The notes below the pieces were generated by a model. The model saw only the letters and a program-made list of their open reading frames with translations, was not told the origin of the DNA and did not search any database. Position numbers and translations under genes: made by a program. Of a DNA stretch of 64,000 nucleotides, positions 1 through 64,000 are shown one piece after another; within the stretch, counting starts at the first letter, position 1; the number at the start of each line of letters is the position of its first letter. The stretch lies in the NCBI RefSeq assembly GCF_000471645.3, contig NZ_AWGA01000011.1:1-64000 (forward strand), read 5' to 3'. The DNA is from Candidatus Schmidhempelia bombi str. Bimp. GTDB lineage: Bacteria; Pseudomonadota; Gammaproteobacteria; Enterobacterales; Orbaceae.

Positions 1-146
1 ATGATATAGATGATTATTTTTTGGGTTTTTCAGGATTTCTTATCTCAATGTATTATGTACTTGTTATTGCTTATCGTCTTGAACATCCAAAACAATACCA
101 CAAACCTAAAAAGCGCAAACTTAAGTATAAAAAAAACCGGTTATAA
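1..146 (+). CDS. C-terminal end of an unidentified membrane protein (partial)
   Basis: An open frame enters the window at its left edge (first full codon at position 3) and stops with TAA at 144-146. The 47 visible residues hold one hydrophobic stretch rich in Phe, Leu, Ile and Tyr, likely a last membrane segment, followed by a strongly basic tail of Lys, Arg and Tyr. A basic tail after a membrane segment suggests a cytoplasmic C terminus. The rest of the gene lies outside the window, so I cannot name it. A hairpin with a T run follows at 232-266. Confidence 0.55.
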   Translation, partial: DIDDYFLGFSGFLISMYYVLVIAYRLEHPKQYHKPKKRKLKYKKNRL

Positions 147-231
147 ACTCGTTTAAAATTTACGCAAAAAATCAAATTGTTATAAATTAGTAATTTAAAT
201 TTATAATCATAAGTTGATAGTCTGGAAAAAG

Positions 232-266
232 AAAATAAAAGGCCTTTTGTGGTCCATTTTATTTTT
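232..266 (+). terminator. Probable intrinsic terminator after the first partial gene
   Basis: The left arm at 232-242 (AAAATAAAAGG) pairs with CC at 254-255 and TTTTATTTT at 257-265, with one bulged A. The right arm is itself U-rich in the transcript, as in rho-independent terminators. Confidence 0.5.
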
Positions 267-341
267 AACTTACTTATTCAATGCCATGCAGAAAAGCTAA
301 AATAAAATCATCATATAAATAACGGGTACAAAAATAGAAAC

Positions 342-367
342 AAAAAAGGGGAGGGTTCCCCTTTTTT
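342..367. terminator. Bidirectional intrinsic terminator
   Basis: A perfect 11 bp stem (A6 G4 A at 342-352 against T C4 T6 at 357-367) encloses a 4-base loop. It ends in a T run on both strands, so it can stop transcription either way. It lies at the stop codon of the phage remnant on the minus strand. Confidence 0.75.
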
Positions 368-533
368 ACGGGTTATCAGAAAACACAATATTTTCACGAT
401 TTACGTCAACGCTTGTTAACAAGATTCTATGCTTCTTCCAGTTTTTTAGCTGTTGATCTTCATTTGATTCTTGCAGGTCAAGAACAATAATATATTGTAA
501 TATTGCTATTTTCTTATCAGCTTCATCTATCAA
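366..533 (-). pseudogene. Remnant of a phage tail fibre assembly protein (C-terminal part)
   Basis: On the minus strand, codons 533 down to 366 read 55 residues. They contain a helix start LIDEADKKIA, a central NWKKHRILL, and an end of type VDVNRENIVFSDNP. This resembles the C-terminal end of caudoviral tail fibre assembly (Tfa) proteins, where a conserved W-K-x-[YH]-R-x-L-L segment precedes V-D and a terminal [IV]-x-[WF] segment. An in-frame TAA lies immediately upstream and I find no N-terminal half, so the gene is truncated. Only the 3' end seems to survive, with a terminator directly after it. The match is from memory of the family. Confidence 0.6.
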
Positions 534-855
534 TTATCATATTAAAATTACTATATTTCATTTGATAGGGATGGCTAGTTAGCTAAGTAATAACGCATTT
601 ATAATTTTATAATGCTTTGGTCATTGAGCATTGAAAAGCCACTTTTTTACCCGCGGACTATAAATAAACGACGTCTTTTAGTTGATTTTACTGATATAAA
701 AACTTGTTATTCAAATTACTTATTTGGACTTACCTCGAAATTTTTCTATTTAAAGTCATGTAACCATTTTTTTATATTATATTTTAAGGTAAATTCTTAT
801 CTTTATACTTTTAAATTAGTCCTATGGTTAATATAATTCAGAGGAGTGACATAAG
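534..855. other. Gene-free stretch upstream of tfoX
   Basis: I see no convincing gene in these 322 bases. A 74-codon open frame at 612-836 has no ribosome binding site and no recognisable domain. A weak 7 bp inverted repeat (CTATCAA at 527-533, TTGATAG at 562-568) overlaps the left end. The stretch probably holds the tfoX promoter and a leader. Long structured leaders are known for sxy/tfoX in enterobacteria, but I could not recognise a CRP-S site. Confidence 0.4.
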
Positions 856-1476
856 ATGAGTATTATCGAGACAAAACAATTAACAAAAATCTTAATGGAC
901 AGGTATACCTTTTTAGGCGCGCTTACTTACCGTTCAATGTTTGGTGGTTTTGGATTGTTACTGGATAATGTTATGTTCGCATGGGTTTTTGATAGCAAAC
1001 TTTATTTACGTGCAAATCAAACTTGTCTATCTGAATTTATCGCCTTGGAAATGCATCCTCTTAGCTTGCCGACAGGTGTGAGCTCAAAATTATTACACTA
1101 TTATTGTGTGACTGAAGCGATCTGGGAAAATGAATCATTGCTCAATAGGTTAATCCAACTGGCTATTACCAATGCGATGAGTGATAAACAAAATAAATTA
1201 CGACTAAAAGAAAGTCGTCTTAAGGATTTACCCAACATGACTTTATCACTTGAGCGATTATTAATGCAAATTGGGATTGCAAATATAAATCAATTATGTC
1301 AATTGGGGGCTGCCGAAGCTTTTTATCGACTTAAGCAGTATAATAAACACTTATCTATTAATGTGCTGTATATCCTAGCTTCTGCAATTAATGGTCATCA
1401 TGTTGCGATATTATCAAGAGAGGAAAAAAATAAATTAAAGGAACAATTTACAAAAATAAGCCAGAACAATAATTAA
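856..1476 (+). CDS. tfoX: TfoX/Sxy family competence regulator
   Basis: The 206-residue product has the two-domain layout of TfoX/Sxy. The N-terminal domain (about 1-100) carries the signature RSMFGGFGLLLD near residue 27. The C-terminal helical domain (about 120-190) contains LKDLPNMTLSLERLL and ALNQLCQLGAAEAF-like turns. Family members co-activate CRP at CRP-S promoters of DNA-uptake and recombination genes (known from Haemophilus and E. coli). A ribosome binding site (GAGG at about 842-845) precedes the ATG. The gene stands alone, converging on rhlB across the 1501-1532 terminator. Nothing appears broken. No other competence gene is visible nearby, although the Tad locus supplies another surface pilus. 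Confidence 0.9.
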   Translation: MSIIETKQLTKILMDRYTFLGALTYRSMFGGFGLLLDNVMFAWVFDSKLYLRANQTCLSEFIALEMHPLSLPTGVSSKLLHYYCVTEAIWENESLLNRLIQLAITNAMSDKQNKLRLKESRLKDLPNMTLSLERLLMQIGIANINQLCQLGAAEAFYRLKQYNKHLSINVLYILASAINGHHVAILSREEKNKLKEQFTKISQNNN

Positions 1477-1500
1477 CCAACTATTTTAATTAAACACCAA

Positions 1501-1532
1501 AAGATGATTTCATATGCTGATGAAATCATCTT
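1501..1532. terminator. Hairpin terminator between convergent tfoX and rhlB
   Basis: A perfect 13 bp stem (1501-1513 against 1520-1532) encloses a 6-base loop. It sits between the two convergent stop codons and is followed on the minus strand by a T-rich stretch. Confidence 0.65.
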
Positions 1533-1547
1533 GATGGACTAACACGA

Positions 1548-2783
1548 TTAACTAACTGTTTTCCGACGACGATGGTAAGAACGACGGTAAGTTCTGACGG
1601 CTGGTAGATTTTTTAATAAGGCATCCTTATCATACTGACTAACTGGGATGGTATGTCCTATATAGGTTTCAATTGCGGGTAAATTCATTGAGTATTGTTC
1701 ACAAGCAAGGGAAAGCGAATGACCCTGTGTGCCGGCACGACCGGTACGACCAATACGGTGCACATAATCTTTATAATCATCAGGCAAATCATAATTAAAT
1801 ACATGGGTGACATCGGGGATATGAAGACCTCGTGCGGCAACATCGGTTGCAACCAAAATATCTAAATGACCCTGAGTAAACTCATCTAAAATTTGTAGTC
1901 GTTTTTTCTGTGCAATATCGCCTGTTAATAAACCAACACGATGATTATCGACCTTTAAATTCTGCCAGATTGCTTCACAAGTCACTTTAGTATTGGCAAA
2001 AATGATACAACGTTCTGGCCACTCTTCTTCAATCAATGTCTGTAGTAGTACCATCTTATCTTCGTTAGATGGGAAAAATAGTTCTTCTTTAATTTGATGA
2101 CCCGTTTTCTGCTCAGGTTCAATTTCAATGTAAACGGGATCATTCATATGTTCAAACGCTAATTCTCGCACATTATGCGATAATGTCGCAGAAAACAGCA
2201 TCGTTAAGCGTTGCGCTGGTGGTGTCATATGTTTGAAAATCCAACGTATATCGCGAATAAAACCTAAGTCAAACATGCGATCTGCTTCGTCAAGAACCGC
2301 CACCTGAATCGCGCCAAGATTGATATAGTTCTGTTTGGCATAATCAATTAATCGCCCTGTTGTTGCGATTAAAATATCCACGCCTGCTGATAACACCTTA
2401 AGCTGTTTGTCATAGCCATCACCGCCATATGCGACGCCCAATTTTAGACCCGTAGCCGCCGCCAAAGATTCCGCATCATTATAGATCTGGACCACTAATT
2501 CACGCGTTGGCGCAATAATAATCGCGCGTGGCTGATTAATTTGATGACTTGGTGATATAGGATGATTAAGTAAAAAATTAAATGTTGCCGTTAAAAATGC
2601 AATGGTTTTTCCTGTTCCTGTCTGCCCTTGGCCAGCAATATCTCTATTATTTAATGTATGGGGTAACGTTTGAGCTTGAATCGGTGTACATTGAGTAAAA
2701 CCACGCATTTTAAGCGCTTGTATAATCGATGGATGCAGAGCAAGTTCAGAAAATTTTTTCTCAGTTAAATAGGCTTGTGTCAT
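1548..2783 (-). CDS. rhlB: ATP-dependent RNA helicase RhlB
   Basis: DEAD-box helicase of 411 residues, close to E. coli RhlB (421). Visible motifs in order are the Q motif with GFTQCTPIQ, motif I GQTGTGKT (about 54-61), motif Ia PTRELV, motif II DEAD (about 166-169), motif III SAT, motif [10 protein letters not shown] and motif [10 protein letters not shown]. RhlB unwinds mRNA structure within the RNA degradosome. Its identity is supported by the divergent trxA-rho pair, the same arrangement as in E. coli. The C-terminal tail is short and basic (RRSYHRRRK), shorter than in enterobacteria, which could affect RNase E binding. Confidence 0.93.
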
Positions 2784-2896
2784 AAAGTTAATTACTATTC
2801 CATAGGGTTAACGCGCGTTTATTCTAAATTGGCAATTATCATAATTATTACTACACTCTATCAGAATAATTGATGGCGATGTACAAAAAATTCATT

Positions 2897-2914
2897 TAAT
2901 ATGAGCTCATATTA
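2897..2914. promoter_or_regulatory. 18 bp perfect palindrome upstream of trxA
   Basis: The sequence around 2897-2914 (TAATATGAG followed by its exact complement) is a perfect palindrome, 30 bp upstream of the trxA start and inside the rhlB/trxA divergent promoter region. It could be an operator for a dimeric regulator. I cannot name one. In A+T-rich DNA such a palindrome can also arise by chance. Confidence 0.35.
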
Positions 2915-2944
2915 GCATGAAAGAGTAATCTTATGGGAGATTTT

Positions 2945-3271
2945 ATGAGTAACTATATCGTTTCATTGACGGATCAAAGTTTCGATCAAGCAATTTCATC
3001 AGCAAAACAGCCTATCTTAGTCGATTTCTGGGCTGATTGGTGTGGTCCATGTAAAATGGTTGCGCCAATTTTGGACGAGTTAGCGCAGGAATATGCCGAC
3101 AAAGTGATCATTGCCAAGTTAAACATTGATCAAAACCCACAAACCGCTCCTAAATTTGGTATCCGTGGCATTCCAACACTCTTGTTATTTAAACAAGGCA
3201 GCGTCGTCGCGACTCAAGTAGGTGCCTTATCAAAGTCTCAATTGAAAGCGTTCATTGATAGTCATTTATAA
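2945..3271 (+). CDS. trxA: Thioredoxin 1
   Basis: The 108-residue protein carries the redox motif WCGPC (Cys33 and Cys36), the buried Asp in VDFWADW and the cis-Pro in GIPTLLLF, matching thioredoxin 1. It reduces disulfides of cytoplasmic proteins including ribonucleotide reductase. An ATG at 2933 is also in frame, but the start at 2945 is better. It has GGGAGA just upstream and gives the usual length, with the family N terminus (M-S-x-x-I-x-x-L-T-D). The gene lies between rhlB (divergent) and rho, as in E. coli. A strong hairpin follows at 3283-3324. Confidence 0.95.
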
Positions 3272-3282
3272 TGGTGGTGTAG

Positions 3283-3324
3283 TATAACATGATGGAAATA
3301 ACGATTATTTTTCATCATGTTATA
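3283..3324. terminator. Long hairpin in the trxA-rho interval
   Basis: A perfect 12 bp stem (3283-3294 against 3313-3324) continues inward through a G-T pair and five more pairs. This gives an 18 bp stem with a 5-base loop. The stretch after it is A+T-rich but has no clean T run. It could be a trxA 3' stabiliser, a leaky terminator, or part of the rho leader. Confidence 0.55.
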
Positions 3325-3560
3325 TGATTTAATTAATTTATTCATGATGGCTATTGTTTAGATGTGAATTATCCTACTAGACAATCGGTTTAAAAATAAC
3401 TATACTAGTTATACCTTGTACAAGGCACCCTTTCTAATCATTTCATTCACTATCTGTATCGTTGTTAATGAAAATAACGCCTATTGTATAAGATATTGTA
3501 TCTAACTTATTTGCAATCTAAATAATAACATTTCGAATTTATCCTCAAGAATCTTTAATT

Positions 3561-4823
3561 ATGAATCTTACTGAATTAAAAAATAAGCCTGTCTCAGAAT
3601 TAGTCATCTTAGGCGAAAAAACGATGGGGCTGGAAAACTTAGCCCGACTTAGAAAGCAAGATATTATTTTTTCTATTTTAAAGCAGCATGCGAAAAGTGG
3701 AGAAGATATTTTTGGTGATGGAGTATTAGAAATTCTGCAAGACGGATTTGGTTTTTTACGTTCATCTGATAGTTCATATCTTGCAGGTCCAGACGATATT
3801 TATGTTTCACCAAGCCAAATTCGTCGATTTAATCTACGTACTGGTGATACGATTGCTGGAAAAATTAGACCGCCAAAAGAAGGTGAACGTTATTTTGCGC
3901 TTCTTAAAGTCAATGAAGTAAATCATGACAAACCAGAAGATGCACGTAATAAAATTCTATTTGAAAACTTAACCCCATTGCACGCTAATTCACGACTAAG
4001 AATGGAACGGGGTAACGGTTCAACCGAAGATTTAACTGCTCGTGTCTTAGATCTTGCTTCACCGATAGGTAAAGGTCAGCGTGGATTAATTGTCGCGCCA
4101 CCAAAAGCGGGTAAAACGATGCTATTGCAAAATATTGCCCAAAGTATTGCTTTTAACTATCCCGAATGTGAATTAATGGTATTGCTGATTGATGAACGTC
4201 CGGAAGAAGTGACCGAAATGCAACGTTTAGTCAAAGGGGAGGTAATTGCTTCCACATTTGATGAGCCTGCTTCTCGTCATGTTCAGGTCGCTGAAATGGT
4301 TATTGAGAAAGCAAAACGTCTGGTTGAGCATAAAAAAGACGTTATCATACTACTCGATTCCATTACTCGTTTAGCGCGTGCTTATAATACCGTGGTACCA
4401 GCTTCAGGTAAAATTTTAACGGGTGGTGTGGATGCCAATGCATTACATAGACCAAAACGTTTCTTTGGTGCGGCGCGTAATGTCGAAGAAGGGGGAAGCT
4501 TAACTATTATCGCAACGGCGTTAGTGGATACCGGTTCTAAAATGGATGAAGTGATCTATGAAGAATTTAAAGGTACCGGTAATATGGAACTTCAGTTATC
4601 ACGTAAAATTGCTGAGAAACGAGTATTCCCAGCGATTGACTTTAATCGTTCAGGTACGCGTAAAGAAGAGTTAATGACGTCACCTGATGAATTACAAAAA
4701 ATGTGGATTCTACGTAAGATTTTACATCCAATGGGTGAAATTGAAGCGATGGAATTCTTAATTAATAAATTAGCAATGACTAAAACGAATGAAGAATTTT
4801 TCGAAATGATGAAACGGTCTTAG
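3561..4823 (+). CDS. rho: Transcription termination factor Rho
   Basis: The 420-residue hexameric RNA-dependent ATPase is almost exactly the E. coli length (419). The N-terminal RNA-binding cold-shock-like domain (about 50-125) includes the [16 protein letters not shown] segment. The ATPase core has Walker A ([10 protein letters not shown], about 179-188), Walker B ([12 protein letters not shown]), the Q loop, and the R loop around [20 protein letters not shown]. Rho ends transcription of untranslated RNA. The ATG lacks a strong Shine-Dalgarno sequence. Upstream lies a leader of about 290 bases with a strong hairpin, consistent with the autoregulated leader known in E. coli. I could not identify a convincing rhoL peptide. 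A good terminator follows. Confidence 0.97.
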
Positions 4824-4836
4824 TTAAGTTAAATTT

Positions 4837-4863
4837 AAAAATCCGGCTGAGTCCGGATTTTTT
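4837..4863 (+). terminator. Intrinsic terminator of rho
   Basis: A 10 bp stem (A5 TCCGG at 4837-4846, CCGGA T5 at 4853-4862) encloses a 6-base loop and ends in a T run. Confidence 0.85.
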
Positions 4864-5163
4864 ATTTCGGGTATATTTATCAAATACAATAAGCGCTTTA
4901 GTCAATGGGGGTTCGTATAACGATGTTGTTATCACTCAAATGAGCAACATGGCGCCAAGCTAAACGTCTTTTTCATCAACAGGTCATAAAAATTAACTAT
5001 TGTTATAATAATGACATCTAACCATCTGAATTTATTATATTTATTTCTACTTGCTTGATTTTCCACTTTTTTTACATTTGAAGATGTAATATGATGAAAG
5101 CAGTTGTGTATTTTCGCCCAACACTTGAATAGCGCATAATGATTATATTAAGGAGCTTTTTTT
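4864..5163. other. Intergenic region upstream of gnd
   Basis: I see no gene here. A short imperfect hairpin (ATGTTG and CAACAT near 4922-4951) is present. The 3' end carries AGGAG at 5151-5155, the gnd ribosome binding site. The gnd promoter must lie here but I cannot pin it. Confidence 0.4.
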
Positions 5164-6570
5164 ATGTCGAAACAACAAATTGGTGTCATTGGTATGGCGG
5201 TTATGGGGCGCAACTTAGCCCTAAATATTGAAAGTCGTGGTTATACGGTCTCTATTTATAATAGATCAAAAGATAAAACCGATGATGTAATAGCTGAGCA
5301 TCCAGATAAAAAATTAGTTCCTTATTATTCTATTAAAGATTTTGTTGATTCACTTGAAAAACCGCGTCGTGTATTAATCATGGTACAAGCGGGTAAAGGT
5401 ACGGATGCCGTTATTGATGAACTTAAACCACTATTGGATAAAGGCGATATTATTATTGATGGTGGCAATGCTTATTTCCCTGATACTATTCGTCGTAATA
5501 CAGCGTTATCTAATGAAGGTTATAACTTTATTGGTGCTGGGGTCTCAGGTGGTGAAGAGGGGGCGTTAAAAGGACCTTCCATCATGCCTGGAGGGCAAAA
5601 GGAAGCCTATGACTTAGTGGCGCCTATTTTTGAAAAAATTGCCGCCAACGTTGATGGTGAGCCTTGTGTGACTTATATCGGATCAGATGGTGCTGGGCAT
5701 TATGTGAAAATGGTCCATAATGGGATTGAATACGGCGATATGCAACTCATTGCGGAAAGCTATTCGGTATTAAAACATATTGGTGGTTTAAACAATGATG
5801 AATTAGCACAAGTCTTTACTGAATGGAATAAAGGTGAGCTTGATAGTTATTTAATCGAAATTACCGCGGATATTTTCCGTAAAAAAGATCAAGAGACGGG
5901 GGGATACCTTGTCGATGTGATTTTAGATGCTGCGGGTAATAAAGGCACTGGAAAATGGACCAGTCAGAATGCATTAGATCTTGGCGAGCCATTGTCATTA
6001 ATTACAGAATCCGTTTTTGCACGTTATATTTCAGCCATAAAGACACAACGTGTAGCCGCCTCCCATGTTCTAACGGGACCTAAGATTGAGTTTACTGGTG
6101 ATAAAGCTGAATTAATCGAAAAAGTCCGTAAAGCACTTTATATGGGTAAAATTATTTCTTATGCACAAGGATTTGCACAATTAAAATCAGCCTCAGATCA
6201 CTATAATTGGAAATTAAATTACGGTGAAATCGCCAAAATTTTCCGTGCGGGTTGTATTATTCGTGCCCAATTCTTACAGAAAATTATGGATGCTTATGAG
6301 CAAAATGATGAAGTGGTCAATTTACTCTTAACGCCTTATTTCAAACAGACGGTCGAAGCATATCAAGGTTCGTTACGTGATATCGTTACGTTAGCCGTCC
6401 AACATGGTATACCGGTACCAACTTTCTCGGCGGCAATTGCTTATTATGACAGCTATCGTGCTGCGGTGTTGCCAGCAAACCTAATTCAGGCCCAACGTGA
6501 TTATTTTGGCGCACATACTTATCAACGTACCGATAAAGAAGGGGTATTCCATACTGATTGGATGGAATAA
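5164..6570 (+). CDS. gnd: 6-phosphogluconate dehydrogenase (decarboxylating)
   Basis: The enzyme oxidises 6-phosphogluconate to ribulose 5-phosphate with CO2 and NADPH in the pentose phosphate pathway. It has 468 residues, the family length. The N-terminal Rossmann motif is [16 protein letters not shown] (about 7-22). The substrate segment is GVSGGEEGA, the catalytic Lys lies in [17 protein letters not shown], and the C-terminal helical domain includes KGTGKWTSQ. The second position of the nucleotide motif reads GMAVMG, as in NADP-dependent members. It stands alone with AGGAG 8 bp before the ATG and its own terminator at 6611-6663. Confidence 0.96.
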
Positions 6571-6610
6571 GATTTATTTGTCTACTATCTAATTTTTAAG
6601 CAAACGAATC

Positions 6611-6663
6611 AATATCACTTAAAATAATTAACCATGTTGATCTATTTTAGGTGATATTTTTTT
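6611..6663 (+). terminator. Intrinsic terminator of gnd
   Basis: A 16 bp stem with one G-T pair (6611-6626 against 6643-6658) and a 16-base loop is followed by a T run to 6663. Confidence 0.75.
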
Positions 6664-6790
6664 GATCTGCTTTTTCCTTATAACACTATAAATAATAAAC
6701 GTATTAGCAGTTTTTATATCCAATCTTTTCCTCTATTTTTAAATTTTTTGATTATTTTAGAAAAAATAAATAGATGAAATCTTAGTTAAA

Positions 6791-6837
6791 ATTCTATATA
6801 TTGTGCTCAAGCAAACTTATGACACTATATATAGTGT
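6791..6837 (+). promoter_or_regulatory. Tandem NrdR boxes upstream of nrdD
   Basis: The downstream box at 6822-6837 is a perfect 16 bp palindrome, ACACTATATATAGTGT, identical in form to the NrdR consensus. The upstream box at 6791-6806 (ATTCTATATATTGTGC) matches 13 of 16 positions. They start 31 bp apart, about three helical turns, the spacing known for paired NrdR boxes. NrdR is the ATP/dATP-sensing repressor of ribonucleotide reductase operons. The boxes end 50 bp before the nrdD ATG and probably overlap its promoter. Confidence 0.88.
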
Positions 6838-6887
6838 GTTATTGGTTTTTATCGATTTACTCATATTTTGTAATTAAAGGATCCGTT

Positions 6888-9023
6888 ATGCCTGTTGTAA
6901 TTAAAAGAGATGGATGTCAAACTGCCTTCGATCAAAATCGAATTCGAGATGCGGTGTTAAAAGCGGCGGTAGCAGCCAATGTCAACGATTCGGATTATTG
7001 TTCTTTAGTTGCAAACATAGTGGCGAAGCAGATTGCAGATTGTGAACGTGTCGATATCCATCAAATCCAAAATGCGGTTGAAAATCAGCTTATGATGGGA
7101 CCTTATAAGGCATTAGCGCGTGCCTATATTGAGTATCGTCATGATCGTGATCGTATTCGTGAACAAAGTAGCCGTTTAAATCAGGAGATTAAAGGGTTAA
7201 TTGAACAAAGTAATATGGCAATTTTGAACGAAAATGCTAATAAAGATAGTAAAGTTATTCCTACTCAGCGCGATTTATTAGCAGGTATCGTTGCTAAACA
7301 TTATGCTAAGCAATATATCTTACCTAAAGAAATTTCTATTGCGCATGATCGTGGTGAAATTCATTATCATGATCTGGATTATGCTCCCTTTTTCCCTATG
7401 TTTAACTGCATGCTAATTGATTTAGATGGAATGCTAACCAAGGGTTTTAAAATGGGAAATGCTGAAATTGAACCGCCTAAATCAATTTCAACTGCCACCG
7501 CTGTAACCGCACAGATTATAGCCCAAGTAGCCAGCCATATTTATGGTGGCACCACCATTAATCGTATTGATGAAGTTCTGGCTAAATTTGTATCGAAAAG
7601 TTATGAAAAACATCGTCGTATAGCCGAAGAGTGGCAAATTCCTGATATCGAAAACTACGCTAAGTCACGTACTGAAAAAGAGTGTTATGATGCATTTCAA
7701 TCGTTAGAATATGAAGTCAATACGCTACATACTGCGAATGGACAGACCCCTTTTGTTACATTTGGATTTGGTTTAGGCACCAGTTGGGAATCACGCTTAA
7801 TTCAAGAATCGATCTTACGTGTGCGTATTGTTGGTTTAGGAAAAAATCATAAAACGGCAGTTTTTCCTAAATTAGTCTTTGCGATCAAAGATGGGGTTAA
7901 TCATAAGCCAACAGATCAAAATTATACGATTAAACAATTAGCATTAGAGTGTGCCGCTAAACGAATGTATCCTGATATCCTTAATTATGATCAAGTGGTC
8001 AAGGTAACAGGATCATTTAAAACCCCAATGGGCTGTCGTAGTTTCTTAGGTGTTTATGAAGAAGATGGGCAGCAAATTCATGATGGGCGTAATAATTTAG
8101 GGGTAATTAGTTTAAATATTCCTCGTATTGCCATTGAAGCAAAAGGTGATGAGTCACGATTCTGGAAAATATTGGATCAACGTTTGGTCTTAGCGCGTAA
8201 AGCATTAATGACACGTATTGCGCGTCTAGAAAATGTTAAAGCACGAGTTGCACCTATCTTATATATGGAAGGCGCATGTGGCGTTCGATTAAACGAAGAT
8301 GATAGTGTGGCACAAATTTTCAAAGATGGTCGAGCCTCTATTTCATTAGGTTATATTGGTATCCATGAAGCATTGCAAGCTCTTTATAGCGATAAGATTC
8401 ATCCTTTCGATAGTGAGACATTGCGGGAAAAAGGCCTAGCTATTGTACAACGATTACGTGATGCGGTAGAACAATGGAAAGCGGAAACAGGTTACGGATT
8501 TAGTTTATATAGTACGCCAAGTGAAAATCTATGTGATCGTTTTTGCCGTTTAGATGTGCAGGAATTTGGGATTATTTCAGGTGTGAATGATAAAGGTTAC
8601 TATACGAATAGTTTCCATCTGGATGTGGAGAAAAAAGTTGACCCTTATCAAAAATTAGAGTTTGAAAAAGCCTATCCTATGATCGCAAATGGTGGCTTCA
8701 TCTGTTATGGTGAATACCCTAATATGCAGCATAATCTTAAAGCGTTAGAAGATGTATGGGATTATAGCTATAGCCGCGTTCCTTATTATGGGACGAATAC
8801 CCCTATTGATGAGTGTTATGAATGTGGTTATAGTGGTGAATTTTCTTGTACTAGTAAAGGGTTCACTTGTCCAAGTTGTGGTAATCACGATTCCAGTAAA
8901 GTGTCGGTTACTCGTCGTGTATGTGGCTATTTGGGGAGCCCCGATGCTAGACCATTTAATGCGGGTAAACAGGAAGAAGTAAAACGTCGTGTTAAACACC
9001 TAGCTAGTGGCGAATTAGGCTAA
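6888..9023 (+). CDS. nrdD: Anaerobic ribonucleoside-triphosphate reductase
   Basis: The class III reductase makes dNTPs from NTPs without oxygen. It has 711 residues (E. coli 712) and an N-terminal ATP-cone (about 1-95). The C-terminal glycyl radical motif RVCGYLGSPDARPFNAGKQ has its radical Gly at residue 680. Four zinc-binding Cys appear as CYECGY and CPSCGN. An upstream in-frame ATG at 6801 would place the NrdR boxes inside the gene. The start at 6888 has AAAGGA upstream and the family N terminus MPVVIKRDG. The activase gene nrdG follows at 34 bp. Regulation by NrdR is very likely from the two boxes at 6791-6837. The reductase fits life with little oxygen. Confidence 0.97.
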   Translation: MPVVIKRDGCQTAFDQNRIRDAVLKAAVAANVNDSDYCSLVANIVAKQIADCERVDIHQIQNAVENQLMMGPYKALARAYIEYRHDRDRIREQSSRLNQEIKGLIEQSNMAILNENANKDSKVIPTQRDLLAGIVAKHYAKQYILPKEISIAHDRGEIHYHDLDYAPFFPMFNCMLIDLDGMLTKGFKMGNAEIEPPKSISTATAVTAQIIAQVASHIYGGTTINRIDEVLAKFVSKSYEKHRRIAEEWQIPDIENYAKSRTEKECYDAFQSLEYEVNTLHTANGQTPFVTFGFGLGTSWESRLIQESILRVRIVGLGKNHKTAVFPKLVFAIKDGVNHKPTDQNYTIKQLALECAAKRMYPDILNYDQVVKVTGSFKTPMGCRSFLGVYEEDGQQIHDGRNNLGVISLNIPRIAIEAKGDESRFWKILDQRLVLARKALMTRIARLENVKARVAPILYMEGACGVRLNEDDSVAQIFKDGRASISLGYIGIHEALQALYSDKIHPFDSETLREKGLAIVQRLRDAVEQWKAETGYGFSLYSTPSENLCDRFCRLDVQEFGIISGVNDKGYYTNSFHLDVEKKVDPYQKLEFEKAYPMIANGGFICYGEYPNMQHNLKALEDVWDYSYSRVPYYGTNTPIDECYECGYSGEFSCTSKGFTCPSCGNHDSSKVSVTRRVCGYLGSPDARPFNAGKQEEVKRRVKHLASGELG

Positions 9024-9057
9024 TGAACACACTGTGCTTTAATATAGGGATAATAAA

Positions 9058-9522
9058 TTGAATTATCATAAATATTATCCTGTCGATGTGGTCAATGGAC
9101 CAGGTACGCGTTGTACTCTATTTGTTGCTGGTTGTGAACATCAGTGCCGAGGCTGTTACAATAAAAGTACTTGGCCAGTTGATTCTGGTTTTCTTTTTAC
9201 CCAAGCATTAGAAGATCAAATTATTGCTGATTTGCAAGATAAAGCGATCCGACGTCAAGGTTTATCCTTGTCTGGTGGTGATCCCTTACATCCAAGGAAT
9301 ATTGAGGCGATTTTAAAATTAGTCAAACGTGTTAAAGCAGAGTGTAATGATAAAGATATTTGGCTGTGGACGGGGTATGAATTAACGGACTTAAATGATG
9401 CACAGCGGGCGATTTTACCCTATATTGATGTGCTCATTGATGGTAAATTTGTTCAGGAGCTGGCTAATCCTAGTTTAGTTTGGCGAGGTAGCAGTAATCA
9501 AATTATCCATCGTTTTAAATAA
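9058..9522 (+). CDS. nrdG: Anaerobic ribonucleotide reductase activating protein (radical SAM)
   Basis: The 154-residue radical SAM enzyme generates the glycyl radical on NrdD. The iron-sulfur cluster motif CX3CX2C is visible as CEHQCRGC (about residues 26-33), and the SAM-binding SGGDPLH at about 78-84. The start codon is TTG at 9058, with AGGGAT about 8 bp upstream. No ATG is available before the conserved NYHKYYPVD N terminus, which in E. coli directly follows the initiator Met. The gene trails nrdD by 34 bp and is probably co-transcribed under NrdR control. The weak start may keep the activase below the reductase. Confidence 0.95.
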   Translation: MNYHKYYPVDVVNGPGTRCTLFVAGCEHQCRGCYNKSTWPVDSGFLFTQALEDQIIADLQDKAIRRQGLSLSGGDPLHPRNIEAILKLVKRVKAECNDKDIWLWTGYELTDLNDAQRAILPYIDVLIDGKFVQELANPSLVWRGSSNQIIHRFK

Positions 9523-9612
9523 TCATAATCAACGCGATGTTTATTATTCTTTCTAGGAATAAAGGGTAATAAAGTGCTAACAATACATGGTATGTATTTT
9601 AAAATATCAGCA

Positions 9613-9651
9613 TAAAAATAGAGTAAGGGAGAGACGTTTCCCCTTACTCTA
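9613..9651 (-). terminator. Intrinsic terminator of can
   Basis: An 11 bp stem (9619-9629 against 9641-9651) is followed on the minus strand by T5. It serves can and may also stop read-through from nrdG. Confidence 0.75.
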
Positions 9652-9659
9652 CTTATCTA

Positions 9660-10352
9660 TCAAGCTTCCGTCATGACATTATTAACTGACTCATCTAACG
9701 AATTATAGGACTGTAATAGTGATGAAATCGCTTCTCGATAATGAATTTCTAAACTTTCCCGACTGCTTGAGCTAATTTTAAGATCGGTAATGCGGCCATT
9801 ATTAATACCATAAACCCAACCATGTAAGTTTACATTTTGTCCACGTTTCCACGCGGATTGAATAATGGTGGAATGACCTAAATTATAAACCTGCTCAATG
9901 ACATTAATTTCACATAAAAGATCCATCCGTTGTTCGGCTGGAAATTTACCTAAAATTGAACTATAACGAAACCATAAATCACGGATATGTAATAACCAAT
10001 TATTAATTAGTCCTAAATCTGGATTTTCAACCGCAGCACGAATACCACCGCAACCAAGGTGACCACAAACAATAATATCTTCTACCCCTAATACATCGAC
10101 TGCATACTGGACGACAGATAAACAGTTTAGATCAGTGTGAATCACTAAATTAGCCACGTTACGATGGACAAATAGTTCGCCTGGTTCTAAAAAGGTTAAG
10201 GTTTCCGCAGGTACTCGACTATCTGAGCAGCCAATCCATAAAAATTTGGGTTTTTGTGATTTTGCTAGGTCATTAAAGAAATTAGGATTCTCTAAACTAA
10301 CTCGGTCAGACCAAGCGTGATTACTTTTAATAAGATCATAGATTTTTTTCAT
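9660..10352 (-). CDS. can: Beta-class carbonic anhydrase
   Basis: The zinc enzyme interconverts CO2 and bicarbonate and supplies bicarbonate for carboxylation reactions. Its 230 residues include zinc ligands Cys42 (in CSDSR with Asp44 and Arg46), His98 and Cys101 (in GHLGCGG), the beta-class pattern. [10 protein letters not shown] segment lies near the C-terminal end. The protein is about ten residues longer than E. coli Can, with a polar C-terminal tail. It lies beside yadGH, as in E. coli, although a Nudix gene sits between them. The ATG at 10352 is the only good start for the conserved N terminus. Confidence 0.95.
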
Positions 10353-10388
10353 AATAATTATTTTTATATCCAGATAAATAAGTCTAAG

Positions 10389-10817
10389 CTAACAAACCTG
10401 ATTAAAAAGCGTCTTTTTAATCAATGGAATAATAATCTCCGCTGTAAGAGGCGCAAGTTGCAACTGCTGTGACTGTTCAATTGTTATCCAGCATACTTCT
10501 TCTAGTTCGGCATTGGGCCTTATGTCGCTGGTTATAAGCGACAAGTGATAAAGGGAGGCAGAAACAAGATGATCGATTTCATTAGCAGCGGGGGCGGAAT
10601 AATCGCCAAGATAATGTAACTGATTAGGCATGACTGTTACCTTTAATTCTTCTTTTAATTCACGGATCAAAGCCTCTAATGCTGTTTCATTGGCTTCTAT
10701 TTTTCCACCTGCTTGCATAAAATACCTTGATCCTTTTTTACGCACCAATAAAAATTGCTGTTTATCATTGGTAATCACCGCAGCGGATACATGAATAGTT
10801 GCAATGGGTAAATTCAT
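10389..10817 (-). CDS. Nudix hydrolase of unknown substrate
   Basis: The 142-residue protein is a single Nudix domain. The Nudix box runs from about residue 37 (GGKIEANETALEALIRELKE) with the catalytic REL-x-EE core. The usual Gly after EE is replaced by Lys in EELKV, a small departure from the consensus. Nudix enzymes cleave nucleoside diphosphates linked to another group, but the substrate cannot be read here. It may belong to the 8-oxo-dGTP or ADP-ribose-like small Nudix group. It lies just upstream of can on the same strand and is divergent from yadG. Confidence 0.85.
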   Translation of the reverse strand: MNLPIATIHVSAAVITNDKQQFLLVRKKGSRYFMQAGGKIEANETALEALIRELKEELKVTVMPNQLHYLGDYSAPAANEIDHLVSASLYHLSLITSDIRPNAELEEVCWITIEQSQQLQLAPLTAEIIIPLIKKTLFNQVC

Positions 10818-10922
10818 AAGTTATAGATACCTAATATTATAGGAATAAATAATGTGATAGCATATTATCTTAAATTAGCTTAAGGTTATAATGATTGCCA
10901 TTACATATCAAGGATTATTTAT

Positions 10923-11855
10923 ATGTCTAATTCTGCGTTGCAAATAACTGATCTTTATAAACGCTATCCGAATGGTGTTGAAGCGTTAAAAGGCTTAAAT
11001 CTAACAGTAGAACAAGGGGATTTTTATGCATTGTTAGGTCCTAATGGAGCGGGAAAATCGACCAGTATCGGAATTATTAGCTCATTAGTGACTAAAACAT
11101 CGGGAAAAGTGACTATTTTTGGTTATGATTTGGATACGCAGCTTGTCCATGCTAAGCGGCAAATTGGCTTAGTTCCCCAAGAGTTTAATTTCAATCCTTT
11201 TGAAACTGTATTGCAGATTGTGGTTAATCAAGCCGGTTATTATGGTATTACTCGTCGTGAAGCTACGCATAGAGCAGAAAAATACCTAAGACGATTAGAT
11301 CTTTGGGAAAAGCGTGATAGTCGTGCCAGAATGTTATCTGGCGGTATGAAACGCCGTTTAATGATCGCCAGAGCCCTTATTCATGAACCAAAATTACTTA
11401 TTTTGGACGAGCCAACCGCAGGGGTAGATATTGAACTACGTCGTTCTATGTGGGATTTTTTACGTGATCTTAATCAACAAGGTATTACCATCATTTTAAC
11501 CACCCATTATTTAGAAGAAGCGGAAATGCTTTGTCGACATATTGGTATTATTAACCATGGTGAGTTGATTGAAAACACATCAATGCGCAATTTACTCGCC
11601 AAAATGCAATCAGAAACCTTTATTTTTGATTTTATTCCCACTGATGAAAAACCACAATTAACGGGCTATAACGCCACTTTAGTTGATGTGGGGGTATTAG
11701 AGGTGGACGTAAAGCGTAACCAAGGCTTAAACCAATTATTCGAATTATTTGCCCAGCAAGGAATAAAAATATTGAGTATGCGTAATAAGGCTAATCGTTT
11801 AGAAGAGTTATTTGTTCATTTAGTTACCGATAATCAAGGAGCGACAAATGAATAA
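10923..11855 (+). CDS. yadG: ABC transporter ATP-binding protein YadG
   Basis: The 310-residue ABC ATPase has Walker A GPNGAGKST (about 39-47), the Q loop VPQEFNF, the signature LSGGMKRR, Walker B LLILDEPTAGVD and the switch His in TTHYLEEAE. The C-terminal extension (about 220-310) is typical of the drug/lipid-exporter ATPases. It overlaps yadH by 8 bp, so the two are translationally coupled and form an ABC-2 type exporter. The closeness to can matches E. coli yadG-yadH. The substrate is unknown. Confidence 0.9.
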   Translation: MSNSALQITDLYKRYPNGVEALKGLNLTVEQGDFYALLGPNGAGKSTSIGIISSLVTKTSGKVTIFGYDLDTQLVHAKRQIGLVPQEFNFNPFETVLQIVVNQAGYYGITRREATHRAEKYLRRLDLWEKRDSRARMLSGGMKRRLMIARALIHEPKLLILDEPTAGVDIELRRSMWDFLRDLNQQGITIILTTHYLEEAEMLCRHIGIINHGELIENTSMRNLLAKMQSETFIFDFIPTDEKPQLTGYNATLVDVGVLEVDVKRNQGLNQLFELFAQQGIKILSMRNKANRLEELFVHLVTDNQGATNE

Positions 11856-12618
11856 TTTATATTGGGTTGCATTATGTAGTATTTGGCGTAAAGAAGTAAC
11901 ACGATTTCTGCGGATCTGGGTACAAACCTTAGTTCCACCTGTTATTACCATGTCACTCTACTTTATTATTTTTGGTAGTATGATGGGAAATCGAATTGGG
12001 CAGATGAATGGGGTAAGCTATATGCAATTCATTGTACCTGGGCTGATAATGATGTCAGTGATTACTAATGCCTATTCGAATGTTTGTTCATCATTTTTTA
12101 GCGCGAAATTTCAGCATAATATTGAAGAACTATTAGTTGCACCTGTCCCTACCCATATTATCATTCTCGGCTATGTGGGGGGCGGTATTGCTCGGGGGAT
12201 TTTGATTGGTTGTATTGTGACGATAGTATCGTTATTTTTTGTTTCGTTTACGGTTCATTCTTGGTGGGTAATACTTTGTACTTTACTTATGACCGCAACG
12301 CTATTCTCTTTAGCTGGTTTACTTAATGCCCTATTTGCTAAAACATTTGATGATATAAGTTTAATTCCAACCTTTGTCTTAACCCCTTTAACTTATTTAG
12401 GCGGGGTATTTTACTCATTATCGCTATTACCGCCAGTTTGGCAATTAGTTTCAACTTTCAATCCGATTGTATATATGATTAGTGGGTTTAGGTACGGTTT
12501 TTTAGGTATTTATGATGTGTCGTTATGGATGACATACTTAATTTTGGCAATCTTTATTACACTATTTTACGCTTTTGCTTGGTATTTAATTGAGAAAGGT
12601 AAAGGATTACGTAACTAA
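11848..12618 (+). CDS. yadH: ABC-2 type permease YadH
   Basis: The 256-residue inner membrane protein has about six predicted membrane segments and the ABC-2 membrane fold. Conserved segments are the N-terminal KEVTRFLRIWVQTLVPP and the central IEELLVAPVP coupling region. It is the partner of YadG, whose gene overlaps it by 8 bp. The start at 11848 has GGAG (11838-11841) just upstream. Together the pair likely exports a lipid-like or toxic compound. E. coli YadGH has no settled substrate either. Confidence 0.9.
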   Translation: MNNLYWVALCSIWRKEVTRFLRIWVQTLVPPVITMSLYFIIFGSMMGNRIGQMNGVSYMQFIVPGLIMMSVITNAYSNVCSSFFSAKFQHNIEELLVAPVPTHIIILGYVGGGIARGILIGCIVTIVSLFFVSFTVHSWWVILCTLLMTATLFSLAGLLNALFAKTFDDISLIPTFVLTPLTYLGGVFYSLSLLPPVWQLVSTFNPIVYMISGFRYGFLGIYDVSLWMTYLILAIFITLFYAFAWYLIEKGKGLRN

Positions 12619-12640
12619 TGGTGTAGCGTGAGTAAGCACT

Positions 12641-12671
12641 AAAATAGAAATGATTTTGACCTCTATTTTTA
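12641..12671 (+). terminator. Possible terminator of yadGH
   Basis: An 8 bp A+T stem (AAAATAGA at 12641-12648, TCTATTTT at 12662-12669) ends in T5. It is weak. Confidence 0.45.
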
Positions 12672-12879
12672 ATGGGATAGTATTCAATTAAAATCATTTA
12701 TCCCGTTAACTTGTAAAGGATTAAGTGCATATAATCATTCGCTTATAGCTATGATATATGCGCTTAATTTTGTCTCTGATGGTAAGTGAATTAAGTATGA
12801 TCAACACTTTTATAATGGAAAAACAACTATCAAATATCGGTACTATCGTATAAATCAATTAAACAAAATATAAGTCTAT

Positions 12880-13464
12880 CTATCCTTTGAAGGCATGTAA
12901 CTGATTCATAGCGGCATTCATATCTTGTTTCATTAACGTATAGGTACTGCGCACCGCTTCATCAATCACCGCGTCAATCTTTTGTTGTTCATTTTTAGGT
13001 GGTTTACCTAATACATACCCAGTAACTTTATTTTTATCACCAGGATGACCAATCCCAATTCTTAACCGATGAAAATTGGCATTATTACCTAGTTTACTTA
13101 TGATATCTTTCAATCCATTATGTCCACCATGACTGCCAGCAAACTTAAATTTTGCTACCCCAGGAAGCAAATCAAGTTCATCATGGGCAACTAACATTTC
13201 TTCTGGTTTGATTTGATAGAAATTAGCCAGACTACTCACTGCTTTACCGCTTAGATTCATAAATGTGGTTGGAATTAATAAGCGGATATCTTGCCCTTCA
13301 ATAGTGACTCGTGCCGTATAACCAAAAAATTTTGGCTCGTTTTTTAATGGCTGATTGAGACGCTGAGCGAGTAAATCAATATACCATGCCCCAGCATTAT
13401 GTCGAGTAGCAGCATATTCACTGCCTGGGTTTGCCAGCCCTACAATTAATTTGATTGTTGTCAT
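12880..13464 (-). CDS. pth: Peptidyl-tRNA hydrolase
   Basis: The enzyme releases tRNA from peptidyl-tRNA that has fallen off ribosomes. It has 194 residues, as in E. coli. Visible motifs are the N-terminal [17 protein letters not shown] with catalytic His22, the segment [16 protein letters not shown], and GHNGLKDI. The N and C termini align with the family and nothing looks broken. It lies downstream of prs on the same strand with a terminator between the two, so it probably has its own promoter or depends on read-through. Confidence 0.96.
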
Positions 13465-13477
13465 ATGAAGTTCTATA

Positions 13478-13510
13478 TAAAAATCAACGGTCTTATTAAC
13501 CGTTGATTTT
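13478..13510 (-). terminator. Intrinsic terminator of prs
   Basis: A perfect 12 bp stem (13480-13491 against 13499-13510) with a 7-base loop is followed by a T run on the minus strand, between prs and pth. Confidence 0.8.
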
Positions 13511-13518
13511 GTACTCGA

Positions 13519-14466
13519 TTAATGTTCAAACATCGCTGAAATGGATTCTTCATTGCTAATGCGACGAATAGCCTCAGCTAACATACCTGAAAGAGTCAAT
13601 GTTCTGACATTTTTTAATGCTTTCACTTGATCCGATAAAGGAATGGTATCACACACAACGATTTCATCAATTTGTGAGTTTTTAATATTTTCTACTGCTT
13701 TACCTGAAAAGATAGGGTGAGTTGCGTAGGCAAAAACACGTTTTGCTCCGCGTACTTTTAACGCGTCAGCGGCTTTACATAATGTGCCCGCAGTATCAAT
13801 CATATCATCAACTAAAATACAATCACGATCAGCGACATCGCCAATAATATTCATGACTTCGGTTTCATTAGCACGAGGACGACGTTTATCTATAATTGCC
13901 ATATCCGCATCATTGAGTAATTTGGCAATAGCGCGCGCTCGAACCACACCACCAATATCAGGGGATACGACAATAGGGCGCTCAAAGTTTCTGCGTAGCA
14001 TATCTTCTAATAAGATAGGGCTACCAAAAACATTATCTACGGGTACATCAAAAAAGCCCTGAATTTGTTCTGCATGCAGGTCAACCGTTAATACGCGGTC
14101 TACACCTACTGTCGATAGAAAATCAGCAATAACCTTAGCAGTGATAGGTACACGCGCAGATCGAACACGACGATCTTGTCTTGCATAGCCAAAATAAGGA
14201 ATGACGGCAGTGATACGACCGGCAGATGCCCGACGCATAGCATCGATCATAACGAGCAATTCCATCAAATTATCATTAGTAGGAGAACAGGTTGACTGGA
14301 TGATAAAAACGTCTTCACCACGTACGTTTTCATTGATTTGTACACTTACTTCTCCGTCGCTAAAACGACCTACGGAAATATCACCGAGTGAAGTGTATAA
14401 TCGGTTTGCGATATGTTTTGCCAGTTCAGGTGTTGCATTACCAGCAAAAAGCTTCATGTCAGGCAC
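13519..14466 (-). CDS. prs: Ribose-phosphate pyrophosphokinase
   Basis: The enzyme makes PRPP from ribose 5-phosphate and ATP for nucleotide, histidine and NAD synthesis. Its 315 residues equal the E. coli length and the N terminus [16 protein letters not shown] is nearly identical. Visible motifs are the flexible loop [15 protein letters not shown], the metal-binding [12 protein letters not shown], and the PRPP-binding [10 protein letters not shown]. The C terminus ISAMFEH is conserved. The leader of about 135 bases to mnmD includes a small hairpin. Confidence 0.97.
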
Positions 14467-14601
14467 GAGATAAACCTCAAGCTTTGTTTAGTGGAAGATT
14501 ACCGTAAAGTAATCGGTTAAATAAAGAGGAGATAATTATATAATCAAAATACTCAAATCCTCAATAAAATTATAGAAAAATGTTAATCATTCATCAACAA
14601 A

Positions 14602-15330
14602 TTACATTTTATTTCCAATTAACATTTCACGTTTACGACCAAAACCTTTCTGTTTATTGACATTAAATCCCGCCGCTTGCAAATTGCGTCTAACGAAACC
14701 CGCAGCGGTGAAGGTGGCAAATGTCCCCATGGGTTGTGTTTGTTGAAAAAGTTGTTTAAATAGCGTTTCAGACCACATCGCCTGATTTTTTGCTGGAGCA
14801 AAACCATCAAAGAACCAACAATCAACCTTAAGATTCGCTTGTTGTAAAAATTGGCTATATTCACTGATATCGCCTAACCAGAGAGTTAATTTGCTGTTTT
14901 CAAATGTTAAATTGACGTTGCCTGCAATAGGAGCAGGCCATTGTTGTTGTAATTGGCGAGCTAACGCAGCTAATTCATGATAATAGGCGTGAATTTTCTC
15001 TACATCATTCGGGGTTAAAAGATAGTTTTCAACGCTAATAAAATGTAGCTGTTTAAGAGGATGATGGGGGTATTGTTGGCGAAATTGGTTAAAAAGTTGC
15101 CATGCTAATAAAAAATTGAGCCCTGACCCAAAACCCGTTTCACCAATAACAAATTGTGAATGTTGATGTTGTATAAACCGTTCAGGTAAATGATTGCTAT
15201 CAATAAAGACAAAACGTGTTTCAGCACACGGATCTTCATTAGAAAAATAGACATCATCGAAAAGGGAAGATACAGGGGTCTGTTTATCATTCCAATTAAT
15301 AATCGCAGTATTGATTAATTTATTTTGCAT
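14602..15330 (-). CDS. mnmD: tRNA 5-methylaminomethyl-2-thiouridine methyltransferase, stand-alone MnmD
   Basis: The product is equivalent to the N-terminal (MnmC2/MnmD) domain of E. coli MnmC. Visible are TPVSSLFDDVYFS near the start, the SAM-binding GETGFGSGLNFL, the catalytic WFFDGFAPAKNQAMW, and ATFTAAGFVRRNLQ with a KGFGRKREML end. It methylates nm5s2U34 to mnm5s2U34 in tRNA. The reading frame stops right after this domain, so the FAD-dependent oxidase half (MnmC1) of the bifunctional 668-residue enzyme is absent. An upstream ATG at 15360 is also in frame. I chose 15330 because TPVS then falls at the family position. Ribosome binding sites are weak for both. Confidence 0.88.
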   Translation of the reverse strand: MQNKLINTAIINWNDKQTPVSSLFDDVYFSNEDPCAETRFVFIDSNHLPERFIQHQHSQFVIGETGFGSGLNFLLAWQLFNQFRQQYPHHPLKQLHFISVENYLLTPNDVEKIHAYYHELAALARQLQQQWPAPIAGNVNLTFENSKLTLWLGDISEYSQFLQQANLKVDCWFFDGFAPAKNQAMWSETLFKQLFQQTQPMGTFATFTAAGFVRRNLQAAGFNVNKQKGFGRKREMLIGNKM

Positions 15331-15531
15331 ATTTGAACATATACCTATGGCTTTATACATTGAATAACAAGAAGCGATGCGTTATAGCATTAATTATAGC
15401 TATTTTCATTGTGTTAAAAATACTATTTATACTTTAGATTATTGACTAACACCGATATTAACAATAAGTATAGCATTTCTGTTCGCTTTATTCCTTGTTA
15501 TAATAATGTTCTGTATACAGTGAGGTAAATT

Positions 15532-16269
15532 ATGATTTTTATATTGCGTTTTATAGCGGTTATGTTATTCGGGGTTTTTATCTGCGTTTTTGGCGTTATA
15601 TTTTGTCTATTTAATCCCCGTAATCCAAAAAATGTGGCAAGATTTTCTCACGTGTTTACATCTTTTTTATCGCCGTTATTTGGTATAAAAGTGATAACAC
15701 GCGTTTACCCAGAGATTGAACAGGATAAAAATAGAAGTTGTATCTATATTGCTAATCATCAAGATAATTTTGATTTAGTCGTCGCTGGACATGTGGTTCA
15801 GCCAAATACGGTGACCGTAGGTAAAAAAAGTTTAGCGTGGATCCCTTTCTTTGGGCAACTTTATTATTTAAGCGGTAATATCTTAATTGATCGCGATAAT
15901 AAAGCCAAAGCGCGCGATACTATCTCTCAGGTTGTTAATGTCATTAAGGAAAAACAGATCTCGATTTGGATGTTTCCTGAAGGGACACGAAGCCGTGGAC
16001 GTGGATTATTACCCTTTAAAACCGGAGCATTTCGTGCGGCTATTGCTGCTGGCGTACCCATTGTGCCTATTTGTATATCGAGTACCCAGCATATTAAAAT
16101 TAACCGTTGGAATAACGGTTATATGATTGTTGAAATGTTAGCACCTATTGAAACAACAGGTATGTCTAAGGATAATGCTCGTCAATTAATGGAACATTGT
16201 TACAGCTTGATGTCAGAAAAAATTAATGCACTGAATAGTGAAGTCGATGTGCTAAATCGGAAAAAGTGA
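15532..16269 (+). CDS. plsC: 1-acyl-sn-glycerol-3-phosphate acyltransferase
   Basis: The enzyme makes phosphatidic acid, the second acylation step of phospholipid synthesis. Its 245 residues equal E. coli PlsC. The acyltransferase motifs are visible: HX4D (His76, Asp81 in NHQDNFD), the FPEGTRSRG motif about residues 145-153, and VPIVPI. Two N-terminal hydrophobic segments anchor it in the inner membrane. The gene overlaps cmoM by 4 bp, giving translational coupling. This pairing is not the E. coli arrangement, where cmoM precedes mukF. Confidence 0.94.
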   Translation: MIFILRFIAVMLFGVFICVFGVIFCLFNPRNPKNVARFSHVFTSFLSPLFGIKVITRVYPEIEQDKNRSCIYIANHQDNFDLVVAGHVVQPNTVTVGKKSLAWIPFFGQLYYLSGNILIDRDNKAKARDTISQVVNVIKEKQISIWMFPEGTRSRGRGLLPFKTGAFRAAIAAGVPIVPICISSTQHIKINRWNNGYMIVEMLAPIETTGMSKDNARQLMEHCYSLMSEKINALNSEVDVLNRKK

Positions 16270-17069
16270 GAATGATAGCTAAGTCACAAGCGATAAAAGC
16301 AGATCGTAATTTTGATGATATTGCGGGTAAATTTGCTAAAAATATTTATGGTACGACCAAAGGAAAAATTCGCGAAGCAATTGTATGGCAAGATTTGGAA
16401 CAACTGTTAGCGACATTTCCTGTAGATAAAAAATTAACTATTTTAGATGCGGGAGGGGGACAAGGACAGCTGGCTTGTCGGTTAGCTGCACTTGGTCATC
16501 AAGTCACATTATGTGATATTTCTGGTGAAATGCTGGAGATTGCTCGTGAAAATGCTAGACAAAAGCAGATCAATTTACAGTTAGTGCAATGTCGAGTACA
16601 AGATCTCGAACAGCATATTGATAAACAACAATCCTTTGATGTGATTCTTTTTCATGCGGTATTGGAGTGGATTAATGAACCGATTACCGCATTATCCCTA
16701 CTTAAGCAGTATTTATCCGTCAATGGTATATTGTCACTGATGTTCTATAACTATCACGCATTATTATTTAGGACCGTGACATTAGGTAATTTTGGTTATC
16801 TTCAAGCAGGCATGAACAAACGCAAAAAGAAAACATTATCCCCCGATTATCCACGTAAACCTGAAGAGGTCTATCAATGGTTAGATGAGCTGAATTTTAC
16901 TATTATTGGTAAAACGGGGGTACGTGTATTTCATGATTTTATGGTCAATAAACAAAAACAGCAAACTGCGGTAGATGAGTTACTTGAGTTAGAGAAAACC
17001 TACTGCCGTCAAGAGCCGTATATCCATTTAGGACGATATATTCATGTAACAGCGCGCAATAATAGTTAA
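16266..17069 (+). CDS. cmoM: tRNA 5-carboxymethoxyuridine methyltransferase CmoM
   Basis: The SAM-dependent methyltransferase methylates cmo5U34 in tRNA to mcmo5U. It has about 267 residues. The conserved N terminus RNFDDIAGKFAKNIYGTTKGKIREAI and the end RYIHVTAR match E. coli CmoM (formerly SmtA). The SAM motif is ILDAGGGQGQLACRLA (about 60-75), followed by VILFHAVLEW. The open frame begins with GTG at 16266, which overlaps the plsC stop (GTGA). An ATG at 16272 is the alternative. In E. coli this gene heads the mukFEB operon. Here it is 26 kb away from muk. Confidence 0.93.
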   Translation: MRMIAKSQAIKADRNFDDIAGKFAKNIYGTTKGKIREAIVWQDLEQLLATFPVDKKLTILDAGGGQGQLACRLAALGHQVTLCDISGEMLEIARENARQKQINLQLVQCRVQDLEQHIDKQQSFDVILFHAVLEWINEPITALSLLKQYLSVNGILSLMFYNYHALLFRTVTLGNFGYLQAGMNKRKKKTLSPDYPRKPEEVYQWLDELNFTIIGKTGVRVFHDFMVNKQKQQTAVDELLELEKTYCRQEPYIHLGRYIHVTARNNS

Positions 17070-17080
17070 ATGTTGAATGA

Positions 17081-17122
17081 AAAGAAACCATAATAAAATA
17101 AATTAATAATTATGGTTTCTTT
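17081..17122. terminator. Bidirectional hairpin between cmoM and sstT
   Basis: A perfect 14 bp stem (17081-17094 against 17109-17122), A-rich on the left and T-rich on the right, lies between convergent genes. Confidence 0.75.
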
Positions 17123-17199
17123 GAACGATGAATAAATTATTTTAGCCTAGTAATAAAAATAACGTTTATTATTTAATCTATAATAAAAAATAATTCCCT

Positions 17200-18447
17200 T
17201 TAATGTTTTTCAGTGAAAAGAATAGAATAGCCTTCTTTCCTCGCTTGACCTTCACAGACGGCTGCGGTAAATACGACATCAGTGGATGAATTAACTGCAG
17301 TTTCTACAGAATCTTGAATAACACTGATGATAAACCCGATCCCCACCACAGACATTGAAATATGATCAGGAATACCAAACATACTACAAGCAACAGGAAT
17401 TAACAGCAATGAACCTCCCGCCACGCCAGACGCACCACAAGCACAAATCGCCGCAACAAAGCAAAGTAATATAGTGGTTGGTAAATCAATTGGTATATTT
17501 AGCGTATGCACGGTAGCTAATGTTAAAATAGTAATCGTGATCGCTGCGCCACCTAGATTAACATTCGCTCCTAACGGTATTGATATTGAGTAAGTGCTTT
17601 CTGGAAGATTTAATTTCTTACACAGCGCTAAGTTAACGGGAATATTTGCCGCAGAGCTACGTGTAAAAAAGGCGGTAACCGCACTTTCGCGGATTGTTGC
17701 CCAGACTAATGGAAATGGATTAGCTCGCATTTTCCAATAGGCAAGTAAAGGATTAAAAACAAATAGAACAATTAGCATACAACTAATTAATACTATAATT
17801 AAATGACCATAGCGCCAAAGTTGTTCAAACCCAGTCTCAGCGATCGTTGATGCCACCAATCCTAAAATACCTAATGGTGCAAAACGAATAACGATACGCA
17901 CAATAAAAGTCACACTGTCAGAGAAGTCATTGACGACTTTTTTTGTGGTATCAGTAGCATGACGTAAAGCGATACCAAAGCCAATACCCCAAACAATTAA
18001 ACTAATATAGTTTGCTTCAACTAAGGCATTAATTGGATTATCAATCATTTTGAAGATGATAGTTGTAATTACCGCCAAAATACTTTTAGGCGGTTCAATT
18101 TCGAGTTGAGTGGTATCTAATAGTAACGTGGAAGGGAATAGAAAACTAGCAATAACAGCAATTAATGCCGCACCAAAAGTACTAATAAAATAGAGGGCAA
18201 TGATCGGGCGCATATGACTGGTTTGCCCGTGACGATGATTGGAGATGGCCGCGACCACTAAAATAAATACTAGTATAGGTGCAACAGATTGTAGTGCTTT
18301 AATAAATAATTTCCCTAAAAACTCGGTAGAGAGTGCGATATTTGGAAAACTATATGCTAATAGTAACCCAAGTAATAGCGCGATCATGATCTGTGGAACC
18401 AGACCAATACGCGATAGTACCGAAATAAAACGTTTATATGTAGTCAT
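17200..18447 (-). CDS. sstT: Sodium/serine-threonine symporter
   Basis: The inner membrane symporter imports serine and threonine with Na+. It belongs to the dicarboxylate/amino acid:cation symporter family. Highly conserved segments are [57 protein letters not shown] and [15 protein letters not shown], matching E. coli SstT closely. With the start at 18447 it has 415 residues (E. coli 414). The open frame extends to a TTG at 18480, but that lacks a ribosome binding site and would add a hydrophobic stub. SD signals are weak for both. Confidence 0.93.
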
Positions 18448-18628
18448 GATATCGATTAAATAAAAGAGTAAAGGGAACAAAAGATATTAGTATCTGTTGT
18501 ATCAAAGTTCAATATTTTTCTTTATTTAATCTTTACTTAATTGGGATATCGATAAACTAGACTCGAAAAATAAGTGGGAAACCGTTATTATACGAGTATA
18601 GAAATTTATTTTAACATAGGATGACAAT

Positions 18629-19555
18629 ATGATTGTTGTAACAGGTGGCGCGGGTTTTATTGGTAGCAATATTGTTAAAGGATTAAACGATAAAGGTTAT
18701 AAAAATATTTTAGTTGTCGATGATATGACTGATGGGACTAAATTTGCCAATTTGGCGGATCTCGATATCGCTGATTATATGGATAAAGATGAGTTCATTA
18801 GTTATATCATTGCTGGCGATAATCTGGATATTGAAGTAATTTTTCATGAAGGTGCCTGTTCATCAACTACTGAGTGGGATGGTAAGTTTATGATGGAAAA
18901 TAATTATCAGTATTCAAAAGATTTGCTGAATTATTGCCTTGAATTTACTATTCCGTTTTTATATGCGTCATCGGCTGCTACTTATGGTGGGCGTAGCGAT
19001 AATTTTATTGAAGAAAGAGAATATGAAAAACCACTAAATGTTTATGGATATTCTAAATTTTTGTTCGATCAATATGTAAGACAAATTTTACCAGAAGCAA
19101 AATCTCAAGTGTGTGGATTCCGTTATTTTAATGTTTATGGGCCACGAGAAAATCATAAAGGCAGTATGGCAAGTGTTGCTTTTCATCTGGATGCAAAAAT
19201 TAAACAAGGTCAACACCCAGAATTATTTGTAGGTAGCGATGAGTTTAAACGCGACTTTATTTATGTCAGCGATGTGGTTGATATGAACTTTTGGTTTTGG
19301 GAACAAGGTATCTCGGGCATTTTTAACTGTGGTACTGGACGCGCTGAATCTTTTCAAGCCGTCGCCAATGCCGTCGTCGAGTTTCACCCAGAGGCTCAGA
19401 TCAGTTATATTCCTTTCCCAGAACACTTGAAAGGGCGTTATCAGACATATACACAAGCGGATTTAACCAAAGTTCGTTCAGTGGGTTGTCCAATTCATTT
19501 TAAAACGGTAAAAGAGGGGACAACGGAATATATGAAATGGCTAAATAAAAAGTAA
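18629..19555 (+). CDS. hldD: ADP-L-glycero-D-manno-heptose-6-epimerase
   Basis: The last enzyme of heptose precursor synthesis for the lipopolysaccharide inner core. Its 308 residues include the NADP-binding [10 protein letters not shown] at the N terminus, the catalytic YxxxK as YGYSK (about 140-144), and the segments [14 protein letters not shown] and NVYGPRE that mark HldD. It heads a three-gene cluster with waaF and waaC, as in E. coli (rfaD-rfaF-rfaC). The spacing to waaF is 56 bp. A GGATGA just upstream provides the ribosome binding site. Confidence 0.96.
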
Positions 19556-19611
19556 TTCATCGACACCATCATGACATGTTTAATTCAATCATTTAATTAA
19601 GGCAATAAAAT

Positions 19612-20679
19612 ATGAAAGTACTTGTGATTGGACCTTCATGGGTGGGGGATATGATGATGTCCCAGAGTTTGTATAGAACGCTAAAACAGCGTCAACCCGA
19701 TATCGAGATAGATGTGATGGCGCCCGTTTGGTGTCGCCCACTGTTAAATAAGATGCCTGAGGTAAGTCATGCCATTGATATGCCTATTGGGCATGGTCAA
19801 TTGGCCTTAGGGCAGCGCTATGCGATTGGTCAACAACTAAGAACGCAGGGGTATGATCAGGCAATTATCTTGCCTAACTCATTAAAATCAGCATTGATTC
19901 CCTTCTTTGCTCATATTCCTAAACGAACGGGATGGCTTGGGGAAATGCGCTATGGTTTGCTAAATGATTGGCGTAAATTGGATAAAAAAGGGTTTCCATT
20001 GATGGTTGAGCGTTATGTTGCCTTAGCTTATGAGTCGGTAGCCATCAGTCAAGCTAGTCAATTACCGCGTCCATTATTGTGGCCAAAATTGCAAGTATCA
20101 GAATGGGAAAGCTCGCAAACAGTCGCACAATTTAACTTACCAGCTAATTTGCCGATCATCGGCTTTTGTCCAGGTGCTGAATTTGGACCGGCTAAAAGGT
20201 GGCCAGACTATCATTATGCGGCATTGGCCGATAAGCTAATTGAGCAAGGGGCTTATATCGTTTTATTTGGCTCAGTAAAAGATCAGGCTGTAGGTGCAGC
20301 GATAATGGCTAAAATGCAACATCAAACGCAATGCACTAATTTGGCTGGATCAACGACACTGGAACAAGCAGTAAATTTGTTAGCCGCATGCCAAGCCGTA
20401 GTATCTAATGATTCTGGGTTAATGCATATTGCTGCTGCACTATCAACGCCTTTAGTTGCATTATATGGTCCAAGTAGCCCTGACTTTACTCCGCCACTAT
20501 CAGATCGCGCGGAAATTATTCGGCTAATCACAGGATATTATAAAATTCGTAAAGGCGATAGTGAGGCTGGTTATCATCAAAGTCTTATTGATATTACACC
20601 TAATCAAGTGTTAGCGGTGTTGACATCATTGCTGGAACGATGTAAATCAGAATCCAATAAAGGATGTCACGATGAGTAA
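19612..20679 (+). CDS. waaF: ADP-heptose:LPS heptosyltransferase II
   Basis: Glycosyltransferase family 9 enzyme of 355 residues that adds the second heptose of the lipopolysaccharide inner core. The N terminus KVLVIGPSWVGDMMMSQSLY and the donor-site segments FCPGAEFGPAKRWP and VSNDSGLMHIAAAL are diagnostic for WaaF. The end of the gene overlaps waaC by 8 bp, so translation is coupled. It acts on the cytoplasmic face of the inner membrane between HldD (donor synthesis) and WaaC (previous transfer step). Confidence 0.95.
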   Translation: MKVLVIGPSWVGDMMMSQSLYRTLKQRQPDIEIDVMAPVWCRPLLNKMPEVSHAIDMPIGHGQLALGQRYAIGQQLRTQGYDQAIILPNSLKSALIPFFAHIPKRTGWLGEMRYGLLNDWRKLDKKGFPLMVERYVALAYESVAISQASQLPRPLLWPKLQVSEWESSQTVAQFNLPANLPIIGFCPGAEFGPAKRWPDYHYAALADKLIEQGAYIVLFGSVKDQAVGAAIMAKMQHQTQCTNLAGSTTLEQAVNLLAACQAVVSNDSGLMHIAAALSTPLVALYGPSSPDFTPPLSDRAEIIRLITGYYKIRKGDSEAGYHQSLIDITPNQVLAVLTSLLERCKSESNKGCHDE

Positions 20680-21643
20680 ACGTGTATTAATCGTCAAAAC
20701 GTCCTCAATGGGCGATGTATTACACACTTTGCCCGCATTGACCGATGCGAAACGAGCGATAGCAGATATAAAATTTGATTGGGTGGTAGAAGAGGCATTT
20801 GCTCAGATACCACAGTGGCATGATGCTGTTGATCAAGTGATTCCTGTTGCTATTCGACGTTGGCGAAAAAATTGGTTTAGGCGAGATATCCGCTGTGAGC
20901 GGCAACAATTTTATACTAAGTTACGTGAACGATCGTATGATTATGTGATTGACGCACAAGGCCTCATTAAGAGTGCTTTTTTAGTAACACGCAAAGCGCG
21001 TGGGATTAAGCATGGTTTTGATAGACATAGTATTAGAGAACCCATAGCGAGTCTCTTTTACGATGTAACCCATGCGGTGGCAAAACAGCAACATGCAGTG
21101 GAACGTATTCGGCAGTTGTTAGCTGCGGCATTGGGCTATCAATATACTGGTTATGGTGATTATCAGATTGCTGATCATTTTTTATCTCAATTAGCTAGTA
21201 ATAACGATCAATATTTGGTTTTTTTGCATGCAACGACACGCGATAATAAACATTGGTCTGAGGCCTATTGGCGACAATTAATTCAATGTGTTGGTGAGCA
21301 TGGTTTAACGATAAAATTACCATGGGGAGCACCACATGAACATGAACGCGCCATGCGATTAGCCCACGGGTTTAAACATGTTGAGGTATTACCTAAGCTA
21401 ACCTTGTCAGAAGTTGCCGTCGTATTAGCTGGGTCAAAAGCGGTCATTTCGGTTGATACTGGTCTAAGCCATCTAACTGCGGCACTTGATCGTCCAAATA
21501 TAACGCTCTATGGGCCAACCGATCCAGGATTAATTGGTGGCTATGGTCAGCATCAATATGTGTTAAAATCGGTGGATAATCAAATGAATTCAATTACTGC
21601 ACAGGATGTACTAATACAATTGCAGCAACAGCAATTACTTTGA
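20672..21643 (+). CDS. waaC: ADP-heptose:LPS heptosyltransferase I
   Basis: Family 9 heptosyltransferase of 323 residues that adds the first heptose to Kdo2-lipid A. Visible are the N terminus VLIVKTSSMGDVLHTLPALTDA, the acceptor-site DYVIDAQGLIKSA, and the ADP-heptose site VDTGLSHLTAALD. These match E. coli WaaC. The 8 bp overlap with waaF implies a single transcript. A strong terminator follows at 21667-21704. I see no O-antigen ligase gene after it, unlike the E. coli cluster. Confidence 0.95.
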   Translation: MSKRVLIVKTSSMGDVLHTLPALTDAKRAIADIKFDWVVEEAFAQIPQWHDAVDQVIPVAIRRWRKNWFRRDIRCERQQFYTKLRERSYDYVIDAQGLIKSAFLVTRKARGIKHGFDRHSIREPIASLFYDVTHAVAKQQHAVERIRQLLAAALGYQYTGYGDYQIADHFLSQLASNNDQYLVFLHATTRDNKHWSEAYWRQLIQCVGEHGLTIKLPWGAPHEHERAMRLAHGFKHVEVLPKLTLSEVAVVLAGSKAVISVDTGLSHLTAALDRPNITLYGPTDPGLIGGYGQHQYVLKSVDNQMNSITAQDVLIQLQQQQLL

Positions 21644-21666
21644 TTTAGCGGCTTACTTAACCGAAT

Positions 21667-21704
21667 AAAAGTGATAATGCTTAATCGTACATTATCACTT
21701 TTTA
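21667..21704. terminator. Terminator between waaC and yceF
   Basis: A perfect 13 bp stem (21667-21679 against 21690-21702) with a 10-base loop ends in T5. It lies between convergent genes and is likely bidirectional. Confidence 0.85.
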
Positions 21705-21705
21705 T

Positions 21706-22299
21706 TTAGGTATGATTCGATTGTAATAATGGGTTGTATCCCATCTCAATCAATATTTTATTAAGACGGATAAGCGGTAAACCAATTAAGGTATTAATGT
21801 CTTCACCCGTTAATTTATCGAATAATGTAATCCCTAATTCGTCACATTTAAAACTACCGGCACAATATAATGGTTGTTCTTTCTCAATATAAGCGCAGAT
21901 TTCTGCCAAACTTAAGTGACGAAAAGTAACTGAAAAAGGTTCATAAACGGTGATACTTTGCTGATTGCCTGTATGCATAACAGTTAGACCGGTATAAAAA
22001 TGGATCGTCTTACCACTACAGGCTTGTAGCTGTTTAATCGCGTTCTCAACCGTATGAGGTTTACCTATAATCTGCTTATTGAGCACGCCAACTTGATCCG
22101 ATCCAATAATAATACGATTGGCATACTGTTTAGCAACCGATTCCGCTTTAATGCGTGACAGACGTTGAACCAAGTTGATCGCCTCTTCATTTGGATATGG
22201 AGTTTCATCGCAATCAGGTGCTACGCAGTCAAAAGCGAGATTAAATTTTTTTAGGATCTTCTGTCGTGACACAGAAGTCGATGCAAGAATCAATTTCAT
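21706..22299 (-). CDS. yceF: Maf-like nucleotide pyrophosphatase, YceF subfamily (7-methyl-GTP)
   Basis: The 197-residue Maf/HAM1-fold protein has LILASTSVSRQKIL at the N terminus, the DETP segment, the catalytic GSDQV, and CAGSFKCDELGITLF, the pattern of the YceF subfamily. These enzymes hydrolyse m7GTP and may clear modified nucleotides. In enterobacteria yceF is near rluC and the fab cluster. Here it stands between waaC and galE, so the neighbours do not add information. The 22343-22376 region beyond its start holds an imperfect hairpin that may end galE. Confidence 0.9.
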   Translation of the reverse strand: MKLILASTSVSRQKILKKFNLAFDCVAPDCDETPYPNEEAINLVQRLSRIKAESVAKQYANRIIIGSDQVGVLNKQIIGKPHTVENAIKQLQACSGKTIHFYTGLTVMHTGNQQSITVYEPFSVTFRHLSLAEICAYIEKEQPLYCAGSFKCDELGITLFDKLTGEDINTLIGLPLIRLNKILIEMGYNPLLQSNHT

Positions 22300-22433
22300 T
22301 ATCTAACTCTAGTTAATTATTTATTGGGTCAAGATATCACTAATAGGGTATCATAAATAATTCATTATCACCCTATGGCGAGCAAAGCAACGCGATTAGT
22401 AAAGGTGGATGATAACACTTAAAATTTCTATCC

Positions 22434-23453
22434 TTATTCTTCATCTGGATAGCCATGCGGATTTTTTTGCTGCCAGTTCCAACTATCTTGTACCATATCA
22501 GATAAAGTATGATGAGCTTGCCAATTCAGTTCCTGTTTTGCCTTCGTTACATCAGCCCAAAAAGCAGGTAAATCGCCTGGCCGTCGCGCTTCAATTTTAT
22601 AAGGTATTACTCGCTGGCAAGCTTGATGGTAAGCCTGAATGACATCTAATACGCTTTTAGCAACGCCATTACCAAGATTATAAATATGTACGCCAGCTTG
22701 ATCGTGTTTTTTTAAAGCGGCGACATGTCCAAGAGCTAAATCTTCTACATGTACATAATCACGGACACCTGTACCATCTTTGGTAGGATAATCATCACCA
22801 AAAACCGACACATATTCCCGTTTACCAATGGCTACTTGAGAAATATAAGGCATAAGATTATTAGGAATGCCTTGAGGATCCTCGCCAATTAATCCTGAAG
22901 GATGCGCGCCAACGGGGTTAAAATAACGCAATAAAACAACACTCCACTCAGGATCAGCTTTTTGCATATCGATCAAACATTGTTCTACCATAAATTTGCT
23001 CCAACCGTAGGGATTGGTAATATTCCCCGTTGGATAATGTTCGAAATATGGAACGGGATTTTTTTCGCCATAAACCGTTGCCGATGAGCTAAAAATAATA
23101 GTTTTTACTTGATGTTGCCGCATAATTTGGGCCAGCGCGATTGAACCTTGAACATTTACTTCATAATAATCAAGGGGGTTTTTGACAGATTCGCCAACGG
23201 CTTTTAAACCAGCAAAATGAATAACTGCTTGGATAGGATGTTGACTAAACAAGGTAGTTAAATAGACCGTATCTCGAATATCACCTTGATAGAATATTGG
23301 CATTTTTCCAGTGATAGTTGCGATACGATTTAATACTGATTTCTTACTGTTGTAAAGATTATCCAAAATAATGGGTGTGTAGCCTGCTTCAATAAGTTTT
23401 ATGCAAGTATGGCTACCAATATAACCTAATCCGCCCGTTACTAAAATATTCAT
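22434..23453 (-). CDS. galE: UDP-glucose 4-epimerase
   Basis: The short-chain dehydrogenase family epimerase of 339 residues interconverts UDP-glucose and UDP-galactose. Visible are GGLGYIGSHT (NAD binding), the catalytic Ser and Tyr in SSSATVYG and YGWSKFMVE, and the segments LRYFNPVGAHPSG and VRDYVHVEDLA. It matches E. coli GalE along its whole length. No galT or galK lies beside it, so it more likely supplies UDP-galactose for surface glycans than serves a Leloir operon. The nearby heptose cluster fits that view. Confidence 0.95.
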   Translation of the reverse strand: MNILVTGGLGYIGSHTCIKLIEAGYTPIILDNLYNSKKSVLNRIATITGKMPIFYQGDIRDTVYLTTLFSQHPIQAVIHFAGLKAVGESVKNPLDYYEVNVQGSIALAQIMRQHQVKTIIFSSSATVYGEKNPVPYFEHYPTGNITNPYGWSKFMVEQCLIDMQKADPEWSVVLLRYFNPVGAHPSGLIGEDPQGIPNNLMPYISQVAIGKREYVSVFGDDYPTKDGTGVRDYVHVEDLALGHVAALKKHDQAGVHIYNLGNGVAKSVLDVIQAYHQACQRVIPYKIEARRPGDLPAFWADVTKAKQELNWQAHHTLSDMVQDSWNWQQKNPHGYPDEE

Positions 23454-23703
23454 ACTTAAACCTTATATAATCACTAATCTTTAGCGTAGTATAAAATGTT
23501 AACTGATGGGCGACAAGCTATGGAGATGAGTCTTAATAATAAACAAGCTAGTTTTAGTCAATCATTATTTTAATCTTTATTGTGCAATTATCTGGGTCTG
23601 TAAATATTTTTTTAATTAAAAATAGATAGTTAACTTGCATTTTATTGGTGTTTAGTGAATAATAGGCACTTCAATCAATATTATTGTTTGATTCCCTTTC
23701 AAT

Positions 23704-23813
23704 GGGAACTCTATGGGTCCTCTTGCAACATTAGCTTGCGAACTCGGTCAGGTCCGGAAGGAAGCAGCCGTAGTAAGTGTCATGTGTGTAGGATGTGGCT
23801 GATAGAGTTTCCC
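23704..23813 (+). ncRNA. ffs: Signal recognition particle 4.5S RNA
   Basis: The conserved apical core GGTCAGGTCCGGAAGGAAGC lies at 23747-23766. The ends pair as GGGAACTCTAT (23704-23714) with ATAGAGTTTCCC (23802-23813), one bulged T. The length of about 110 bases matches bacterial 4.5S RNA (E. coli 114). It binds Ffh and targets nascent membrane proteins. It is transcribed alone, away from galE. The exact ends are inferred from pairing. Confidence 0.95.
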
Positions 23814-23961
23814 GCCAAAATCGTTCCATACTAAAAATTTAACTCAGTTATAATTAATCAATGGTTTAAAAACAATATTACAGCATGAATAGCAAGTAAT
23901 ATAAAACGTCTACGCTAACATGGTATTATTGGTTATGATTAAAAATCGAAAAAGAAACGGT

Positions 23962-23989
23962 GGCGAAACTTAGTTTCCTAAATTTCGCC
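23962..23989 (-). terminator. Probable terminator of infA
   Basis: A stem of 7 bp (GGCGAAA at 23962-23968, TTTCGCC at 23983-23989), one mismatch and four more pairs is followed on the minus strand by a T-rich stretch. Confidence 0.55.
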
Positions 23990-24018
23990 TATAGCGAGTT
24001 ACACTATCTTAGATGTTA

Positions 24019-24258
<240 letters not shown>

Positions 24259-24458
24259 TTAAATAAAGGGATAACAGCGCGAATAATGCCCAAAAAAACA
24301 ACTGATGTAAAGGGCTTTATTGCCTATTGCGTGAAAAAAACCAATAAACAATGAAAGTTGTTAACTTTTTAATCATTTGTAGCCTTGTTACAAAATCTGG
24401 GATAGTTATCTCCTAAGCTTATTTATGGATGATCTATAAATCGATTACGAATATCCCT

Positions 24459-25106
24459 TTAACGATAAAGATTATGCTGTTCAATATATTGCCACACCAA
24501 TTCTGGCAATAGTGACGCACAATTTTTTCCTTGTGCTATTTTACTTCTGATCTCAGTAGAAGAACAATCTGTAATTGGCGTATTGGACAGATAAATATAA
24601 CCTGATGGTTTAGCGTGAATATGGGTGATATCATCGGTTATATGTTGTTGTAACCACCATTTCACGCTTTCAGGATAAGGTATATTGGAGGGAGATGAAC
24701 GTCGACAAATTAATAAGTGGCAATAGTTCAATATCTCTTGCCAGCGGTGCCATTTATTTAATGTATATAATGCATCTTCACCAATGATAAATACTAGCGT
24801 ATTGGTCTGTTTATGTTCCGCTCGCCACTCAATTAATGTATCAATCGTGTAAGAAGAAGTGGTTCGAGCTAATTCTCGGGTATCAATGCTAAACAGTGGT
24901 AAGTGTTGTATAGCAAGTTTTAACATTTCCAGGCGTTGTAAAGCAGTAGCCCGCGGTTGTGGTTTATGTGGTGGAATGTTATTGGGAAGCAGTTGTATGC
25001 TATCTAATCCTACTTCTGTGGCTAATGCGGTTGCAACCTGTAAATGTCCGCAGTGAATAGGATCGAATGTTCCCCCAAATAATGCAGTTATTTTGGATTG
25101 GTTCAT
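24459..25106 (-). CDS. nadD: Nicotinate-nucleotide adenylyltransferase
   Basis: The enzyme makes deamido-NAD from nicotinate mononucleotide and ATP. Its 215 residues include the N-terminal nucleotidyltransferase motif ALFGGTFDPIHCGHL with the HxGH signature, IPPHKPQP, and the C-terminal SSTEIR. A TTG at 25115 is in frame, but the ATG at 25106 gives the family N terminus. It lies 5 bp after the holA stop. The order lptE-holA-nadD matches E. coli. Confidence 0.95.
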   Translation of the reverse strand: MNQSKITALFGGTFDPIHCGHLQVATALATEVGLDSIQLLPNNIPPHKPQPRATALQRLEMLKLAIQHLPLFSIDTRELARTTSSYTIDTLIEWRAEHKQTNTLVFIIGEDALYTLNKWHRWQEILNYCHLLICRRSSPSNIPYPESVKWWLQQHITDDITHIHAKPSGYIYLSNTPITDCSSTEIRSKIAQGKNCASLLPELVWQYIEQHNLYR

Positions 25107-25111
25107 CGTTA

Positions 25112-26143
25112 TCAATAAGGTAAAGGTTTATTAAGCAGTAATAGCGAAAGTGATTCCAGCTTTAGCCAACTATTCGTGCCGTAATCCTGTTTTAAACTTA
25201 TTTCGATTTGTGCTAGTTCATATAACGCGGTATAAAACTGTTCAAGTGTTAAACGATTTAATATTTGGGTAAAAAAAGGGCGGCGATTTTGCCATACCTT
25301 ATAGTCATCAAATGCGTGTTTTAAGGCATTAATTTGCTGTTGTTTTTTTAAATTGATTAATAAAATAAGTTCTTTTTGTAACGTTCTTAATAAAATTAAA
25401 GGTTCCATATCATTTGCTTTTAATTGTTGTAAGATATGAATGGTACGTTTTACTTTACCCGTTAGAATAGCATCTACCCAATGATAAGGTGAGAATATGG
25501 CAACATCATTAATGATATGTTCAATTTGATTAAATGAAATATCGCCATTTGGGTACAGTAATTTTATTTGTTCTAAAATTTGTGATAAAGCGAGTAGATT
25601 ACCTTCATAATAATAACCTAATCTTTCTATAACTGACTGGCTAAGCTCAATGCTTAGTTGTTTCGCTTGCTGCTTAAGCCAATGAAGTAATGATTCACTA
25701 TTGAGTGGTTGACAGTTTACCCATAACGTTTGATCACTGATCGCCTTTAACCAAGCACTATTTTCTTGTGCTTTGGTTACTTTATTGATAGAAATAATTA
25801 ATGCAATATCTTGATGAAGCTGTGATGTTAATCCAACCAGCTTACTCGCAATATTGCTAGACATACTATTATCACCAAATTGTAATATTAATAATGTTTT
25901 AGATGAAAAAAGGCTCAATGATTGGCTATGGTCATAGATGATGTTCCAATCCGTTTGGGCATCAATAGAAAATATAAATTGCTGTTCAAAGCCTAAATCA
26001 GTCAGATAGAGTTGTATTTGTTTTTGTACTTGATATTGTTGGTAACTTTCAGTGCCCACCAATAAATAGTAGGGGATAAACTTCTGTTGTTTAATCAGAT
26101 CATTTAACCGATAGGTAAATTGTTGGGCACTAATTTTTATCAC
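25112..26143 (-). CDS. holA: DNA polymerase III delta subunit
   Basis: The 343-residue clamp-loader subunit opens the beta clamp. It has the N-terminal AAA-like region with LLVGTESYQQYQVQKQI and a C-terminal helical collar region, typical of HolA. The sequence is divergent but the length matches E. coli (343), and the context lptE-holA-nadD is diagnostic. The gap to lptE is 3 bp, so the genes are co-transcribed. Confidence 0.93.
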   Translation of the reverse strand: MIKISAQQFTYRLNDLIKQQKFIPYYLLVGTESYQQYQVQKQIQLYLTDLGFEQQFIFSIDAQTDWNIIYDHSQSLSLFSSKTLLILQFGDNSMSSNIASKLVGLTSQLHQDIALIISINKVTKAQENSAWLKAISDQTLWVNCQPLNSESLLHWLKQQAKQLSIELSQSVIERLGYYYEGNLLALSQILEQIKLLYPNGDISFNQIEHIINDVAIFSPYHWVDAILTGKVKRTIHILQQLKANDMEPLILLRTLQKELILLINLKKQQQINALKHAFDDYKVWQNRRPFFTQILNRLTLEQFYTALYELAQIEISLKQDYGTNSWLKLESLSLLLLNKPLPY

Positions 26144-26146
26144 TTA

Positions 26147-26662
26147 CTATTTTCTCTTATTAACGATATCAACGGCTTTAAGTTTACGAACAAGTTGTGC
26201 AGCAGCTTGCTGATACATCTCTTTGGTTAACAGATTTTGCTCAGTATCTTTGGCTAGTGCTGCTGATGGGTTATCAAAGAAAGAACGGAAGATCTTAACC
26301 GTAATAGGATAGATATCCTGATTAGCAATGATCACTTGTGCATTCACATTTAAAATTAATTGATATTCAGCGGCTTTACCATCTTGATAAATGGAGACGG
26401 TATCTTTACTAAGATTGTAATCCATCAAGCGTAATGAGGGGACGGATTGCTCATCTTGATGTTCAAGTAGTGTTACTCCGTTACTAAGTAAAGTATTTTT
26501 AACCTCTCTAGATAAAAAACTATACGGTTCCATACTGTAAAAAGTCATCTTTTTGAACTTTTCTGGCATTTCGGTTTTATTTTGTAGATGAAAACCACAG
26601 CCAGTTAACATAAATGCCATAAATAGAAGTAAGCACTGACATTTTTTAATGAAGAAAGCCAT
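26147..26662 (-). CDS. lptE: LPS-assembly lipoprotein LptE
   Basis: The outer membrane lipoprotein plugs LptD and helps insert lipopolysaccharide. Its 171 residues start with a signal peptide ending in the lipobox LTGC (about residue 22), followed by GFHLQNKTEMP, the conserved LptE start. The rest is variable, as usual for this family. Between leuS and lptE lies a hairpin at 26692-26715 with a T run on the minus strand, so lptE may depend partly on its own promoter. Confidence 0.92.
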   Translation of the reverse strand: MAFFIKKCQCLLLFMAFMLTGCGFHLQNKTEMPEKFKKMTFYSMEPYSFLSREVKNTLLSNGVTLLEHQDEQSVPSLRLMDYNLSKDTVSIYQDGKAAEYQLILNVNAQVIIANQDIYPITVKIFRSFFDNPSAALAKDTEQNLLTKEMYQQAAAQLVRKLKAVDIVNKRK

Positions 26663-26680
26663 TTTATTCCTACTTAATTT

Positions 26681-26715
26681 TAATAAAAATGAGGGATAAT
26701 ATCTTAATTATCCCT
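26681..26715 (-). terminator. Attenuator-like hairpin between leuS and lptE
   Basis: A perfect 9 bp stem (26692-26700 against 26707-26715) with a 6-base loop is followed on the minus strand by CATTTTTATT. It could reduce read-through from leuS. Confidence 0.65.
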
Positions 26716-26724
26716 ATAAATAGA

Positions 26725-29307
26725 TTAACTAACCACAATATTTAATAGTTTACCAGCAACATAAATAACTTTACGGATAGTCACTCCTTCTAAGTATTTT
26801 CTTACCATCGATTCCTGTTTAGCTAATGCGACGACAGTATCTTGATTGGCATCTGCTGCAACGGTTAATTTTGTTCTGACTTTGCCATTAATTTGGACAA
26901 CGATTAGTTTTTCATCTTCAACCATTGCCGATTCATCAGCAATAGGCCAGCTTGCATTATCAATATCATCTTGATGACCTAATGCTTTCCACATGCTAAA
27001 ACACGCGTGTGGAATAATCGGATAAAGTAAACGAACAAGACTTTGTAATGCCTCATCCATTAAAGCACGATCTTGCTCTGAATCTTGAGGTGCTTTCTGT
27101 AGACGATTCATAAATTCCATTACTGCAGCGATTGCGGTATTAAATGTTTGGCGGCGACCAATATCATCGGTAACTTTAGCAATCGTTTTATGCAATTCTC
27201 GACGTAATATTTTTTGCTGATTATCTAATTGGTTAAGATCAAGCTGAGTTATTTTTCCTTTCTGTGTATGTTCATACACTAGACGCCATAAACGTTTAAT
27301 AAAGCGATTCGCGCCCTCAACGCCTGACTCTTGCCATTCTAATGTCATTTCGGCTGGAGAAGCGAACATCATAAACAGTCTTACTGTATCAGCGCCGTAT
27401 TTCTCTACCATCTCTTGCGGATCAATACCGTTGTTTTTGGACTTAGACATTTTACTCATGCCAGCATAAACAAGTTCTCTACCTGTTTTATCAAATGCTT
27501 TGATTATTCGACCTTTATCATCTCTTTCTACTGAGACATCGGTTGGGGAGACCCAAATACGACCGCCTGTTTCATTAGTATAATAAAAGGCATCAGCCAG
27601 CACCATACCTTGACATAATAAGCGTTTAGCTGGCTCGTCAGAATCAACTAATCCTGCGTCGCGTAATAATTTATGATAAAAACGGAAATAGAGTAAATGC
27701 ATAATCGCATGTTCTATACCGCCAACATATTGATCAACGGGTAGCCAATAATTTGCTGCGTTTTGATCTAACATGCCCGATTCATAGTGAGGACAGGTAT
27801 AACGTGCATAATACCAAGATGACTCCATAAATGTGTCAAACGTATCCGTCTCACGCGTTGCAGGCACACCGTCAATAGTAGTGATTGCCCATTCTGGATC
27901 AGCTTTAATTGGGCTAGTGATACCATCCATTTCAACATTTTCTGGAAGAATAACGGGTAGTTGATCTTCTGGGGTTGGCATAACTGTACCATCAGCAAGT
28001 GTAACCATTGGAATTGGTGCACCCCAATAACGTTGGCGAGAAACACCCCAATCACGTAAACGATAATTGACCTTACGTTGTCCTATACCTAATGAGATTA
28101 ATTTATCGGCAATTGCATTAAATGCTTGTTCAAACTCTAATCCATCAAATTCACCAGAATTAAATAGTTTACCCTTTTCGGTATAAGCTTGTTGTGATAA
28201 GTCTGCTGCTTTCTGATTGTGATCTAAAATAACCGCTTTAATTGGTAACTGATATTTGGTCGCAAATTCATAATCACGTTGGTCATGGGCCGGTACAGCC
28301 ATCACCGCACCGGTACCATATTCCATTAAGACGAAATTGGCGATCCAAACTGGAATGCGTTCATTGGTTAAAGGATGGATTGCATAAAAACCAGTAGCGA
28401 TTCCTTTTTTCTCCATCGTCGCCATATCCGCTTCTGCGGTTTTGGTATTTTTACATTCAGTAACAAATGTGGAAATAGCTGGATTATTTTCGGCAGCGAA
28501 TAACGCTAAGGGATGCTCAGCTGCCACGGCAACATAACTTACCCCCATAAAAGTATCGGGGCGCGTAGTATATACACGTAATTTATCAGAATAATTTTCA
28601 ACTGTAAAATCGATTTCTACTCCTTCAGATCGTCCAATCCAATTACGTTGCATGGTTTTTACTTGTTCCGGCCAACCTTCCAATTGATCCAGATCCTTTA
28701 ATAATTGATCAGCATAGGCCGTGATTTTAATAAACCATTGTGGAATTTCTTTACGTTCGACAGGAGAATCACAGCGCCAACAACATCCATCAATAACTTG
28801 TTCATTCGCTAATACGGTTTGATCATTTGGACACCAGTTAACCGCAGACGTTTTTTTATAAACTAAACCTTTTTCATAGAGTTTAGTAAAGAACCACTGT
28901 TCCCAGCGATAATAATCAGGTTTACATGTTGTCACTTCACGATCCCAGTCGTAACCAAAACCTAATAATTGTAATTGCTTTTTCATGTAAGCAATGTTTT
29001 CGTATGTCCATTTTGCTGGTGCTGTTTTATTTTTTACTGCTGCGCCTTCCGCAGGTAAACCAAATGCGTCCCAGCCAATAGGCTGTAATACATTTTTCCC
29101 CAGTAAGCGTTGATAACGAGCGATGACATCAGTAATGGTGTAATTACGTACATGTCCCATATGTAAGCGCCCAGAAGGATAAGGTAACATTGCTAAACAA
29201 TAATATTTTTCCTTATCTGGATTTTCGGTTACATGAAATGTTTTATTTTTAAGCCAATAAGTTTGTACCTGAGCTTCTATCTCATCAGGGCGATATTGTT
29301 CTTGCAT
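26725..29307 (-). CDS. leuS: Leucyl-tRNA synthetase
   Basis: Class I synthetase of 860 residues (E. coli 860). The HIGH motif appears as [15 protein letters not shown] (about 41-55), and the KMSKS motif as [10 protein letters not shown] (about 618-627). A zinc-type CxxC lies in CCWRCDSP. The CP1 editing domain holds [10 protein letters not shown], and the C-terminal domain ends with [16 protein letters not shown]. It charges tRNA-Leu and hydrolyses mischarged tRNA. It heads the leuS-lptE-holA-nadD cluster as in E. coli. The start has no competing ATG nearby. Confidence 0.97.
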
Positions 29308-29493
29308 AACGACGAGTTATCCTATAATTAAATAGTTTGGGAAAGGTTAAATATAATTTATTAATTGTATGGGTTATTGAATAAAATTGGAATAAATGTT
29401 TTTATTATTTCGATTGAATAAAATAAAAAATAAGGACATAACCTAGTAATATAAAAAATGGCACTATAGAATAAAACGATAAAATTTTGAATA

Positions 29494-29532
29494 ATAATGA
29501 ATCTGATTCAACGCATAAATCAGATTCATTAT
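29494..29532 (-). terminator. Terminator of the RCC1-like gene
   Basis: A perfect 15 bp stem (29494-29508 against 29518-29532) with a 9-base loop is followed on the minus strand by a T-rich tail, just after the stop codon at 29546. Confidence 0.8.
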
Positions 29533-29545
29533 AGATAATAATTGA

Positions 29546-30859
29546 TTATTTTTTCTTGGACTCAAAAGCTTTAATAGCATCTTCAACATAATACATTCTA
29601 GCACCAGGCCATGCCTGATTCATCGGTGTTCGATTATCCAATTTATTCGCGGCACCATAACCTACGCCGAACATTCTGCCTTTGTTGGTATGATAGTAGA
29701 AATGTTCTTTTCCTCCGTCTATTTTTACTATTCTTTCCCCTGGTTCAAGATTAGGTTTTCTTTCTGTTGGCGTATATCCATAAATTGTTGGGAATGCTGA
29801 AAATAGGGTTTGTCCCCAAGTATATAGTTTGCCACTGTTGCCGATAGCGACAGTTCCTACATAACGGACATAAATCGACTGGATAGGTTCAGGGACAGGA
29901 ATTTGACGTGGGATTCCGGAGAGGCTTTCATAAATCGTCGTTATGTTTAGACCAATTGAAGCACCTCGTCCTATCCCATAAACTTTACCATTTTCGAGTA
30001 AAACTGTCGTATAAGCTTGACCTCCATTAATATATTTAATCTGGTTTCCATTAAAAATATTGTGTGTATTTAGTAATTCTGGTGGATTAACATAATCATG
30101 ACCTTTACAGAGCTCATCATCAAAGATTTGTGCTCCAGTTTGTTGATCATGACGGGCATAACCGTAAGCGCAATCTTCATTATCTCCCCAGGCATAAATA
30201 TTACCAGAGTAACCAACGGCATAACCGCTTTCATAACCACCACCAATTAAACGTATTTTTTCAGGAAGAATGACTTTTCTGATTATTTTGCGAAGATCGT
30301 CTTGTCCAGAACCATCACCTCGTTGCCCATAATACTGGGAGCCCATAGTATAAACGTCGCCATTTTTAGTTAACATATAACTCATGTACTCTCCGGCACC
30401 TATTTGTATCACGTTATCCATGATCTTTTCAGGCGTAGTGATATAGGCAGCATTTGTTGGTGACGCTTGGCCAAAAAGATTATTACCCCATCCCCAAACG
30501 GTGTTATCTTCTGCTAGGGCAATAAAATGATAGGCCCCGCCTTTTACGTCAATAATTTTTAAATCATCATTGACAAATTTCATCACTGGCGTTGGCGGGG
30601 TTTGGACTCCTACGCCTACTTCTCCATTACCTTGTAATCCATCTCCTCTATATCCCCACAGATAAACGATTCCTTTTGATGAAATCGTTAATCCTGTATC
30701 TAATGAAACAGTTGGAGAGATATAGGTAGACCCATCATAAGGTTTAACTTTTGCATAGAGTAATGCATCATTACTTATAATGGTTTCTTCGGCATATGCC
30801 GATAAATTTATTAGGTACGAAAATAGCAATAATATTGAGGTAATTAAGATTTTTGCCAT
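29546..30859 (-). CDS. Secreted seven-repeat RCC1-type beta-propeller protein
   Basis: The 437-residue product starts with a signal peptide (about 1-23, ending SAYA). It carries seven RCC1-like repeats, whose blade cores read YLWGYRGDG, WGWGNNLFGQ, YTMGSQYYGQRGDG, YAWGDNEDC, YGIGRGASIG, YTWGQTLFS and FGVGYGAAN. Seven such repeats would close a seven-bladed propeller. RCC1 domains are protein-interaction or carbohydrate-interaction folds; no enzyme motif is visible. In-frame ATGs lie at 30877 and 30868. I chose 30859 because AGGA lies 8 bp before it. The gene diverges from the Tad locus and could share its regulation. A link to the pilus is only inference. Confidence 0.85.
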   Translation of the reverse strand: MAKILITSILLLFSYLINLSAYAEETIISNDALLYAKVKPYDGSTYISPTVSLDTGLTISSKGIVYLWGYRGDGLQGNGEVGVGVQTPPTPVMKFVNDDLKIIDVKGGAYHFIALAEDNTVWGWGNNLFGQASPTNAAYITTPEKIMDNVIQIGAGEYMSYMLTKNGDVYTMGSQYYGQRGDGSGQDDLRKIIRKVILPEKIRLIGGGYESGYAVGYSGNIYAWGDNEDCAYGYARHDQQTGAQIFDDELCKGHDYVNPPELLNTHNIFNGNQIKYINGGQAYTTVLLENGKVYGIGRGASIGLNITTIYESLSGIPRQIPVPEPIQSIYVRYVGTVAIGNSGKLYTWGQTLFSAFPTIYGYTPTERKPNLEPGERIVKIDGGKEHFYYHTNKGRMFGVGYGAANKLDNRTPMNQAWPGARMYYVEDAIKAFESKKK

Positions 30860-30877
30860 ATTACACATCCTATTCAT

Positions 30878-30998
30878 AATCGAGAAAATAAAGAAAAACT
30901 AGGCTTAAAAAATAAAAATTTTATTTAATTAGTAAATGTTCTCTTAACAATTTATATTTTTCACGCTATTATACCGCATTAATTTGTATTTAAAAGAT
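30878..30998. promoter_or_regulatory. Divergent promoter region between the RCC1 gene and the Tad locus
   Basis: About 120 A+T-rich bases separate the two starts. Promoters for both directions must lie here or just inside. I could not identify a specific operator. Confidence 0.4.
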
Positions 30999-31430
30999 AT
31001 GAAAATGTTCAATCTACCAATTTTCTTTTTTTTAACAATACCTATACTTGCTTATTCATGCTATACCGATATAAAATTTCGTAAAATTTACAATGCTAAC
31101 GTGGTTTTTTTGCTCGGGTTTGTACTAATTAGTGCTTGTTTTTATCGTTGTATGCCTAATTGGCAATATGCTTTAATCATATTTTTTTGCGGTTTGTTTT
31201 TGTTTTATATCGGTGGCATTGGTGCCGGTGATATTAAACTTTTGTCTGTTTTATCGTTGACAATTCCTGATGCATATATTGTTGATTTTCTTTTACTGAT
31301 AGGGCTTTGTGGATTACCATTAATTTTAGTTATTTTAATTAATTATCATTATTGTGGTGGTAAAAATAAGTCTTTGCCTTATGGCGTAGCGATTTGTACT
31401 GGTTATGTTGCGCTTCATTTTTTGGTTTAA
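30999..31430 (+). CDS. tadV: Tad prepilin peptidase TadV (CpaA type)
   Basis: Short type IV prepilin peptidase of the A24 family, about 143 residues with four or five membrane segments. The two catalytic Asp are visible: one in the first loop as CYTDIKFRKI and one in the GxGD motif as GAGDIKLL. It cleaves the Flp prepilin after Gly and should also process TadE and TadF. The open frame begins with TTG at 30984. An ATG at 30999 or 31005 is more plausible, though none has a strong ribosome binding site. It is the first gene of the locus. Confidence 0.88.
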   Translation: MKMFNLPIFFFLTIPILAYSCYTDIKFRKIYNANVVFLLGFVLISACFYRCMPNWQYALIIFFCGLFLFYIGGIGAGDIKLLSVLSLTIPDAYIVDFLLLIGLCGLPLILVILINYHYCGGKNKSLPYGVAICTGYVALHFLV

Positions 31431-31591
31431 TTGAATGAATGATGAGCACATATTTATATTATATTTTATAAATAAAAAAGAAATATTGTGTTAAATATAC
31501 TTTTTTGGTATTTTGTCCAGAACGGTAGACATTAATATTTTTAACAAATATTTACTTAAAAATTTGTTATGTAAAAATAGAGTCATTTTAA

Positions 31592-32500
31592 ATGAATAAA
31601 AAGTTAACCATATTATATGTAATCATGATATTAGTGGGTATCATTATGCTATTTGTTATTGGTAGCCAATCGCCATCATCAAATGGTGAGAATGCCCCTA
31701 GTGGACAAAAAACGGCTCTACCCGAAAAAATTAAGGAGCATATTACCGTCGTAGAGGCTTTACATGATTTATCTGCAGGTTCAATATTAACTGCGGCTGA
31801 TTATCAGGCTAAAACAATAGAAGTTTATGAAGATAGTGATGATAGGGGAAAATATTCGTTGACGTTTCCTGATATCAATGAATATGGAGTTAGTTTGTCT
31901 ATAAAAAAGGGATCATATATTCCTATGGAAGCATTGATACCGCCATCAGCATCAAATGAGTATGTAAAAATGTTATTGCAAGAAGGAATGCTCGTTTATC
32001 CATTCCAGCTAACCAAGACAGATAAGTATTTAATTGATAATATGAAATCTGGGGATATGATCGATATTTACTTGATTTATGGTGCTGGTGGAGGAAATTA
32101 TGGACAAAGAACCGTTGAGCTTATTTCGCCAAGTAATAATTTCTTAAAGACTAGAATGAAACCAATTATTATCAATCGCCGTCTATTAAGCATTCAGCCA
32201 CCTGGTGGCGCTGAAAATTTCGTGAGTGGTGAAGAGATAGAAGGTACAGTTTTATTTATTGAACTTTCACAATCTGAAGTTAAATTGGTTAAAAGTTTAG
32301 AAGGTAATGCAAAATTATTTTTGTTTCCAAGTATAGGTGGTGCTGATATCGGTAATGCAAGTGAGATTTTAGTTGACGATGAAGCTGTCTGGCCGGTAAC
32401 AGATGCCCAAATTTTTAGCACTGATTCTTTTAATCCGCCTCCTACGGCTAGTGGAGATATGGATGCGCCGTATGGTATTAAAGAATTGAGAGGAAATTGA
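31592..32500 (+). CDS. rcpC: Flp pilus assembly protein RcpC/CpaB
   Basis: The 302-residue periplasmic protein is tethered by one N-terminal membrane segment (about 7-27). A SAF-type domain follows (about 50-125, with VVEALHDLSAGSILTAADYQ). The rest fits the RcpC/CpaB family, thought to contact the secretin and peptidoglycan. The gene ends 1 bp before rcpA, and the RBS for rcpA lies in its 3' end. A gap of about 160 bp separates it from tadV. Confidence 0.87.
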   Translation: MNKKLTILYVIMILVGIIMLFVIGSQSPSSNGENAPSGQKTALPEKIKEHITVVEALHDLSAGSILTAADYQAKTIEVYEDSDDRGKYSLTFPDINEYGVSLSIKKGSYIPMEALIPPSASNEYVKMLLQEGMLVYPFQLTKTDKYLIDNMKSGDMIDIYLIYGAGGGNYGQRTVELISPSNNFLKTRMKPIIINRRLLSIQPPGGAENFVSGEEIEGTVLFIELSQSEVKLVKSLEGNAKLFLFPSIGGADIGNASEILVDDEAVWPVTDAQIFSTDSFNPPPTASGDMDAPYGIKELRGN

Positions 32501-32501
32501 T

Positions 32502-33956
32502 GTGAATATTTATGCTGTAATAAAACGCTCAATAACTACAATAAGTCGGTTTTACAGCCTGCTATTTTATTTAGGAATAACATTATGTTTAACCAGTTAT
32601 TCTGCATCAGCTGCTGTATTTTATTTAAAACCAGGACAATCTAAAACTATTAAATCAAATGAAGCGATTGGTACTGTATTTGTCTCAGACCCTGAAATTG
32701 CTGATTATCGGGTTGTTGGCGATAGCACGGTTGTATTGTATGCAAAAAAACGAGGTTATTCAGAACTCACTATTTATGGATTAAATGAACAAATATTGAT
32801 GATGCACTCTTTTGAGGTGGATCCAATTGTTCCTGATTTACATTATCGGATAAAAAAAGAATTTCCCGATAGTAATATTCGTGTCAGTAGTATTGTTGGC
32901 AGTGGTATTAATGGTGGTAAAACAAGTTATTTGTTATCAGGAACCGCACCCGATGATGTAACTAGGGATCGGATTTACACTCTAGTAGGTAGTGCTGTCG
33001 GGGTTGAACCGATCGATGAAACAGTAAAATATGAATATTATGGTGGTTCAGAAGATGTCCGTTTTATGCGCACTCGTAAGTATCACAATATTGTTGACCG
33101 CATCCAAATAACTAAAAATAATCAAGTTAATGTTAAATTAACCTTAGTTGAAGTAAGCAAAGAGTTTACTGACAATTTGGGTATTGAATGGCAAAATCTA
33201 ACTTTAAAGAGTATGGTTAGTGGTGGGGCCGATCTTTCTAGTATTGGTACATTTAATTTGCTTGGGCTAAAACACGGTTTCGATATTAATAATATTGCAA
33301 CAGTGATAAGAGCCGTTCAGAATGATAAATTAGCTAAAATTTTGGCAGAGCCTAACTTAACAGTATTGTCTGGTGAAACAGCTTCATTTTTGGTTGGTGG
33401 TGAAATCCCTATTGTGTCTCGTGGTGCTCAAGATGATAGTCCAAGCATTACTTATAAAGAATATGGTATAAAACTGAATGTCGGTGCTAAGATTTTCAAT
33501 GATACGATACGTTTAATTATTGATAATGAATTTAGTTCAGTGTCAGGAAAATATTCATTTAGCGATTATGATATACCAACATTAAATACGCGCCGGGTAA
33601 AATCAACGATTGAACTCAAAGATGGAGACAGTTTTATTATTAGTGGATTAATCAGTGAACAAGATGTCGAAAGTTTAGTGAAAATTCCTTTTATTGGCGA
33701 TGTTCCTATCTTAGGTGCTTTAGCGCGAAGTACGTCTACATCGAGAAATAAAACAGAATTGATTGTATTTGCAACGGTAAACTTAGTTAATCCTTCTGAT
33801 TCTTTTCAAGATGCGTATATTCCAAGTTTTGAAAGAACGGATTTTAGAAACTTATTTTTCAACTATAAGAATAATCATGACAAACAAGGTAGTCGAGAAT
33901 TTCCTTTTACTAATGAAAGTACAGAATTTCTTGGTCGTGTAGGTTTCTTGGAATAA
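32502..33956 (+). CDS. rcpA: Tad secretin RcpA/CpaC
   Basis: Outer membrane secretin of 484 residues through which the Flp pilus leaves the cell. After a signal segment (about 20-37), an N0-like domain carries VFYLKPGQSKTIKSNEAIG and FVSDPEIADYRVVG. The C-terminal secretin domain has AEPNLTVLSGETASFLVGGEIPI and the LKDGDSFIISGLI segment. The start is GTG at 32502, with AGAGGAAA about 8 bp upstream. The usual partner rcpB of Pasteurellaceae is not found between rcpA and tadZ. Confidence 0.92.
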   Translation: MNIYAVIKRSITTISRFYSLLFYLGITLCLTSYSASAAVFYLKPGQSKTIKSNEAIGTVFVSDPEIADYRVVGDSTVVLYAKKRGYSELTIYGLNEQILMMHSFEVDPIVPDLHYRIKKEFPDSNIRVSSIVGSGINGGKTSYLLSGTAPDDVTRDRIYTLVGSAVGVEPIDETVKYEYYGGSEDVRFMRTRKYHNIVDRIQITKNNQVNVKLTLVEVSKEFTDNLGIEWQNLTLKSMVSGGADLSSIGTFNLLGLKHGFDINNIATVIRAVQNDKLAKILAEPNLTVLSGETASFLVGGEIPIVSRGAQDDSPSITYKEYGIKLNVGAKIFNDTIRLIIDNEFSSVSGKYSFSDYDIPTLNTRRVKSTIELKDGDSFIISGLISEQDVESLVKIPFIGDVPILGALARSTSTSRNKTELIVFATVNLVNPSDSFQDAYIPSFERTDFRNLFFNYKNNHDKQGSREFPFTNESTEFLGRVGFLE

Positions 33957-33975
33957 ATATAAGGTTGTTTAATAA

Positions 33976-35169
33976 ATGAAGCTATTTGGTGACACAAATT
34001 CAGATTCTGATGATAAAAAGGGTGATCTTGATAAGGAACGTATTGAAGGAAAAATCTCGCGCTATAAAGTTGCGATTGTTTCAACCAATGCGCCTTTAGT
34101 TGAGAAAATTCGTTCTATACTTGTACTATACAATATTGTAAGAATACAAGTTTTTGATGTTGATTTTTCTGATTTAAGAGAAAAAGTCAAATTGGATGAA
34201 TTTGATGTTGTTTTAATTGACATAGGCAGAAATACGGATGTTGAATTTATTAGTGCTTATTTAACCCAATATATTCCTGTTGATTGTATTGCATATGTAG
34301 TAGGTAATAATGATTCTATTTCTTTTGCCTATGAGTTAGAAAAGAAAGGTATCAAATATTTATTAAATAATATACAGCTGGATAATTTACCTATGCTATT
34401 ATGGGAAGGTAAAAATAAGGAAAGCAAACGCCAAGGAAATATTATTACTTTTTTAGGTTGTAAAGGCGGTGTCGGTACTTCTTATCTCGCTTATAATACC
34501 GTAAGAGGAATTTATTCATTATCAAAAATTCCAATGTTATTTGTACAAGGTGCCAGTGGCAGTTCAGATATAGATTTTATTGTAGAGGAGCCTGTAGAAA
34601 AAGATGGTTCAATTGTTCAATTAAAAAATAATATCAGTGTCCGCATTGAACCAGTGGAAACAGCTTGGAATTATAAAGATGATAGTACATCTAAATTTAA
34701 TTTAATTGTATTTGATCATAATTTGAATAATAATTTATCAGTGTCACAAATGAATAATGTCTTTTTGTCATCTAACTCTGTTATCTTGGTGATTAATCGT
34801 GACCCTTATTCGATAAAAGTAGCTAAGTCTATTATTGAAGAACGGGGAAGAATTATTGCTAGAGATGAAAGCATTGCTGATAAACGTTTTTTCATTTGTT
34901 TAAATGACAATCATCCTTTCAATAAGAAAGAGATGTTAAGTGATGAAGATATTGAAGAGTTTCTTGAAAGGAAAATAGATCTTAAGCAAAGATATCACCC
35001 ATCACCAAAACGATTAAAAGATGGAGATACATCTAAAGATATTAGAACTATTGCGACGTTGCTTATTGGTATTGATGGGCATAGTTCGCGTCATTCGGAA
35101 CAAGTAGATCATAAAGATAAAAGGAATCTATTAAGTTTTATAAAGTTAAGAAAAGATAAAGATGAATAG
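33976..35169 (+). CDS. tadZ: Flp pilus localisation ATPase TadZ (CpaE-like)
   Basis: A 397-residue MinD/ParA-superfamily protein. The N-terminal part (about 30-150) resembles an atypical receiver domain. The deviant Walker A is visible as CKGGVGTS near residue 162-169. TadZ/CpaE marks the pole or site of the pilus machine. The nucleotide-binding region is divergent after the P loop and ends in a charged tail (DKDKRNLLSFIKLRKDKDE-like). A hairpin with a T run follows at 35207-35241 before flp. Confidence 0.87.
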   Translation: MKLFGDTNSDSDDKKGDLDKERIEGKISRYKVAIVSTNAPLVEKIRSILVLYNIVRIQVFDVDFSDLREKVKLDEFDVVLIDIGRNTDVEFISAYLTQYIPVDCIAYVVGNNDSISFAYELEKKGIKYLLNNIQLDNLPMLLWEGKNKESKRQGNIITFLGCKGGVGTSYLAYNTVRGIYSLSKIPMLFVQGASGSSDIDFIVEEPVEKDGSIVQLKNNISVRIEPVETAWNYKDDSTSKFNLIVFDHNLNNNLSVSQMNNVFLSSNSVILVINRDPYSIKVAKSIIEERGRIIARDESIADKRFFICLNDNHPFNKKEMLSDEDIEEFLERKIDLKQRYHPSPKRLKDGDTSKDIRTIATLLIGIDGHSSRHSEQVDHKDKRNLLSFIKLRKDKDE

Positions 35170-35206
35170 ATTCTTATATAAATTTTGAGATACCATTCTC
35201 AAAGTC

Positions 35207-35241
35207 ATTGTAGATAATAATATTTTTCTACAATTTTTATT
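35207..35241 (+). terminator. Hairpin between tadZ and flp
   Basis: An 8 bp stem (ATTGTAGA at 35207-35214, TCTACAAT at 35227-35234) is followed by TTTTATT. It may terminate the tadV-tadZ transcript or protect the 5' end of flp mRNA. Confidence 0.55.
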
Positions 35242-35267
35242 AAGAAATAAAACAATGGAGTTTAATT

Positions 35268-35468
35268 ATGAAAAATTTAGTTTCTAAAGTTAAAAACTTT
35301 TTTAGAAGAGAAGATGGTGTAACGGCAATTGAATACGCAGTTGTTGTTGCTGGTGTTGCCGTTGTTGTTATTGCTATCTTTGGTGCAGATGACGGTCCAG
35401 TAAAAAAAGCTCTGAAGGGCGTATTTGATCAGTTACAAACCAAATTAGACACTCTTTGGGCTAATTAA
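35268..35468 (+). CDS. flp: Flp/Fap type pilin subunit
   Basis: A 66-residue prepilin. The cleavage and assembly motif reads DG-VTAIEYAVVVAGVAVVVIA, with Gly at the cleavage point, Glu at +5 and Tyr at +6, exactly the Flp pattern. A short acidic to basic C-terminal part of about 30 residues follows. It forms the pilus fibre for surface adhesion and biofilm growth. GGAG (35256-35259) lies upstream of the ATG. Hairpins on both sides suggest its own high-level transcript. It is unusual in lying after tadZ rather than at the head of the locus. Confidence 0.93.
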   Translation: MKNLVSKVKNFFRREDGVTAIEYAVVVAGVAVVVIAIFGADDGPVKKALKGVFDQLQTKLDTLWAN

Positions 35469-35501
35469 TTAGCATTTTAAAATTAGTTTTATTCTGCTAA
35501 T

Positions 35502-35547
35502 AAATAGAACGGGGATAGCATTAAAGCTATGTTTCCGTTCTATTTTT
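35502..35547 (+). terminator. Terminator after flp
   Basis: An 11 bp stem (AAATAGAACGG at 35502-35512, its complement at 35535-35545) with an inner 5 bp helix (ATAGC/GCTAT) ends in a T run to 35547. It should stop much of the flp transcript before tadE. Confidence 0.8.
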
Positions 35548-35586
35548 CATCTATTTTATAGAAGAATGGCTATATAAGGTGATAAG

Positions 35587-36072
35587 ATGTTTAAAAAGTT
35601 TATTAAAAATCAAAAAGGCATGATTATATCCATCGAATTTGCCATCATTGTTCCTATATTCATATTGCTATTCTTGATGTTTATTGAGTTATCGCGTTTA
35701 TTATATATTTCCACTGTTTTAGATTCGATAACTATTGATGGCAGTTATTACACTTCTAAAACTAATGATTTAGATAATAAGCAAGATTTGGAAGAAATAT
35801 TTTATAATAAAGTAACTAGAGAACAGCGGTTATGGTCTTTAGTGGCTTCGGTTGATGATTTGCAAGTCGATGTTGCGTATTGTTCTTTGGTTAATGATGC
35901 TATAGATTATCTGAATAAAAATAGTAGTAACTGTTATCGTTCTCCGTTTAGTAATGCCTTAGTCGTTTTTTCTGTAAGTTATAAATACCATCCAATGTTG
36001 ACTGATAATGCATTAGTGCAAAAATTGAAAACAACGTTATCTAGGCATGTGGTTGTTTTTAAAGAGTATTAA
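35587..36072 (+). CDS. tadE: TadE-family pseudopilin
   Basis: The 161-residue protein has an N-terminal pseudopilin motif followed by one membrane segment. The usual pattern puts Glu at +5 after the cleavage Gly. Here the sequence reads KG-MIISIEFA, so Glu falls at +6 after Gly11 or at +5 after Met12. The peptidase may therefore cut one residue later, or the motif tolerates the shift. Four Cys in the second half could form disulfides. TadE is a minor pilin-like subunit needed for Flp assembly. AAGGTG precedes the ATG. Confidence 0.8.
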   Translation: MFKKFIKNQKGMIISIEFAIIVPIFILLFLMFIELSRLLYISTVLDSITIDGSYYTSKTNDLDNKQDLEEIFYNKVTREQRLWSLVASVDDLQVDVAYCSLVNDAIDYLNKNSSNCYRSPFSNALVVFSVSYKYHPMLTDNALVQKLKTTLSRHVVVFKEY

Positions 36073-36106
36073 TTAATATAAATTAAAAATATTACTGAGA
36101 AATAAA

Positions 36107-36718
36107 ATGATGAATTTAAAAAAATCACGTTTTCTGAAAAATGAGAAAGGTGCGTTAAGTATTGAATTTGCGGGTGTTTTTATTGGATTTATTTTAATTA
36201 TATTTCTTGTCTATGATGTTTACACGACAATTGCATTACAAAATAAATTAGATCGCTCGACTTATTCTGCTTCAACTATTTTTCGTCAGCGTCCACTTTT
36301 TTTCTCAGGAGAAAGATATATTGAACAGATTGATCAACAACAAGTCGATCAACTACAAAATTTGCTTAATAGTATGATGGATAATGAGCAAATACAATTA
36401 AGGGTTGATTTACTGACAGTTAAAAGTAATCAAAATATGCCTAACAACATAATCTCCGCTCAGAAAACGGTGACCACAGTGTGCAGCTCTTCTGGATGTA
36501 ATTCGGCTTACTTTTCAAATTTACCTGATTTATCTAGCTACCATAATTTAATTGTATATTCGAAATTAGAACGTTGGATACCACTATATCGTGTATCTGC
36601 CTGTATGCCTAATAATGGTAGTTTATATACAAGAATGTCGAATAGCATAAATAATATTAACGAATTGTGCTCTTCAAGCATAGTTATTTCACGTTGTAAA
36701 GGTAATTGCTCCTATTAA
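36107..36718 (+). CDS. tadF: TadF-family pseudopilin
   Basis: The 203-residue protein has a typical pseudopilin start: KG-ALSIEFAGVF, with Glu at +5 and Phe at +6 after the cleavage Gly, followed by a membrane segment. The exported part has several Cys near its C-terminal end (CSSSGC, CMPN, LCSS, CKGNC), so disulfides are likely. It follows tadE at 34 bp. Sequence conservation outside the N terminus is low in this family; the name rests on position and motif. Confidence 0.78.
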   Translation: MMNLKKSRFLKNEKGALSIEFAGVFIGFILIIFLVYDVYTTIALQNKLDRSTYSASTIFRQRPLFFSGERYIEQIDQQQVDQLQNLLNSMMDNEQIQLRVDLLTVKSNQNMPNNIISAQKTVTTVCSSSGCNSAYFSNLPDLSSYHNLIVYSKLERWIPLYRVSACMPNNGSLYTRMSNSINNINELCSSSIVISRCKGNCSY

Positions 36719-36732
36719 GGAGGAGGCTTTAG

Positions 36733-38652
36733 ATGAAAAGGTTTCCAATTATAATGCTTTCTTATATTGTATCATTCATTAAAAATGAGAGAGGCGCATT
36801 TTTAATCTTTTTCGCGCTAGCTGTGCCTAGTTTATTAGCTTTCGGTTCTATTTCTATCGATTTTGTTCAGGCGATGAATACAAGATCTCGCCTTGCCCAA
36901 GCGGCAGATGAAGCGGCCTTAACCATTTCTGCTATAAATAATCAAAATATTGGTGATGGCAAACAGATTAATATGGAAATAGCGAATAACTATTTCAATT
37001 ATTATGTTCGAAATCAAGGAAAGTTAACGAACATTGATGTGACTTATGATAAAGAAAACAGAACATATTTTGTAACATCAAATTATGATGCTAAAACATT
37101 GTTATCAGCTTTAGTTCCTGGTAGGCAAGATCATATAAAAGTGGGAAATGATAGGGCTAGTTCTGGTTTTGTCAGAAAAGATGTTGCATTAAAATCAGCA
37201 GATATTACGTTTGTTTTAGATTTTTCTTCATCGACGACATGTAAGATAAATAGCGAATGTAATTTGTGGACATCACTAAGTAGTGCAAGCGACGTACGTA
37301 TTAATGCTCTAAAAACAGTGATGAATCGAATGATTAATAAATATGTGGATCGCTCTAATGTATTTTTTGCCATTGTGCCTTTTGATCTTGGCGTACCGAT
37401 CAAACCTGAACAAGCAATTAATATTTCCCATTTATCTAAGAAAAATGAAGCTGGTGGTGAACAGATTGGTTGTTCAGTACCTTATACATTGAAATATCCT
37501 TACAATAAAATTGATTTTTCTTTTTGGGCAAATAAATATTTAGATTTCGAATTTAAAGACTCTATTCAATACGAAAAGAAATATTACAATCGTACATTTT
37601 ATAATATGGATTATTATCGATATTTATATTATGCAAGAGTGGTTGGGCCAGCTATAGGATTACAAACTAATTCATCATTGGTTTCTAGCGGTATATGTAA
37701 CTTTAATCGTAATGGACAAACACCTAATATCTTATATGGACAATATAGTTATTCATGTGAGTTAGATAAAAATCAGAGTATTTTTCGTAATGTAAATCAA
37801 GAAAAAATTAAACAACAATATAATTTCGTGATTGATTTGATGAATCTCATGTACGATGAAGATAATACTCGCTCAGGTGATTTTTCAATAGCTAATGGTG
37901 GTTCTGTTGATTTTGAGGCTACATTAAGAAATATTTTTAATAAACAAAATATTATTGAATTTTATCAACCTGTTGCTCCAAATATATTAGGACATCGTCC
38001 TTTTACTGGGATGTGTCAATCAGCACAAGCAGGACCACAATCATTGCTTCGTGATACGGATGAGCAAGAGACTGAAGCTGAACCATTATACGAGCGAGCA
38101 TCAAAGTTAATTAGAAATGCAAAAAATCAAACTTATTTAATTCCATTTGTATCTAATAAAAGAGCCAAGATGGATATGATAAATGCTATTCAGACAATGA
38201 TGCCTGGCGGTGGTACTGATGAAATGAGCGGTTTATTGCGAGCAGCCCCAATTGCGGCTCAAGGTGGTGGTAATATTCAGAAGAAGATTATTATTCTATC
38301 GGATGGAAATAATAATGTGGTAAGGAATTTACCAGCCAGATACGTTGATCAAAATGAGTTAACGCCTTCTCTTACTAAAGTATTTCTAAAATTAGGAGTT
38401 TGTCAAATAATTCGTGATGAATTGGATCGAATTGTACGTTTAAACAATGGCGGTGACTTAATTAAACCGAGTGAGATTCATTATGTTTCATTAGATCCAA
38501 AAAGAGATACTTATAAAATGTGGTTAGAGTATTGTATGAACAATGATAAAAAGTTTATACATCAAGCTAGCACTATTGATGAATTATTGGATATTGTCCA
38601 AGAAATTATAGTTGAATCAGAAACTGGTTACTTTGAACAAAAAAATAAATAA
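36733..38652 (+). CDS. tadG: TadG-like pilus protein with a von Willebrand factor A domain
   Basis: A 639-residue protein. The N-terminal TadG-type segment reads ERG-AFLIFFALAVP before a membrane helix. It lacks the Glu at +5, so pilin-type processing is doubtful. A vWA domain follows: its metal-site motif DxSxS is visible as Asp163, Ser165 and Ser167 (VLDFSSS), and later segments GGGTDEMSG and ILSDGNNN supply further metal-site residues. An insert of about 240 residues rich in Tyr and Asn separates these parts. TadG may form a tip or base structure of the pilus. AGGAGGAGG precedes the start, the strongest ribosome binding site in the locus. Confidence 0.85.
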   Translation: MKRFPIIMLSYIVSFIKNERGAFLIFFALAVPSLLAFGSISIDFVQAMNTRSRLAQAADEAALTISAINNQNIGDGKQINMEIANNYFNYYVRNQGKLTNIDVTYDKENRTYFVTSNYDAKTLLSALVPGRQDHIKVGNDRASSGFVRKDVALKSADITFVLDFSSSTTCKINSECNLWTSLSSASDVRINALKTVMNRMINKYVDRSNVFFAIVPFDLGVPIKPEQAINISHLSKKNEAGGEQIGCSVPYTLKYPYNKIDFSFWANKYLDFEFKDSIQYEKKYYNRTFYNMDYYRYLYYARVVGPAIGLQTNSSLVSSGICNFNRNGQTPNILYGQYSYSCELDKNQSIFRNVNQEKIKQQYNFVIDLMNLMYDEDNTRSGDFSIANGGSVDFEATLRNIFNKQNIIEFYQPVAPNILGHRPFTGMCQSAQAGPQSLLRDTDEQETEAEPLYERASKLIRNAKNQTYLIPFVSNKRAKMDMINAIQTMMPGGGTDEMSGLLRAAPIAAQGGGNIQKKIIILSDGNNNVVRNLPARYVDQNELTPSLTKVFLKLGVCQIIRDELDRIVRLNNGGDLIKPSEIHYVSLDPKRDTYKMWLEYCMNNDKKFIHQASTIDELLDIVQEIIVESETGYFEQKNK

Positions 38653-38668
38653 AAAAGGTAGATTTTGA

Positions 38669-39970
38669 ATGGTTAATGAATTAGATAATCAAATTCCTCA
38701 TGAGTGGACATTAGCCCGCGAAGTGGTTTTTGAAGAACTTGATTTAGATAAGGTTGATGAAATCAAACAAAATAGAAGTGAGCTATATCGGGAAGTCTTT
38801 AGTATTTTGCGTGGAGCGGTTACTTCTCGTGGAGTTTATCTTTCTTCTGAGGAGTCAGCGCTTGTCTGTGATATGTTATGTGATGAGATAACAGGTTATG
38901 GTCCTTTGCGTGAATTAATGGAAGATAGTTCTGTGAGCGATATATTAGTTAATGGCCCAACAAATATATTTGTCGAACGAGGTGGTCGCCTACAGAAAAC
39001 CAATAAATTCTTTATTAATAATCTACAGTTAACAGAAATTGCTCGCCGTTTATGTAATAGAATTGGTAAAAATATTGATGATGCTCATCCTTTAGTTGAT
39101 GCGCGTATGCCAGATGGAAGCCGTTTGAATGTTGTTATTCCACCAGTGGCGATTGATGGTACGTCGATGTCTATTCGTAAATTCGGTAAAGGGAAAATCG
39201 GATTAGGCGATTTAGTTAAATTCAAGAGTATGGATGAAGCAATGGCAAATTTTTTAGTCATCGCCTCACGATGCCGAATGAATATTATTGTTTCAGGTGG
39301 TACAGGTTCAGGTAAAACAACCTTATTAAATGCCTTATCCTCTTTTGCTGATAAAGATGAACGAATAGTAACGATTGAGGATGCGGCTGAGCTTAGATTG
39401 CAACAACCTCATGTTGTGCGTCTCGAAACGCGAGGTGGTGGTGAGGATGGACGTGGACGAGTAACCATTCGTGATTTATTAGTTAACTCTTTACGTATGC
39501 GACCTGATAGAATTATTGTAGGGGAGTGTCGTGGTGAAGAAGCGTTTGAAATGTTGCAAGCGATGAATACAGGGCATGATGGTTCAATGTCAACGCTGCA
39601 TGCGAATACGCCCCGCGATGCTTTAGCTCGTATGGAAAGTATGGTGATGATGGCCCAGTCAGCAATTCCATTAACGGCTATCAGACGTTATATTACTTCG
39701 GCAGTAAATATCATTGTTCAAGCAGCAAGACTTCCAGATGGCTCTAGAAAAACGATGTATATCTCAGAAGTTGTTGGGATGGAAGGCGATCAGATCATAG
39801 TGCATGATATATTCAGATTCGAAGTTGAGGACGAGCGCGATGAAAATGGAAAAATAAAAGGTCAGTTTATTTGTAATGGTCTTTTAAAGCGATCTAAGGT
39901 ATATGAAAATGCTAGTTATTATAAGATGACTGATGCATTAACTCAATTATTTAGCGAACATTTAAATTAA
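38669..39970 (+). CDS. tadA: Flp pilus assembly ATPase TadA
   Basis: Type II/IV secretion ATPase of 433 residues. Visible are the N-terminal MLCDEITGYGPLRELMED segment, Walker A SGGTGSGKTTLLNAL (about 209-222), the Asp box, Walker B-like RPDRIIVGECRGEEAFEML, and the His-box TGHDGSMSTLHANTPRDAL. It powers Flp pilus extension as a hexamer on the cytoplasmic side. It is followed by the platform genes tadB and tadC, the usual order. It is the best conserved protein of the locus. Confidence 0.96.
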   Translation: MVNELDNQIPHEWTLAREVVFEELDLDKVDEIKQNRSELYREVFSILRGAVTSRGVYLSSEESALVCDMLCDEITGYGPLRELMEDSSVSDILVNGPTNIFVERGGRLQKTNKFFINNLQLTEIARRLCNRIGKNIDDAHPLVDARMPDGSRLNVVIPPVAIDGTSMSIRKFGKGKIGLGDLVKFKSMDEAMANFLVIASRCRMNIIVSGGTGSGKTTLLNALSSFADKDERIVTIEDAAELRLQQPHVVRLETRGGGEDGRGRVTIRDLLVNSLRMRPDRIIVGECRGEEAFEMLQAMNTGHDGSMSTLHANTPRDALARMESMVMMAQSAIPLTAIRRYITSAVNIIVQAARLPDGSRKTMYISEVVGMEGDQIIVHDIFRFEVEDERDENGKIKGQFICNGLLKRSKVYENASYYKMTDALTQLFSEHLN

Positions 39971-39977
39971 AAAAATT

Positions 39978-40922
39978 ATGGCAAATATAATCACAATAAT
40001 CTTTCCTATTATGCTGATTCTTATTGGTTTTTTGAACCTAATGGTTCAAAGAAGTAAGTATGATAGGTTGAGTATTTTTAATAAAGTAGAACGACAAGTC
40101 GTAGATTCTTATATTGTTCAATTAAATAATAAAAAGAAAAAAAATGATTATTCAACGACTATATTTGAACGCATTGCGCTAAAAGTAATTGAAGTTTATG
40201 GTGTCGTGTTTGGATTTGTCGATAGTTCTACACGATTAAAAAATATTGGGATTTGTTTAGTCTGTATAGGTGCTGGTATTTATGCTAATATTAAATTCCT
40301 ACAATTTCCAACGATATTAGTTATAATTGCATCATTTTCTTTAGCCGTTATTGCTATTTATCTCTATTTAATAAAAAAATTAAAAGCTGATTTTGATGGC
40401 AATTTTCCTGAAGCATTGAATTTGATTGTTGGGATTGTTTCATCAGGAAGTTCTTTATCACAAGGACTTTATGAAGCAGGCGAAAAAATTAACGGGATTG
40501 TCGGCGAAGTTTTCAGAGAAATCTCTCGACGCTTAGATATTGGTGATGATACTGACCGCGTGTTAATGGATTCATATAAAAAGTTACCCTTTAAGGAATA
40601 CTATTTTTTTACTCTTGTCCTTATTGTTAATATGCAAGGTGGTGGTGAAATAAAAGAAATCATGTATAGATTATCTAAGATGATTAACAGTAGTAAAGTG
40701 CTAGAACGAACCCGTGATGGTAAAACTGCAGAGTTAAGGATGACAGTAAAAATTCTTTCTTGTATGCCATTTGGATTTATCGGTATGTTGTATGCTATTT
40801 CAGAAGAGAACTTCTATTTTTTAATCAATGACACAACAGGTAGAATTATTTTATATTATGTTATAACCAGTGTATTTATTGGACGATCAATTATTCGTGG
40901 TATGATAAGCAAAATCGTATAG
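39978..40922 (+). CDS. tadB: Tad inner membrane platform protein TadB
   Basis: A 314-residue T2SSF-domain protein with membrane segments at the start (about 5-22), in the middle (about 90-130) and at the end (about 265-310). The cytoplasmic FPEALNLIVGIVSSGSSLSQGL segment (about 140-165) is the conserved TadB core. With TadC it forms the platform that couples TadA to pilin extraction. The gap from tadA is 7 bp; no strong ribosome binding site is seen, so translation may be coupled. Confidence 0.9.
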   Translation: MANIITIIFPIMLILIGFLNLMVQRSKYDRLSIFNKVERQVVDSYIVQLNNKKKKNDYSTTIFERIALKVIEVYGVVFGFVDSSTRLKNIGICLVCIGAGIYANIKFLQFPTILVIIASFSLAVIAIYLYLIKKLKADFDGNFPEALNLIVGIVSSGSSLSQGLYEAGEKINGIVGEVFREISRRLDIGDDTDRVLMDSYKKLPFKEYYFFTLVLIVNMQGGGEIKEIMYRLSKMINSSKVLERTRDGKTAELRMTVKILSCMPFGFIGMLYAISEENFYFLINDTTGRIILYYVITSVFIGRSIIRGMISKIV

Positions 40923-40932
40923 TGAGAATATT

Positions 40933-41796
40933 ATGTTAAATTTGATTGCTTATATAATTAGTTTTGCGTTGATCTTTTTAGCTGCTTTTCATTTAAAAGA
41001 AATGTATCGAGTCTACAAAAAAAAGCAAAAGGTGAATGCATTATTAAATCCAACAACGGATATGACAAATAGATTAAAACAAAAAGATATAAAGAAAGAA
41101 AGTTCGTTTGAAAAAATGGTGACCAAAGATAATAATGTTGCCTATTTTTGGAAGCAGCTAGAAAATAATCATTTATGGAAAGTTGCTGCCGTTATAACGA
41201 TATTTTTTGTTTTCATTGTCGTTAATAGTATTTTTAATTTAATTGATTTAGATCAGCAAATAATCTTAATAATTTTATTTGTTGCACTGGTTGTTGTTAT
41301 TTTTGTACCAGGACGAGTTAGAACATCCATTATAAATAAAAAAATTAGAAAATTAGCGAATGATGTGCCTTTATTAGTCGATATGTTGGCTGTTATGATC
41401 CAATCTGGAATGACTGTTGAGGGGGGATTAAGGTTTGTTAAAGATAAATTTTCCCCAATCAATCCTGATATGGCTTCTGTTCTTGATCGAGCTTGTCTAA
41501 AAATGGACATAAACGGTATTAATAGCGCTTTAACATTGATTTATGAAGAGGTTCCCTGCCGTGAAGTAAAGATGTTATGCTCTACTTTACAACAAAGTGT
41601 TAACTACGGGAGTTCTATTTATAATACATTACTCTCCCTATCAGGAGAGATAAGAGAAACCCAAATTTTAGAAACTGAAGAAAAAATAGCCGCAGCTTCA
41701 GCTAAAATGACGTTACCTATGATGTTATTTATACTTTTACCGATATTGGTAGTTGTTGTTGGTCCTATTGCAGTAAAATTAATAAGAATGTTTTAA
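40933..41796 (+). CDS. tadC: Tad inner membrane platform protein TadC
   Basis: A 287-residue T2SSF-domain protein, partner of TadB. Membrane segments lie near residues 1-20, 76-120 and 262-285. The conserved core DVPLLVDMLAVMIQSGMTVEGGLRF is at about 143-168, and the C-terminal EEKIAAASAKMTLPMMLFILLP is typical for TadC. It begins 10 bp after tadB and precedes tadD by 30 bp. Confidence 0.9.
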   Translation: MLNLIAYIISFALIFLAAFHLKEMYRVYKKKQKVNALLNPTTDMTNRLKQKDIKKESSFEKMVTKDNNVAYFWKQLENNHLWKVAAVITIFFVFIVVNSIFNLIDLDQQIILIILFVALVVVIFVPGRVRTSIINKKIRKLANDVPLLVDMLAVMIQSGMTVEGGLRFVKDKFSPINPDMASVLDRACLKMDINGINSALTLIYEEVPCREVKMLCSTLQQSVNYGSSIYNTLLSLSGEIRETQILETEEKIAAASAKMTLPMMLFILLPILVVVVGPIAVKLIRMF

Positions 41797-41826
41797 ATTG
41801 GCACTATTTATTAGATGAAGAATAAT

Positions 41827-43293
41827 ATGAAAAAATTAACGTTGATGGTTTTATGTTCAGCTATCATTTTGTCAGGCTGTCAAAATAACTCTTTGAAAGC
41901 TCGAAAAGATGAAGAGCAAAAAATTTATATTTTAGAAAATACGCGTAATTATGGTGGACTTGTTGAGATTTATAGAGATCGGTTAAAACAGCAAGATTCT
42001 GAAGAAACACGCTTAAAATTAGCTAATCTTTACTATGTAATGGGAAATTATAATTCTTCAATTTTTTATTTAAAACCCATCGTTAACTCATCGAAATTAC
42101 CTAAAGTTGCGTTGCTTTATGCGAAAAATTTGATGAATAAAGCAAATCCTAATAATGATAAAGAGCCTGCAACGCGTGAATCTAGCCAATTTGAGAGCAG
42201 GAAACTAACCGAGAAGCAACAATTATTGCAAGCTCGACGTTATGTTGAAAAAGCCATAACATTGGATAAAAACGATGGTGAAGCTTATAATGTATTAGGT
42301 ATTATTCAAGTGCGGTTACAACAACTTGATAATGCTGAGTTATCATTTAATAAGGCAAGATCGTTATTTTATGATGACATAAAAGTGCTCAATAATCTGG
42401 GCATGATTGCTATTTTGCAAAAAGATTATCGCAAAGCTTATGATTATCTAATACAGTTATATTCTAATGGAAATAGAGAATCAGTATTAATTAATAATCT
42501 ATTTTTTAGTGTAGTTAAATTGGGCGATTATCATTTAGCTAGAAAATTATGTATTGAGCATAAATTATCGGATATGCCAGATATATTAATTAATGAACTT
42601 AAATATGCCGAACCAAAAGATATCGTTAATGTCAATTTTGTTGAGCCATCTGTTGAAAAAATTAAGGCAGATTATTATGATGATTTAATTGAAGGTAATA
42701 AAATTAAGAGCGTAAATGAGACGCAAGTTGTTATCCAAAATGATCCTGTATCGCCAGTTATTAATAATGGGGCTAATGATGATTGGAGCAATGCCATTAA
42801 TTTATCACCTATGCGTCCGCTATCAGCAGGTAATGATAAACAAAATACGTTAAAGTCATTGCAAAATAATAATACCCCAAAGAGTCAACCTTATGGAGTT
42901 AAACCTACAGTACCGGCACCTAAAATACAACCACCAGTTAGTATGCCACAAAAAAGTCGTATTATTGATATGCGAGTTGGTGAGCATAGAGATTATAGCC
43001 GGTTAGTGATTGAGATGTCATCTAAAGGTCGTTATTCATTACAGAAAGTGAATGATCAATATTATACTATAACTATTCGAGATGCGGCATTGGATAGTCA
43101 ATTAGTTAAACTTATTACTGAACGTATTAATAAAAGCGGTCGTAATTTCCTATTTGTTAAAGTTAATCATGAAGCAGGCAAAGGCGTAATTATTAATTTA
43201 ATGACCAAAAATGTCATTAATGTAAAAGAATCTTATTTAGCACCACAGGATAATTACAAACATTGCTTTGTGTTCGATTTCTTTAACCGATAA
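41827..43293 (+). CDS. tadD: TadD-type TPR lipoprotein fused to an AMIN-like C-terminal domain
   Basis: With the start at 41827 the protein has 488 residues, about twice the usual TadD. It starts with a lipoprotein signal ending in LSGC. A TPR region follows (about 30-230; for example YNVLGIIQVRLQQLDNAELSFNKA and NNLGMIAILQKDYRKAYDYL). A linker rich in Asn, Pro and Gln spans about 270-375. The last 110 residues read RIIDMRVGEHRDYSRLVIEM followed by alternating strands, resembling an AMIN domain. AMIN domains bind peptidoglycan or septal wall in amidases and secretins. An ATG at 41815 is also possible. I know of no standard TadD with this extension. Confidence 0.8.
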   Translation: MKKLTLMVLCSAIILSGCQNNSLKARKDEEQKIYILENTRNYGGLVEIYRDRLKQQDSEETRLKLANLYYVMGNYNSSIFYLKPIVNSSKLPKVALLYAKNLMNKANPNNDKEPATRESSQFESRKLTEKQQLLQARRYVEKAITLDKNDGEAYNVLGIIQVRLQQLDNAELSFNKARSLFYDDIKVLNNLGMIAILQKDYRKAYDYLIQLYSNGNRESVLINNLFFSVVKLGDYHLARKLCIEHKLSDMPDILINELKYAEPKDIVNVNFVEPSVEKIKADYYDDLIEGNKIKSVNETQVVIQNDPVSPVINNGANDDWSNAINLSPMRPLSAGNDKQNTLKSLQNNNTPKSQPYGVKPTVPAPKIQPPVSMPQKSRIIDMRVGEHRDYSRLVIEMSSKGRYSLQKVNDQYYTITIRDAALDSQLVKLITERINKSGRNFLFVKVNHEAGKGVIINLMTKNVINVKESYLAPQDNYKHCFVFDFFNR

Positions 43294-43782
43294 TGAGATG
43301 TAGCGTTTACTGGATGGTTGATTTTAATTTAGTATTTTGTTCTGGAGTTAGTCATATAGTCGTTATGGCTAACTCTTAGAGTAAATAGATAAAATTGAAA
43401 TCATCAAATTAATTTGGATAGCAAATAATGACATGACTTAATATTTAAACTGTTTGTTAGAGATAGATATCTATATTTTTTCATTATGATGTAATAATAT
43501 GATATACGTAGCGAGTTGATAATGTTATTTAGTTAACTTCTATTTATCCTAACAATCATTGTTGTTTCTTACTTCACCAATCCCCATGATCCGAATCATA
43601 TTATTACCATTAATTATTTTTTGTTATGTCTAAAATAATAAGATTAACCATTAATAACTAATTTATTATATAATCCTTCATATTTTTTATGTAAACGCTT
43701 AATAGCTTAATGTTGTATCCGAGAGTGAATAAAGCTGCGTAATAGTTATATAAATTATTAGATTACAAATTAAGGATTATGT
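43294..43782. other. Gene-free region between the Tad locus and mukF
   Basis: I see no gene in these 489 bases. A hairpin (11 bp with one G-T pair, 43345-43375) may end the Tad transcript, although no T run follows on the plus strand. A TGAT-N4-ATCA element lies at 43586-43599, with A and T flanks, similar in form to an FNR site, but such a match is expected by chance in A+T-rich DNA. The mukF promoter probably lies in the last 100 bases. Confidence 0.4.
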
Positions 43783-45105
43783 ATGACCAATTTTTCTCAA
43801 TCTATTCCAGAATTGGTTTCTTGGGCGAGGAAAAATGATTTTTCCATCACTTTATCAACCGAGCGTTTGGCTTTTTTATTGGCTATTGCGACCTTAAATG
43901 GTGAACGATTCGATGGTGAAATCAGTGAATCGGAATTAGTGGATGCATTCCATCATGTCAGTATGGTTTTTGAACAGAGTCAAGATACACTAGCAGCTAG
44001 AGCTAATAATGCAATTAATGATTTAGTTAAACAAAAACTGATTACCCGCTTTGCCAGTGAACTCACTGATGGTCTGTCCATATATCGTCTAACACCGCTT
44101 GGTATAGGGATCACCGATTACTATATTCGACAACGTGAGTTCTCGACCCTGCGTCTTTCTTTACAATTATCAATGGTTGCTTATGAACTAAAACGCACTG
44201 CTGATGCGGCTATTGAGGGAGGAGATGAGCTACATTGGCATCGGAATGTATTTGCACCCTTAAAATATTCTGTTGCTGAAATTTTTGAAAGCATTGATAT
44301 GACGCAACGTATCATGGATGAACAGCAGATCGAAGTAAAAGAAAATATTACTCAGCTATTAAGTCAAGATTGGCAGTCTGCAATTACTAATTGTGAAATG
44401 CTACTATCGGAAACCTCCATCACCTTACGTGAATTACAAGATACGCTCGATGCTGCTGGTGATAAATTGCAAGCGAGTTTATTGTTAATACAAGATGCAA
44501 CCATGTACGATGCTGACTTAGTAAAAATCAATAATATCGTCTTAGATTTACAAAATAAATTAGATCGTATAATTAGTTGGGGACAACAAGCGATTGATTT
44601 ATGGATAGGTTATGATCGCCATGTTCATAAATTTATTCGTACTGCTATCGATTTAGATAAAAATAGAGTTTTTTCTCAGCGTTTACGCCGTTCAATTCAA
44701 ACTTATTTTAACCATCCTTGGGTTCTAACGTATAGTAATGCGGATCGCCTTTTTGATATGCGAGATGAAGAGTTACTACTTCATGATACTGTTGTTACTG
44801 GTGAATTACCGCCAGAATTAGAGTTTGAAGAGATAATCGAAATCCAAGAACATATCATTGCTCATATTGAACAATGTTTACTCGCATTTAAAGCTGAGAA
44901 CAAACCTCTTGATATTAGCCAAGAACTGTCTATCTATCTTTCTCAATTTCCAAAAGTGCAACATTTTGATGTGTCCCGTTTATTTATTGAACAAGCAATA
45001 CGTTTAGGTATTTCGAGTGCGGATTTGGCAGGCTTGCCTACGCAGTGGCAACCCATTAATGATTATGGTGCTAAAGTACAAGCACATATTATTAATTTAT
45101 ACTGA
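43783..45105 (+). CDS. mukF: Chromosome partition kleisin MukF
   Basis: The kleisin subunit of the MukBEF condensin has 440 residues (E. coli 440). It has an N-terminal winged-helix dimerisation region ([39 protein letters not shown]-like), a central helical part, and the C-terminal winged helix that binds MukB. Its identity is supported by mukE and mukB following. AAGGA lies about 7 bp before the ATG. In E. coli cmoM precedes it in the operon; here an unrelated gap and the Tad locus precede it. Confidence 0.95.
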
Positions 45106-45165
45106 ACATAAATTTGAAAAGGATGCTAACCGTTACTTGGTCAGCAGCACACTACGCGATTAAAG

Positions 45166-45894
45166 ATGAATACAATGACGAATCAAATTAATACAGATAA
45201 ATATTTACCGCCAAAAATGGCACAAGCGATTGCTAACCCTATTTTCCCAGCTCTGGATAGTGCATTGCGCAGTGGGCGACATATTACTATTGATGATCTG
45301 GATAATCATGCATTTTTAATCGATTTTCATACCGAACTTGAACACTTTTATCAACGTTATAATGTTGAATTAATTCGTGCACCTGAAGGTTTCTTTTATT
45401 TGAGACCTCGCTCTACTACCCTAATTCCTCGTTCTGTCTTATCTGAATTAGATATGTTAGTTGGTAAAGTGCTCTGTTATTTATATTTAAGCCCTGAACG
45501 TTTAGCTCATGAAGGTATATTTACATTGAATGAGCTTTATGATGAGCTAATGACATTAGCGGATGAAACAAAATTATTAAAATTGGTGAATCAACGTTCC
45601 AGCGGCTCTGATTTAGATAAACAAAAACTTCATGAAAAAGTAAAAACCAGCCTTAATCGATTACGTCGTTTGGGGATGATATTTTTTATTGGAAATGACA
45701 ATAATAAGTTTCGTATTTCAGAATCTATCTTTCGATTTGGCGCTGATGTGCGTAGTAGCGATGATGCACAACAAGCCCAATTAAATTTAATTAGAGATGG
45801 TGAAGCAATACAAGTAACCCGTCAAGCACAATCGAATACTGATCAGCAACAAGAACAACATGATGAAAATGTTGATGAGGACAATGAGGAATAA
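45166..45894 (+). CDS. mukE: Chromosome partition protein MukE
   Basis: The 242-residue KITE subunit of MukBEF. The body matches E. coli MukE almost residue for residue in [19 protein letters not shown] and [13 protein letters not shown]. The winged-helix repeats end in an acidic, Gln-rich tail. It bridges MukF and DNA. It lies 60 bp after mukF and only 2 bp before mukB. Confidence 0.95.
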
Positions 45895-45896
45895 TT

Positions 45897-48800
45897 ATGA
45901 CTGAGTATGGAAAATATCACTCATTAACATTAATTAATTGGAATGGCTTTTTTGCGCGCACCTTTGAACTTAATGAATTAGTCACCACATTATCTGGGGG
46001 CAATGGTGCGGGTAAATCAACAACAATGGCCGCATTTGTTACTGCACTTATTCCAGATTTAACGTTGCTACATTTTAGGAATACGACTGAAGCTGGAGCG
46101 ACAACCGGTTCCCGAGACAAAGGATTACATGGTAAATTACGCCCTGGCGTTTGTTATTCTTTGCTGGAAGTGATTAACACACGTCATCAACGTATTCTTT
46201 GTGGTGTGCGTTTACAACAAATCGCCGGTCGTGATAAAAAAGTTGATATTAAGCCTTTTATTATTCAAGGTTTACCGACGCATATTGCACCAACAGAAAT
46301 GGTGACAGAACGTTTAACAGAACGACAAGCCCGCATTCGTTCTTTAAATGAATTAAAAGATCATATTGAATCATTAGATGGTGTACAGTTTAAACAATTT
46401 AATTCTATTACTGATTATCATTCAGTCATGTTTGATTTAGGTGTGCTACCAAAGCGATTACGTTCCTCATCTGATCGAAGTAAATACTATCGTCTGATCG
46501 AGGCTTCATTATATGGTGGTATATCAAGCGCTATTACTCGTTCTTTGCGCGATTATTTGTTACCAGAAAACAGCGGCGTGCGTAAAGCTTTTCAGGATAT
46601 GGAAGCGGCATTGCGTGAAAATCGTATGACGCTTGAGGCGATACGTATAACGCAATCTGATCGTGATTTATTTAAACAACTTATTTCAGAAGCAACCAAT
46701 TACGTAGCCGCAGACTATATGCGCCATGCTAATGAACGTCGAATCCATATTGACAATGTGTTACAACTTCGCCGAGAAGTCTTTTCGACCAAACAACAAT
46801 TAACCAATGAACAATATCATCATGTTGAAATGGCGAAAGAGTTACAAGAGAGAACATTAACTCAAACCGACTTAGAAGTGGATTATCAAGCGGCGAATGA
46901 TCATTTTAATTTAGTACAGGCCGCATTACGCCAGCGGGAAAAGATAGAACGTTATCAAGCTGATATTGATGAATTAACTTATAGACTTGAAGAACAAAAT
47001 GAGGTAGTTGCCGAATCAGAAGAGTATGCTTTATCGTTGCAACAACAAGTTGATGAGTATGAGCAAGAAGTCGATAATATCAAAACCCAACTAGCGGATT
47101 ATCAGCAAGCATTAGATATACAACAAACGCGTGCTATTCAGTACCAACAAGCGGTACAAATGTTAGAAAATGCCAAAAAAGTCTGTCAATTACCTGAGTT
47201 AACGTTAGACAATGTTGAACAGCAACATAATCTATTGACTAAACATGAAGCTGAGATTACTCAACAAGTATTACAGCTTGAACAAAGACTCAGTGTTGCC
47301 GATGCCGCTATAAATCAATTTGAACAAGCTTATCAGTTAGTGGCTAAATTAGCTGGTGATGTTACCCGTAATGCCGCATGGCAAACAGCTAAATCTATTT
47401 TAAACCGTTGGCCATTGCACTGCTATCAAGCACAACAGGCGGACGCTTTACAACGTCAATTAGCCGAATTAGAACATCGATGTTATGAACAGCAACAAGC
47501 TCAACACAATTTTACTTTATTCTGTAAACGAATCGGACGACAAATTAATGTCGAACAACTCGATGAAGTAAAACATGAATTAGAAATGCAGTTGGAAAAC
47601 GTAACCCAGTTAACGGAAAATACCAGCGAAGAAAGAATTAATCTCAGACAAGAACTAAACCAAATTCAACAAACCATTGAAGCATTGACTAAACAAGCAC
47701 CGCTGTGGTTAAAAGCGCAAGATCGACTGATTGGGTTTAGAGAGCAATCAGGTCAACCATTAGCGAGTAGCCAGCAAGTTACCAGTTATATGCAGCAGTT
47801 GTTAGAACAGGAACGAATACTAACAACAGAAAAAGATAAGGTATCAAATCAACGTCAATCTCTTGAGAAAAAAATTGAACAGCTTAGCCAACCAAACGGG
47901 ACCGATGATGAGCGTTTAAGCTCGTTAGCAGAATATTTTAATGGTGTGCTACTTTCGGAAATATATGACGATATTACGATTGATGAAGCTCCTTATTTCT
48001 CAGCCGTTTATGGTCCGGCACGCCAAGCAATTGTGGTAAATGATTTAACGGCAATTCGAGAGAAACTAGAGACACTTGATGATTGCCCAGAAGATATTTA
48101 TTTCATTGAAGGGAACCCCTCTTCCTTTGATGATGGTATGTTCAATTGTGAAGAATTAACTAATGCGGTATTAGTTAAAGCCGGCGATCGTCAATGGCGC
48201 TATTCACGTTTTCCTGCCGTTCCACTGTTTGGGCGTGCGGCACGAGAAACACAACTTGAAGTGTTATCATTAGAACGAGATGAGTTAGCCGAAAGTTATG
48301 CTAAACTCTCTTTTGATCTACAAAAAGTACAACGTTTACAACACAACTTGGGGCTATTTATTGGTGAATATCTAGCTACTGCTTTTCAGCCCGATCCAGA
48401 AGTTCAGATTCAACAACTAAACGCTCGTCGTAATGATATTGAGCGACAATTATTTGAACATCAAGCACAATTACAACAATTACAACAACAATTAACATCG
48501 TCAAAAACGCAGTTAAATCAATTAAACCAATTAACGTCTTATCAACATTTATTATCTGATGATGATTTAGCTGAGCGTATTGATGAATTACGTGAACAAT
48601 TACAAAAATCGCAAGACTCTGTCAGCTACGTAAAAAGTAATCAAACATATATCCATCAACTAGAGCCTTTGGTTGCGGTATTACAAAGTGATCCAGAACA
48701 GAATGATGAATTACATCAACAATATCAGCAAATTAAATTAACGCAACAGCAAACTAAAAACCAGCTATTTGCATTATCAGAAGTCACTTCTCGCCGTGCA

Positions 48801-50303
48801 CATTTTAGTTATGCTGATTCAGCCGATATATTAAATGAAAATAATGATTTAAATGAGCAGTTACGTCATCGTTTAGAGATTGTTGAAACCGAACGTAATG
48901 CCGTACGTGAAAAATTACGGCATTATCAGACACAAGCTAATCAGAATCAACAACTATTAGCATCATTAAAAAGTGCTTTTGATACTAAACATGATGTTTT
49001 AAATGAGCTTAAACATGAAATCCGCGATAGTGGTATTAATATTGACTCGGTCTCTGAAGAACATGCCCGTCTACGTCGCGATGAATTGCAACAAAAGGTA
49101 GTAACTAACCGCAGTCAATGCAACCAGCTTGAAAAACAGTTATTATTATGTGAGGCAACGATGGAACAGTGCCAAAAAACTCTTCGTAAAGTTGAACGTG
49201 ACTATCAAACATTACGAGAACAAGTCGTGCAAGCCAAAGCGGGTTGGTGTATTGTTTTACGGCTAGTCAAAGAAAATAATGTTGAAAGACGATTACATCG
49301 CCGAGAATTAGCTTATTTAAGTGCGGACGAACTTCGTTCCATGTCAGATAAAGCACTAGGATCATTACGTTTAGCCGTTGCTGATAATGAACATTTACGT
49401 GATATTTTACGGTTATCAGAAAATTCGAAACACCCAGAACGTAAAATCCATTTTTATATTGCAATGTATAAACATTTACGTGAACGAATTCGTCAGGACA
49501 TTCTTAAAACCGATGATCCTATTGAGGCAATCGAACAAATGGAGATTGAATTATCCCGTTTAACGAATGAACTCACAACGCGCGAACAAAAATTAGCAAT
49601 TAGCTCGAAAAGCGTAGCCAATATTATTCGTAAAACAATTCAACGAGAGCAAAATCGTATCCGTATGTTAAATCATGGGTTACAATCGGTTGCATTTGGA
49701 CAAGTGAATGGAGTTCGGTTAAATGTAAATATACGCGAAAGCCATGCAACTTTATTATCCATTTTATCAGAACAACAAGAACAGCATCAGGATCTATTTA
49801 CTAATCAGCGTATTACTTTCTCAGAAGCATTAGCCAAATTATATCAACGCCTTAATCCACATATTGATATGGGACAACGAACACCACAAACGGTTGGTGA
49901 AGCGTTATTGGACTATCGTAATTACCTTGAACTTGATATTGAAGTAAATCGTGGTGCTGATGGATGGTTACGTGCTGAAAGTGGGGCGTTATCAACAGGT
50001 GAAGCGATTGGTACCGGTATGTCCATTTTATTAATGGTAATTCAAAGTTGGGAAGAAGAATCTAAGCGTTTACGTAGTAAAGACATTTTACCATGTCGTT
50101 TATTATTCTTAGACGAAGCGGCACGCTTAGACAGTAAATCGATATCTACCTTATTTGAATTGTGCGAACGTTTAGATATGCAGCTTATTATTGCTGCACC
50201 AGAAAATATCAGCCCTGAAAAAGGAACAACCTATAAGTTAGTGCGTAAAGTATTAAATAACCAAGAACATGTTCATGTTGTTGGTTTAAAAGGTTTTGCT
50301 TGA
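45897..50303 (+). CDS. mukB: Chromosome partition SMC-like protein MukB
   Basis: The SMC-like ATPase has 1468 residues (E. coli 1486). Walker A is visible as [16 protein letters not shown] (about 33-48). Two long coiled coils rich in Gln, Glu and Leu flank a hinge at about 660-790. The C-terminal head holds the signature [16 protein letters not shown] and Walker [17 protein letters not shown]. MukB compacts and segregates the chromosome. The coiled coils are rich in glutamine, matching the A+T-rich genome. A terminator follows at 50321-50353. Confidence 0.97.
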
Positions 50304-50320
50304 TTTATTTTATAACAATT

Positions 50321-50353
50321 AATAAAAAGGATCTGTGTAAGGTCCTTTTTATT
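50321..50353 (+). terminator. Terminator of mukFEB
   Basis: An 11 bp stem (AATAAAAAGGA at 50321-50331, complement at 50343-50353) ends in T5, 18 bases after the mukB stop. Confidence 0.75.
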
Positions 50354-50748
50354 GAGTATTCTGATATTTCTACACTAAATCTTTTTTATATTTATAATAG
50401 GGCGTTTTCTCTTTTTTGTTAACCTATTTTAAAGGATAGGATCAACATATGATACCAATAAAAATTTTTTTTATTGGTAGCGATAAATGGTTGGGTTACT
50501 AGCGTTAATTAATCGTAGCTTATTGCCGATGAAACTATAATATCTTTTTTTAACCCTCTTCATTTTTAACTGTCATCTTCTATCAAATAAGCATAACCTA
50601 ATGCCAATAACTTTATTAGTTAGTAAATTTGTTATATCACAACACATTGCTCAACCACCCAATCCATAAACTTTCACTAAATAATAGTCAGAAAAATTTG
50701 CATTTGTTATTGCTGTATTAGATTGAAAAAGGAATTAGTATCATTTCT
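50354..50748. other. Gene-free region downstream of mukB, with a perfect hairpin
   Basis: I see no gene here. A 12 bp perfect hairpin with a 3-base loop lies at 50453-50479 (TACCAATAAAAA and its complement). It could end the minus-strand gene at 50749-51744, about 270 bases after that stop codon, or act as a general insulator. Confidence 0.45.
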
Positions 50749-51744
50749 TTATTTCCAAATAGGTGAAAACAAGAAAGGTTCAATCGTGTCGTTATCACAC
50801 TTAAGAAAAGCGATACGCTTGCCATTTTTTTTCACTAAAATACCTGCATTTGTTGAGTCAGTATTAACTTCATATTGCCATATATCTTTATTAAAAATTA
50901 GCGGAGTAATTAATATTTCACCTTTGTTAATGTCCTTATTTAATTCCAACTCTATTTTATTTCTACTACCATATCGGTATAGCAAATCACTTTTATTAAA
51001 GAAATTATAACAAATAGATAGCTGTTTATTATTTATTTGACAGCCAAAAGCATCCATTTCAATAGTTTTTTCGTTGTATGTACATAAAGAACGATTTTTG
51101 AAAAATAATTTTTGTCTATAATAATTAACTATATCTGGATAGACCAATAGTCTAGATAACCATTTTTTAATTTCATTTTTGGTGATATGTTGTTCAATTT
51201 TATCAAGTAAAATAAATAATAAACTTTCATAATAATTCATCGCATATTCACCAAAAATATATTGTTTATTTGCTACTAATATTTTTTTTATCAATTCATT
51301 GGTTCTATTGTTTTTATCCTCAATATAAGGATCACCAATAATATTTCCCATTTGTTGCTGAAAAGTCACTTTTCCTAATAAAACTAAAGTATCATCAATA
51401 AGAGTTAAATACGTAATGGTCAAAGGCGAATTTCCTGTTGTTGCTTCAATAAAACCAAATACGCCTAATTGAGAATAAAACATTTTTCCACCAAAATAGC
51501 CATTACCACTAACTTTATTTGAATAAGTATAAAATTGGTTATTCATTTTAATATTTAATAATTGATAGCCATCAAAACGCATTAATTCATTTGTTGGATA
51601 TTTACAGTATTCATATTTTAAATCAATGCTACTTCCTGCAAATGTTTCTATTCTTCTTTCTTCATAATCATCCCTAATACATTCAGTGTTATGCGCAAAT
51701 GCACAATTTATAAATAGCGAAAAGTAAATAATTATTTTTTTCAT
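50749..51744 (-). CDS. Exported protein of unknown function
   Basis: I do not recognise this 331-residue protein. A signal peptide is clear (about 1-17, ending CAFA), so it is exported, probably to the periplasm. The mature part has about seven Cys, consistent with disulfides (for example in ECIRDD, EYCKY, SLCTY, FGCQI and LSICYN). It is rich in Asn, Lys, Ile and Tyr. No enzymatic motif or membrane segment is visible. The N-terminal half is beta-rich in appearance and the middle is helical. The ATG has GGAG about 8 bp upstream. It stands alone between muk and pssA. The composition is more A+T-biased than its neighbours, which can point to acquired DNA. Confidence 0.8.
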   Translation of the reverse strand: MKKIIIYFSLFINCAFAHNTECIRDDYEERRIETFAGSSIDLKYEYCKYPTNELMRFDGYQLLNIKMNNQFYTYSNKVSGNGYFGGKMFYSQLGVFGFIEATTGNSPLTITYLTLIDDTLVLLGKVTFQQQMGNIIGDPYIEDKNNRTNELIKKILVANKQYIFGEYAMNYYESLLFILLDKIEQHITKNEIKKWLSRLLVYPDIVNYYRQKLFFKNRSLCTYNEKTIEMDAFGCQINNKQLSICYNFFNKSDLLYRYGSRNKIELELNKDINKGEILITPLIFNKDIWQYEVNTDSTNAGILVKKNGKRIAFLKCDNDTIEPFLFSPIWK

Positions 51745-52103
51745 TTTTATTCTCCATTTTATTTATAATTTCTCATAAATTTAATTCTTACGCTTTTATG
51801 TTTTGATTAGTTAGCAGATAAATAACTAATTAATTAAAATATTGGATGGGTCAGTACCAGATTTTTTATTTAGTTGGTTATAGAATAGGTCTTTAGTGCA
51901 AAGGTTATTGTGTAAAATCAATAAGACAGAATAATGTTAAGCTATTATATTTTGGGTTATTAAACTCATAAAGATAGCTGAACGAGCTTATCAAAATAAG
52001 ATTTAAGCGCAATAAAAAGGGTGTCAATGTTAGTCTTTATGATTAACCGTTAATATCTGTTTTATCCTTTAATAAGAATAAATAATTAAGTTAATATTTT
52101 TAT
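51745..52103. other. Gene-free region between the exported protein gene and pssA
   Basis: About 360 A+T-rich bases without a supported gene. The first 100 bases should hold the promoter of the exported protein gene on the minus strand. Nothing else is recognised. Confidence 0.4.
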
Positions 52104-52145
52104 TTAAATAGAATCAATGACTTAATTGTCATTGATTCTATTTAA
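52104..52145 (-). terminator. Terminator of pssA
   Basis: A perfect 18 bp stem (52104-52121 against 52128-52145) with a 6-base loop directly follows the pssA stop. On the minus strand it runs into a T-rich stretch. It is one of the longest stems in the window. Confidence 0.8.
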
Positions 52146-52146
52146 G

Positions 52147-53502
52147 TTAAAGAAGATTTTTAATAATTTTATCTATTTTAATACGTCTCAAATGCTTGAT
52201 TAATTTATGTACTGGTTTTGGATAGAATTGACTTGCCTGTATTTGTTGATAATGTGTGATGACAAAAGTATGTTCGCGAATGGTAGATAATTCTTGTGTG
52301 AATTTTCCAGTCAGTTCATATTTCGGATCATGAATTAAAATGGCACTTTCTAAATCTAAATTCCAAGCGCGAGGATTAAGATTATTACCTGTAATCATTA
52401 TCCAATCATTATCAACCCAAATACCTTTCAGATGGTAAGAGTTATTAGCATGTTTCCATAATCTAACGGTCAATAGTCCCTTATCTACATAGGTTTGTAA
52501 ACGGGTAATAAATTTACGTAAATTAATTTCATAAAGATAAGGCAATCCGCCAATAAAGTTAAATGGTTCATCTTCTGGAATAAAGAAATCATTTGCGGTT
52601 TTATCACCAACAATAATTTCGACCTGTTTTCCTTTTTTTAGCAGACGAATAATATCTTTTATTAAAATATTGGGTAAATTAAAATAAGGTGTACATAGTA
52701 CCACTTTGTTTTGTGTACTGTTAATCAAATGGTGAATAGTTTGATTAAGCAGATTACGTTTTCCTAAACCAATGATAGGCGTAACAGCAAGTTCATTATT
52801 TGTGGCAGAAGGTGCAAATTGATAAGTCGTTTGTGATAACTGCTGTCTAAGTAATTTTATATCGGGTTTTATTGCTTTTCGTGATGGTTGCTGTGGCTGA
52901 TTTAAATTTTGAGTGGCATGGGAAGCGATAAGTTGCTCTTCTACCAGATTGACCATACTATCAGCAAGAGTAGCATTTTTGATGATATGGTAACGATCAT
53001 AACGGTACTTATCTAATTGATGTAAATAGACATTGTTAATACTAGCCCCAGTATAAATGACACTATCATCAATAATACTACCTTTAAGGTGTAAAACACC
53101 TAACACTTCGCGTCGGTTAATAGGCACGCCATATATACCGATATCCAGATCGGGATATTGAGATTTCATATCAACATAAAAATTAGCATTAGTTTGAGCT
53201 TTACCCTCACCGATTCGACCTCGTTGTGCCCTATGCCAATCCACAATTACATTAACTTTAAGTGCAGGATTCGCTTTTTTAGCTTGATATAATGCCTTTA
53301 ATATTTCTTGTCCAGCCTCATCACGCTCTAGATACAGACCGATTAAATAAATACGGTTTTTAGCTTGTCGAATCATATCTAGTAAGGTGGTACGGTATGC
53401 TTCTGCTGATAATAAGATTTGATAATCGTTAGCATGCAAAGCAATTTTAGGTAATTCATTAATAGGTTTGTAATGATCGAGTTTTAAAAACGGTATATGC
53501 AT
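52147..53502 (-). CDS. pssA: CDP-diacylglycerol-serine O-phosphatidyltransferase
   Basis: The phospholipase D family enzyme makes phosphatidylserine, the precursor of phosphatidylethanolamine. It has 451 residues, the same as E. coli PssA. Both HKD motifs are visible: His138, Lys140, Asp145 (VLHLKGSIID) and His357, Lys359, Asp364 (SYHLKGIWVD). The segments DWHRAQRGRIG, VGDKTANDFFIPEDEP and ITGNNLNPRAWNLDLE match. The C-terminal end is basic, as expected for a peripheral membrane enzyme. It is a single-gene unit with a strong terminator. Confidence 0.95.
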   Translation of the reverse strand: MHIPFLKLDHYKPINELPKIALHANDYQILLSAEAYRTTLLDMIRQAKNRIYLIGLYLERDEAGQEILKALYQAKKANPALKVNVIVDWHRAQRGRIGEGKAQTNANFYVDMKSQYPDLDIGIYGVPINRREVLGVLHLKGSIIDDSVIYTGASINNVYLHQLDKYRYDRYHIIKNATLADSMVNLVEEQLIASHATQNLNQPQQPSRKAIKPDIKLLRQQLSQTTYQFAPSATNNELAVTPIIGLGKRNLLNQTIHHLINSTQNKVVLCTPYFNLPNILIKDIIRLLKKGKQVEIIVGDKTANDFFIPEDEPFNFIGGLPYLYEINLRKFITRLQTYVDKGLLTVRLWKHANNSYHLKGIWVDNDWIMITGNNLNPRAWNLDLESAILIHDPKYELTGKFTQELSTIREHTFVITHYQQIQASQFYPKPVHKLIKHLRRIKIDKIIKNLL

Positions 53503-53641
53503 AAAATAATTAATGCTTGTTGTTAAATATGTTTATAGAATAACATATTTTATAGGTAAGAGTAATCTATTAACCTAAATCTAGACGAGTAATAACAGCA
53601 TTATAAGCATGGCTTTATGTCAGATATAGAGTGTGAATTTT

Positions 53642-53665
53642 TTGTTATGATACATATCATGACAA
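53642..53665. promoter_or_regulatory. Inverted repeat upstream of the acetyltransferase, FNR-like core
   Basis: Arms of 11 bp with one mismatch (53642-53652 and 53655-53665) flank a 2-base centre, about 90 bases before the acetyltransferase start. The middle has the TGAT-N4-ATCA form of FNR sites. It may be an operator. The assignment to FNR is weak. Confidence 0.4.
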
Positions 53666-53755
53666 ATGATACAAGAAAATAGCATTAATAATGATGAACT
53701 AGTCAATTTTTTGCTAAATGATGGAATACGATAAAGAGTGCAAAGAGGAAATAAC

Positions 53756-54193
53756 ATGGAAATTAAATCTGCTATCGGGCAACAATCTCCGTTAATTGAT
53801 GACGCTTTAAATTTACGTCAGCACGTTTTTATTAATGAACAGGGTTTTGACCCTTTGATTGAAGTTGATGAATATGATGATGTGGCTTTGCATATCGTCG
53901 CTTATATTGATAACCAGCCGGTAGGCGTTGCGCGGTTAATTTTTCAAGAGAATAATAAAGCAAAAATAGGGCGGGTTGCCGTGTTAAAGGCCTATCGTGC
54001 CTTAGGGGTTGGTAAACAGTTAATGGAGTATTTAATTAACTACGCTCAAAATCACCATTTATCTGAGCTATGTTTATCTTCACAACTGCATGCTAAGCAT
54101 TTTTATGCAAAGTTGGGTTTTCAAGCTCAAGGTGACGTTTATTTAGAAGAAGAGGCTGAACATATATGGATGGTGTTACCTATTTCTTCATAG
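53756..54193 (+). CDS. GNAT family N-acetyltransferase
   Basis: A 145-residue single GNAT domain. The acetyl-CoA loop motif is visible as RVAVLKAYRALGVGKQLM (about 81-98, R/QxxGxG/A type). The N-terminal LRQHVFINEQGFDP segment and the end FYAKLGFQAQGDVYLEEEAEHIWM match the YjcF/ElaA-like group of GNATs. The substrate is unknown. The open frame reaches back to 53738. The ATG at 53756 has GAGGAA 6 bp before it and is the better start. It stops 16 bp before the truncated repressor of the integrative element. Confidence 0.85.
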   Translation: MEIKSAIGQQSPLIDDALNLRQHVFINEQGFDPLIEVDEYDDVALHIVAYIDNQPVGVARLIFQENNKAKIGRVAVLKAYRALGVGKQLMEYLINYAQNHHLSELCLSSQLHAKHFYAKLGFQAQGDVYLEEEAEHIWMVLPISS

Positions 54194-54208
54194 TTATAAG
54201 TACATCTA

Positions 54209-54475
54209 TTGGATATATCTTCCGCAAGTCTTGTTCAACGGTATAAAAGAGATCAGTTTCCATCAGATATTGTTGTGCGTTGTATGGCTGAGACAGGGGC
54301 TACATTAGAATGGCTAGCTAATGGTGACGGTGAATTTTTACCAAGTGAGCCAAAGCAAAAAGAAACTGTTCTAACTGATGAAATAATAGAAAAGTTGGAG
54401 AGACTGGGGAGCCTAAAAGAAAAGGGCTTAATAACCGATCAAGAGTTTAATGAATTAAAAGCAAAGCTGATTTAA
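54209..54475 (+). pseudogene. Truncated phage CI-like repressor fused to a SHOCT domain
   Basis: The open frame starts without a proper start codon (TTG at 54209, no ribosome binding site; a TAA lies in frame at 54197). The first part, LDISSASLVQRYKRDQFPSDIVVRCMAETGATLEWLANGDG, matches the end of the helix-turn-helix domain of CI-type phage repressors. The N-terminal 25 or so residues are missing. After a short linker comes a SHOCT domain (EKLERLGSLKEKGLITDQEFNELKAKLI), a short oligomerisation tail. The break directly after the acetyltransferase gene looks like a deletion or excision junction. It is probably not translated as a working repressor. Confidence 0.7.
54368..54475 (+). repeat. SHOCT-coding repeat, copy 1
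   Basis: About 108 bases coding the linker end and SHOCT tail of the repressor fragment. Copies 2 and 3 share long identical runs with it, for example AAAAGAAAAGGGCTTAATAA. Confidence 0.8.
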
Positions 54476-54503
54476 GAAAAATTAAAGAATAAGAGATAAA
54501 AAT

Positions 54504-54720
54504 ATGAAAAAATTATATAAAATAGTTCTATCGCTTATAATCTGCTTGTTATTTTCTTCAATGAGTTATGCCAGTCAAAACTGTTGATAAAAGGACGTGT
54601 GAAAATAGTGATTTTGTATCATTATTCCAAGATAACGATCTTCAGTTTGTTTATCGGTATACATTTAATGATAAGAAAAAGATGTATGTATCTTTTTACA
54701 TTGACGATGTTTGTAATTAA
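54504..54720 (+). pseudogene. Decayed copy of the small exported protein gene at 54881-55300
   Basis: An ATG at 54504 opens a signal peptide (MKKLYKIVLSLIICLLFSSM then SYA) that runs into TGA at 54585. In another frame, 54583-54720, the sequence reads a C-terminal end of type DNDLQFVYRYTFNDKK followed by YIDDVC. This closely resembles the last 40 residues of the intact gene at 54881-55300 (ENDLRFLYRYQFSDKK and SIDDMC). The middle of the gene is missing and the frames do not join, so it is a deleted, frameshifted paralogue. Confidence 0.75.
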
Positions 54721-54745
54721 AAATCCAAAATCAAAAAAGAAAAGG

Positions 54746-54850
54746 ATTCTATCTGATGAATGAATAGAAAAGTTGGAGCGACTGGAAATCTTAAAAGAAA
54801 AGGGCTTAATAACCGATCGAGAGTTTAATGAATTAAAGGCGAAGTTGATT
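54746..54850 (+). repeat. SHOCT-coding repeat, copy 2
   Basis: It aligns along its full length with copy 1 (both code EKLER-x5-LKEKGLITD-x-EFNELKAKLI), but has an in-frame TGA at 54761-54763 where copy 1 has ATA. It lies directly before the intact exported-protein gene at 54881. Confidence 0.8.
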
Positions 54851-54880
54851 TATTCACTAATAATTAAAGGAAACAACATC

Positions 54881-55300
54881 ATGAAAAAAACATTTAAACA
54901 AGTTTTATTGGTAGTAAGTTGTATGGTGATCCCATTTGGTAGTTATGCTAATACTAATCAAGATTTAGCAGCCAAAAATCTTGCCGAAGGTGCAAAAAGA
55001 AACCTATTAAGTATTTACGGAAAATTCCCAATAAAATTAGATAACGTATCACAACTTACCGATATAACATCAAGTAAACAAAATATCATTTATGACTACA
55101 ATGTTACAATGGAAAGTGGTTTATTAACTTCTGAAATTCTTGCTGAGGCACTAAAAGAGAGTCAAAAAGATAGCGTTTGCTCAGTCCCTGTTTTTGTTCA
55201 AACATTTAAAGAAAATGATTTACGATTCTTATACCGTTATCAATTTTCAGATAAAAAGATCATTCCTGTTACTTTATCTATTGATGATATGTGTGATTAA
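54881..55300 (+). CDS. Small exported protein of unknown function
   Basis: The product has 139 residues with a signal peptide (about 1-23, ending GSYA). I do not recognise the family. The mature protein includes the segments NLAEGAKRNLLSIYGKFPIKLD and VCSVPVFVQTFKENDLRFLYRYQF. Two Cys (about 113 and 138) may form a disulfide. AAAGGA lies about 10 bp before the ATG. The open frame extends upstream through SHOCT copy 2 without a stop after 54764, but that stretch starts at a frame break. The start at 54881 with signal peptide is preferred. A decayed paralogue lies upstream. Its place within the integrative element suggests phage-borne cargo. Confidence 0.7.
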   Translation: MKKTFKQVLLVVSCMVIPFGSYANTNQDLAAKNLAEGAKRNLLSIYGKFPIKLDNVSQLTDITSSKQNIIYDYNVTMESGLLTSEILAEALKESQKDSVCSVPVFVQTFKENDLRFLYRYQFSDKKIIPVTLSIDDMCD

Positions 55301-55378
55301 AATAATTTTAAGAAGATTATTTTGATTAAAAGTTAAATATTGAATGTTATAAATTATAAATAATTAAGTGGGGTAAGG

Positions 55379-55897
55379 ATGGAAGGAAAATTAATATTTG
55401 CATATATCAGCGCAAATAAAGAATTTTTAATTCATGTTGTCCATTATATTCGGCAAGATGATAAATATATTCAAGGCATAAATATAATAGATGGTAAAAG
55501 TGGGCAATTTAGAACGTATCGTAAGGATCGAATAATTGCTAAATTTAATACCGAAAGTGAAGCCAAATTATATTCACTTGCCGATAATCTAGATCATGCT
55601 ATTAATGTTTGGGCAACAACTAATCCACGCTTACAAAGTTCATCAACCTCTTTTAATATATTTGATATTCACTTCACAGGCTTTAGACAAGCTGATAAAG
55701 AACGTTTAATCAAATTGGCAGAAGAAAAAGAATTAACTGTCCGCCAAAGCGTAACCTTAAACCTGCAATTACTCTGTGTTGGTTATAACGCAAGCATCAA
55801 AAAAATTGAAAAATCCCAAAAAATGGGAATCAACATCATGAATGAAAGCGACTTCTTAAACTTTTTAGAAACAGGTGAGATATTGTTAGGGGAGTGA
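55379..55897 (+). CDS. WYL-like plus BRCT-like domain protein of the integrative element
   Basis: The 172-residue product appears to join two small domains. Residues about 1-60 (FAYISANKEFLIHVVHYI, GINIIDGKSGQFRTYRKDRI) resemble a WYL domain, a ligand-sensing fold. Residues about 93-170 (IFDIHFTGFRQADKERLIKL, QLLCVGYNASIKKIEKSQKM, ESDFLNFLETGEI) resemble a BRCT domain, with the typical FTGF start, LVxG-like middle and SExxFLxxLExG end. Related WYL-BRCT proteins, as I recall, occur near the integrase and repressor in P2/HP1-like prophages. That context fits here. The start ATG follows GGGGTAAGG. The assignments are from pattern memory. Confidence 0.65.
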   Translation: MEGKLIFAYISANKEFLIHVVHYIRQDDKYIQGINIIDGKSGQFRTYRKDRIIAKFNTESEAKLYSLADNLDHAINVWATTNPRLQSSSTSFNIFDIHFTGFRQADKERLIKLAEEKELTVRQSVTLNLQLLCVGYNASIKKIEKSQKMGINIMNESDFLNFLETGEILLGE

Positions 55898-55944
55898 TTA
55901 AAGAAGTTTTGTCTAATAATCGGTGGAAAATTTAAATAACAGGC

Positions 55945-56011
55945 AAACTTAAAAGAAAAGGGTGCCATAACTGATCAAGTGTTTAATGTATTAAAGGCTA
56001 AATTGATTTGA
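55945..56011 (+). repeat. SHOCT-coding repeat, copy 3 (degenerate)
   Basis: About 67 bases align with copies 1 and 2 (CTTAAAAGAAAAGGG, then ATAACTGATCAAGTGTTTAATG, ending AAATTGATTTGA at the same frame position). It holds several substitutions that alter the SHOCT residues, and no start codon. It lies 25 bases before the nucleotidyltransferase gene. Confidence 0.7.
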
Positions 56012-56036
56012 GAAACAAGAATGGGAAATAAATTGA

Positions 56037-56639
56037 ATGAAGGTTTATTCTGATTGTTTGAAAAATGATATAGATAAATTATCACCTCAAGAAATAGCTG
56101 AAAAAATTTATCTTATTTATAATTCTTATGTTTTTAGGGGGAAAGAAGATCTGCAATATGCCATTTATAAACTTATAAGTGATAAATTCAATATTCCCAT
56201 AACCTCAATTCAGTTATGCGGTTCAGGTAAGACAGGCTATAGTTACTATAAGTCAGAACCATTTGACCCAATAGAGTCTGATCTGGATATAGCTATAATT
56301 AGTTCGAGTTTGTTTAATTTTTATCTGGAAAAATCTTTACTAGACTCAGAAGGACTACAAAATACTTATTTTAAAAAACGTAATAATAAAAAGTCATACA
56401 TGTCTTATTTATCTAAGGGGTGGCTACGACCTGATTTTATGCCAGATATACCTTTGAAGACAGATTGGTTTACTTTTTTTGGCTCTATGTCGAATAATTA
56501 TACCATGCACTTTGCAAAAATAAATGCAGGTATTTTTTTATCTGAAATGATGTTTAATTATCAACAGAAATCAATTGTTGATTTTTATAGAAAAACGAAA
56601 CAGTTTACTTTGGATGCAGATTTAGCAATAAATAATTAG
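56037..56639 (+). CDS. Polymerase-beta-type nucleotidyltransferase, first gene of a two-gene module
   Basis: A 200-residue protein with a nucleotidyltransferase fold signature: the GS element is CGSGKTGYSY (Gly62, Ser63), and after an insert of about 11 residues comes the acidic pair SDLDIAII (Asp82 and Asp84). Further conserved-looking segments are WLRPDFMPD (129-137) and KINAGIFLSEMMF (161-173). No other domain is present, so its target is unknown. Such enzymes may transfer a nucleotide to RNA or protein or make a nucleotide signal. The next gene starts 14 bp after its stop. A G+C-poor composition and the surrounding phage genes point to transferred DNA. The ribosome binding site is weak. 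Confidence 0.75.
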   Translation: MKVYSDCLKNDIDKLSPQEIAEKIYLIYNSYVFRGKEDLQYAIYKLISDKFNIPITSIQLCGSGKTGYSYYKSEPFDPIESDLDIAIISSSLFNFYLEKSLLDSEGLQNTYFKKRNNKKSYMSYLSKGWLRPDFMPDIPLKTDWFTFFGSMSNNYTMHFAKINAGIFLSEMMFNYQQKSIVDFYRKTKQFTLDADLAINN

Positions 56640-56653
56640 TGAATGAGGAAAAT

Positions 56654-57733
56654 ATGAATAGCCTTCAATATAAAGTTAGATCAGTTAGCCTGTTAAATTA
56701 CATAAATGAAGTTATGGCGGATAGATATATTTTAGATGCATATTTTCAAAGAAATTTAGTTTGGCGAGATGTGCATAATAGAGATTTTATTGAAACAATT
56801 CTTTTAGGGTTTCCATTTCCCCAAATTTTCATATCTAAAGGGAAAATTGATGTTGAAAAAATGGCAACAATATCATGCATTGTAGATGGACAGCAAAGAA
56901 CAAATGCCATTTTAAAATTCATTAGAAATGAATTCGCTGTGAAAAATAAATATTTTAATGAATTATCTCCGGACGAAAAAAATGATTTTTTTAAATATGA
57001 AATAGCATTGATAGAGTTAGACCTGGAAAATGATGATCCTAAAGTTAAGGACATTTTTCAACGGATTAATAGAACATCGAATTCATTAACAACTATAGAA
57101 AAATTAGCTTCAGAATATTCTACATCAGAGTTTCTATTAGTTGCCAGATTATTATGTAGTTCAATAGATATAAATAGAAAGTTGATTGACGATGAAGGAG
57201 GGGAATATTCTGATTTTAAAGAGGATCCGAATATACCTGAATCTTTTTATACTTGGGCAAATACAAAAAAAGTAAAAGCGTTTCAACGATTGATTAACAA
57301 TAAAAAGATATATACAGCTATGGACATACAAAGAAAAGTTCATTTGATGCATGTGCTTAATTTAATGTCTACTTATCTATATTCATTTTTTAATCGTAAT
57401 GAAAGAAGTTTTCTAGCATTAGAGGAGCTTAATGTTAACTTTGATAAAAAAGATGAACTTGTTAATAAATTTGAGGAAACAGCAAATATTATATTAAAAA
57501 TAAAACTCGATAATTTTTGGTTTAGAAAAGCAAATATTTTTTCATTGATAATAGCATTAGCAACTACTAATCTTAACGGTATAGTTGTTGAAAAATTGGA
57601 AGAAAATTTAAATAATTTTGCTTTGAAGCCTAATGATGAATATAAATTGGCAGCAACTGAGGCTGTTAATAACAAAAAAGAAAGGTTGCTTAGGCATAAT
57701 GAAATTATAAGATTGATCAATAATTCTAGGTAA
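56654..57733 (+). CDS. DUF262 (DGQQR-type, GmrSD-N-like) protein, second gene of the module
   Basis: The protein has 359 residues from the ATG at 56654, which has GAGG about 6 bp upstream; a GTG at 56639 overlapping the previous stop is the alternative. The N-terminal region carries the DUF262 pattern YFQRNLVWRD, then FIETILLGFPFPQIFI, then VDGQQRT (about 84-90). The DGQQR motif is the ParB/Srx-like NTPase site seen in GmrS, SspE and related proteins. The usual DUF1524 HNH nuclease half is absent: the C-terminal 200 residues are helical with no visible H-N-H. It ends 3 bp before the integrase. It probably works with the nucleotidyltransferase. A defence role is inference. Confidence 0.8.
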   Translation: MNSLQYKVRSVSLLNYINEVMADRYILDAYFQRNLVWRDVHNRDFIETILLGFPFPQIFISKGKIDVEKMATISCIVDGQQRTNAILKFIRNEFAVKNKYFNELSPDEKNDFFKYEIALIELDLENDDPKVKDIFQRINRTSNSLTTIEKLASEYSTSEFLLVARLLCSSIDINRKLIDDEGGEYSDFKEDPNIPESFYTWANTKKVKAFQRLINNKKIYTAMDIQRKVHLMHVLNLMSTYLYSFFNRNERSFLALEELNVNFDKKDELVNKFEETANIILKIKLDNFWFRKANIFSLIIALATTNLNGIVVEKLEENLNNFALKPNDEYKLAATEAVNNKKERLLRHNEIIRLINNSR

Positions 57734-57736
57734 ATT

Positions 57737-58732
57737 ATGTCTATTCGTAAGAATGGTAATAAATGGTTATTTGAAAAATACCTTGAAGGTGGTAGACGTA
57801 TTCGTAAGACGTTTGCCACCAAAGGCGAAGCGTTAGCTTACGAAAATTATTTAGAAGAGCAAACTAACCAAAAGCCTTGGTTGGGTGAAAAGATAGATCG
57901 CAGACGTTTATCAGATTTGATTAATACTTGGTATTCATTACACGGGCAAACGCTTAAAGACGGTGAAAAACGCCTAAAAGCCATGTTATTTGCTGATGAT
58001 TGTATAGGTCATCCACTTGCTACCGATTTCACGGCCAAACAGTTTACTAATTATCGTCAAAAGCGTATTGATGGTGAAATATTTAGAACAGATCGAATTA
58101 AAAATGTTGCCCCTCGAACCATGAACCTTGAGTTAACTTATTTTAAAGCAATGTTTAATGAGTTGATTAGGTTAGGGGAGTGGCAACATAACAATCCACT
58201 TGAACGAATACGTCCATTTAAAACCGATGAGCAAGAAATGGCTTATCTAACAAAAGAACAAATTAATGACTTACTCCTATCATGTGAGCAAAGTACGGCT
58301 AAAGACTTAGTTATTATCGTTAAAATCTGTTTAGCAACAGGAGCAAGGTGGAGCGAAGCCGAAAGCCTAAAAGGCACACAAGTTAAAGATGGGAAAATCA
58401 CCTATATCAACACAAAAGGTAAACGCAATCGAACCATTCCAATTAGCGACAAACTCTTTAACGAAATTCCCAAAAAGAATGGTAACCTATTTACACCATG
58501 TTATTCAGCGTTCCGCTCAGCAATCGATCGTGCAGCAATAGAACTACCCGAACGACAATTAACCCACGTATTACGCCATACCTTCGCCAGCCATTTTATG
58601 ATGAATGGTGGTAACATTTTAGTTTTACAAAAAATACTCGGCCACACAGATATCAAAATGACCATGCGATATGCACACTTTGCGCCTGATCACTTTGAAG
58701 ATGCGGTAAGGTTGAATCCGTTGAACAATTAA
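57737..58732 (+). CDS. int: P2/HP1-type tyrosine integrase
   Basis: A 331-residue tyrosine recombinase. The N-terminal arm-binding part is MSIRKNGNKWLFEKYLEGGR. The catalytic residues are visible: Arg204 (TGARWSE), His277 and Arg280 (HVLRHTFASHF), His303 (LGHT), and Tyr312 (MRYAHFAP). The sequence resembles P2 and HP1 integrases along its whole length, including the end DAVRLNPL. All active-site residues are intact, so it may be functional. In P2-like phages int lies next to the immunity repressor and attP follows int. Here the repressor is at 54209, so an att site is expected in 58733-59109. It begins 3 bp after the DUF262 gene. Confidence 0.93.
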   Translation: MSIRKNGNKWLFEKYLEGGRRIRKTFATKGEALAYENYLEEQTNQKPWLGEKIDRRRLSDLINTWYSLHGQTLKDGEKRLKAMLFADDCIGHPLATDFTAKQFTNYRQKRIDGEIFRTDRIKNVAPRTMNLELTYFKAMFNELIRLGEWQHNNPLERIRPFKTDEQEMAYLTKEQINDLLLSCEQSTAKDLVIIVKICLATGARWSEAESLKGTQVKDGKITYINTKGKRNRTIPISDKLFNEIPKKNGNLFTPCYSAFRSAIDRAAIELPERQLTHVLRHTFASHFMMNGGNILVLQKILGHTDIKMTMRYAHFAPDHFEDAVRLNPLNN

Positions 58733-58739
58733 AAGGAAA

Positions 58740-58844
58740 ATTTTATTTTGTAATATCGGCTGGATGAAGAAGTATGAAGGACAAACACAAGATAAGACTA
58801 AGACATATTTACAATGGCATAGAGATAACGTATTTAAACGATAA
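58740..58844 (+). pseudogene. Possible fragment of a small cargo gene after the integrase
   Basis: Frame 58740-58844 reads ILFCNIGWMKKYEGQTQDKT, then KTYLQWHRDNVFKR and a stop. AAAAGGA lies just before, but no ATG, GTG or TTG is present at the expected start. The CNIGWMKKYEGQ start looks like the beginning of a known hypothetical protein type, with the middle deleted. The family match is from memory and weak. Confidence 0.35.
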
Positions 58845-59109
58845 TTTAGTGGCGATAAAATGGCTGTTGACTATATCCTTATATAGCTAAATGTGTTTAT
58901 ATAGGTATTGTTAACCGTTTGATTTAATTATAAGTTATTGATTTTAAATGCTACTTTAAAGAATTGTATTTCGCCTATAACAAATAAGTGGTTGTATCAT
59001 AGACCTGTCATCTATCATTGTTATCATCATCACAATGATAGATGGTTTTGGTCTTTAATTTAACTTAGATATATTGGATTGATTAAGTAAAGTCTTTTTT
59101 AGTGCTAAT
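58845..59109. other. Right flank of the integrative element, with a hairpin
   Basis: With the fragment before it, this makes 377 bases without a complete gene. A perfect 13 bp hairpin (59009-59021 against 59032-59044) lies downstream of ydiK on the minus strand, but no T run follows. This is where attR or attP of a P2-type element would be expected. Comparing it with the left junction near 54200 I found only an 8-base match (TTATAAGT), too short to mean anything. No tRNA gene is visible. Confidence 0.4.
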
Positions 59110-60162
59110 TTAATCTTGCTCTTTAATCCAAGCATTAATTAATTTATAAGATAAAGCTAGCACAACAGGCCCTATAAATAATCCCATAATGCCAAATGCT
59201 AATATTCCGCCAATGACACCACAGAGAATGAGTAAAAATGGTAAATCAGCCCCTTTTTTAATTAAAGCGGCACGCATAAAACTATCAATAGTCGTTAAAG
59301 CAATGGTAACAATAATTAAAAATGCACCTGACCACATATTCTCACAATAAAATTGCCAAATAATTGAGGGAACCATAATCAGTAGCGGCCCAATCTGAAC
59401 GACACAGCAGAGAAACATTAATAATGTGAGTAAACTGGTATAGGGGACATTAGTTAAAGCTAAACTCATACCGCCAATTAAAGCCTGAGTTAATGCAGTA
59501 ATAACGACACCTAAAGCAACAGCACGGATGGCTTGTCCCGCAAGTTTTATGGAATAGATCCCATGTTGTGGAGATACTCTTGCCGCAAAAACAAATAAAT
59601 ATTTTGTGACCTGTTCGCCGTAATAAAAGAGTAATCCACTGAAAATAATCATTACACCGAAATGGAAAATAAGAATACTAAAGTTGGCTAATTGGGTAAT
59701 ACCCCATGAAATGATAGTACCTATGTAAGGTTGTATTTCATTAATGATATCCAAACTCTCATCATTCACGATGGATATCCATTTTTGGTGCACTTGTTGA
59801 CCAATAGCTGGGATAGAATTTAACCAGTTTAGCTCAGGTAAATGGTGTGGTGAAAGATTCTTAGTCCACTCAATTAAATAAGCACTGTTTTTAGTAATAC
59901 TATAAATAATAATAGTAAATGGAATGACTAATACTAAGGCAAGTAATAACGTCATAATGATCACAGCAGGAAAACGGCCTAGAGAAAATTTTTGTTGTAT
60001 TTTAAGCATTAGTGACCAAGTGGCAATAACGACCATGACTGCCCAGAAAATACCAAATAGAAAAGGCTCAATAATATTGAGTGTAACAATAATTAACATT
60101 CCGATAACTAGAATATTAAAAATTAATTTAAGGAGATCGTAGGTTTGTTTATCTTGTGACAT
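59110..60162 (-). CDS. ydiK: AI-2E family membrane protein YdiK
   Basis: The 350-residue inner membrane protein has about seven or eight membrane segments. It matches E. coli YdiK in EPFLFGIFWAVMVVIATWSLM, LPELNWLNSIPAIG, QAIRAVALGVVITALTQALIGG and the end LILCGVIGGILAFGIMGLFIGPVVL. The AI-2 exporter/PerM superfamily includes Na+/H+ and quorum-signal transporters; the substrate of YdiK is not established. The gene is single, on the minus strand. Confidence 0.9.
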   Translation of the reverse strand: MSQDKQTYDLLKLIFNILVIGMLIIVTLNIIEPFLFGIFWAVMVVIATWSLMLKIQQKFSLGRFPAVIIMTLLLALVLVIPFTIIIYSITKNSAYLIEWTKNLSPHHLPELNWLNSIPAIGQQVHQKWISIVNDESLDIINEIQPYIGTIISWGITQLANFSILIFHFGVMIIFSGLLFYYGEQVTKYLFVFAARVSPQHGIYSIKLAGQAIRAVALGVVITALTQALIGGMSLALTNVPYTSLLTLLMFLCCVVQIGPLLIMVPSIIWQFYCENMWSGAFLIIVTIALTTIDSFMRAALIKKGADLPFLLILCGVIGGILAFGIMGLFIGPVVLALSYKLINAWIKEQD

Positions 60163-60408
60163 AAATTTTAATAATATTAATTAGCGTCGATGAACGGAAT
60201 TATAGCATATAAAAAAGTGATTATATTTATTGTAGTGATTTTATTATTTATTCATTGATGCTTTAAGACGCTATAATTACAATTTAGTAATAAAAAAGGT
60301 ATAAATCATTAAAAATTAAACAAAAGCACACAATTTGTCATAGATTGATTTATATAAAATGGTTAGAATTAGTTTCTCTCAGAATGGAGATTTTATTCGA
60401 GGTTTATA

Positions 60409-60903
60409 ATGAAAAAAATACTTGTTGTAGCATTATCTTGTTGTGTTTTAGCGGCATGTCATCATGCGCCTTCTACTACACCAGAGGTGAAAGAAGTGAA
60501 TCAAATTGCACCATATCCAGAAGCAAAACCTGGTTTTACACGTTCAGTTATTTATTTACCAAAATTAGCTAATGAAGCTAACAGCAAAATTGAGCTCGTG
60601 ATCGGTAAAGAATTAACAACGGATTGTAATGCTCGTAGTCTCAGTGGAAAAATAAAACAGCTGACCCTTGATGGTTGGGGATATGACTATTATGTAGTTG
60701 AAAGTAGTAATACGACTATTTCGACGCTAATGGCTTGTCCAGCAAGTACAGAAAAACCAAAATTTGTTGCTATCAATTCTGATTTAGGTTTAATTAACTA
60801 TAATAGCCGTTTACCAATCGTGATATATGCACCAAGCGATATGCAAGTGAAATATCGAGTTTGGTCAACAACAAATGGTGAATTGAAAGCTGTAAATCAG
60901 TAA
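60409..60903 (+). CDS. eco: Ecotin-type serine protease inhibitor with a lipoprotein signal
   Basis: A 164-residue ecotin. The mature part matches E. coli ecotin: IAPYPEAKPGFTRSVIYLP, CNARSLSGKIKQLTLDGWGYDYYV, then the reactive loop ISTLMACP, and NYNSRLPIVIYAPSDMQVKYRVW. The disulfide pair (Cys73 and Cys110) is present. The P1 position is Leu107 where E. coli has Met, P1' is Met108. The signal peptide ends with VLAAC (Cys17), a lipobox, so the inhibitor is probably membrane-anchored; E. coli ecotin is a soluble periplasmic protein. It may protect the cell from host or neighbour serine proteases such as gut trypsin or elastase. A terminator follows. AGGTTT lies before the ATG. Confidence 0.92.
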   Translation: MKKILVVALSCCVLAACHHAPSTTPEVKEVNQIAPYPEAKPGFTRSVIYLPKLANEANSKIELVIGKELTTDCNARSLSGKIKQLTLDGWGYDYYVVESSNTTISTLMACPASTEKPKFVAINSDLGLINYNSRLPIVIYAPSDMQVKYRVWSTTNGELKAVNQ

Positions 60904-60919
60904 AAAGCGATTCACAATT

Positions 60920-60952
60920 AAAAGCTATGTAGAATGAATCTCATAGCTTTTA
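60920..60952 (+). terminator. Terminator of eco
   Basis: A perfect 10 bp stem (AAAAGCTATG at 60920-60929, its complement at 60942-60951) ends in a T run. Confidence 0.75.
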
Positions 60953-61083
60953 TTATAACTCATCTCTTCAAAAATCTTCTTAATCTTAATATATCGATGA
61001 TTAGATCATTTATAAATAGTGGTCGTATTACCCAAATAAGTACTGTAAATATATTAAACTCACAGTAAGTATGATGGGATTAT

Positions 61084-61117
61084 TGTCTCTTAAAGAATTC
61101 TTTTTAATTAAGAGACA
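61084..61117 (-). terminator. Probable terminator of tolC
   Basis: A 10 bp stem (61084-61093 against 61108-61117) lies 15 bases after the tolC stop on the minus strand. No clean T run follows. Confidence 0.5.
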
Positions 61118-61132
61118 GTCAACTTCTATCAA

Positions 61133-62479
61133 TTAATCTATCGCAATAATCGTATTGGTATTCGCACCCAGCATATTGTTTAGGTAGTTTAAATCAGTAA
61201 TATTTAGCGTACCAATAGCAAATTTCAGTTTTAATAAACTGATCAAATAATTATATTTCGCATTAGATAATTGTTGTTTAGCATTATAAAGTGTCGTCGT
61301 TGCAGATAACACATCAACGATGGTACGTGTTCCAACTTTATAGCCTGATTCAGTCGCATCTAATGAAGTCTTTGCAGAGACAACGGTTTGTTGATAAGCT
61401 TTAATTGAACTAATTGCTGCCGAAATATCATTATAAGAAGAACGGACTAAATTAACTGTGCTACGATTTGCACTTTCTAATTTTTGGCTGTAATCCACGT
61501 AATTATATTGTGCCTGTTTTACTTGTGAATGTGTCGCACCACCAGCAAAGATAGGTAATTCCAAGTTTAACGAAATTGAATTGGAGCCATTAATTCTATC
61601 ATTATTAGGCATACTAGCAGGATTAACATTGTCACCGTAATATTTATTGCGGTTTAAACCCGATGAAGCTTTAACGGATAATGTCGGCATATGACCTGAC
61701 TCCGCTAAACGTATTTGCTCTTTGGCCATATCTTGCGCTAATTTTGCCGTTAATAAAGTTAAATTGGTCGACTCAGCTTGCTGTAATAATTTATCGATAT
61801 GTGCTGGCTGTGTTGTTTTAAATGTACTGGTATCAATGGTGGCTAAATTGGCATAAAAACGCCCCGTCACCTGCCGTAAGTTTTCTAAGTTATTGTTTAA
61901 CATATTATGCGCAGAAATTAACTGAGCAATAGTTTGATCGTAATTAGCTTTTACATTTTGCACATCGGTAATAGCGACTAATCCAACCCGATGTTTTTGT
62001 TGGGTTTGATCCAATTGGCGATAAAAAGCTTTTTTCTGAGCTTGTAAAAAACCTAAAGCATCTATTGATTTTAAAACTTCGAAATAAGCCGTAGCACTAT
62101 TTAAAATAAGTTGCTGTTCTTGTGCTTGATAAGCAATATCTTGTATAGAGGCTTGCTTTTTGGTGATATCAAGCTGTTTCCAGGAAGCAAAATTAAATAA
62201 CGTTTGTGATAAAACAACATTTAAATTGCCTGTTTTGGCATTTTGATCTTTACTTAATCTTTCACCATAATTAATACCGTATGAACCAGCTAGACCAAGT
62301 TGTGGTAAGAGACTTGCCCGTGAACCAGAAATTGCGGCATAAGCTTTGTCTCGTTGTGCTGCGGCACTAAATAGGTCAGGATTGTTTGATTTTGCTTGTT
62401 CATAAACCTCAATTAAATTTTCTGCGGCGGCATATTGGCAGAAACATAATCCGATAAGAAGGGGTAATAATTTTTTCAT
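61133..62479 (-). CDS. tolC: Outer membrane efflux channel TolC
   Basis: The outer membrane trimeric channel serves multidrug efflux and type I secretion. From the ATG at 62479, which has AAAGGA about 9 bp upstream, it has 448 residues with a signal peptide ending QYAAA. The open frame extends to 62518 but that stub lacks function. The duplicated OEP domains are visible: first ENLIEVYEQAKSNNPDL with QTLFNFASWKQ, second LTAKLAQDMAKEQIRLAESG with ELPIFAGGATHSQVKQAQYNY. It diverges from nudF, as in E. coli. It lacks the long C-terminal tail of E. coli TolC (493). Confidence 0.94.
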   Translation of the reverse strand: MKKLLPLLIGLCFCQYAAAENLIEVYEQAKSNNPDLFSAAAQRDKAYAAISGSRASLLPQLGLAGSYGINYGERLSKDQNAKTGNLNVVLSQTLFNFASWKQLDITKKQASIQDIAYQAQEQQLILNSATAYFEVLKSIDALGFLQAQKKAFYRQLDQTQQKHRVGLVAITDVQNVKANYDQTIAQLISAHNMLNNNLENLRQVTGRFYANLATIDTSTFKTTQPAHIDKLLQQAESTNLTLLTAKLAQDMAKEQIRLAESGHMPTLSVKASSGLNRNKYYGDNVNPASMPNNDRINGSNSISLNLELPIFAGGATHSQVKQAQYNYVDYSQKLESANRSTVNLVRSSYNDISAAISSIKAYQQTVVSAKTSLDATESGYKVGTRTIVDVLSATTTLYNAKQQLSNAKYNYLISLLKLKFAIGTLNITDLNYLNNMLGANTNTIIAID

Positions 62480-62621
62480 GAATCTTTCCTTTGATATTAT
62501 CAAACTGTTACAATTCAATTAGCGAATTTTCCGATTTTATCAGATTATTGGCATATATACAGCTTGCTTTAAAACTATCAGCACTTTTTATTCAATTTTA
62601 ATACTTTATTTAGGAAAAAAT

Positions 62622-63260
62622 ATGAAAATAAAAAATGAATTGCCAATCACATTCGCAAAGAAAGATGTTATCGATTTAACTAAAAAAACGGTCTACAAAG
62701 GTTTCTTCTCATTGCTTGAGTACCGTTTCCGATATCGTAAATTTGATGGTTCAATTAGCCAAGAAGTTTCACGTGAAATTCTTGAACGGGGGCAAGCGGT
62801 GGTATTGCTTGCTTATGACATTAAACGTGATGCGGTCGTGATGATTGAGCAACTACGTATTGCCGCTATAGAAACTGAACAATCACCATGGTTATTAGAA
62901 TTAGTCGCCGGCATGGTTGATCACCAAGGTGAAAGTTTAGAACAGGTCGCGCGCCGTGAAGCGATGGAAGAGGCAGGCGTTACCATTGGACGTATTAAGC
63001 CTATTATGAGTTATTTAGCCAGCCCAGGCGGATTAACAGAAAAATTGCATGTTTTTGTCGGTGAAGTGGATGCAAGTAGTGCTAAAGGGATCCATGGTCT
63101 TGCTGAAGAGAATGAAGATATCAAAGTACATGTCATTAGCCGTGAACAAGCTTATTATTGGGTTGAAAATGGAATAATCAATAATGCAGCCTCGATCATT
63201 GCTATACAATGGTTACAATTGCATTATCAACAATTGCAACACGAATGGGATAATGGTTAA
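62622..63260 (+). CDS. nudF: ADP-ribose pyrophosphatase NudF
   Basis: The 212-residue Nudix hydrolase cleaves ADP-ribose. The Nudix box reads GESLEQVARREAMEEAGV (about 105-122). The segments FDGSISQEVSREILERGQAVVLL, WLLELVAGMVD and YLASPGGLTEKLHVFVGEVD match E. coli NudF. It diverges from tolC, the E. coli arrangement. The ATG has GGAAAAA upstream. Confidence 0.95.
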   Translation: MKIKNELPITFAKKDVIDLTKKTVYKGFFSLLEYRFRYRKFDGSISQEVSREILERGQAVVLLAYDIKRDAVVMIEQLRIAAIETEQSPWLLELVAGMVDHQGESLEQVARREAMEEAGVTIGRIKPIMSYLASPGGLTEKLHVFVGEVDASSAKGIHGLAEENEDIKVHVISREQAYYWVENGIINNAASIIAIQWLQLHYQQLQHEWDNG

Positions 63261-63301
63261 CTATTCGCAGTTTGGAGTAATCTTATCTTTACTGTTTTAA
63301 C

Positions 63302-63343
63302 AGCGACAAAATAGAATCATGAAAATTTAACTCGTTTGTCGCT
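63302..63343. terminator. Weak hairpin between nudF and yciU
   Basis: A 9 bp stem (AGCGACAAA at 63302-63310, complement at 63335-63343) with a 24-base loop lies between convergent stops. The large loop and no T run leave doubt. Confidence 0.35.
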
Positions 63344-63387
63344 AAATATACATCGTGACAACTTTCTTGTGAAATGTCATTGCATTA

Positions 63388-63732
63388 TTAGTCTTTCCAA
63401 ATAATATGGCACAGTTTCTGTGACTTATCGCGACTTAGCAAAACTCGTGCGAATACATTATTGATATGATCGCTATTATCCGCTAAACCAATAAGAACTT
63501 CGGCGTATAATTCTTGATTCGTTAGATCTATATCAGGTTGATGTTGTTGCCAAATTTCAAGATCGGGGGTATATAATTCAGCCGCGCCAATATCTTCAAA
63601 CTGTAGATTAAATAATATAATATCAGCGCTATCAAGATTATCTGAAGCTAACTCTAAAAAAATATCATAAGCAGTATCAATGATTTCATCATCAGTTAAT
63701 GTTGCCATCGTAGTTAAATCAAGGGTAGTCAT
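63388..63732 (-). CDS. yciU: DUF440 family double-stranded-DNA mimic protein YciU
   Basis: The 114-residue acidic protein matches YciU/HI1450: [43 protein letters not shown] and the end KLCHIIWKD. It mimics DNA charge and is thought to bind a DNA-binding partner such as HU. The open frame continues to 63798, but that would overlap the clsA end (stop at 63747). The ATG at 63732 gives the family N terminus. It follows clsA by 14 bp, as in E. coli clsA-yciU. Confidence 0.92.
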
Positions 63733-63746
63733 AATGGATCCAGTAT

Positions 63747-64000
63747 TTATAATAAAGGTGAAAAAAAGTAAAATAGCCGTTCGGCAATATGTTGCCAAAA
63801 AGGGCGTTGCAACCAGAAATCTTTATTGATTTCTACCGATTGCGTTAAATATTCATTTAATAGTTTTTTTATTTGTTGGCCAAAATGGTTATTATCAATC
63901 ACGGTAGTAATTTCAAAATTAAGCCATAAACTTCTCATATCAAGATTCACAGTACCAATCAAAGTCAGTTGCTCATCAATCAGTACACTTTTAGTGTGTA
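63747..64000 (-). CDS. clsA: Cardiolipin synthase A, C-terminal part (partial)
   Basis: The frame enters from the right edge and stops at 63747. The visible 83 or so residues contain [19 protein letters not shown], following the second HKD segment, and end with [22 protein letters not shown], the C terminus of E. coli ClsA. The enzyme condenses two phosphatidylglycerols into cardiolipin at the inner membrane. The short open frame starting with TTG at 63962 is internal. The start and first HKD motif lie outside the window. Confidence 0.93.

Follow-up and report, generated by a model that had tools for sequence, protein, structure and literature searches.

Prophage defence hotspots are known, and in Vibrionaceae the K139-like P2-related prophages carry one between the cI repressor and the integrase (PMC9122126). 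On how successive blocks of cargo enter such places, the available text of this P2 hotspot paper defers the recombination route to later work, and the cos-end recombination that it proposes concerns E. coli hotspots located beside cos. Propionibacterium phage E6 possesses a second repressor-cro pair, for which its authors suggest complex immunity (PMC5831693), and in the tandem prophages of Mycobacterium abscessus two phages with unrelated repressors lie side by side (PMC9934374). The SHOCT domain (PF09851) is described as a short C-terminal domain present on many different partners, and phage repressors are not mentioned (0 matches) in the available text of the family paper (PMC3581485).

The locus described here is encoded in the window, i.e. 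the whole stretch of 64,000 nucleotides from Candidatus Schmidhempelia bombi str. Bimp (Orbaceae) that was analysed. The Orbaceae slot resembles the Vibrionaceae hotspot in its position, in the P2-related phage that carries it and in its variable cargo, which includes known defence genes; because a hotspot at this position has been published (PMC9122126), the slot itself is of a known kind. However, the host family is another one, and the available text of that paper describes neither tail scars, nor head/tail swaps, nor repressor arrays. Phage E6 (PMC5831693) carries a complete second switch, whereas the Orbaceae prophages have co-directional repressors with swapped heads and shared tails. 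The tandem prophages of M. abscessus (PMC9934374) are the configuration that the stacking model presented below needs, but they result from site-specific integration, and no deletion or cargo stacking is described in the accessible part of that report. SHOCT is a protein domain in PMC3581485, whereas in Orbaceae it is the coding DNA that appears to serve as a border of rearrangement. A literature search, covering largely abstracts and few subscription papers, found neither repressor arrays with shared tails nor SHOCT scars, a result that leaves their absence unproven. In Orbaceae, the joints themselves are readable, at several stages of decay.

We consider it quite probable that the element derives from a P2-like Orbaceae prophage with a cargo slot, of which it is a remnant, and that its headless SHOCT copies are the 3' ends of other phages' repressors, brought in with the cargo located behind them and joined by illegitimate recombination. 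The features are as follows (coordinates in the window, strand, description):

54194..59109, no strand, whole inserted element; approximate outer limits, from the GNAT gene to the AI-2E-type transporter gene
54209..54475, +, phage CI-type repressor gene, 3' part with cut head, linker and SHOCT tail (PF07022, PF09851)
54357..54475, +, SHOCT copy 1 (linker and tail); direct repeat and genome match
54504..54720, +, broken exported-protein gene A; 84-88% DNA identity to the intact gene of prophage G027
54735..54852, +, SHOCT copy 2, headless repressor tail in the interval between genes A and B; 85-87% to copy 1
54881..55300, +, intact exported-protein gene B; 40% amino-acid identity to A-type genes of relatives
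55379..55897, +, BRCT-domain gene; PF00533 just over cut-off, phrog_2561 (annotated DNA ligase) 1.5e-37
55939..56011, +, SHOCT copy 3, headless tail in the interval between the BRCT gene and the possible nucleotidyltransferase gene; weaker similarity from about 55907
56037..56639, +, possible nucleotidyltransferase gene; 92% amino-acid identity to the gene of prophage L172
56654..57733, +, DUF262/GmrSD_N gene; PF03235 1.5e-18, PADLOC NsnA 5.8e-21, N-terminal part
57737..58732, +, phage integrase gene, far wall of the slot (PF24624 and PF00589)

This prophage remnant of about 4.9 kb, with the GNAT gene on one side and the transporter gene on the other, retains just the slot and walls of its prophage, in the order repressor fragment, gene A, copy 2, gene B, BRCT gene, copy 3, possible nucleotidyltransferase gene, DUF262/GmrSD_N gene and integrase. 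The empty site is found in the sister genome G001, where the flank matches are 138 bp apart as against 4950 bp in the window; a tRNA attachment site was looked for, and no tRNA gene is present in the window. The repressor fragment matches profile positions 23-63 of 65 of PF07022 (46.1 bits), the first 22 being absent, as well as SHOCT PF09851 (32.3 bits), and both matches exceed the curated cut-off. It shares 78% amino-acid identity with Gilliamella records, in line with the window belonging to the family of Gilliamella (Orbaceae); whole repressor genes in relatives encode about 118 aa. Because part of the DNA-binding head is gone, the window repressor, as it stands, is unlikely to be an active immunity protein. 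Two other places in the same genome (G000, of which the window is contig C19) carry related sequences, namely a second repressor-integrase locus whose integrase is broken by a stop (C45, L151), and a short contig with a stop-containing tail fragment upstream of a SHOCT-bearing gene (C109, L156).

Among the cargo genes, gene A lacks about 196 bp that are present mid-gene in G027, and has a stop shortly past the signal peptide. Gene B has no match in PHROGs or NCBIfam. Searches of Pfam, PADLOC, PHROGs and NCBIfam gave no nucleotidyltransferase family match for 56037-56639, although a stretch resembling the GS/DxD motif of nucleotidyltransferases can be made out. According to PADLOC, part of the DUF262 gene resembles NsnA; of the N-terminal and C-terminal domains of GmrSD type IV restriction, Pfam lists only GmrSD_N for this gene.

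The first-pass annotation had reported three SHOCT-coding copies, the first of which ends the repressor fragment and precedes the broken exported-protein gene, and both points are borne out. Indeed (i) direct repeats are present at 54357-54474, 54735-54852 and 55893-56010 (86% and 60% identical, ungapped), (ii) the 119-nt copy 1 matches its own genome with E values of 5e-57, 1.2e-35 (87%) and 2.5e-10 (82% over 60 nt), and at no place other than these three in the 2.23 Mb and 131 contigs, and (iii) the local alignment scores of the copies are 160 and 65, far over the maximum of 26 for 766 control segments of the window. Copies 2 and 3 had been called non-coding. Copy 3 is an open fragment which has no start and whose frame is cut by an upstream stop; in copy 2 the SHOCT frame is interrupted by a TGA, and this copy is likely non-coding, short of certain because a frame from TTG 54773 runs open into the exported-protein gene.

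Local tandem duplication of a unit composed of SHOCT tail and exported gene could have made copies 1 and 2, with copy 3 as a further duplicate and subsequent decay. We regard this as unlikely, even though order and orientation are the same and the exported genes belong to one family. The closest relative of copy 2 is copy 1, in the same locus (85%; the G027 tail reaches 79%), so a local copy or later homogenisation would also fit. However, the divergence is unequal: tails 1 and 2 agree at 101 of 119 positions (85%), while gene B shares 53-54% DNA identity with the A-type genes of G027, L166, L168 and L169 and 58% with the remnant of gene A, the exported genes being 42-46% alike at third positions. 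The identity of the repeats relative to the flanking DNA, for which a comparison had been suggested, is therefore above the expectation for local duplication, and local tandem duplication as the whole story was rejected. Moreover, gene A resembles the G027 gene instead (84-88%), the core of copy 3 is nearer to tails of other phages (87-88% to G027 and L169) than to copy 1 (77%) or copy 2 (80%), and copy 3 is common to the window and L172. Duplication of copies 1 and 2 could hold only given later homogenisation of the tails.

The reading as imported repressor ends draws on the related Orbaceae P2-like prophages, in which a repressor (CI head and SHOCT tail) is followed by the slot and then by the integrase. 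The slot is empty in 15 of 51 scored prophage loci, with the integrase 19-24 bp past the repressor, and filled in the other 36, where it holds 442-4089 bp. These loci with both walls comprise 20 loci (the window among them), 30 of 31 viral loci and G027; some prophages are counted twice, as G009/L157 and G015/L159 have identical repressors. Slots of G012, G033, G004, G029 and other fragment loci (no full repressor or integrase) and of L167 (no integrase in reach) were left unscored; L179-L183 and L257 are repeat fetches of the contigs of L171, L172, L166, L169, L168 and L172, and L258-L261 are outside the analysis. The cargo varies, with different gene sets in 16 clade-A loci. PADLOC matches in the cargo of relatives include bSEFIR (L166), AbiD (G027) and ATPase-Toprim (G021a), 4 of 10 cargo proteins having no PADLOC match, and the cargo is probably composed in part of defence genes. 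The P2-like genes of L172 include a replication-nicking protein (phrog_91, 6e-231) and Cox (phrog_575), the latter also encoded in L157.

Two further slot genes were observed. A recurring gene of 185-209 aa (L144:6317-6904, L158:6389-6958, L156:835-1464; similar in L082, L148, L155, L162 and L165) encodes a bPH_3 domain (tested in L144) and ends in a SHOCT domain, while its N-terminal stretch is similar to the repressor tail and may derive from a repressor-tail seam. In L167:6372-7856, a single open frame of 494 aa matches both BRCT and exported-protein models and is an apparent cargo fusion.

Alignment with related elements revealed different cargo at the same seams and several arrangements instead of a single ancestral one. 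The joint of copy 3, between the BRCT stop codon and the possible nucleotidyltransferase gene, recurs in L172 (IMGVR_UViG_2854127928_000001); by this comparison, copy 3 is an older scar, which both prophages have together with this pair of cargo genes. Between the window and L172, identity is 81-92% in the BRCT gene, 75% over the seam, 89-99% in the nucleotidyltransferase gene and early DUF262, and 83-92% from there on, in late DUF262 and up to the end of the integrase. At third positions it is 88% for the nucleotidyltransferase, 89% for DUF262, 73% for the integrase and 78% for BRCT. The contrast of nucleotidyltransferase plus DUF262 with the integrase (Fisher p 4e-9, from rounded percentages) suggests that the cargo block behind seam 3 has its own history. 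The seam itself is 69-75% alike in the two prophages and the flanking genes 84-93%, which is more divergence than shared descent at one neutral rate would give. L173 is 98.1% identical to L172 at the repressor and upstream, 96.8% in BRCT and 93.8% in the integrase, and has a different gene after BRCT, where no scar was detected.

Other joints are shared in the same manner. The junction of gene A with the repressor linker is common to the window, G027 and L166, with a shared linker start of about 26 bp, beyond which G027 and L166 continue with BRCT and the window with the full tail and gene B. The slots of L162 (two) and L164 contain composite scars in which an integrase head is joined to a repressor tail: (i) integrase nt 1-95 and repressor nt 242-267 with a 9-bp overlap, (ii) integrase nt 1-118, some 20 bp and then a 49-nt tail, and (iii) integrase nt 22-143 adjoining a 46-nt tail. 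A scar made of an integrase head and a BRCT tail is common to G021a and G027, and a 35-nt tail piece is present in the slots of G015 and L159. In all, 8 of the 36 filled slots are scarred (window, G021a, G027, G015, L159, L162, L164 and L172), a count that leaves out matches in the coding bPH_3-SHOCT gene (G032, L158, L165 and part of G015, L159 and L162) and a 41-nt repressor-start match in L161. Given this proportion of detectable scars, stacking may often leave none or take another route. Among the related prophages searched, no donor with repressor, nucleotidyltransferase, DUF262 and integrase alone was found.

The repeats had initially been interpreted, tentatively, as homology seams for cargo. 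They do behave as recombination seams at the 3' end of the repressor; rather than a pre-existing homology used for insertion, they look like leftover repressor 3' ends joined at variable points, in one relative across the 9-bp microhomology. At the sequence level, shared scars with differing cargo beside them, composite integrase-head/repressor-tail scars and head/tail swaps (see below) are all present. Our inference covers the encounter of two phages in tandem or by co-infection, the sequence of events, a defence role of the cargo, a homologous step and immunity. Two related phages would meet as tandem prophages or within one infected cell; illegitimate recombination would then fuse the repressor tail of one phage to the end of the other phage's cargo, or to its integrase head, with loss of the intervening DNA and retention of both cargoes. 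Repeated tails could afterwards serve for homologous exchange, by which heads would be swapped and tails kept alike.

Comparison of intact repressors indicates that the SHOCT-tail border recombines in whole genes too. Among 1128 pairs of 49 distinct repressors, 90 differ in head versus tail identity (Fisher p < 1e-4), the tail being more similar in 80 and the head in 10. This set was obtained from 57 repressors by removal of 8 identical rows; the repressors of G009 and G015, which duplicate those of L157 and L159, were also removed, and pairs with fewer than 90 head or 60 tail sites are omitted (120 tail sites in the array comparison below). Since pairs are non-independent and a faster evolution of heads is possible, we rely mainly on the reciprocal cases. 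Thus, G027 and L166 share 100% of the head and 78% of the tail, whereas L166 shares 69% of the head and 99% of the tail with L171 and L173. Identical heads (100%) are also found in G022b/G039b (tail 82%), in the second repressor of L159/L160 (tail 76%; 196 identical nt shared) and in the fourth repressor of L157/L161 (tail 83%), where the 214 identical nt extend from two bases before the start codon to the linker. The remainder of the loci is 72-93% (L157/L161) and 65-78% (L159/L160) alike.

Tandem arrays of whole repressors are present in three cases, all in one bacterial family: G009 (= L157) encodes four co-directional repressors, G015 (= L159) three and G026 three with one broken. Different-head pairs at the same locus (n=10) have heads 58-69% and tails 90-97% identical; for different heads at different loci (n=212) the values are 50-70% and 56-95% (median 75), and for the same head type at different loci (n=27) 80-100% and 58-93% (median 79). 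With identity ranges differing in this way within and across loci, the tail sequence tracks the locus more than the head, third codon positions included. The near identity of the tail proteins within an array could instead be due to protein-level selection, e.g. for mixed oligomers, and not to recombination. We hold this to be very improbable: full-length tails within arrays are 78-94% alike at third codon positions, as against 32-55% for different heads, so that synonymous sites of array tails are unsaturated, identical heads occur with different tails in other phages, and a role of SHOCT as an oligomerisation domain was tested by the describers of the family and found no support (PMC3581485). 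Such selection may act additionally on array tails.

These arrays also raise the question of whether the window was once a whole-repressor array like that of G009, from which heads were deleted and into which cargo entered later. The existence of arrays in three related prophages speaks for such a history, but none was found in the window's own repressor clade (11 rows), and in L172 too copy 3 is headless and flanked by this cargo, so that we give it little credence. The import of repressor 3' ends with their cargo remains the preferred reading for the window.

The arrays were further compared with predicted operators, i.e. palindromic repeats upstream of the first repressor, which differ by head type. 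The e-type motif ACCKNNWMGGT is present in 5/5 e loci (with 2-3 exact sites, or 3 if one mismatch is tolerated), the b-type CGNNNTGCGTT in 3/3 b loci, the d-type ACACNNTNTGGTT in 2/2 d loci (3 and 1 exact sites) and the f-type TCCGNNTCGGA three times in the single f locus; the a-type occurs twice in L157 and the h-type in 2/2 loci scanned, both h loci also carrying one e-type site. These counts concern 16 early regions, an earlier scan having covered 24 regions with a partly different motif set. Since the motifs were derived from these same regions, the within-type matches arise by construction; the informative part is the zero counts in other regions, together with an expectation of at most 0.0009 per region after shuffling. 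No motif was recovered from the early regions for heads c and g, clade-A early regions gave no operator sites in the 24-region scan, and the region upstream of the first repressor of G026 is unlike other early regions.

The 34.5 kb surrounding the G009 array contain two a sites and one isolated e site, but none of the b, d, f or h types. All sites in the 36 kb surrounding the G015 array are e-type, three of them clustered and one isolated. Clustered predicted operators in the two array prophages are thus of the first head's type only. Three exact sites per locus were found for b in L158 and in L160, for d in L161 and for f in L162. As no site of these types occurs around the two arrays, the predicted targets of the extra heads b, d and f are in other phages, and none is predicted in the prophage that carries the array. 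Extra whole repressors may give immunity to other phages. We are evenly divided over a broader proposal, in which the SHOCT-coding segment would be a constant border for swapping and stacking heads and defence cargo, and prophages with 3-4 repressors would form an immunity bank: the first head would govern its own prophage, the others, some of them promoterless heads captured recently from other phages, would silence the operators of competitors, and the headless tails of the window would be fossils of the same process. If arrays act as proposed, a temperate phage would widen its superinfection immunity to several competitors by collecting DNA-binding heads of about 200 bp, and the array would be a simple heritable record of rivals.

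Outside the SHOCT-tailed repressors, G284, from the same order, encodes three tandem full-size CI-type genes with non-SHOCT tails beside an integrase (L262:3433-5318). The array claim was not extended to this locus, since the tail exceeds the head in 1/3 pairs (78 vs 58%; 56/65 and 54/59 in the other two). In addition, L199, L208, L233, L264 and L265 encode single proteins of about 280-320 aa in which two CI-type head matches, or three in some of the proteins, follow one another; these are possibly fused head arrays in other phages.

Follow-up and report, generated by a model that had tools for sequence, protein, structure and literature searches.

DUF262 proteins form one half of several bacterial defence systems. 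In GmrSD, BrxU and SspE, DUF262 is an NTPase through which a nuclease is coupled to the recognition of modified DNA (PMC10952713), and in GmrSD and BrxU this nuclease is of the DUF1524/HNH type. In a survey of the 20 commonest GmrSD-type clusters of enterobacteria, all were either single genes or two-gene types of the form GmrS/GmrSD (PMC12373910). PD-T4-2 of E. coli consists of a DUF262 protein and a HEPN partner (PMC10952713). SspE, Menshen, Dazbog and PtuXYZ likewise combine DUF262 with a defence partner, none of which is described there as a nucleotidyltransferase (PMC10952713, PMC11980606). DUF262-type endonuclease annotations also occur in type II restriction-modification (R-M) loci with a C5-cytosine methyltransferase (C5-MTase). 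A small nucleotidyltransferase (NTase) with the motif GS...DxD is encoded first in the two-gene operon of the MNT-HEPN (MntA-HepT) dyads (PMC3710099), for which nucleotidylation of the partner by the antitoxin has been proposed.

The pair of genes described here combines a minimal NTase with a DUF262 protein and probably constitutes a two-gene immune system of bacteria not described before. It was found in a stretch of 64,000 nucleotides, hereafter called the window, directly upstream of a P2-type integrase gene (Table 1).

Table 1 Features of the gene pair and its surroundings in the window
Feature	Position	Strand	Description
5'-truncated phage CI-type repressor with SHOCT tail	54209..54475	+	Left end of the remnant; Pfam Phage_CI_repr 6.4e-12
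BRCT-domain ORF	55379..55897	+	Neighbouring cargo; phrog_2561 'DNA ligase' 1.5e-37, BRCT 2.5e-4
NTase (predicted minimal pol-beta-type nucleotidyltransferase)	56037..56639	+	200 aa; GS 62-63, DLD 82-84; ORF
DUF262/GmrS-like (GmrSD_N, ParB/Srx-fold) protein	56654..57733	+	359 aa; DGQQR; without HNH/DUF1524; Pfam, AF2, Foldseek
P2-type tyrosine integrase	57737..58732	+	Pfam Int_N 7.8e-36, Phage_integrase; vehicle of the host element, outside the system

Results

Sequence analysis of the predicted nucleotidyltransferase

The first ORF of the pair contains the motifs CGSGKTGYSY and SDLDIA and the second contains VDGQQRT. The DUF262 ATG at 56654 is preceded by GAGG and is separated from the NTase stop at 56639 by exactly 14 bp; an alternative GTG start at 56639 overlaps the NTase stop. 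The original prediction, made from the letters of the window and a list of its ORFs, had given the extent of the pair (56037-57733), these motifs and the spacing, and the numbering of Asp82 and Asp84 in the NTase, all of them correctly. Its statement that the pair contains no HNH also held, as a Pfam search of the two proteins found neither HNH nor DUF1524.

The window NTase has no Pfam family of its own. Relatives were drawn from genomes, viral contigs and one plasmid, and of these 82 sequences Pfam NTP_transf_2 matched 24 at E ≤ 0.1 (best 3.5e-4), Polbeta 8 and GlnE 2. In a profile comparison with hhalign, the GS/DxD core was aligned with that of minimal NTases from an independent set (probability 82, E 1e-5). 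Residues G62, S63, G67, D82 and D84 are invariant in all 81 aligned NTases. In the AF2 model (pLDDT 92) the GS follows one strand and the DxD lies on another. D133, present in 75 of the 81 sequences, was the best candidate for a third catalytic carboxylate, but was rejected as an essential residue since it is absent in six, close relatives among them; a third carboxylate conserved throughout the 81 was not found. At 200 aa the protein is longer than the NTases of the MNT-HEPN dyads and has extra helices and a conserved G-x-x-R-P-D-x-x-P stretch.

A Foldseek search of the PDB with the NTase model gave no significant match, the top one being cGAS at E 1.4, followed by CD-NTases (CdnE). No significant match was found among viral models either, and a sequence search of the PDB returned just one unconvincing designed protein. 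The PDB fold matches had E ≥ 1.4, and no fold assignment is claimed from these searches. While no fold match reached significance, the Pfam matches of the relatives and the profile comparison agree with the original prediction of a nucleotidyltransferase, and support assignment of the first protein to the pol-beta nucleotidyltransferase superfamily, with catalysis predicted.

The rank of cGAS and the CD-NTases, non-significant as it is, would suit a CBASS-like module, in which infection would lead the NTase to synthesise a nucleotide messenger, with DUF262 or an unlinked protein as the receptor or effector. Against this, no SAVED, CARF, TIR or membrane effector recurs among the neighbours, the NTase is shorter than CD-NTases, and DUF262 is akin to sensors of DNA modification and not to known nucleotide receptors. 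The window NTase had no PADLOC match, and the combination of a CD-NTase with a Cap protein that marks CBASS was not found, no effector gene being a recurrent neighbour. Such signalling is regarded as quite unlikely. The original prediction had named the NTase as either effector or signal maker; the effector is favoured, and the signal maker is the weaker choice because no receptor or effector gene recurs beside the pair.

Sequence and structure analysis of the DUF262 protein

The second protein matched Pfam GmrSD_N (PF03235) at 1.6e-18, with 68 bits against a gathering cut-off of 33.2. Four residues of DGQQR (D, G, the second Q and R) do not vary in any of 77 DUF262 relatives. Its AF2 model (pLDDT 90.9) matched BrxU in Foldseek (7p9k, E 1.3e-3, probability 1.00), then Noc/ParB CTPases, KorB, SspE and sulfiredoxin, which gives the protein a ParB/Srx-like fold, and a profile search of PDB sequences also found BrxU (9.5e-5). 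No nuclease domain was found in it with Pfam. From its family (PMC10952713) we infer that the protein would bind and hydrolyse NTP.

The pair thus resembles GmrSD and BrxU in its DUF262 (GmrS) half with DGQQR, a half which in those systems has a defence role, but differs from them in having an NTase as the partner and no fused or adjoining DUF1524/HNH. It shares with PD-T4-2 the two genes, the DUF262 and the lack of DUF1524, but the partner there is a HEPN protein. The PADLOC (2023) models which matched the DUF262 protein were NsnA, PD-T4-2_A and REase_II; the match of PD-T4-2_A to the window protein was weak (8e-7) and confined to the DUF262 core. No PADLOC (2023) model confidently matched the NTases tested. 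None of the PADLOC matches of the proteins from the window and from loci L024, L081 and L013 was named Menshen or Dazbog, for which PADLOC 2.0.0 may hold no models.

In sister clades of DUF262 among the loci collected the partners are HEPN_MAE_28990 (L146), a PLD/NgoFVII-like protein (L132) and an AAA protein (L137), and with partners so exchanged DUF262 looks like a sensor with a swappable partner. A DUF262 gene in an e14-like prophage of E. coli beside icd (L094) was set aside, as its partner is different, a 220-aa protein without a Pfam match which is not an NTase; this other pair (3989-5700) is possibly PD-T4-2-like.

Conservation of the gene pair

The NTase profile was used to scan 84,980 species, each represented by a single genome, and the best 80 of 150 loci were analysed. 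In all 80 of these, DUF262 or its remains was found directly downstream of the NTase; the partner was in no case the HEPN protein of the MNT-HEPN dyads. The DUF262 ORF was intact in 75 of the same 80 loci, including one in which it is fused to the NTase (L025), decayed in four (L030, L042, L047 and L071) and cut by the contig end in L018. The fusion carries little weight, since it has R at the position of G62 and T in DGQQR. The pair was adjoining in every complete locus found. The tree of NTases includes Pseudomonadota, Bacteroidota, Cyanobacteriota, Bacillota, Acidobacteriota, Planctomycetota, Chloroflexota, Ignavibacteriota and Cloacimonadota, and one more locus (L047) is recorded as Leptotrichia; the loci cover at least nine phyla. 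The distance matrices of the NTase and DUF262 proteins were correlated with r = 0.915 over 76 pairs, and 2000 shuffles reached at most 0.18.

As the scan of the 80 loci was led by the NTase, both profiles were also run on an unbiased set of 398 genomes from the phylum. The three genomes with an NTase were exactly those with the three best DUF262 matches (7e-132, 6e-92 and 1e-89), and the genes were adjoining in each; the next-best DUF262 (6e-50) and the others inspected had different neighbours. Since both profiles pointed to the same three genomes, the association of NTase and DUF262 is specific in both directions. Adjacency in varied genomes, the check proposed with the original prediction, was thus seen both across phyla and in the smaller sample, and no housekeeping pair matches NTase plus DUF262. 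On this comparative evidence the two genes form a single heritable unit in all these phyla.

No NTase homologues were found among deposited phage records, and the pair was found on one plasmid only. The NTases of the Aliarcobacter plasmid L093 and of L011 and L012 were excluded, being members of a second subfamily with no adjoining DUF262 seen. This subfamily has about 220-230 aa and the motif GSARIGTSLSP...KSDLDFFVV (L093 7932-8591, L011 1390-2070, L012 1456-2139), and in L093 its gene precedes that of a DUF4365 protein.

Decay of the pair was one-sided. An open NTase stood beside a broken DUF262 in L030, L047 and L071 (the NTase of L047 may lack its N-terminus) and the reverse was seen in none, which speaks against an NTase that is toxic at all times and held in check by DUF262. 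The pattern is compatible both with an NTase which needs DUF262 and with an NTase which is an antitoxin. In the latter case, the pair would be a toxin-antitoxin-like module, in which a DUF262 protein harmful as a DNA nickase or by depleting NTP would be nucleotidylated by the NTase and released upon infection. The NTase gene comes first, like MNT in the MNT-HEPN dyads (PMC3710099), ParB/Srx proteins are able to nick DNA according to work cited in PMC12839542, and the decay in the three loci would be expected if DUF262 were the costly partner. The characterised systems, however, use DUF262 as a sensor or NTPase and not as a toxin alone (PMC10952713), the methyltransferase linkage and endonuclease-domain fusion described below fit a DNA sensor, and an NTase effector dependent on DUF262 explains the decay equally well. 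A toxin-antitoxin role is considered unlikely.

Methyltransferase and restriction genes beside the pair

In the genome loci, the commonest Pfam family among the 146 nearest neighbours was C5-cytosine methyltransferase (8), followed by Uma2 (6). A C5-MTase gene lies immediately upstream and in the same orientation in L007 and L008, which are viral contigs, and in L081, L084 and L090. It follows the frameshifted DUF262 in L047, and is on the opposite strand in L032, L045, L068 and L078. About 90 % of the genome loci have no adjoining C5-MTase, and neither has the window or the E. coli P2 copy described below. The L090 operon ends with an MvaI/BcnI restriction endonuclease (REase) gene (5.6e-79), which is also present in L092, and L007 ends with an SRA-HNH protein. 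DUF1524/HNH was not a conserved neighbour among the 146, HNH proteins occurring in single loci only (L007, L020 and L049).

In L081 and L084 the C-terminus of DUF262 is fused to an REase N-terminal-type domain related to the L090 REase ORF (6e-20 and 8.5e-23, respectively). A separate REase gene is absent from L081 and reduced to a 91-aa remnant in L084. The fusion suggests DNA targeting, and together with the linkage to C5-MTase it argues that DUF262 reads DNA.

Some of these loci, with C5-MTase upstream and MvaI/BcnI REase downstream (L090), resemble type II R-M systems in which the REase is annotated as DUF262-type, and the PADLOC REase_II model PDLC03418 matched the window DUF262 protein; most copies, including that of the window, nevertheless lack both the MTase and the REase. 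The NTase and DUF262 might be accessory to R-M, assisting a C5-MTase and a separate REase, with the stand-alone pairs as left-overs. The frequency of C5-MTase among the 146 neighbours would fit such a role, as would the REase genes of L090 and L092, the SRA-HNH protein of L007 and the MTase linkage, which changed at least five times on the NTase tree. It is nevertheless quite unlikely, considering that the pair is strictly conserved and the R-M parts are variable, and that some nine tenths of the genome loci, the E. coli hotspot copy and the window are without C5-MTase.

The C5-MTases of L084 (3797-6007) and L090 (3791-5998) have an N-terminal integrase-type arm DNA-binding domain (Arm-DNA-bind_5, 4.6e-5 in L084). 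In L086 from Flavisolibacter an HhH-GPD base-excision glycosylase gene (5276-5935) lies directly upstream of the NTase, and helicase and ATPase-like genes lie downstream.

Host elements in the window and in E. coli

The integrase downstream of the pair is P2-type, as originally predicted, with the Pfam domains given in Table 1 and a relative in a Peduoviridae Vibrio phage (1.7e-91) which was the closest among the loci collected. The host element had been described as P2-like, which is correct for the integrase, but what is present in the window is a decayed prophage remnant of about 4.5 kb with no structural genes. It consists of a truncated repressor, a truncated BRCT-domain ORF, the pair and the integrase, and no capsid, tail or replication genes were found between the GNAT gene, which ends at 54193, and the AI-2E-type transporter gene, which starts at 59110. 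In a genome of the same genus the GNAT and transporter genes are about 0.1 kb apart and the element is absent, which identifies the interval in the window as an insertion.

The window repressor lacks its N-terminus, the Phage_CI_repr match covering positions 23-63 of the 65 of the profile. A 31.6-kb IMG/VR prophage contig (L005) contains the same pair with 92 and 91 % identity, and a full-length repressor. The BRCT ORF upstream of the pair is also found in L005, where its counterpart makes up the C-terminal portion of a longer protein (424 aa) whose N-terminus is hydrophobic, and not in the other loci; the BRCT-domain ORF is thus probably not part of the pair. A direct repeat of 118 nt is found in the window at 54357-54474, 54735-54852 and 55893-56010, the second and third copies having 86 and 60 % identity to the first. 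It corresponds to the 3'-terminal, SHOCT-coding part of the phage repressor gene and precedes successive cargo segments, and may mark how cargo gets inserted behind the repressor.

One of 5,426 complete E. coli genomes, that of strain 1500, has the pair (WP_089583882.1 and WP_089583868.1) in a P2 prophage between gpA (replication endonuclease) and gpQ (portal). This is the tin/old position, an anti-phage hotspot in P2 (PMC9122126). Prophages with a left flank more than 99 % identical have there a SIR2 protein, an ATPase and a second gene, or nothing. The original argument for anti-phage function from the cargo site between repressor and integrase is strengthened by this copy. In the Vibrio Peduoviridae phage L9-1 (L095, 1368-6686) four genes are found between int and the repressor, encoding a C5-methyltransferase, a 646-aa DUF262-type protein, an AAA-type ATPase-like protein and a fourth product.

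Discussion

The prediction that NTase and DUF262 form a two-gene defence-type module survived the computational tests that had been proposed for its refutation, its function being predicted from sequence. The pair is very probably an anti-phage system of some kind. The NTase is read as the effector because of its position as the partner of DUF262, and the chances that it is an effector licensed by DUF262 are considered about even.

In this effector model, DUF262 would sense invading DNA, either by its modification state or, where a C5-MTase accompanies the pair, by a missing host mark. Binding and hydrolysis of NTP by DUF262 would switch on the partner NTase, which would nucleotidylate a cellular target, the likeliest classes being tRNA 3' ends or protein, and thereby stop phage production or the infected cell. 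The NTase would take the place of HNH/DUF1524 in GmrSD and of HEPN in PD-T4-2-like pairs. The complete scheme, in which phage DNA is read by a GmrS-like sensor, with a host C5-methyl mark as the reference in some lineages as in an R-M system with a nucleotide-transferring 'restriction' half, and a minimal NTase then disables tRNA or protein, is put forward only tentatively.

Defence by DUF262 itself is already known, and the pair would be a new form of DUF262-centred defence. It had been thought uncharacterised, and neither PADLOC (2023) nor the open literature searched yielded a system of NTase plus DUF262. The main text on DefensePredictor does not mention the pair either, but an earlier listing as a candidate, in a supplementary table or a subscription paper, is possible.

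DUF262 has so far been known as the NTPase or sensor half of nuclease systems. If the proposal is true, its pairing with an NTase across phyla would mean that the same DUF262 sensor can drive an effector which is not a nuclease. The pairing would also explain an orphan NTase family without a clear Pfam or PADLOC assignment, and the copy in the E. coli P2 prophage makes the pair directly testable in laboratory strains of E. coli.
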